In this document: in pieces, positions 1-20,298 of the stretch
Layout: every line of letters starts with the position of its first letter
Numbering within the stretch: position 1 is the stretch's first letter
Virus record (IMG/VR): IMGVR_UViG_3300047451_000094
Location: 1 to 20,298 of that record
Reading direction: 5' to 3' (one strand)
DNA length: 20,298 nucleotides
DNA from: a virus
Position numbers and translations under genes: made by a program
The notes under the pieces: generated by a model
Seen by the model: only the letters and a program-made list of their open reading frames with translations
Told to the model about the DNA's origin: nothing
Databases searched by the model: none

Positions 1-1335
1 GCTATTGAAATGGCTGGCAGTGATGGTGGCTTCATAGATTTCCAAGATGCGACAGATGGCAATGACCACGCTGGCAGGATTATCTACGCACACTCAGACG
101 ACACTATGAAATTCTCTACCGCTGGAGCGCAACGCTTAACAATCACTGGCGGCGGCTCAGTCGGCATCGGCACTGCAACACCAGCATTTAGCCGAACTGG
201 TGGCGGGTTACGAATTGATAACAGTGATGCACCTCATATTCGTTTGGACAACGGTTCGTCTAATGTAAGCGAGATTTACCAAAGTGGCGTAAACACCGTG
301 ATTGATAGCCGAAGCCCGTCAGGTGTTATCAAGTTTACTGTTCAAGATAGCGAGAAGATGCGCCTTGACAGCGGCAATCTGCTGGTTGGCGGCACAAATA
401 CGTTCCCTGCTGGCAATAATGTCGTTGGCACGGCAATACGGCCAGACGGCGACATATCAATTACAAAGGCTGGTGATTTTGCAATCTTTGCAAATCGTAA
501 GGATTCAGATGGCGGGATAATTGACTTCCGCAAAGATGGCACAACGGTTGGCTCAATCAAGGCTGGAAACGGCGATTTGCTAATTGGCACAGGAGATGTA
601 AACCTACGTTTTTTTGATGCAACCCCAGCGGTCATACCACGCACAGCAAGCGATGGAACAAGCAGTGCGGTGGTTGATTTAGGAAATGTTAGCAACAGTT
701 TTAAAGATTTGTATTGTCAGCGGGTCAAAGGTGCTGCTGGTCACACAGGCGAAGTCCACTTCACAGGCTCACATGATGTTCGCTTTGTAACTAACGGCAA
801 TGAGCGGGCTAGGTTCAGGTCTGATGGCACATATGTGATTGGCGCATCTTCAGATGATAATATGTGGCGTGGCACTGGTTCAAATGAAGGTTTCCGGTTT
901 AACAATAATTACGCTGCATCCCAGATTAGCGCAAACAACAATATTTATATGTCTAAAGCCAGCGGCTATTCAGACGCCGTATATATTTCGTTTTGGGTTA
1001 ATGGGACACAGTTAGGGAACATTAACACAAACGGGTCAACGATTAGCTACAACACCTCATCTGACCGCCGCCTCAAATCCAACATTGAGGATGCAGCATC
1101 AGCATCCGACAAGATTGATGCCATTCAGGTTCGTCAGTTCGACTGGAACGCAGACGACAGCCATCAAGACTACGGCCTGATAGCGCAAGAGTTGCAGCCG
1201 ATTGAACCACTAGCTGTGACAGGCAATGCCGACAGCGATGAGATGATGGGCGTGGATTACAGCAAGTTAGTGCCAATGCTTATCAAAGAAATACAAGAAT
1301 TGCGTGGCAGGGTTGCTGCGCTAGAAGCCAGCTAA
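1..1335 (+). CDS. Tail fibre / tail spike protein with C-terminal intramolecular chaperone (Peptidase_S74), 5' partial
   Basis: The reading frame is open from base 1, so the true start lies upstream; the first ATG in the window is at 10. Numbering from that ATG, residues 1-345 are Gly/Asp/Asn-rich beta-type sequence with recurring short units such as EKMRLDSGNLLVG (115-127), SVGIGTATP (50-58) and LGNVSNSFKDLY (224-235). These are typical of trimeric phage fibre shafts. The end (about 350-420) starts with SSDRRLKSNI and contains DYGLIAQEL, the signature of the S74 chaperone, which trimerises the fibre and then cleaves itself off around the serine of the SSDRRLK motif. A short coiled coil (LIKEIQELRGRVAALEAS) closes the protein. 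The product should be the receptor-binding fibre at the virion tail. GC is visibly lower than in the replication genes, common for exchangeable fibre genes. The family is clear; the receptor is unknown. Confidence 0.9.
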   Translation, partial: AIEMAGSDGGFIDFQDATDGNDHAGRIIYAHSDDTMKFSTAGAQRLTITGGGSVGIGTATPAFSRTGGGLRIDNSDAPHIRLDNGSSNVSEIYQSGVNTVIDSRSPSGVIKFTVQDSEKMRLDSGNLLVGGTNTFPAGNNVVGTAIRPDGDISITKAGDFAIFANRKDSDGGIIDFRKDGTTVGSIKAGNGDLLIGTGDVNLRFFDATPAVIPRTASDGTSSAVVDLGNVSNSFKDLYCQRVKGAAGHTGEVHFTGSHDVRFVTNGNERARFRSDGTYVIGASSDDNMWRGTGSNEGFRFNNNYAASQISANNNIYMSKASGYSDAVYISFWVNGTQLGNINTNGSTISYNTSSDRRLKSNIEDAASASDKIDAIQVRQFDWNADDSHQDYGLIAQELQPIEPLAVTGNADSDEMMGVDYSKLVPMLIKEIQELRGRVAALEAS

Positions 1336-1349
1336 CAGGAGATAAACTA

Positions 1350-1706
1350 ATGGCAATCAATTGGACATTCCCAGCAATGGATGTTTGTAACAATCCGGTC
1401 AACACGCACACCGACTGTGTGACAACAGTTCACTGGCGGGCAACGCTGGTAAGCGCAACAGAGGTGAATGACGAAGGCCAGCCGCTGTCTGTGATGGCAT
1501 ACGGCAGTGCCGCTGTGCCACAGCCAGAGGAAGATGCAGATGATTATGTCGCTTTCGATGACATCACGCCAGAGATTGCAAAACAGTGGTCACTTGATGG
1601 TATGGGCAAGACAGAGGACGAGCTTGAGGCGGTTCTGGCAGAGCAACTTGAAGCGCTGGCAAACCCGCCAATGCGGCAGGCGTTGCCGTCTGGTTTTGGG
1701 GATTAA
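1350..1706 (+). CDS. Small conserved phage protein downstream of tail fibre
   Basis: 118 residues, starting at an ATG preceded by CAGGAGATAAACTA, a good ribosome site, 14 bases after the fibre gene. The N-terminal part looks like a small beta domain (INWTFPAMDV, TTVHWRATLVS) and the middle is acidic (EEDADDYVAFDDI). The C-terminal half is predicted helical and ends PMRQALPSGFGD. It resembles short proteins often found directly after tail-fibre genes in marine podoviruses and myoviruses, I believe the group called DUF7936, but I recall this from pattern only. No enzymatic motif, signal peptide or membrane segment is seen. A role as a fibre accessory protein or adaptor is plausible from position; the function is unproven. 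Confidence 0.75.
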   Translation: MAINWTFPAMDVCNNPVNTHTDCVTTVHWRATLVSATEVNDEGQPLSVMAYGSAAVPQPEEDADDYVAFDDITPEIAKQWSLDGMGKTEDELEAVLAEQLEALANPPMRQALPSGFGD

Positions 1707-1707
1707 A

Positions 1708-1872
1708 ATGGACGAAGGAACCAAAGTTGGGCTAGACGTAGCTGCTGGAACCGGCACTGTGGCGGCGTGGCTAGGCCACGCGCCTGATGTTGTGGCAATC
1801 TTCACTGGCGTCTACATTCTGGTCAGGCTTTGGGAGACCGAAACTGTAAAAAAGCTGACAAGGCGCGGCTGA
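1708..1872 (+). CDS. Small one-TM protein, holin candidate
   Basis: 54 residues from the ATG at 1708, one base after the preceding stop, so translation is probably coupled. The sequence has a short polar N-terminus (MDEGTKVGLDVAAG) and a hydrophobic stretch from about residue 18 to 43 (VAAWLGHAPDVVAIFTGVYI). A positively charged tail (KKLTRRG) follows. That is one, perhaps two short, membrane segments with a positive cytoplasmic end, the usual form of small phage holins. It opens the block leading to the lysozyme gene at 2921. Two other holin-like genes lie downstream (3340, 3549), so this could be a pinholin, an antiholin or an unrelated membrane protein. A longer frame beginning at 1507 overlaps the previous gene and is not favoured. 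Confidence 0.65.
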   Translation: MDEGTKVGLDVAAGTGTVAAWLGHAPDVVAIFTGVYILVRLWETETVKKLTRRG

Positions 1873-1873
1873 T

Positions 1874-2059
1874 GTGCTGGAGGCTGCCTTTTTACTGCTG
1901 GTGTTTGTTGACGACAGAAAAGTCAGCCCGGCGTGGCATTTCCGCGATCTAAACGACTGCGTCTATTTGGCGCGTATACTGCACAAGCAGGGGCCAAATA
2001 AGATAAGCAGCTACTGCTTGCCGGTTGATGTGGACAAGGGGACAAAGATTTATGATTGA
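1874..2059 (+). CDS. Small secreted or membrane-anchored protein
   Basis: 61 residues beginning at a GTG that overlaps the region of the preceding stop (TGATGTG). The N-terminus is strongly hydrophobic (LEAAFLLLVFVDD), then comes AWHFRDLNDCVYLARIL and a C-terminal SSYCLPVDVDKG. Short proteins with one hydrophobic leader followed by a paired-cysteine segment ending in a YC-hydrophobic-P motif occur beside lysis genes of marine phages. The hydrophobic start could be a signal peptide or anchor, with Cys31 and Cys50 able to form a disulphide in the periplasm. A spanin-like or lysis accessory role is inference only. An alternative ATG frame at 1872 ends after 25 codons and is not preferred. Confidence 0.6.
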   Translation: MLEAAFLLLVFVDDRKVSPAWHFRDLNDCVYLARILHKQGPNKISSYCLPVDVDKGTKIYD

Positions 2060-2513
2060 TCCAATCACGGCGTTCTCGGCAGTCAGTGCAGCCAGCGGCG
2101 CTATATCCAGCGCTATCAAGGCGGGCCGTGACCTATCATCTCTCGGCGGTCCTATCGCCAAGTACGCCAAGGCAGAGGCCGAGCTTAACTTCGGCGCCAC
2201 AAGAAAAAAGAACAGCATTTTTTCCAAGATGACCGGCGCCGAGCAAGCTGGGATTGACGAATTTTTTAGGAAAGAAGAGCTGGACCAGATGCGCTCTGAG
2301 ATGCGGTCGATATTTGCGATCTACGGCAAGCCGGGACAGTGGGAGAGGCTGCAAGCTGAAATTGCGAAACAACGCGCATTGCAGAAAGAGGAGCTTGAAT
2401 ATAGGGCAAAAGTGCGTGATAGAATAATAATGTGGACCGTGCTGCCTATGATGCTTGTGGCGGGCGTGACTGCGTTGTTCTACATGATTAGGTTCTTAAA
2501 AGGGCTTCAATAG
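2052..2513 (+). CDS. Phage protein with C-terminal membrane anchor (unknown function)
   Basis: 153 residues from the ATG at 2052, preceded by AAGGGGACAAAGATTT; the ATG at 2025 lacks this ribosome site and lies deeper in the previous gene. The order is an Ala/Ser-rich N-terminus (MIDPITAFSAVSAASGAISS) and a central charged helical region (residues ~45-125, likely coiled coil). A single transmembrane segment near the C-terminus (MWTVLPMMLVAGVTALFYMI) precedes a short basic end. The same architecture is seen in a protein group beginning M(I)DPITAF between tail-fibre and lysis genes of marine podoviruses and myoviruses; its function is not established to my knowledge. The anchor and coiled coil would suit an inner-membrane spanin-like subunit or a virion protein entering the membrane, but neither is shown. 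Confidence 0.75.
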   Translation: MIDPITAFSAVSAASGAISSAIKAGRDLSSLGGPIAKYAKAEAELNFGATRKKNSIFSKMTGAEQAGIDEFFRKEELDQMRSEMRSIFAIYGKPGQWERLQAEIAKQRALQKEELEYRAKVRDRIIMWTVLPMMLVAGVTALFYMIRFLKGLQ

Positions 2514-2924
2514 TTGTCCACAACAACAGGTCTGATCGGCGAGTACATCACCGCCGGAGTAATACTTGAGCAGGATGGCTGGAAGGTCTCGATGGCCCAG
2601 CAGGACGACACCGACCTTGTGGCTTGGAAGGACGGCGTGTTCATCAGGGTTCAAGTCAAGACATCAACCCTGCGAACTCAGGCGCGGGACAGGAAGCCGG
2701 GCTATCATTTCCAGACCGGCAGCGGCGGCAAGAAACATATTAAAAGAGGCTCCTATGATATCCTTGCTTGTTGCGCGGCCACCGACAGAAGGGTGTGGTT
2801 TCAAGCGCAATGCTGTATCAACCAACTGTCACTGCGTAAGGCGCGGGGGTTCTTTGCTGACCCGCATCTGGAGAGTGATAGCTGGGAACGTGCCGTGCAA
2901 ATTGTAATGGAGTGCAGAAAATGA
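2514..2924 (+). CDS. PD-(D/E)XK endonuclease-like protein
   Basis: 136 residues. The start is a TTG immediately after the stop at 2511-2513; no ATG fits, and the conserved core begins within ten residues. The motif order matches small PD-(D/E)XK nucleases: GEY (Glu10) on the first helix, DTDLV (Asp34), then FIRVQVKTST (Gln47-x-Lys49) on the catalytic strand. The Q-x-K variant occurs in the PDDEXK_5 group, which includes the intron-homing enzyme I-Ssp6803I and resolvase-like proteins. A later GSYDILACC...VWF continues the fold. It overlaps the lysozyme start by ATGA. Its place inside the lysis cassette is odd: it could be a free-standing homing nuclease or a DNA-processing enzyme. Nuclease fold likely, biological role uncertain. 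Confidence 0.72.
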   Translation: MSTTTGLIGEYITAGVILEQDGWKVSMAQQDDTDLVAWKDGVFIRVQVKTSTLRTQARDRKPGYHFQTGSGGKKHIKRGSYDILACCAATDRRVWFQAQCCINQLSLRKARGFFADPHLESDSWERAVQIVMECRK

Positions 2925-3340
2925 GCAAACTGATTGAGATGATTAAGCGCCACGAGGGTGTGGTGCCACACGCCTATCAGGACAGTCGAGGGTACTGGAC
3001 TATCGGGGTAGGACGCTTGGTGGATGAAGATTTGGGTGGCGGTCTGTCTGATGATGAAATCGACTATTTGCTGACCAACGACATAAACCGCTGCATCGAA
3101 GAGGCTGAGACCTATCCGTGGTTTGCCGGCCTCTCAGAGCCGCGTCAAGCGACAGTGATATCTTTGCTCTTCAACCTAGGCAAGCCGCGCTGGGATGGCT
3201 TCAGGCTCGCTCAAAAGGCGATTGCGGCGGGTGATATGGCTGAGGCCAGCCGGCAGCTACTCGACAGCAAGTGGGCGCGGCAGGTTGGCAAGCGCGCACA
3301 TGAGATGGCGGCACAACTGGAATCAGGAGAATGGAAATAA
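2921..3340 (+). CDS. Endolysin: T4-type lysozyme (glycoside hydrolase family 24)
   Basis: 139 residues from the ATG at 2921, overlapping the previous stop by ATGA; an in-frame ATG nine bases upstream is less likely. The N-terminus carries the catalytic set of T4 lysozyme: RHEG with Glu12, then YQD with Asp21, then GYWTIGVGRL with Thr27. The enzyme cuts the beta-1,4 bond between N-acetylmuramic acid and N-acetylglucosamine. The body contains NLG and W motifs (LLFNLGKPRWDGF) usual for this family. Length is a little short of the 150-165 residues common in the family but complete. No signal peptide is seen, so release to the periplasm should depend on a holin; holin candidates follow directly. 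Confidence 0.93.
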   Translation: MSKLIEMIKRHEGVVPHAYQDSRGYWTIGVGRLVDEDLGGGLSDDEIDYLLTNDINRCIEEAETYPWFAGLSEPRQATVISLLFNLGKPRWDGFRLAQKAIAAGDMAEASRQLLDSKWARQVGKRAHEMAAQLESGEWK

Positions 3341-3552
3341 TGGCTGAGGTTACGTTTGAACGGATACTCAAGTGGCGACTGCTGCCGCGCGGAATGATGC
3401 TGGTAATGACCTACGCATACCTACAAACGCTTTTCTGGTTTCAGTCGCTGCCGCCCGATGCGATGACAACACAAGCCGCAGGATTGACGGCAACCGTTAC
3501 GGGTGCAATGACGGGCGCCTTTGGACTTTGGCTCGGAAGTGAGAAGTCATGA
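3340..3552 (+). CDS. Two-TM small membrane protein, holin candidate
   Basis: 70 residues starting at the ATG at 3340, which shares its A with the lysozyme stop TAA. An AGGAGA sits about nine bases upstream, so this start is better than the ATG at 3331, which would touch the same ribosome site. A basic N-terminus (FERILKWRLLPRG) leads into a first membrane span (MMLVMTYAYLQTLFWF). A short loop (QSLPPDAMTTQ) follows, then a second Gly/Ala-rich span (GLTATVTGAMTGAFGLWL) and a short polar end. Two spans and ~70 residues fit a class II holin. It lies between the endolysin and a third holin-like gene and overlaps the latter by ATGA. Confidence 0.72.
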   Translation: MAEVTFERILKWRLLPRGMMLVMTYAYLQTLFWFQSLPPDAMTTQAAGLTATVTGAMTGAFGLWLGSEKS

Positions 3553-3932
3553 TCCAAGCTCTGCTGCCAATAGTCGGCAACCTTGCGTCAAGCTGGCTCA
3601 AAGGCAAGGCTGACGAGAAGGCGGCTGCGTCTGCGGCTAAGGTAGCCAAGGCGCAGGCTGAGGCGAAGGTTATGGAGGTTGCGGCCACGCATGAGGCGGG
3701 CTGGGAAAAGATTATGGCGCAGGGCAGCGTCCACAGCCTCAAGGATGAATATCTGGTGATCCTGTTTTCGATCCCGTTGATACTCGCGTTCTGTGGCGAT
3801 TGGGGCCGAGGCGTAGTTGAGCAAGGGTTCGCGGCGCTGGAGACGATGCCGGAGTGGTATCAATATAGCCTTGGAGCTATAATCGCCAGCACGTTTGCGA
3901 TACGCGGCGGCGCCAAGCTATTCCGCAAATAA
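3549..3932 (+). CDS. Holin of the GTA_holin_3TM family
   Basis: 127 residues. The N-terminal half is an amphipathic, Ala/Lys-rich helix (residues ~15-55, AAASAAKVAKAQAEAKVMEV). Then come SLKDEYLVILFSIPLILAFCGDW (first clear span), a loop with GFAALETMPEWYQY, and LGAIIASTFAIRGGAKLF (second span). The trio of a conserved DEYL segment, a P-x-WY motif and the final small-residue helix ending in R-G matches the holin family named for release of gene transfer agents in alphaproteobacteria. Such holins make inner-membrane holes that let the lysozyme out. This is the last rightward gene of the left module, ending six bases before a strong hairpin. Of the holin candidates here, this has the best family match. 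Confidence 0.82.
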   Translation: MIQALLPIVGNLASSWLKGKADEKAAASAAKVAKAQAEAKVMEVAATHEAGWEKIMAQGSVHSLKDEYLVILFSIPLILAFCGDWGRGVVEQGFAALETMPEWYQYSLGAIIASTFAIRGGAKLFRK

Positions 3933-3964
3933 AAAGACCCCGGCGCAAGGCCGGGGTAAGTTTC
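3930..3964. terminator. Convergent hairpin terminator between lysis genes and early leftward operon
   Basis: A perfect 7-bp stem, CCCCGGC (3938-3944) with GCCGGGG (3950-3956), encloses the loop GCAAG. On the rightward side only TAAGTTTC follows. Read leftward, the stem is followed by TCTTTTTATTT, a good U-tract. The site therefore fits an intrinsic terminator for the leftward early operon and a weaker stop for the rightward lysis transcript. It lies exactly between two convergent gene sets. Confidence 0.8.
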
Positions 3965-4001
3965 GGGAGGAAACGCGGGACATAACGCTGCCCGCAAGCG
4001 A

Positions 4002-4172
4002 TTAGTCATCGTATTCATCTTCCGGCTTTTCCACAAGCCCCAAGCCTTCGCAGCGCGGGCATTCAGCCATCCGATCCTCGAGGTAGCCGCCGCGCGTGTA
4101 GTCGATGACGGCCATCTCTTGAGGGTATTCGCCCTGACCTTCGCAGTCAGGGCATTCGATTGGGTCTATCAT
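4002..4172 (-). CDS. Small zinc-binding protein with two CxxC pairs
   Basis: 56 residues on the minus strand, from the ATG at 4172 down to TAA at 4002-4004. It starts MIDPIECPDCEGQGEY and later has AECPRCEGLGLVEKP, giving two CPxCEGxG knuckles 31 residues apart that should bind one zinc ion, much like half of a DnaJ-type cysteine-rich domain. The end is acidic (PEDEYDD). Its start overlaps the stop of the LexA-like gene by ATGA, so it is the last gene of the leftward operon, about 45 bases before the terminator. Such proteins are common in phages and usually unassigned; protein or nucleic-acid binding is plausible. It could be a regulator or host takeover factor, but no function can be given. 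Confidence 0.72.
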   Translation of the reverse strand: MIDPIECPDCEGQGEYPQEMAVIDYTRGGYLEDRMAECPRCEGLGLVEKPEDEYDD

Positions 4173-4378
4173 GATGCCAGCTTGAGGTGGCGGGACTTGC
4201 CCGCCTCCCGCTCAAGGTGGCCCTTCGCCACAAGCTGACTGATCAGCGAGTAGGCTGCGGTCTTGCTGCGCCCGGTCCTGTCCGCCACCTCCTGCACTGT
4301 GGGCGCATACCCATAGCGCTTGATGTGGCGCGTGATCATTGCCAGCACGGTGTGCTGCTTCGATGTCAGCGGCTTCAT
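4169..4378 (-). CDS. LexA-like winged-helix DNA-binding protein (no peptidase domain)
   Basis: 69 residues from the ATG at 4378, which has GGAGG eight bases upstream; the frame extends further but into the exonuclease gene. The sequence MKPLTSKQHTVLAMITRHI, GYAPTVQEVADRTG and a following AAYSLISQLVAKGHL match the N-terminal domain of LexA. There L-T-x-x-Q opens helix 1, APTxxE opens helix 2, and the recognition helix precedes a wing (LEREAGKSRHLKL). LexA itself continues for another ~130 residues with the self-cleaving Ser/Lys domain, which is absent here. It is therefore a stand-alone DNA-binding module, possibly competing at SOS-type sites of the host or regulating phage genes. It overlaps both neighbours by ATGA, so it is translated with the exonuclease. 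Confidence 0.82.
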   Translation of the reverse strand: MKPLTSKQHTVLAMITRHIKRYGYAPTVQEVADRTGRSKTAAYSLISQLVAKGHLEREAGKSRHLKLAS

Positions 4379-5337
4379 GATCTCGCCTCCTTCACTGTCA
4401 GCGTCTTCTGCCTTATCGTTGTCTCCGGCTTCGCGGCGACTGTCTTCGCCGGTTGCGCTTTGGTGCGCCGCATCGGCCACTTGATGTAGAAGCTGGACCC
4501 GTCAACCGTGACGCTGCCCTCCTCGTGGTTGCCGAGTATCTCCTTGAGGCCAGCCTCGGCGATGTCGATCTGCTGCTCGGCAGCCTTCTTGTCGGCCTTG
4601 GCCTGCACCAGCATCTCCGCGTAAAATTCGCCATCCTCAATCTCGTTCAGATCGAGCGGCGGCGCACCATCGTCAACGCGATCCCACGCCACGTTGCCGT
4701 CAGCCGAGGTATAGACCTCATACCAGTCGATATCGCGCTTGCGGCGCTCGAACTCGTGGATGGCGTCAATTATGTCATCACGCATCGCATCGTCTACCCG
4801 GTACAGGAATATCCGAAGCTCATTACCACGATACAGGACGCACACGGCGCCCCAAGCGTAGCCGGTACACATTAGCTGCCCCTGTAGCTGTATTGGGCCT
4901 CTGTGCGGCGCCGGCACGTCCTCAGCGGCATTCGCCGTGACCTTTGCCTCCAGTACGCCAAGGCCGGTGGTGTCAACGCTGCCACCCTGCGGCACATAGA
5001 TGCCGTTGGCCGGGTCGTGCGTGAACGTCTTGCCGCCCAGAGCCTGACCATCCAAAGAGCAGGCGAATGGCAGGTGGTCGTGGAAGATCGCCTCGTCAAA
5101 CTCCGTCTCCAGATGCGTCAGGGACAGGCGCTTGGCTGCTTCGGTGAGGATCACACCCTCAAGCGTGTCGCCCCAGAACATCGGCTCGTTCTGCGGCAGG
5201 TAGTCAGGCGCGTTCCCGGCCTCAGCTTCGATGGCTCTCTTGAGCGCCTCGTTGGGCGTTGCGTACGGGCTGCGGTTTAGGATCACCGGCAGTATTGACG
5301 CGGTGACGATGTTGTCTGGTGTTTTCTTACCTACCAT
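4375..5337 (-). CDS. YqaJ-type viral recombinase / exonuclease (PD-(D/E)XK)
   Basis: 320 residues from the ATG at 5337, preceded by AAGGAGA; a TTG at 5376 would overlap the upstream gene and lacks a ribosome site. The motifs are those of lambda-exonuclease-like YqaJ proteins: MFWGDTLEGVI with Glu60, LPFACSLDG with Asp96, GVLEAKVT with Glu130-x-Lys132, then IQLQGQLMCTG, the glutamine-rich motif following the catalytic strand. These enzymes degrade one strand from a double-strand end, producing single strands for annealing. The C-terminal ~90 residues form a charged helix (residues 240-270) and a Lys/Ala/Pro-rich end, possibly partner-binding. It is the core of the leftward early operon and probably works with the ssDNA-binding candidate at 9219. 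No annealing protein of the RecT or Erf type is recognised in the window. Confidence 0.85.
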   Translation of the reverse strand: MVGKKTPDNIVTASILPVILNRSPYATPNEALKRAIEAEAGNAPDYLPQNEPMFWGDTLEGVILTEAAKRLSLTHLETEFDEAIFHDHLPFACSLDGQALGGKTFTHDPANGIYVPQGGSVDTTGLGVLEAKVTANAAEDVPAPHRGPIQLQGQLMCTGYAWGAVCVLYRGNELRIFLYRVDDAMRDDIIDAIHEFERRKRDIDWYEVYTSADGNVAWDRVDDGAPPLDLNEIEDGEFYAEMLVQAKADKKAAEQQIDIAEAGLKEILGNHEEGSVTVDGSSFYIKWPMRRTKAQPAKTVAAKPETTIRQKTLTVKEARS

Positions 5338-5362
5338 TGGTTTGTCTCCTTGTTTTGGTTGT

Positions 5363-6616
5363 TTAACTAAGCCCAACGGCTTCTTTTGCGGAAAGCCCCT
5401 TGCGGCTCATCCGAATAGAAACTGTAGCGGCCGTCAGTCCAAAGGCCTCCGCTAACTCACGATGCCCATAATATGTTTTTCCATTAACGATGTGTTTTTT
5501 GCCTCTTGGCATCCACATCCCCTTATCAAGCTCCAACGCCTGCCGTAATGAATACCCGCGCTTTAATCGGGTGTTTATTTTATCTGTCGTTAAGTTAAAT
5601 GCTTCGGCTAGATTTTTCATGCCAAGGTATTCTTTGCCGTCTACGACATATTTTTTGCCCCTTTGGCCTACGCCTTTTTCTATGCCAAGCGCCTGCTCTA
5701 ACGTATGCCCCCTGTTTAGGCGTGATGTGAATTGTTGTCTCGTAAGGCCGTGAGCCTTAGCTAACTCTTCCTGCCCCACATACCTTTCCCCATTAATTGC
5801 ATATACTATCCACCCACCGTGAGGCTCAGACCTCTTGCCTGTTAAGGCGTCTTCTATGCTCCAGCCCAGATTGTGCATCCTGTCATAAACACGTTTTAGG
5901 TCTTCTCCAAAACATCTAGATGCCTCAGCTAAACAAGAATACTCTCTGCCAAAAGCCGTTACTGGGTTTAGGGGCTTGTTATAAACCTTTGGCCGCTTTA
6001 CCAGCTCTAATGCTTCTTCCAAGACCCAACCAGCTTTTCTTCTTGCCTCAAAATTAAATAACGGTACGCCATAAACCCTACACAGGGCAGCTCGGCTTTC
6101 GTACTGTTTGCCGCGAAACGTAATCGGCTTGCATATAGATGGGACACCTTTTCTTTCAGGCGGGTCATCAACCCCAACCGCTTGGCGCAATGTCCATCCT
6201 GATGTCTCTAAACGCGCCCGAATAGTTTTTGGCTCAATACCAAAAGCATCACCAAGCTGGCCGCATCCGTAATATGTTTCCCCCTGAATGCGATACCTTT
6301 TCCCAGTGGTTAATGGGTCGGTGTGGCAACCACCCTTTTTCACGTTGTACCCATTCGGCCAGTTTGTATTGTATTCTCTTATCCAATATCTCTCTGCGGC
6401 AGAAAGCGCTTTTAAACTTTGCACCCTTTGAATAACGCGGAAAGAAAAAACATCTTCGCCATACGTTCGCATAGCGTGGGCTAACGTGTTTTCTTTGCCA
6501 GCGCCTCTGCGTGAAGAAGACCTATGTTCAAACACACGCCTCTCTAAAACCGTGCGGCGCGTAAGCCCCACATACTGCATGCCATTGACCGTGTTGGTCG
6601 CAAGATAAACAATCAT
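5363..6616 (-). CDS. GIY-YIG endonuclease with six C-terminal DNA-binding-like repeats
   Basis: 417 residues from the ATG at 6616 (AGGGAG upstream); a longer frame to 6676 begins inside a hairpin. Residues 1-95 form a GIY-YIG nuclease: MIVYLATNTVNG, QYVGLT (Tyr15-Val-Gly17), Arg26/Arg27, His31, the catalytic AERYWI (Glu75) and NGYN (Asn91), closely matching the I-TevI order. The rest consists of six degenerate ~45-residue units at about 105-150, 163-208, 217-260, 269-314, 321-366 and 373-417. Each reads roughly (I/V)-x-G-x-x-Y-x(5)-L-A-x-A-F-G-L-T-x(4)-(I/V)-x-x-R-x(3)-G-x-(S/T)-L-x-x-A-L. That pattern looks like repeated small helix-turn-helix domains after a short beta hairpin. It is low in GC (about 37-38% in two 60-base samples) against about 67% in a sample from the exonuclease, suggesting later insertion as a free-standing homing endonuclease. 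Confidence 0.85.
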   Translation of the reverse strand: MIVYLATNTVNGMQYVGLTRRTVLERRVFEHRSSSRRGAGKENTLAHAMRTYGEDVFSFRVIQRVQSLKALSAAERYWIREYNTNWPNGYNVKKGGCHTDPLTTGKRYRIQGETYYGCGQLGDAFGIEPKTIRARLETSGWTLRQAVGVDDPPERKGVPSICKPITFRGKQYESRAALCRVYGVPLFNFEARRKAGWVLEEALELVKRPKVYNKPLNPVTAFGREYSCLAEASRCFGEDLKRVYDRMHNLGWSIEDALTGKRSEPHGGWIVYAINGERYVGQEELAKAHGLTRQQFTSRLNRGHTLEQALGIEKGVGQRGKKYVVDGKEYLGMKNLAEAFNLTTDKINTRLKRGYSLRQALELDKGMWMPRGKKHIVNGKTYYGHRELAEAFGLTAATVSIRMSRKGLSAKEAVGLS

Positions 6617-6637
6617 CTCCCTGTCTCCCTTCGATGG

Positions 6638-6662
6638 GCGCCCGGCCACAACAGCCGGGCGC
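6638..6662 (-). other. Hairpin upstream of the GIY-YIG gene start
   Basis: Perfect 9-bp inverted repeat, GCGCCCGGC (6638-6646) and GCCGGGCGC (6654-6662), with loop CACAACA. No U-tract follows on either strand, so it is not a normal intrinsic terminator. It lies between the stop at 6683 and the GIY-YIG start at 6616, close to that gene's ribosome site. It could slow read-through or affect translation or RNA processing. Confidence 0.6.
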
Positions 6663-6671
6663 AGGTGGTGT

Positions 6672-6698
6672 GGCAACCTCTTTTAGCGCAGTAGCGGG
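6672..6698 (+). repeat. 27-bp imperfect direct repeat, copy 1
   Basis: This stretch matches 9873-9899 at 25 of 27 positions; the core AGCGCAGTAGCGGG is identical. Here it covers the stop and last codons (VPLLR) of the leftward gene at 6683. The other copy covers the stop of the rightward gene at 9219. The two lie 3.2 kb apart in the same orientation. Confidence 0.7.
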
Positions 6699-6967
6699 AC
6701 GTAGAAGTCCTTGATATCTTCCCACACCCTTTCCTCTGGGTGCCACTCAATATTTGCGGCAGTGTCGAAGCTGTCAGAACCACACACCAGCACATAATAA
6801 TAATATGTGGTTTCCCCCTTTTCGCCATCCTTTGCCTTGCCTACGGCAGTGTGGCTCAGTCGTCTGTCGATGACCCGCACCAGCGGATCGCCAAGAACCC
6901 GGAAGGGCTTGTCCAGTGCTTCCGCAGATTGCGGCCTGTAACTGAATATGATGTCGCTCAGTTTCAT
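6683..6967 (-). CDS. Hypothetical early phage protein
   Basis: 94 residues on the minus strand from the ATG at 6967, with AGGAGAGC just upstream. It begins MKLSDIIFSYRPQSAEAL, then has a beta-like segment with basic residues (PLVRVIDRRLSHTAVG) and a central run of four tyrosines (TTYYYYVLVCGSD). The end is aromatic (WEDIKDFYVPLLR). No family is recognised, and no signal or membrane span is present. It lies nine bases downstream of the coiled-coil gene and is probably co-transcribed with it. Its last five codons fall inside a 27-bp repeat shared with the end of the gene at 9219, so the exact C-terminus may have come from recombination. Confidence 0.7.
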   Translation of the reverse strand: MKLSDIIFSYRPQSAEALDKPFRVLGDPLVRVIDRRLSHTAVGKAKDGEKGETTYYYYVLVCGSDSFDTAANIEWHPEERVWEDIKDFYVPLLR

Positions 6968-6976
6968 GATGCTCTC

Positions 6977-7315
6977 CTATACCGCAGCCTCAAGGCGCTT
7001 GGTCTTGGCCTTCCAGATACCGGCCTGCCGCCGGACGCCGTTCATCTCGGCGCGGTGTTCGCGCTTGATGTTGACGACCACGTTCTCTTTACTGGCCACC
7101 TCGGCGCGTAGGTCGGCGTTCTCCTGCTTGAGCGCCTCGACCTGCCGGTGCATGTCGTTGACCCGGTCAGCCATCTTGCGGTGGCCAGTGCCGGCCTCGT
7201 CAACGGCGAGGCGAAGGGTGGACAGCAGACGGACATAGTCCGGGGTTACGATTGAGCCGGTCATGATCTTGTTGTCCGCCTCGGCGATGATCTTCTTGTA
7301 CGTTTCGATATTCAT
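6977..7315 (-). CDS. Coiled-coil early phage protein
   Basis: 112 residues from the ATG at 7315, with AAAAGGAGAGACCA upstream; in-frame codons above this lack a ribosome site. The first ~30 residues (MNIETYKKIIAEADNK) are helical. From about residue 45 to 95 runs a long charged coiled coil (MADRVNDMHRQVEALKQENA, DLRAEVASKENVVVNIKREH), and the end is basic (WKAKTKRLEAAV). No catalytic motif or membrane segment is seen. Coiled-coil proteins of this size are frequent in early phage operons and often act as scaffolds or inhibitors by binding a host protein, but there is nothing here to identify a partner. Confidence 0.72.
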   Translation of the reverse strand: MNIETYKKIIAEADNKIMTGSIVTPDYVRLLSTLRLAVDEAGTGHRKMADRVNDMHRQVEALKQENADLRAEVASKENVVVNIKREHRAEMNGVRRQAGIWKAKTKRLEAAV

Positions 7316-7329
7316 TGGTCTCTCCTTTT

Positions 7330-7473
7330 CTATTGACCAAACCGGGCGATAAGCGCCCACCAAGTGTAGGACCGTGAGGCCTCTACGCCGAACACCCAGA
7401 GCCAGTCGATCCAGCCAAGGGTGAAGGCGGTCAGGATGACCGCCCCAATGATGTCGTCAAAATATTGTCTCAC
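7330..7473 (-). CDS. Very small Trp-rich one-TM membrane protein
   Basis: 47 residues on the minus strand from a GTG at 7473 with GGGAG seven bases upstream, ending at TAG (7330-7332). The sequence starts MRQYFDDIIGAVILTAFTLG, continues WIDWLWVFGVEASRS, and ends YTWWALIARFGQ. It has one or two hydrophobic segments and six tryptophans. It fills the gap between the 97-residue and coiled-coil genes with short spacers and its own ribosome site, which supports a real gene. It could be a host-membrane or superinfection-exclusion protein, but this is only inference from form. Coding status is likely but less sure than for its neighbours. Confidence 0.6.
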   Translation of the reverse strand: MRQYFDDIIGAVILTAFTLGWIDWLWVFGVEASRSYTWWALIARFGQ

Positions 7474-7500
7474 AGTTATCTCCCTGTTGGGGCGGGGCCG

Positions 7501-7794
7501 TTAGGCCGCCGCCTGTTGGTTGATGAGGTCGCGCTGGCGCTTGACCGTCTTGAAGAATTCCCAAACAAGCCAATTCCTGATGCCGCGCTGGCGGCTGTCG
7601 CCGCTGCCAAGCGGCTCACGGGTGTAGAAGAATTTATATCCGCCCCGTGGACCGACCGTGACGAACATCAATGCATCGTCAGTCTCAACATTGATAAATG
7701 CAGAGCCGTACATCGACCGCTCAATGGTAACCACAGCGCCAATGTCTGCGGCGTCTTCCTCAATCCACTTGATGATTTGCTCTTGTTTGGTCAT
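7501..7794 (-). CDS. Hypothetical first gene of the leftward early operon
   Basis: 97 residues from the ATG at 7794, with CGGGAGACAGACAG upstream. It starts with a helix MTKQEQIIKWIEEDAADIG, followed by alternating hydrophobic strands (VVTIERSMYGSAFINVE, ALMFVTVGPRGGYKFFY) and a basic helical end (NWLVWEFFKTVKRQRDL). It reads as a small alpha/beta protein with no membrane span. It is the promoter-proximal gene of the leftward operon, about 30 bases from the divergent promoter region, a position where phages often keep genes that disarm host defences. No known family is recognised, so no function is assigned. Confidence 0.72.
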   Translation of the reverse strand: MTKQEQIIKWIEEDAADIGAVVTIERSMYGSAFINVETDDALMFVTVGPRGGYKFFYTREPLGSGDSRQRGIRNWLVWEFFKTVKRQRDLINQQAAA

Positions 7795-7907
7795 CTGTCT
7801 GTCTCCCGTTTGGTTGTTCTACTCTTGTCCTACTTATATAGCGCCCCTTGACTTGATATACAAGCAATATATGCTCTTTTTTATGAATTATTTTGCAGGA
7901 GAGTTAA
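7795..7907. promoter_or_regulatory. Divergent early control region with candidate promoter and operator
   Basis: The 113 bases between divergent genes are AT-rich. Rightward, TTGACT (7848-7853) is followed after 16 bases by TATGCT (7870-7875), a fair sigma70 match, with GGAGAG before the GTG at 7908. Leftward, CTATATAAG (complement of 7833-7841) gives a -10-like TATATA or TATAAG. A CTTG-ATATA-CAAG inverted repeat (7852-7864) overlaps the rightward -35, and a second GCA-ATATA-TGC repeat (7864-7874) overlaps its -10. These fit operator half-sites for the adjacent ribbon-helix-helix protein. Confidence 0.5.
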
Positions 7908-8111
7908 GTGTCTGAAATAAAACCAACATTGCTGCGGCTCCGAACATCGACCACCGCCGCGCTCAAGGAAGAATTGCAGTATTCGGCGCACCGAAGCATG
8001 TCCGCGCTGGCTGACGAGATCATCGAGATGGGGCTGCGGGTCAAGGCGCGGGAGCGGGCCGAGGCCAGTAATGCTGAGGCCGCGACCAAGCTGGCGGGAA
8101 GTGTGCGCTGA
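7908..8111 (+). CDS. Ribbon-helix-helix (Arc/Mnt-like) transcription regulator
   Basis: 67 residues from the GTG at 7908, preceded by AGGAGAG. The order is a short basic strand (PTLLRLRTST), helix 1 (TAALKEELQYSAHRS) and helix 2 (MSALADEIIEMGLRVKARER), with the HRSMSALADEII junction typical of Arc/Mnt repressors. Two chains pair their strands and insert them into the DNA major groove. An Ala-rich tail follows. It is the first gene of the rightward early operon, and its own promoter region contains small inverted repeats, so it probably represses one or both divergent operons. Its stop overlaps the next ATG by one base (TGATG), coupling it to a nuclease gene. Confidence 0.82.
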   Translation: MSEIKPTLLRLRTSTTAALKEELQYSAHRSMSALADEIIEMGLRVKARERAEASNAEAATKLAGSVR

Positions 8112-8557
8112 TGGTGAACAGCCGCAACAAGGGCAAGTCAGGCGAGTATGAGGTGATTGCGATCCTCACCGAGAACCTCGGCGGCGGCGCCGACAAGCTG
8201 GAGTTTAAGCGCGACATTGAGCAGTACCGGCAGGGTGATCTAGGTGACGTTATATGTAACGACCCGGCGTTCCCGTTCACGATTGAGGTGAAGCGATACC
8301 GTCAGGGCGTACATGCACAGCCGCAGTGGTGGGATCAGGTCTGCACGGCGGCTGAGGCGTGTCGAAAGCTGCCGGTGCTGGTCTATCGCTATGACCGCAT
8401 GCCGTGGCGGTGGCGCTTCCCCGTGGCGGCGATTGTGGGGATGTCTGACTACATCCCCGCCGGGGACATAGCCGAACAGTACGACTGGCGTTACGCTATG
8501 GAGTGCGACACCGAAACAGCAATGATGATAATCAGGGAGCATTTAGCCGATGTATGA
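8111..8557 (+). CDS. PD-(D/E)XK nuclease, Holliday-junction-resolvase-like
   Basis: 148 residues. It starts MVNSRNKGKSGEYEV, with a basic loop and Glu12/Glu14 on helix 1. Then come RDIEQYRQGDLGDVI with Asp46 and FTIEVKRYRQG with Glu59-x-Lys61, the three parts of a PD-(D/E)XK active site. A tryptophan-rich segment follows (AQPQWWDQVCTAAEAC), then VLVYRYDRMPWRW. Phage proteins of this form are often annotated as resolvases or structure-specific nucleases. It could resolve replication intermediates before packaging; it could also be a nicking enzyme. It is translationally coupled to the regulator upstream and overlaps the next gene by eight bases. Confidence 0.78.
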   Translation: MVNSRNKGKSGEYEVIAILTENLGGGADKLEFKRDIEQYRQGDLGDVICNDPAFPFTIEVKRYRQGVHAQPQWWDQVCTAAEACRKLPVLVYRYDRMPWRWRFPVAAIVGMSDYIPAGDIAEQYDWRYAMECDTETAMMIIREHLADV

Positions 8558-8771
8558 GACGATTTTAGCGTTTTGCTTTGCGATGAAAATAGGCGGCGAG
8601 CCAGCCAACCCGTGCTGGATGATGAAAGAGGATACGCGGTTCTACACGATAGAGCAGTGTCAGCATTATGCCGAGCGCCAAGAGGCGACAGTCGCCGCGA
8701 GGCTGGCGCAGGACTATGACATGCCGCCGGTGGTGAGCGTGCAATGTGGCGCATATGAGGGCATGCGGTGA
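8550..8771 (+). CDS. Small cysteine-containing hypothetical protein
   Basis: 73 residues from the ATG at 8550, overlapping the previous gene by eight bases and the next by four (GTGA). The N-terminus (MYETILAFCFAMKIGG) is hydrophobic enough to be a signal or anchor. It is followed by NPCWMMKEDTRFYTIEQCQH, a charged helix (RQEATVAARLAQDY) and VVSVQCGAYEGMR. Four cysteines (9, 22, 38, 66) could pair if the protein is exported. No family is recognised. The tight overlaps support a real gene; the function is unknown. Confidence 0.68.
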   Translation: MYETILAFCFAMKIGGEPANPCWMMKEDTRFYTIEQCQHYAERQEATVAARLAQDYDMPPVVSVQCGAYEGMR

Positions 8772-9187
8772 GACCCAAGTATGAGACACCCGGCGACCTA
8801 GCCAATGAGCGGCACGTTGCCGGCGTTATGGACGGGCTGGGCTACGGCCTTGAGAAGCTGCCGATGCAGTACCGGCTCGACTTCGCCATCTTCAAGGACG
8901 GTGACTGCCTCGGCTTCGCTGAGGTTAAGACGCGCAGCTTCGAGATGAACAAGTACCCGACAGTGATGATATCTCTGTCAAAGGTGATGACCGCAAAGGT
9001 CATAACCGAGACCACGGGATTGCCCTGCTATCTGATCGTAAAATATAGCGATGTGATATCAAGGCTTGACTTCTCCGATCCGTATGAGTTACGGATGGGG
9101 GGCAGGGCAGATCGCTCAGACCCACAAGACCGGGACATCTGCGCGTTCTACCCTATCGAGCGGTTCACTATTGTGAGCCACATATAG
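8768..9187 (+). CDS. PD-(D/E)XK nuclease-like phage protein
   Basis: 139 residues from the GTG at 8768 in GTGA overlap with the preceding stop. Glu14 in LANERHV, Asp38 in YRLDFAIF and Glu52-x-Lys54 in GFAEVKTRS line up as a PD-(D/E)XK core. KYPTVMISLSKVMTA and LPCYLIVKYSD are the following helix and strand, and the end has DPQDRDICAFYPIERF. Proteins of this build occur in marine podovirus replication modules with unknown substrates. It probably cuts DNA, but the metal site may also serve only binding. It precedes the ssDNA-binding candidate by 31 bases; GGAGATAAAGAGAAA lies in that spacer. Confidence 0.72.
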   Translation: MRPKYETPGDLANERHVAGVMDGLGYGLEKLPMQYRLDFAIFKDGDCLGFAEVKTRSFEMNKYPTVMISLSKVMTAKVITETTGLPCYLIVKYSDVISRLDFSDPYELRMGGRADRSDPQDRDICAFYPIERFTIVSHI

Positions 9188-9218
9188 TTGTCGTTATCGT
9201 TAAGGAGATAAAGAGAAA

Positions 9219-9887
9219 ATGGCACTAGGATTTCCAACGCAGGCCACCGGCTCAGGTGGCGACATTCTTCCAATAGTAAAATGGGATGCCAAGGGCGGCG
9301 ATCTGATCCGGCAGGATCGGACGCAGGGCGCTGACGGCATGTGGGTAAAAGATGAAAGTGAGGTTAGCTTACCAGTCAAATTCGTTATGGACCTCGAGAG
9401 GATCGAGGTTGGGTTTATCTCATTCGCATCAGGAGCGCCTGACTTCCGCGTGGCAAAGATCGGAGAGACGCGCCCGGAATGCCCGCCTGACCTTGGGGCA
9501 GACGGAAAGCCGGCCTTCAAGCCGTGCTTCCGGGTTCGTATCTGCAACAAGGAGTTGGGCGTCAGGGAGTTTAGCCACAGCGCCAAGACGGTGTTGCGCG
9601 TTATGGATGACCTGCACAATCAATATGAGGCTCAGAAGTCGGCTAATGCTGGTCTGGCTCCTGTTGTGGAGATTGCAGGCACTGAGGTGGTCAAGATCAA
9701 CACGCCGCAGGGTGAGTTGCGCTTCAAGGTGCCTCAGTGGTCGATTACTCAGTGGGTTGAGAGGCCCGCTGCAATGGATGGCCGGCAGGCTGAGGCTGCG
9801 CCGACACCACCTGCGTCAGAGGTAGTCAGCGCCGCCGTAGCGGCAACGCCACCTCCCGCTGCTCCGGCTGGCGGCGACCTCTTCTAG
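9219..9887 (+). CDS. Candidate single-stranded DNA-binding protein
   Basis: 222 residues from the ATG at 9219 with AAGGAGA upstream. Residues ~1-150 look like a beta-rich core with aromatic and basic residues (DILPIVKWDAKGG, LPVKFVMDLERIEVGFISF, KPCFRVRICNKELGVREF). Then a helix runs through RVMDDLHNQYEAQKS and another strand pair ends VPQWSITQWVERP. The last ~45 residues are a flexible Ala/Pro linker ending APAGGDLF, an acidic-hydrophobic tip like that of SSB proteins and T7 gp2.5, which recruits partner enzymes. Position between nucleases and the primase-helicase agrees. I see no definitive family motif, so the call rests on architecture and place. The stop codon lies in a 27-bp repeat shared with 6672-6698. 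Confidence 0.62.
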   Translation: MALGFPTQATGSGGDILPIVKWDAKGGDLIRQDRTQGADGMWVKDESEVSLPVKFVMDLERIEVGFISFASGAPDFRVAKIGETRPECPPDLGADGKPAFKPCFRVRICNKELGVREFSHSAKTVLRVMDDLHNQYEAQKSANAGLAPVVEIAGTEVVKINTPQGELRFKVPQWSITQWVERPAAMDGRQAEAAPTPPASEVVSAAVAATPPPAAPAGGDLF

Positions 9888-9899
9888 CGCAGTAGCGGG
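9873..9899 (+). repeat. 27-bp imperfect direct repeat, copy 2
   Basis: Matches 6672-6698 at 25 of 27 bases, including the identical core AGCGCAGTAGCGGG. It spans the last four codons and stop of the ssDNA-binding candidate and the base of the hairpin that follows. Confidence 0.7.
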
Positions 9900-9936
9900 C
9901 GGCGGGGCGTTTCCTCCCTTTAGCCTCGCCGCCCGT
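9895..9936 (+). promoter_or_regulatory. Long hairpin in the leader of the primase-helicase gene
   Basis: CGGGCGGCG (9896-9904) pairs perfectly with CGCCGCCCG (9927-9935); two more C-G pairs and two G-U pairs can extend the stem to 13 bp (9895-9907 with 9924-9936). The 16-base loop holds CTCCCTTT (9914-9921), complementary to AAAGGGAG (9945-9952) and, for seven bases, to AAAGGGA just before the ATG at 9970. No U-tract follows. It may act on translation of the downstream gene. Confidence 0.5.
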
Positions 9937-9969
9937 GCCTACCCAAAGGGAGAGCAAAGGGAAATTGCT

Positions 9970-11817
9970 ATGACACAGAATATTGCGGCACATGCCGAGC
10001 GCATCGCCAAACATTATTGGGGCGAGCCAAACAAGAAGCTGTCGAAGAAGGGGTTGTTGCGCTGGGGCAACGCTGGCTCTAAGGAGTTGGACATCCAGCG
10101 CGGGGTTTATTTTGACTTTGAGGAAAATCACGGCGGGGGTGTGGTGGAAATCGTGCGCCGATATGGGCGCCAGACGATTACCGGCTCGGTGGCCGACACG
10201 TTGCAACGCGAATTCGGCATAACGAAACAGGCGGCGGACTCGATGCAGCCCGCTAAGTACATCGAGAAAATCTACGAATATTATGACGCTGACGGCGACC
10301 TGCGGTATCAGGTGCTGCGCTATCAACCCAAGTCGTTTAGGCAGAGACGCCCGGACGGCAGGGGTGGCTGGCTGTGGAACATGAACGATGTGGAGCCTCT
10401 GCCGTACAATCTGCCAGAGATGATGCTGAACCCAGACGCACCAGTGTTCATCGTTGAGGGCGAGAAGGCGGCGGAACGGTTAATGAAGCTGGGCCTAGTT
10501 GCGACAACGTCACACGGCGGGGCCGGCAAGTGGTCTGACGCACTGGCGCCATATTTCGATGGGCGCAACGTGGTGGTGCTGGCTGACAATGACAATGCGG
10601 GGGAGCGACACGCCGATCAGGTGGTGCGCTCAATCTGGGGCAGGGCCAAGGCGGTCAAGCGTGTTGAGCTTGCCGGGTTGCCGGAGAAGGGCGATGTAGT
10701 GGACTGGCTTTTTCAGGGCGGTACTGTTGAGAAGCTGATGGAGGTGGTCAGGGCCACGCCGGCGCTGGATAATGTGCCAGCAGAGGCAGAGGCCGCTGAC
10801 GAGGCTTCAGAGGCGGAGGAAGAGGGCGTCCTCAAGCCTTATAAGCTGATGGATCAAGACGCGGTGTGGTCGATGCCGCCGGTCGAGTTTCTGGTTGACG
10901 AGCTTATCCCTGAGCGTAGTTTTTCGATGATCTACGGTGCGCCGGGCAGCGGCAAGTCGTTTCTGGCGATTGATATGGCGCTCAGTGTGGCACACGGCGT
11001 GGACTGGCAGGGCAAGAAGGTCAAGCAGGGTCCAGTGCTTTACATAGCGGGTGAGGGGATGGGTGGATTTGGCAAGCGCTGGAAGGCGTGGAGCATGCAC
11101 CACAAGCTCGACAAGCGCCCGGAGATGTACCTTCTGCCAACGGCGGTCAACATGCTGGACAGCGAGGACGTGGCGCGGCTCAGGCTCACCATCGAGGAAA
11201 TGGACAGGCAGTGGGCGCTGGTCATCGTGGACACGGTGGCTCGGTCTATCGCCGGGGCTGACGAGAACGCGGCGCAGTCTATAGGCATGTTTGTGCAGTC
11301 GTGCGATGCCATCAGGGAGGTGGCGGGCGGCACTATGCTGGCGGTCCACCACAGCGGCAAGGACAGCAGCAGGGGCGCCAGAGGCAGCAACGCGCTGCTG
11401 GGCGCGCTAGACACAAGCATCGTGGTCGGCAAGCTGGACAGCGTGGTCACGATCAAGGTGGAGAAGCAGAAGGACGCCGAGCCGATTGACGAGATGAACT
11501 TCAACATGACGACCGTGCAGGTGGGTGTCACAGACACGTCTGTCGTGCTGGAGCGCACGGACGCGCCGGTGGATGCGCCCAAGCGCAGAAAGCCGCTGGC
11601 AGCGAGCCAGCAGAGGGCGTTGACGGCGCTACAAAACCTGTGTGCAGAGCGTGGTGTCAGGGTGCCGATTGGCGAGTGGCATAAGGCTCATGAGCGTGAC
11701 TGCCCCGACACACATACGTCTACACGCAAGACTGCGCGTGATGCGCTGGTGGATGGCGGTTTTGTGGTCATTGCGGACGGTATTTGCTGGATAAACAGTG
11801 AGTTAGGTGAGTTTTGA
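9970..11817 (+). CDS. Primase-helicase: TOPRIM domain fused to RepA-like AAA helicase domain
   Basis: 615 residues from the ATG at 9970 with AAAGGGA upstream. Residues 1-100 are a degenerate N-terminal region without zinc-binding cysteines. The TOPRIM domain spans about 158-245: FIVEGEKAAERL (catalytic Glu163) and VVVLADNDNAGE (Asp206, Asp208). An acidic linker follows (270-286). The RecA-fold ATPase spans about 300-500: GAPGSGKS (Walker A, 323-330), ALVIVDTVARS (Walker B, Asp421) and TMLAVHHSGK (His460/461). The RecA part resembles the AAA_25/RepA group rather than T7 gp4. The last 80 residues look like a winged-helix unit (QQRALTALQNLC, TARDALVDGGFVV). It should unwind the fork; true primase activity is uncertain because no zinc finger is seen. 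An iteron-like array follows directly downstream. Confidence 0.87.
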   Translation: MTQNIAAHAERIAKHYWGEPNKKLSKKGLLRWGNAGSKELDIQRGVYFDFEENHGGGVVEIVRRYGRQTITGSVADTLQREFGITKQAADSMQPAKYIEKIYEYYDADGDLRYQVLRYQPKSFRQRRPDGRGGWLWNMNDVEPLPYNLPEMMLNPDAPVFIVEGEKAAERLMKLGLVATTSHGGAGKWSDALAPYFDGRNVVVLADNDNAGERHADQVVRSIWGRAKAVKRVELAGLPEKGDVVDWLFQGGTVEKLMEVVRATPALDNVPAEAEAADEASEAEEEGVLKPYKLMDQDAVWSMPPVEFLVDELIPERSFSMIYGAPGSGKSFLAIDMALSVAHGVDWQGKKVKQGPVLYIAGEGMGGFGKRWKAWSMHHKLDKRPEMYLLPTAVNMLDSEDVARLRLTIEEMDRQWALVIVDTVARSIAGADENAAQSIGMFVQSCDAIREVAGGTMLAVHHSGKDSSRGARGSNALLGALDTSIVVGKLDSVVTIKVEKQKDAEPIDEMNFNMTTVQVGVTDTSVVLERTDAPVDAPKRRKPLAASQQRALTALQNLCAERGVRVPIGEWHKAHERDCPDTHTSTRKTARDALVDGGFVVIADGICWINSELGEF

Positions 11818-11862
11818 GGTTGATACGGCGTGGTGCGCCGCCGATACGGAAGTTGTTCTAGT

Positions 11863-11889
11863 TTGGATTTTTGGGTGATGGCGGATAAT
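11863..11889 (+). promoter_or_regulatory. Possible promoter within the iteron-like region
   Basis: TTGGAT (11863-11868) and GATAAT (11884-11889) are separated by 15 bases, shorter than the ideal 17. If used, the transcript would run through the direct-repeat part of the array into the gene at 12071. The match is moderate, so the call is tentative. Confidence 0.25.
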
Positions 11890-12000
11890 AGAACACGATA
11901 CGGGAAACTGTTTGAGACGCCTATCGTTATAAAACAGATAGTTAGGATAGCAATTCCCGTATCAACCGTATCGGTACGGAGTGTCCGTATCGGTGCGGTA

Positions 12001-12030
12001 CGGTACGGTCCCCCTATAGGGACCGTATCG
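12001..12030 (+). repeat. 12-bp inverted repeat (hairpin or cruciform) within the array
   Basis: CGGTACGGTCCC (12001-12012) pairs with GGGACCGTATCG (12019-12030), 12 bp with a single G-T mismatch, loop CCTATA. Each arm contains a member of the repeat family (GGTACGG left, CCGTATC right). It lies 40 bases before the ATG at 12071. Confidence 0.65.
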
Positions 12031-12070
12031 CCGTATTGGCCGTATCAGTATTTTGGTAGAGGAGGTGTTT

Positions 12071-12670
12071 ATGGCTGTTAGAAAGAGACCGAAGAAGGCG
12101 CCGAAGGGATTGGACGCTAGGTTCTATCCGAATGAGCGAGACGCGAGGAAGTGCCAGAACGCTCTGGTGGAATACGACAGGGTGGTCAGGTCGTATGAGG
12201 AGAATTGGGGCATCGACCGACTGCCCGGATTGGTGGATGCCGAAATGCGGGACCGCTGGTGGAAACAGTGGGACAAGCTGAACGCGGCGATTGAGAAGGG
12301 GTCGGGGCCAGAGGTTGAGCATGCGGTTGAGGTGACCATTCGGGCATGTGGCGTATTGGAGGCCCGAGCCATCGAGCTTGGGGCGAAGCCTCTCACCGGG
12401 GATCGGTGGGAGTGCCAGCTACCAGACGGCGGTGTGCTGGCGATTGTCAGGGATGCCGCCGAGGTGATGCCGGTGCATAGTGAGGGCAGGTACGATCAGG
12501 TGTACTGTATGGACGAGGTGGCGAAGATCATGCAGCAATGGCGGGCAGACGAGGCCGGCAAGCTGGCGGAGAGCGTGAAGGGCGTGTTTCCGGGTGCCGT
12601 GGTGGACAGCATCGAGAAGAGGGTGCCGACAGCCACGGAGGTTGAGTTGAACGATGAAATACCGTTTTAG
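12071..12670 (+). CDS. Phage protein of unknown fold with SSB-like C-terminal tip
   Basis: 199 residues from the ATG at 12071 with GAGGAGG five bases upstream; a GTG at 12053 is less likely. The N-terminus is basic (MAVRKRPKKAPKGLDARF). The middle is mostly helical with conserved-looking Trp pairs (DRWWKQWDKLNAAIEKG) and a segment GDRWECQLPDGGVLAIVRDA that reads as a small beta sheet. After VYCMDEVAKIMQQWRADEA comes a helix and the end VELNDEIPF. That last motif closely resembles the DDDIPF tip of bacterial SSB, the docking site for many replication and repair enzymes. A protein ending so may mimic SSB or join the replisome. It has no visible catalytic motif. Confidence 0.7.
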   Translation: MAVRKRPKKAPKGLDARFYPNERDARKCQNALVEYDRVVRSYEENWGIDRLPGLVDAEMRDRWWKQWDKLNAAIEKGSGPEVEHAVEVTIRACGVLEARAIELGAKPLTGDRWECQLPDGGVLAIVRDAAEVMPVHSEGRYDQVYCMDEVAKIMQQWRADEAGKLAESVKGVFPGAVVDSIEKRVPTATEVELNDEIPF

Positions 12671-12680
12671 GGAGGCGGAC

Positions 12681-12950
12681 GTGGAAAACATAAACAGCGA
12701 TGACAGGGAAATGCTTTACAAGAGCCGGCAGTATGTGCTGATCGGCTCAGACGGCTGGGTTGACGTGCGAGGGCTGTCGGTGAACATTATCAAGACAGGC
12801 GATGGGGTGCGGCTCGAGGTTTGGCCGGTGGAGACAGACGGGTTGAGTGCAACGAGGCCGCTGGGTACTATGGAGGTGACTGAGCCTGAGAAGGAGCGCG
12901 GGCCGTCTCCGAGGAAAAGGTTTAACTGTGTTAAGGGGGAGAGAAAATGA
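12681..12950 (+). CDS. Hypothetical protein
   Basis: 89 residues from the GTG at 12681, chosen because GGGAGG sits five bases upstream. The in-frame ATG at 12654 would overlap the previous gene by 17 bases with a badly spaced ribosome site, but cannot be excluded. After an acidic start (MENINSDDREMLYKS) there are strands (QYVLIGSDGWVDVRGLSVNI, GVRLEVWPVE), then a charged, Pro/Lys/Arg-rich end (EKERGPSPRKRFNCVKGERK). It looks like a small beta protein with a disordered basic tail. No family is recognised. The stop overlaps the next ATG by four bases. Confidence 0.65.
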   Translation: MENINSDDREMLYKSRQYVLIGSDGWVDVRGLSVNIIKTGDGVRLEVWPVETDGLSATRPLGTMEVTEPEKERGPSPRKRFNCVKGERK

Positions 12951-13129
12951 TACAGAAAGGTGACGGAGAGATAGCGCGCAGGCTGAGTAATGGGCTTTGC
13001 CCAAATTGCAAGACAGCGATAGAGTGCTGGCAAATTGATGTTAAGGCCAACACCATTTCTGCTGATTGCACAACCTGTGGTTTGGGCATTATAGATTTGC
13101 TAGATGGAGAGAAAAGTGAAACGAGCTAA
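12947..13129 (+). CDS. Small zinc-ribbon protein
   Basis: 60 residues from the ATG at 12947, with GGGGGAGAG upstream. The body is GLCPNCKTAIECWQ (Cys18, Cys21), a beta hairpin (IDVKANTISADC), then CTTCGLGII (Cys41, Cys44), a classic two-knuckle zinc ribbon of the kind that binds nucleic acid or protein. The end is polar (LDGEKSETS). It sits in a chain of overlapping small genes before the terminase. Its role is unknown; zinc binding is likely from the cysteine spacing. Confidence 0.72.
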   Translation: MIQKGDGEIARRLSNGLCPNCKTAIECWQIDVKANTISADCTTCGLGIIDLLDGEKSETS

Positions 13130-13385
13130 AGTGCTGGACGATGCAAAGCAGATGGTCACGAAGGACCGGGCTGCGGATCACGGTGATATGGAGGACAATT
13201 TTGCGCTGATCGCAAAGTATTGGTCAGCGCATACAGGCCACAAGATTGAGCCGCAGGATGTGGGCGTGATGATGGCGCTTCTCAAAATGGCGAGGGCGAA
13301 GAGCAATCCGTATCACGAGGATAATTATGTCGATGGCGCCGGATATATGGCATGCGCGGCGGAATGCGTGCATGTAGATGGGTGA
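13116..13385 (+). CDS. DUF6378-like phage protein
   Basis: 89 residues from the GTG at 13116, with GGAGAGAAAA upstream; the ATG at 13104 has no ribosome site. The sequence VLDDAKQMVTKDRAADHGDM, EDNFALIAKYWSAHTG, then VGVMMALLKMARAKSNPYHE, DNYVDGAGYMACAAECV matches the pattern I know as DUF6378: KDRAxxHGD, EDNFxxIAxxWS, VxxMMxLLKxAR, DNxxDxAGYxAC. The family is widespread in phages, fully helical and rich in conserved charged and His residues. It may have a nucleotide-pyrophosphohydrolase-like (MazG-like) fold, but that is inference. It overlaps both neighbours. Confidence 0.8.
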   Translation: MKRAKVLDDAKQMVTKDRAADHGDMEDNFALIAKYWSAHTGHKIEPQDVGVMMALLKMARAKSNPYHEDNYVDGAGYMACAAECVHVDG

Positions 13386-13593
13386 TGTTCTTGATTTTGA
13401 GCGCGGGTCTTTTGTCCGGTTTTTTAAGGAATACGTTGACTGTGGCTGGTGTGACCAGCCGACAAGGGGTCGGGTGTACGAGGAGAGCCAGAAGATAGTG
13501 TGCAGTGTCTGCAATGGGGTGCTGCTGGAGATAGACGATGAACCGATGTTGATACTAACGCTTGATGAGGATGATTTCGATGGTAGCGCATAA
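13378..13593 (+). CDS. Small Cys-pair protein
   Basis: 71 residues from the ATG at 13378, overlapping the stop of the previous gene by eight bases. It has a hydrophobic/charged N-terminus (MGDVLDFERGSFVRFFKEY) and two knuckles, CGWCDQP (Cys22, Cys25) and CSVCNGVLL (Cys42, Cys45), suited to one zinc ion. It ends in a strongly acidic tail (LTLDEDDFDGSA). It is the last small gene before the terminase, whose start it overlaps by 14 bases. The function is unknown. Confidence 0.68.
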   Translation: MGDVLDFERGSFVRFFKEYVDCGWCDQPTRGRVYEESQKIVCSVCNGVLLEIDDEPMLILTLDEDDFDGSA

Positions 13594-14089
13594 GCTGAAA
13601 GAAGAGGTTTTTGACGAGTTTCTGGCTCGCATCGCTGCCGGTGAAAGTGGCAGGAAGGTCTGCAAGGAAAAGAGCATGCCAAGCTGGGGTTCGGTGTGGA
13701 AAAAGATCAGGATGGAGCCTGACTTTTTGGCGCGCTATTCAGCGGCTTTGGAGAGCCGTGGAATGGTTTTGGCTGATGATCTAGATGACATAACGCGAGG
13801 CGTATTGGCGGGTATGCTTGATCCAGCAGCGGCTAGAGTAGCGGCAGATATAATCAAGTGGCAGGCGGCGAGGATGACGCCGAAGGTTTATGGAGATAAG
13901 GCGCACATGACAGTTGAGACAAAGGGTGGCGGCTTCATCGAAGAGTTAAAGCGTGTTGAGGATGCGGTGAAAGCAAAGACAGCGGAAATGCTGACAGACA
14001 AGCGAGACACAGAAGATGATGCACTACGCGCGGGCGAGGGTGGTGTTAACCAAGATAAGGTTAACAACGATGTCTCAGGGGCGACATAA
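13580..14089 (+). CDS. terS: Terminase small subunit (Sf6-like)
   Basis: 169 residues. The ATG at 13580 is chosen with GAGGATGATTT upstream; the frame reaches an ATG at 13562 without a ribosome site. FDEFLARIAAGESGRKVCKE followed by MPSWGSVWKKIRMEPDFLAR is a helix-turn-helix DNA-binding domain. The central helices (ADDLDDITRGVLAG, AARVAADIIKWQAARMTPKV) and YGDK are the oligomerisation part of Sf6-type small subunits. The C-terminal ~55 residues are polar and likely disordered, where the large subunit binds in related phages. The subunit forms a ring that recognises the packaging site and delivers the genome to the large subunit encoded 186 bases downstream. That unusually wide gap has structured repeats. 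Confidence 0.85.
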   Translation: MVAHKLKEEVFDEFLARIAAGESGRKVCKEKSMPSWGSVWKKIRMEPDFLARYSAALESRGMVLADDLDDITRGVLAGMLDPAAARVAADIIKWQAARMTPKVYGDKAHMTVETKGGGFIEELKRVEDAVKAKTAEMLTDKRDTEDDALRAGEGGVNQDKVNNDVSGAT

Positions 14090-14121
14090 TTATGATAATA
14101 TATTGTTCCACGGCTAAGTCA

Positions 14122-14152
14122 TTGATTTCGTTACATCCGGCACACGCATAAT
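14122..14152 (+). promoter_or_regulatory. Possible late promoter upstream of the large terminase
   Basis: TTGATT (14122-14127) and CATAAT (14147-14152) are 19 bases apart, somewhat long for sigma70. The -10 overlaps the left arm of the inverted repeat at 14145-14164, so a bound protein could block it. The spacing makes the call tentative. Confidence 0.25.
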
Positions 14153-14164
14153 GGACGTTATGCG
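14145..14164 (+). repeat. Inverted repeat between terminase genes
   Basis: CGCATAA (14145-14151) and TTATGCG (14158-14164) are perfect 7-bp arms around TGGACG. The size and symmetry suit a dimeric DNA-binding protein. Confidence 0.65.
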
Positions 14165-14170
14165 ACAAAA

Positions 14171-14196
14171 CGTGAAACATTGCCGTGAAACAATGA
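14171..14196 (+). repeat. Tandem 13-bp direct repeat between terminase genes
   Basis: CGTGAAACATTGC (14171-14183) is followed at once by CGTGAAACAATGA (14184-14196); 11 of 13 bases match, with the first nine identical. An eight-C run (14197-14204) begins directly after. Confidence 0.65.
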
Positions 14197-14275
14197 CCCC
14201 CCCCGTCAAATCACGCGCGGGGGCCGTGATAAATATATACCCCCCTCTCGAAATCCCTGACCCACGGACCCACAC
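14197..14275 (+). other. C-rich leader of the large terminase gene, no ribosome site
   Basis: Contains an eight-C run (14197-14204), a five-G run (14219-14223) able to pair with it, TAAATATATA (14230-14239), then another six-C run. The 20 bases before the ATG at 14276 are almost free of purine runs, and no Shine-Dalgarno sequence is visible. Together with the repeats before it, the segment may hold a packaging (pac or cos) signal. Confidence 0.4.
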
Positions 14276-15676
14276 ATGACCCAATCCCCCCTGTCTGCCG
14301 ACACCATCGCCGTCCTGCGTGACGACCCCGCCCTCTTCGTTGAGACGGTCCTGCAAGCCAAGCCCCAGCGCTGGCAGAAGAAGGCTCTGGACGCGATTGC
14401 GGCGCATGATCGCGTGGCGGTCAAGAGCGGTCACGGTGTCGGGAAAACGGCATTTGAGTCGTGGATCGTGTTGTGGTGGCTGCTGACCCGCTATCCGACA
14501 AAAACGGCTGTGACCGCCAACAGCGCCCACCAGCTAAGTGACGTTTTGTGGACTGAGATCGACCGCTGGGCGCGGAACATGCCCCAGCCCTTCAAGGATT
14601 TGCTCGAGTTTAAGGCGGACAAGATATCCCTCAAGGGCGCGTCTGACAGCTTCGCCGTGGCGCGGACGAGCCGCCGGGAGAACCCGGAGGCGCTTGCTGG
14701 TTTCCACTCGCCGAACATGATGTTCATCGTTGAGGAGGCGTCTGGCGTGCCAAACGTGATCTTCGAGACTGCGTCTGGCGCGATGTCCACCCCCGGCGCG
14801 AAGATTATCATGTGCGGCAACCCCACCCGATCCGATGGATATTTTTATGATGCCTTTCACGCCGACCGGGAGCGCTGGCACTGCATCACTGTGTCGTGTG
14901 AGGAGGGCGAGTATGTAGACCCGAAATTTATCACTGATATGGCTGATAAATACGGTGAGGCGAGCAACGTCTACCGTGTGCGCGTGTTGGGCGAGTTTCC
15001 CACGCAGTCGGATGACGTTTTGGTGCCGCTGCATTTGGTTGAGGAGGCGACCCGGCGGGACGTGGAGGCTGGACCCACCACCCCGGTTGAGTGGGGTCTT
15101 GACGTTGCCCGCTATGGCGGCGACAGGTCCGCTCTGGCCAAGCGGCAGGGCAACGTGCTGGTCGAGCCGATCAAGACGTGGCAGGGCAAGGACTTGATGG
15201 AGTTGGCGGGGATTGTTCTGGCAGAGTATGACGCCGTGCCGTATCGGATGCGCCCGCAGGCGATCTATGTGGACGCGATTGGTCTGGGCGCTGGCTTGGC
15301 GGATCGCTTGCGCGAGTTGGACTTGCCCGCCGTGGCTGTCGCGGTGTCGGAGAGTGCCAGCATGAAGGACCGCTTTAATAAGCTGCGCGATGAGTTGTTC
15401 TGGAGCGCCCGCGAGTGGTTTGAGGCGCGTGACTGCCACATGCCGGCGGACGACACGCTGATCTCGGAGATCACCGGCATTAGGTATAAGTATCTCAGCA
15501 CCGGCAAGCTGAAGGTTGAGAGCAAGGACGAGATGAAGAAGCGTGGCCAGAGATCACCTGACGTGGCTGACGCCTTTGTGTTGAGCTTCGCCGGTGCAGG
15601 GGCGGTTGCTGGAGGCTGGTCAAGGGGTTATAATAGCAATCGCACATTGAACCCCTCAACGAATTGGATTGTTTAG
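14276..15676 (+). CDS. terL: Terminase large subunit (packaging ATPase and nuclease)
   Basis: 466 residues from the ATG at 14276; an in-frame stop 18 bases upstream fixes the start region. The N-terminal ATPase has WQKKALDAI, then SGHGVGKT (Walker A, 51-58), TANSAHQL, NMMFIVEEAS (Walker B with Glu153/Glu154) and a coupling motif MCGNPTR (179-185). The C-terminal nuclease is RNase H-like: WGLDVARYGGDRS with Asp276, IYVDAIGLGAG with Asp333 and RSPDVADAF with Asp429/Asp432. The order and length match P22/Sf6-type large subunits. The motor docks at the portal, pumps DNA into the prohead and cuts it. No ribosome site is visible before the start. It abuts the next gene without a gap. Confidence 0.94.
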   Translation: MTQSPLSADTIAVLRDDPALFVETVLQAKPQRWQKKALDAIAAHDRVAVKSGHGVGKTAFESWIVLWWLLTRYPTKTAVTANSAHQLSDVLWTEIDRWARNMPQPFKDLLEFKADKISLKGASDSFAVARTSRRENPEALAGFHSPNMMFIVEEASGVPNVIFETASGAMSTPGAKIIMCGNPTRSDGYFYDAFHADRERWHCITVSCEEGEYVDPKFITDMADKYGEASNVYRVRVLGEFPTQSDDVLVPLHLVEEATRRDVEAGPTTPVEWGLDVARYGGDRSALAKRQGNVLVEPIKTWQGKDLMELAGIVLAEYDAVPYRMRPQAIYVDAIGLGAGLADRLRELDLPAVAVAVSESASMKDRFNKLRDELFWSAREWFEARDCHMPADDTLISEITGIRYKYLSTGKLKVESKDEMKKRGQRSPDVADAFVLSFAGAGAVAGGWSRGYNSNRTLNPSTNWIV

Positions 15677-17233
15677 ATGGTGGACCTTTATCGCGGATAT
15701 GACGAAGGGCTTTTAACCGAAGAGCCGACTCGCTTTTCTGATTATGTCGCGTCCGCCTCATCTGACCCGTTGATGGACTCGCTTTTGGGCCTTGGCCCAT
15801 ACGAAAACAGTGGGGTAATCCTTCCAATCGCCAGAACCCCGCAGGGTGAGGCGGTGCCATCGTTCCCTGCGCCGGTTCAGGCCGCCGCGCGGACTGTGGC
15901 CCGCGCTATGGGCGGCCTGCCACTTGACATTGACCCCGAGACCGGCCTGCCCACCGAAGAAATGCTGATGGATGCGGCTGATTTGGCTGGATCGGTCACG
16001 GGGCTTGGGTTGCTTGCGCCTCGTCCCGCTGGCTCGCTTGGTATGGGTGGGCGAGGCATGATAGGTCATAACCGCCCACCAGCAACGGTGGGAAAGACGC
16101 CATATATTGTCGAGAACGAACTGAGAGGCACAGAGTTTCGCACCGCTGTATTGCCTGACGGTAGCCGCACATTAATTGATGCGGCGGGAAACCCTTATAT
16201 TGAAGAAAAAACTCTTAACAAACTACTGACTGGTGTGCCGCACTATGAAATGACATCTGAGTTTACGCCACCACCTGCTGGCGTCTTGTTACCAGAGGTC
16301 GAGGTGATGCCAGAGCAGTTTGAGGGCGGTTGGATCATCAATTTGTCTGGGGACCGCACAAGATACGGAAATCTTAGCAAGGTCAATGATATTGAGCTTT
16401 ATGGCGGAGGCGTTGACCTTGAGGGCGGCGATGATTTTATGCGTAGTCTCCGCGCTGTGTGGGCGTCTGCATCCGGTGCAGTATCTAGCATTGAAAATCA
16501 AGTAAAGGCGATTAGGAGCGGCCTTTTGGGCGGCGATCCAGATGCGCCCATTTATGGCGCCACCACAAATATGGCCGAGCGTTCTGGCGACTTTGCGGTT
16601 GATACTGCGGAAACGGTTATGAGGATGATCCCGAACTCGCGAATCAAGAAAGATGATTTCTTGGCGTTTGAGAAAAAAATAAAAGAAAAATACCCTGATT
16701 ACCCGGGTATGAAAGACCCAGACAAGGCGCTTGAGTGGCTTAAAAAAGACGCACAAACAACCGGCGCCGGAAACCGCAGACTGTTTTTTGTTCAGGAAGT
16801 CGCAAAAGGCTCAAACCAGTCTAAGGGTTTTCCAGATATAGGCTCTGTAAGGGCGGCAATATCTAAGCCTGAGACGCGATTTATGCCATACGGGAGAACT
16901 GGCGCGGCGATTGGCCTTCTGGCCCCAGAAGGCCAGCTTGCCACTCGCATGCGCCTTGGCGATATCGAAAATCCGCACAAGACCTATCCAGACATGATCG
17001 GAGACGCACTTGGTTATGAGGGTGGATACCCCGTAACAATAGGCAGGAGCTTGGGCTTCCCTGATTCATACGCGAGAATGATTGGGGCTGAGGGGAAACA
17101 ACCAGCCGGAATCCGAAGGGCTTTTGATATAGGCAGGGAAGTACAGTTTATGCGGCCTGATGTTGTTGACCCTCAAATGAAGTTTATCGAAGACCAGCGC
17201 CGCATGTTGCGTGAGGAGGGGCTGTTGTTTTGA
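15677..17233 (+). CDS. Large unknown phage protein between terminase and portal
   Basis: 518 residues; the ATG follows the terminase stop with no gap. Residues ~65-130 are Ala/Gly-rich and helical with a hydrophobic stretch (ADLAGSVTGLGLLAP). It is followed by GMIGHNRPP (127-135), a short motif I have seen in large unannotated marine phage proteins. Later parts include a charged Lys/Glu region (FEKKIKEKYPDYPGM), GNRRLFFVQEVAKG and FPDIGSVRAAISKPETRF, then a mixed alpha/beta end with YEGGYPVTIG. No catalytic motif is clear. Base composition changes within the gene: 15841-15900 is 45/60 GC, 16201-16260 is 23/60. Position suggests a virion, ejection or head-portal accessory protein. The C-terminal part recalls the repeated units of large polyvalent phage proteins, but only loosely. 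Confidence 0.75.
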   Translation: MVDLYRGYDEGLLTEEPTRFSDYVASASSDPLMDSLLGLGPYENSGVILPIARTPQGEAVPSFPAPVQAAARTVARAMGGLPLDIDPETGLPTEEMLMDAADLAGSVTGLGLLAPRPAGSLGMGGRGMIGHNRPPATVGKTPYIVENELRGTEFRTAVLPDGSRTLIDAAGNPYIEEKTLNKLLTGVPHYEMTSEFTPPPAGVLLPEVEVMPEQFEGGWIINLSGDRTRYGNLSKVNDIELYGGGVDLEGGDDFMRSLRAVWASASGAVSSIENQVKAIRSGLLGGDPDAPIYGATTNMAERSGDFAVDTAETVMRMIPNSRIKKDDFLAFEKKIKEKYPDYPGMKDPDKALEWLKKDAQTTGAGNRRLFFVQEVAKGSNQSKGFPDIGSVRAAISKPETRFMPYGRTGAAIGLLAPEGQLATRMRLGDIENPHKTYPDMIGDALGYEGGYPVTIGRSLGFPDSYARMIGAEGKQPAGIRRAFDIGREVQFMRPDVVDPQMKFIEDQRRMLREEGLLF

Positions 17234-17236
17234 TGC

Positions 17237-17434
17237 TTAGAGGTCTTCCAAAAGCTCATCATCTTCTGGGTTCAGGCCCAGAGCGTGGCAAAGGTAATCA
17301 TTAATGATGTCAATATGCTCATCAAGCTCTTCTGTGGACGTTGTGGATTCGCGGGCCAATACCATACCGTGTATGGCCTTTGACATAATTGTTTCCCTTA
17401 TAATCAGGGCGTCTTCTTTATCTATTTCAACCAT
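17237..17434 (-). CDS. Small acidic helical protein on the opposite strand
   Basis: 65 residues on the minus strand from the ATG at 17434, which has GGGAGG five bases upstream; codons above it have no ribosome site. The sequence MVEIDKEDALIIRETIMSKA, IHGMVLARESTTSTEELDEH, IDIINDYLCHALGLNPEDDE is helical and acidic, ending in LLEDL. It is the only leftward gene among the rightward late genes. A perfect TATAAT lies about 25 bases upstream of its start, so it looks autonomously expressed, like phage moron or anti-host genes. No known family is recognised. Its stop lies four bases from the stop of the 518-residue gene. Confidence 0.65.
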   Translation of the reverse strand: MVEIDKEDALIIRETIMSKAIHGMVLARESTTSTEELDEHIDIINDYLCHALGLNPEDDELLEDL

Positions 17435-17458
17435 AAAGGCCTCCCTTGTCAGGCGCAG

Positions 17459-17464
17459 ATTATA
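17459..17464 (-). promoter_or_regulatory. -10 element for the lone leftward gene
   Basis: Read leftward, GTGTATAATCTGCG contains a perfect TATAAT (complement of 17459-17464), about 25 bases before the ATG at 17434. The matching -35 region is poor. A rightward TTGTCA (17446-17451) with an imperfect TATCAG 18 bases later overlaps it, so two opposed promoters may share this spacer. Confidence 0.4.
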
Positions 17465-17497
17465 CACAATATCAGAACGATATAAAAGGCAAAAATA

Positions 17498-17815
17498 ATG
17501 CCCCCAAGCGCCCCTAAAGACCCCCGCCTAGCGAAATATGGCGTTAAGGGTTACAATATGCCAAAGCGCACACCCAGCCACCCGACCAAGTCGCATGTGG
17601 TTGTGGCGAAGGTGGGCGACACGGTCAAGGTCATTCGCTTTGGCCAGCAGGGCGTAAAGACAAATCAGACGGTTGGGCAGCGCAAGGCGTTTGAGAGCCG
17701 TCACCGCAAGAACATAGCCAAGGGCAAGCTGTCTGCGGCGTATTGGGCGGCGAAGGTCAAGTGGAACCCACAAAAGACCAAGTCGCCATCTAAAAAGTGG
17801 AAGAAGGGATCGTAA
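17498..17815 (+). CDS. Basic conserved phage protein
   Basis: 105 residues from the ATG at 17498. It opens MPPSAPKDPRLAKYGVKGYN and has a strand pair (KSHVVVAKVGDTVKVIRFGQ). Then comes AFESRHRKNIAKGKLSAAYW and a tail of Lys/Ser (KWNPQKTKSPSKKWKKGS). The segment FGQQGV...FxxRHxKNIAKGKxSAAYWAxKVKW is a pattern I recognise from many cyanophages and related marine phages, where the protein is encoded near the portal. It is strongly basic, so DNA or RNA contact inside the virion or during packaging is plausible. No ribosome site is strong; the A-rich AAAAATAATG leader may suffice. Confidence 0.75.
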   Translation: MPPSAPKDPRLAKYGVKGYNMPKRTPSHPTKSHVVVAKVGDTVKVIRFGQQGVKTNQTVGQRKAFESRHRKNIAKGKLSAAYWAAKVKWNPQKTKSPSKKWKKGS

Positions 17816-17994
17816 TGGCCGCAGGACTTCACTATTTCAGAGACGGCACAAAATATCGTGGCGACATACACAAACACAATGACGGCGTCATCATGACTGG
17901 CGCCCGCATGACGCCCAAGAGCAAGCGCGTCTATCACTTCGCAGATTTGTCCGAAACAGCAAAAAAGAAAGCGAGAAAGAAAAATGCCCGGTAA
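17815..17994 (+). CDS. Small basic phage protein
   Basis: 59 residues from the ATG at 17815, whose A ends the previous stop (TAATG). The start MAAGLHYFRDGTKYRGDIHK has paired aromatics. It is followed by a GVIMTGARMTPKSKRVYHF segment with a conserved-looking Lys/Ser pattern and a basic helix (LSETAKKKARKKNAR). This H/Y-F-x-x-G-x-x-(F/Y)-x-G-x-x-H-K...SK-x-(V/L)-(Y/F)-x-F build occurs in several marine phages near portal genes. The function is unknown. Confidence 0.72.
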   Translation: MAAGLHYFRDGTKYRGDIHKHNDGVIMTGARMTPKSKRVYHFADLSETAKKKARKKNAR

Positions 17995-18031
17995 ACACTA
18001 CGGAAAAGGCAAGGGCGGGAAGAAGAAGTAA
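17984..18031 (+). CDS. 15-residue basic microprotein (candidate)
   Basis: A 16-codon frame, ATG at 17984 and TAA at 18029-18031, encodes MPGKHYGKGKGGKKK. It overlaps the end of the previous gene by 11 bases and shares TAATG with the next ATG, so it fills exactly what would otherwise be a 36-base gap. Preceding AGAAAGAAAA is purine-rich. Many marine podoviruses appear to have tiny Gly/Lys-rich frames beside the portal. It could be a real peptide or only a coupling spacer; seven of 15 residues are lysine or arginine-type basic, which would suit nucleic-acid binding. Confidence 0.45.
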   Translation: MPGKHYGKGKGGKKK

Positions 18032-18228
18032 TGCCGAGGCGCTTTCCCAATGTCCCGAAAGATAAAAAGACCGGCGTTCCGAAGAAGTATCTTGCGGGCG
18101 CTAAATCTAAAACACGCAAGGCGGCTGAGATCAAAAAAACTGCTAAAGCGTACAAGGAAGGCAAGAAGATAGACGTGAAGGCCGTCAGCCGTTCCAGAGC
18201 AAAGCAAGGGAGACGAGGCCGTGCCTAA
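18031..18228 (+). CDS. Small Lys/Arg-rich phage protein
   Basis: 65 residues from the ATG at 18031 in TAATG overlap with the microprotein stop. It starts MPRRFPNVPKDKKTGVPKKY, then LAGAKSKTRKAAEIKKTAKA and YKEGKKIDVKAVSRSRAKQG, ending RRGRA. The GVPKKYLxG...RKAAEIKxTxKAYxEGK pattern is shared by short phage proteins and resembles DUF5872 of large viruses; I am not certain of that name. About a third of residues are basic, so it should bind nucleic acid. The next gene starts inside its last three codons. Confidence 0.72.
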   Translation: MPRRFPNVPKDKKTGVPKKYLAGAKSKTRKAAEIKKTAKAYKEGKKIDVKAVSRSRAKQGRRGRA

Positions 18229-18469
18229 AGCAAAGCCACTATCCGAGGCAACAAAGAAATCGCTCCGTGCCAAGGCGGAGAAGAGCAAGTTTACATATGG
18301 CGAACTTGCTCAGGTATACCGGCGCGGTCAAGGCGCGTACCTTTCAAGCGGATCACGCAACGTGCCAATGGCGGCTTGGAGTATGGGCCGGGTAAACAGC
18401 TATATGCGGGGCGACAAGGCTCGCACCGCCGACAAAGACATCTACAAGAAAGCAAGAGGCAAGAAATGA
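18221..18469 (+). CDS. DUF5824-like small phage protein
   Basis: 82 residues from a GTG at 18221 overlapping the previous gene by eight bases. The sequence MPKAKPLSEATKKSLRAKAE, KSKFTYGELAQVYRRGQGAY, then SSGSRNVPMAAWSMGRVNSY ends ADKDIYKKARGKK. The segments LSxATKxxLxxKAExS, LxxVYRRGxxAYxxSGSR, MAAWxxxRVNSYxxG and ADKDI match the pattern of DUF5824 proteins found in phages and large viruses. It is helical and basic, of unknown function. It lies in the string of small overlapping genes leading to the portal. Confidence 0.78.
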   Translation: MPKAKPLSEATKKSLRAKAEKSKFTYGELAQVYRRGQGAYLSSGSRNVPMAAWSMGRVNSYMRGDKARTADKDIYKKARGKK

Positions 18470-18666
18470 TTGTTTGTGATGACTGCCCGTATCGCGGGCG
18501 CTGCGAGAATATGGGGCGCTGCATACAGGGCAAGAACGCCCACATTGCGGCGGAGACCATTGTTCCGCCTGTTCTGGACATTAACACCACCAAAGGCCCG
18601 GCCAAGACTGTCGCGCCTGAGAAATCCACGACCCTCAAGAAATTAGCCAAGAAGGTGAAAAAATGA
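18466..18666 (+). CDS. Small cysteine-cluster protein
   Basis: 66 residues from the ATG at 18466, in ATGA overlap with the preceding stop; an in-frame ATG at 18376 would lie deep in the neighbour. The start MIVCDDCPYRGRCENMGRCI has cysteines at 4, 7, 13 and 19, a compact metal-binding knot similar to the short CxxC...C...C clusters of some zinc or iron-sulphur proteins. The rest is a Thr/Pro/Ala spacer (IVPPVLDINTTKGPAKT) and a basic helix (TTLKKLAKKVKK). A DNA-binding zinc protein is plausible; the function is unknown. Confidence 0.68.
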   Translation: MIVCDDCPYRGRCENMGRCIQGKNAHIAAETIVPPVLDINTTKGPAKTVAPEKSTTLKKLAKKVKK

Positions 18667-18845
18667 TGTACGGTAAAAAGAAAAAGGTCACCCCTCCTAT
18701 GCCTAAGCCGCGCCGTGGCACAATGAGCGAGATGATGGGCAGCGACATGATTATGCGGGCTGCGCCCGTCACTCCGCCGGCTCGCTCCCCGCGCCGCCGC
18801 AAGTCCCCCGGCCACAACACCACGTTGGGCAAGTACGCAGAATAG
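18663..18845 (+). CDS. Small Pro/Arg/Met-rich protein before the portal
   Basis: 60 residues from the ATG at 18663 in ATGA overlap. It has MMYGKKKKVTPPMPKPRRGT, then MSEMMGSDMIMRAAPVTPPA with six methionines, then RSPRRRKSPGHNTTLGKYAE. The composition (Met-, Pro- and basic-rich) implies an unfolded, nucleic-acid-binding chain. It is seven bases from the portal start and is the last of the small-gene array. No family is recognised; tight packing and coupling support a real gene. Confidence 0.6.
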   Translation: MMYGKKKKVTPPMPKPRRGTMSEMMGSDMIMRAAPVTPPARSPRRRKSPGHNTTLGKYAE

Positions 18846-18852
18846 AGGGCAT

Positions 18853-20298
18853 TATGGCCGACAAAATGGACGACTACCAGCTATCGAGCATTGTGTCCTC
18901 TGAGATCGTGGACTCGCTCAATCACTTCGACAGCGAGTACACGCAGGAGCGTCTACGCGCCATCGACTTTTACCTCGGCGAGCCGCTAGGGAACGAGCAG
19001 GCTGGAAAGTCGTCCGTTGTGGACACCACTTTCGCGGATACGGTTGAGACGATTATGCCCAACCTTATGCGCGTGTTTACGGCCAACGATCAATATGTGC
19101 GCTTCGCACCGCGCACCGCCGAGGACGTTAAGGGCGCGGAGCAGGCCACAGATATGGCCAACTTCGTCATCAACCACGACAACCCCGGCTACAAGGTGCT
19201 ACACACTTGGTTCAAGGACGCGCTGATGTTCCGTCTCGGTGTCGTCAAGTATTTCTGGGACGAGACCGAAGAGGTTAACGAAGAGGAATATAACGGGCTG
19301 AACGAAGACGAGCTTGCGATGCTCCTCAACGACCCTGACGTTGACGTTGTCTCGCAGGAGGAGACTGTCACCGAGACGATGCTGGCGGATGACGGCTCGC
19401 TAGTGCCTCTGGCCAGCACCTACGACCTCAGCGTGAAGGTGACGCGCCGCTCCGGCAAGATCAAGATCATCAACGTCCCGCCAGAGGAGTTTCTTGTGTC
19501 CCGCCGGGCCGAGAGCCTTGAGGACGCGCACTTTGTCGCGCACCGCACCACAATGACTGTGTCTGACTTAGTCGCTATGGGCTACGATCAGGACGAGGTT
19601 GAGGCGCATGCAGGCGCTGGCGACCTTGACGTTGACCGCGAGCGCACCTCGCGCTTCCAAGACCTAGAGGCCGCGACAGGCACTGACGCAGCCGATCCCG
19701 CTCTCCGCGAGGTGCTGTACTACGAGTGCATCATGAACGTGGATTTTGACGGAGACGGGATTGCCGAGCGCCGCCGCATTTGCGCCATTGGTGACGGCGG
19801 ATCACACATCCTGCACAACGAGCCTTTCGATCACATCCCGTTTGCGGTTGTGACGCCTATCATGATGCCACACCGCCTCGTTGGCCGGTCAATCTACGAC
19901 ATGACCGAGGACTTGCAGGTCATTAAGACCACGCTGATGCGTCAGTATCTGGACAGCGTGTATTCCAGCAGCATGCCGCGCGTTGCGGCTGTTGAGGGAC
20001 AGGTGAACCTCGATGACCTGCTTTCGGCATCTCCGGGCGGCGTGATCCGCGTTAGACAGCCGGGCATGTTGCAGTCGATTTCTGGCGCACCAGTGGGCGG
20101 TGAAATACGGCCCCTTATGGACTATGTTGACAGCATCAAAGAGAACCGCACGGGCATCTCAGCGGCATCGCAGGGTCTTTCTCCTGACGCCCTACAGTCA
20201 ACCACCGCATCCGCTGTTGCCGCCACGGTTCGAGGCGCTCAGGTCAAGATGGAGAGCATCGCCCGCACGTTTGCGGAGACGGGCATGAAGTCACTTTT
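18853..20298 (+). CDS. Portal protein (SU10/P22-like), 3' partial
   Basis: The frame from the ATG at 18853 is open to the right edge, giving 482 residues so far; the gene continues beyond. The N-terminus reads FDSEYTQERLRAIDFYLGEP, followed by AGKSSVVDTTFADTVETIMP and NLMRVFTANDQYVRF, the characteristic beginning of SU10-type podovirus portals. Later there are LHTWFKDALMFRLGVVKYFW, IINVPPEEFLVSRRAESLED and VLYYECIMNVDFDGDGIAER. Near the end are SIYDMTEDLQVIKTTLMRQY and SIKENRTGISAASQGLSPDA, the region around the long helix and tunnel loop. Twelve copies form the ring at the capsid vertex through which DNA enters and leaves, docking the terminase. It supports a short-tailed virion; proof needs the downstream genes. 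Confidence 0.9.

Follow-up and report, generated by a model that had tools for sequence, protein, structure and literature searches.

The window (the whole stretch of viral DNA analysed here, 20,298 nucleotides) contains a short gap between a primase-helicase gene and the next gene downstream, g12, and this gap is crowded with copies of one 7-mer. The locus raises the question of what these repeats do, and which protein reads them. Three neighbouring features define it:

Positions 9970-11817, + strand: primase-helicase gene, encoding an N-terminal and TOPRIM primase part, a RepA-type (AAA_25) helicase and a C-terminal winged helix.
Positions 11822-12046, no strand assigned: iteron-like array of eight GATACGG, three GGTACGG and one CCGTATT, in both orientations.
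Positions 12071-12670, + strand: g12, a conserved downstream gene of 199 aa with an acidic LNDEIPF tail and no co-variation with the array.

Iteron origins carry several copies of a short initiator-binding repeat in a noncoding region, and the gap holds eight copies of GATACGG and four variants within 225 bases. GATACGG lies on the + strand at 11822, 11843 and 11897, and on the - strand at 11957, 11966, 11985, 12023 and 12040, the latter copies being spaced by 9, 19, 38 and 17 bases; GGTACGG variants occur at 11973, 11997 and 12002, and the CCGTATT variant at 12031-12037. Our recount agrees with the initial annotation of this DNA in the numbers of GATACGG and CCGTATC copies, in both kinds of variant and in the CCGTATC spacings. 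That annotation also described the flanks as opposed: both orientations are indeed present, but there is no clean left/right split, because + strand GGTACGG copies lie among the - strand copies. The 7-mer is not equally dense elsewhere, a check that had been proposed for the array. The window contains 13 copies of GATACGG where 1.84 are expected, a number matched by none of 100 shuffles, and 8 of the 13 fall inside the array. Ranked against all 250-base stretches in the window, the array comes first (8 copies), the runner-up having 4 copies of another word. A 35.2-kb relative likewise has 13 copies of GATACGG, 8 of them in its own array.

The gap includes three further elements:

Positions 12007-12024, no strand assigned: central hairpin GGTCCC-CCTATA-GGGACC with a conserved core, CCCTATAGGG; its arms reach 12001-12030, into the flanking repeats.
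Positions 11914-11944, + strand: conserved AT-rich element GAGACGCCTATCGTTATAAAACAGATAGTTA, a feature of long-form arrays (about 250 nt).
Positions 11855-11894, no strand assigned: inverted repeat GTTCTA (11855-11860) / TAGAAC (11889-11894).

The 12-bp hairpin reported earlier within the array is real: CGGTACGGTCCC (12001-12012) pairs with GGGACCGTATCG (12019-12030), with one G.T pair, giving a stem-loop directly 3′ of the replication gene, as at pRN1-type origins. The core palindrome is found again in nearly all lineages, is usually CCCTA(TA)AGGG-like, and lies ~30-70 nt upstream of g12 in relatives. The AT-rich element is near-identical in five relatives (L002, L003, L005, L007 and L052) and partly present in two more (L055 and L008); it is confined to the long array form, and the short arrays of relatives have no obvious equivalent. 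It is a possible unwinding element or promoter. The resemblance of CTATAGGG to a T7-like promoter was judged by eye, and we rejected it since the rest of the T7 consensus misfits.

Scanning IMG/VR with the primase and g12 yielded over 100 loci. Every inspected relative with the order primase-helicase, gap, g12 (>50 distinct IMG/VR sequences) has an array in the gap; hence, relatives that keep the flanking genes also keep the array, as the initial annotation would predict, although the word varies. These words are short, occur in both orientations and differ between lineages. They include GATACGG, GGTACGG/GGTCCGG, TCGGAG, TCGTAG, TCGGATC, TGTGAT, GGTCAC, ACGTAG, GGTCGG, TATAAC, TCCGAT, TGTCCG and TCGCACG, among others, and form at least 13 repeat-word classes. 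An array directly 3′ of the same kind of TOPRIM/RepA-type primase-helicase is also present in at least nine named phages, which use seven different words between them: Rhizobium phages RHph_Y3_1 and RHph_N65, Idiomarinaceae phage 1N2-2, Alteromonas phages PB15 and XX1924, Salicola phage CGphi29, and Roseobacter phages CRP-811, CRP-823 and CRP-831. The array is absent from Caulobacter GB2A, Arthrobacter MellowYellow and Wolbachia WO, whose proteins are more distant. When the count of the commonest 6-mer was compared with 500 shuffles in each of 24 representatives, no shuffle reached it in 16, and 1 to 45 shuffles did so in the other eight; in a few lineages the array is statistically weak taken alone. 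Two relatives, L004 and L011, are one contig of 35218 bases that encodes primase residues 405-545 at both ends, which suggests a circular or terminally redundant genome of ~35 kb. The array is also missing where this module is replaced: phage C72C1, whose TerL is 73% identical, has a different replication module, with another initiator gene in place of the primase-helicase module, and the 19.4 kb that were read contain no such array. In C72C1 (L197 6896-7723), the 250 bases that start at 7101, within the annotated initiator gene, contain four copies of TGACACA, perhaps representing an origin within a gene, as in lambda O.

The primase-helicase product matches Pfam AAA_25 (3.8e-39) and phage primase PHROGs. 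Compared by sequence with solved structures, its sole match is RSF1010 RepA (3e-9), and its best Foldseek structural matches are T7 gp4 and RepA. Two parts of its C-terminus are relevant to the array:

Positions 11596-11805, + strand (codons 543-612): C-terminal winged helix, the proposed reader of the array, from an AlphaFold2 model and co-variation with the array.
Positions 11716-11754, + strand (codons 583-595): putative recognition helix TSTRKTARDALVD; the segment 581-596 correlates best with the array.

AlphaFold2 predicts a three-helix winged-helix domain at residues 545-608 (helices 545-561, 567-577 and 583-595; strands 599-602 and 605-608), preceded by a linker at 535-540 that is predicted with low confidence. 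On its own, the domain is likewise modelled with low confidence (pLDDT 59.5). Its fold matches are weak (best E 0.018) and include the winged helices of Cdc6, ORC and MCM; used as a query among the sequences of solved structures, it gave no match.

Three candidate readers had been put forward: the primase-helicase with its C-terminal winged helix, the product of the gene at 7908, and the product of the gene at 12071, i.e., g12. Comparison among relatives singles out the first, since the array co-varies with the winged-helix domain only. Between near relatives, differences in the primase gather in the last 80 residues if the word differs, and vanish there if it is the same. Consistent with this, sliding windows along the primase show an array signal that climbs only from about residue 520. 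Across 59 sequences, array distance correlates with winged-helix distance at a partial r of 0.655 (permutation p=0.001) once the remainder of the primase and g12 are controlled for. For pairs with a rest distance below 0.2, the correlation with array distance is r=0.93 for the recognition helix (581-596), compared with r=0.05 for g12 residues 2-40. For distant pairs (rest distance over 0.4) the recognition-helix correlation is weak, 0.2, since almost no two words match at that range. The visible exception among these pairs is the word TGTGAT, which goes with a KRRDxR helix in the far-apart lineages L101, L120, L149 and L059. Placed on trees, the 13 array classes require fewest changes with the winged helix (14), compared with 20 for primase residues 1-520 and 27 for g12; these counts are rough, being based on FastTree only and on classes from one clustering cut. 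The locus thus has what is expected beside an iteron origin, an adjacent putative initiator gene whose predicted DNA-binding domain matches the repeat type, with co-variation confined to the winged helix.

The other two candidates fail as readers. Copies of g12 that are 99%, and up to 99.5%, identical adjoin different arrays, and the 7908 product is near-identical in L101, L122 and L106 despite their different arrays. The latter (window 7908-8111) is a small Arc-like ribbon-helix-helix protein whose strand LLRLR is nearly invariant across very different relatives. Elsewhere in the window, 4169-4480 on the - strand encodes a winged-helix DNA-binding domain of the LexA type that lacks the protease part; its neighbour is a RecE/YqaJ-like exonuclease. 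For g12, searches of Pfam and PHROGs gave no match, and a pattern scan found no relatives in bacterial genomes; CRP phages have a counterpart that is 26% identical, and the C-terminal LNDEIPF tail is similar to the acidic tip found in single-strand binding proteins. Phage genes are mosaic, and part of the co-variation is linkage. However, the co-variation is one-sided, with the winged helix and not with the equally close g12; this serves as a control and speaks against linkage as the whole explanation. We conclude that the sequence comparisons argue strongly for direct binding of the array by the winged helix.

The DNA around the array suggests how specificity changes. We compared four pairs of relatives with different words (L133/L130, L141/L133, L110/L105 and L140/L134). 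As far as primase nt ~1600 their DNA is mostly 84-100% identical; across the winged helix and array, identity drops to about 30-80%, and it exceeds 90% again at g12. In the same-word pairs L133/L126 and L137/L141, the winged helix and array are the best conserved part, mostly 96-100%. Since identity drops over the winged helix and array only, these alignments indicate that the winged-helix codons and the array, which adjoin each other and are therefore inherited and exchanged jointly, move as one cassette of ~350 bp with sharp edges. Repeats also change in place. From the window to L055, all 8 of 8 units, whichever strand they lie on, have G in place of A as their second base; between the window and L052, the last G becomes A in 7 of 8 units; and between L096 and L114, three TCGGAG become TCGTAG while one copy is unchanged. 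The isolated roseophages CRP-811 and CRP-831 are a clean example of a joint change of winged helix and array: they have CTACAAA and GTATAAA, respectively, at the same unit positions around an identical core; their primases show 0-2 differences per 40 aa in earlier blocks, and 18, 10 and 6 in the last three.

Short inverted repeats are prone to turnover by slippage and template switching. Such events might homogenise the palindromic region neutrally, and the link to the primase tail would then reflect physical linkage in recombination, as the adjacency of the winged-helix codons would allow. We regard this as highly improbable: g12 is equally close on the other side (r=0.05), unit positions stay fixed while letters change, and the same word occurs with the same helix in distant lineages. 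We tentatively suggest, as a possibility somewhat short of an even chance, that these origins form an open-ended set of specificities under diversifying selection, exerted for example by satellites, co-infecting phages or origin-targeting defences; specificity would switch by way of the ~350-bp cassette or by in-place change of the repeats, while the core palindrome and the remaining replisome stay fixed.

Alternatively, the region between the primase and g12 might give rise to a large folded RNA, either a leader or noncoding, whose arms are formed by the repeats. In the window, whose array is of the long form, the + strand RNA of 11812-12070 folds at -108 kcal/mol (z -6.3), with 14 G-U pairs on the + strand versus 2 on the - strand, and the GTTCTA/TAGAAC stem is GTCCTA/TAGGAC in L008, a two-sided pair change. 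So strong a + strand fold counts against an origin, because repeats for a DNA-binding protein need no such fold. However, across 24 lineages the two strands fold similarly well, and most short arrays lack a G-U excess on the + strand; the strand preference is not consistent, and we rejected a structured RNA as the main explanation. Stems also leave unexplained why same-strand copies turn into the same new word, and why that word tracks a winged helix. A search of Rfam up to E=1 gave no credible match, the sole exception being an 18-bit chance match outside the array. We therefore consider an RNA very unlikely to account for the array, although the lineage of the window may have an additional function as RNA or promoter, to which the fold, the pair change in L008 and the AT-rich element would then be due.

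We propose that the array is a phage replication origin, and that the upstream primase-helicase is its initiator, with the C-terminal winged helix binding the repeats. We assign this reading a probability of roughly 80%. An origin had been suggested initially, and the position of the array beside the primase-helicase and its co-variation with the winged helix support that suggestion. By analogy with P4 alpha, SaPI Rep, pRN1 and PLE RepA, we infer that winged-helix binding would start replication at the array. The C-terminal winged helix would bind the 7-bp repeats in both orientations, and the bound winged helices would gather helicase rings around the central palindrome; AT-rich or hairpin DNA would then be opened, and the TOPRIM primase would lay the first primers. 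The repeats would set specificity, with a CCCTATAGGG-like core common to all specificities; our guess, again by analogy, is that this core is probably where opening or priming happens. GC skew, another proposed check, lends no support: in nine relatives there is no inflection at the array, and skew follows gene strand.

A multi-operator switch is another reading, since the array is followed directly by the ribosome-binding site of g12 and the genes appear to form an operon. In that case, g12 and later genes would be under the control of the winged helix of the primase-helicase, or of a host protein, with the origin elsewhere; binding by the winged helix would yield the same co-variation. Nonetheless, a replication enzyme seldom requires as many as 8-12 operator copies flanking a conserved palindrome, and known arrays 3′ of such genes are origins (PMC4234260, PMC7581432). 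We consider a switch alone unlikely; an origin and autoregulation can coexist.

The phages served by this proposed origin would be a widespread marine group, relatives of the CRP-822-type roseophages described recently in a paper whose main text never mentions repeats or an origin. A further question is why lock and key are swapped so often at a phage origin. PLE satellites offer one possible cause of origin change, nucleases aimed at origins (PMC8263062). These phages also offer many winged helices naturally paired with a DNA word, in some cases only a few residues and one base apart, so that a winged-helix recognition code becomes directly testable.

The origin repeats of phage P4 are those of ori1 and crr, and the helicase of its alpha protein belongs to SF3. 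As in the protein studied here, P4 alpha joins primase, helicase and C-terminal winged helix in one polypeptide, and its winged helix binds short origin repeats (PMC4234260). Here, the helicase has a RepA-type (AAA_25) RecA fold in place of SF3, the fold of the winged helix is a model prediction and its binding is suggested by co-variation; the array, which surrounds a conserved palindrome, directly follows the gene, and its specificity is exchanged. The origins of pRN1 (ORF904) and Bordetella phage BIP-1 share a primase-helicase-winged-helix protein with a stem-loop origin directly 3′ (PMC4234260), but that protein has an archaeo-eukaryotic primase and an SF3 helicase, and the origin is a single large stem-loop without iterons. 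In SaPI Rep/ori and SCCmec Cch2, the helicase uses its C-terminal domain to recognise iterons that directly follow its own gene (PMC7581432), although the initiator helicase works with a separate primase and belongs to another helicase family. RSF1010 has a RepA-type helicase and iterons plus hairpins (the ssi hairpins), but divides among three proteins (RepC, RepA and RepB′) what is one polypeptide here. In PLE RepA/ori, the DNA-binding domain co-varies with the origin while the remaining protein is conserved, and experiments showed that only cognate pairs replicate, making the binding domain and origin a functional module (PMC8263062); that system has two module types and an N-terminal binding domain, lacks a primase-helicase and belongs to a satellite, whereas the array described here belongs to a phage.
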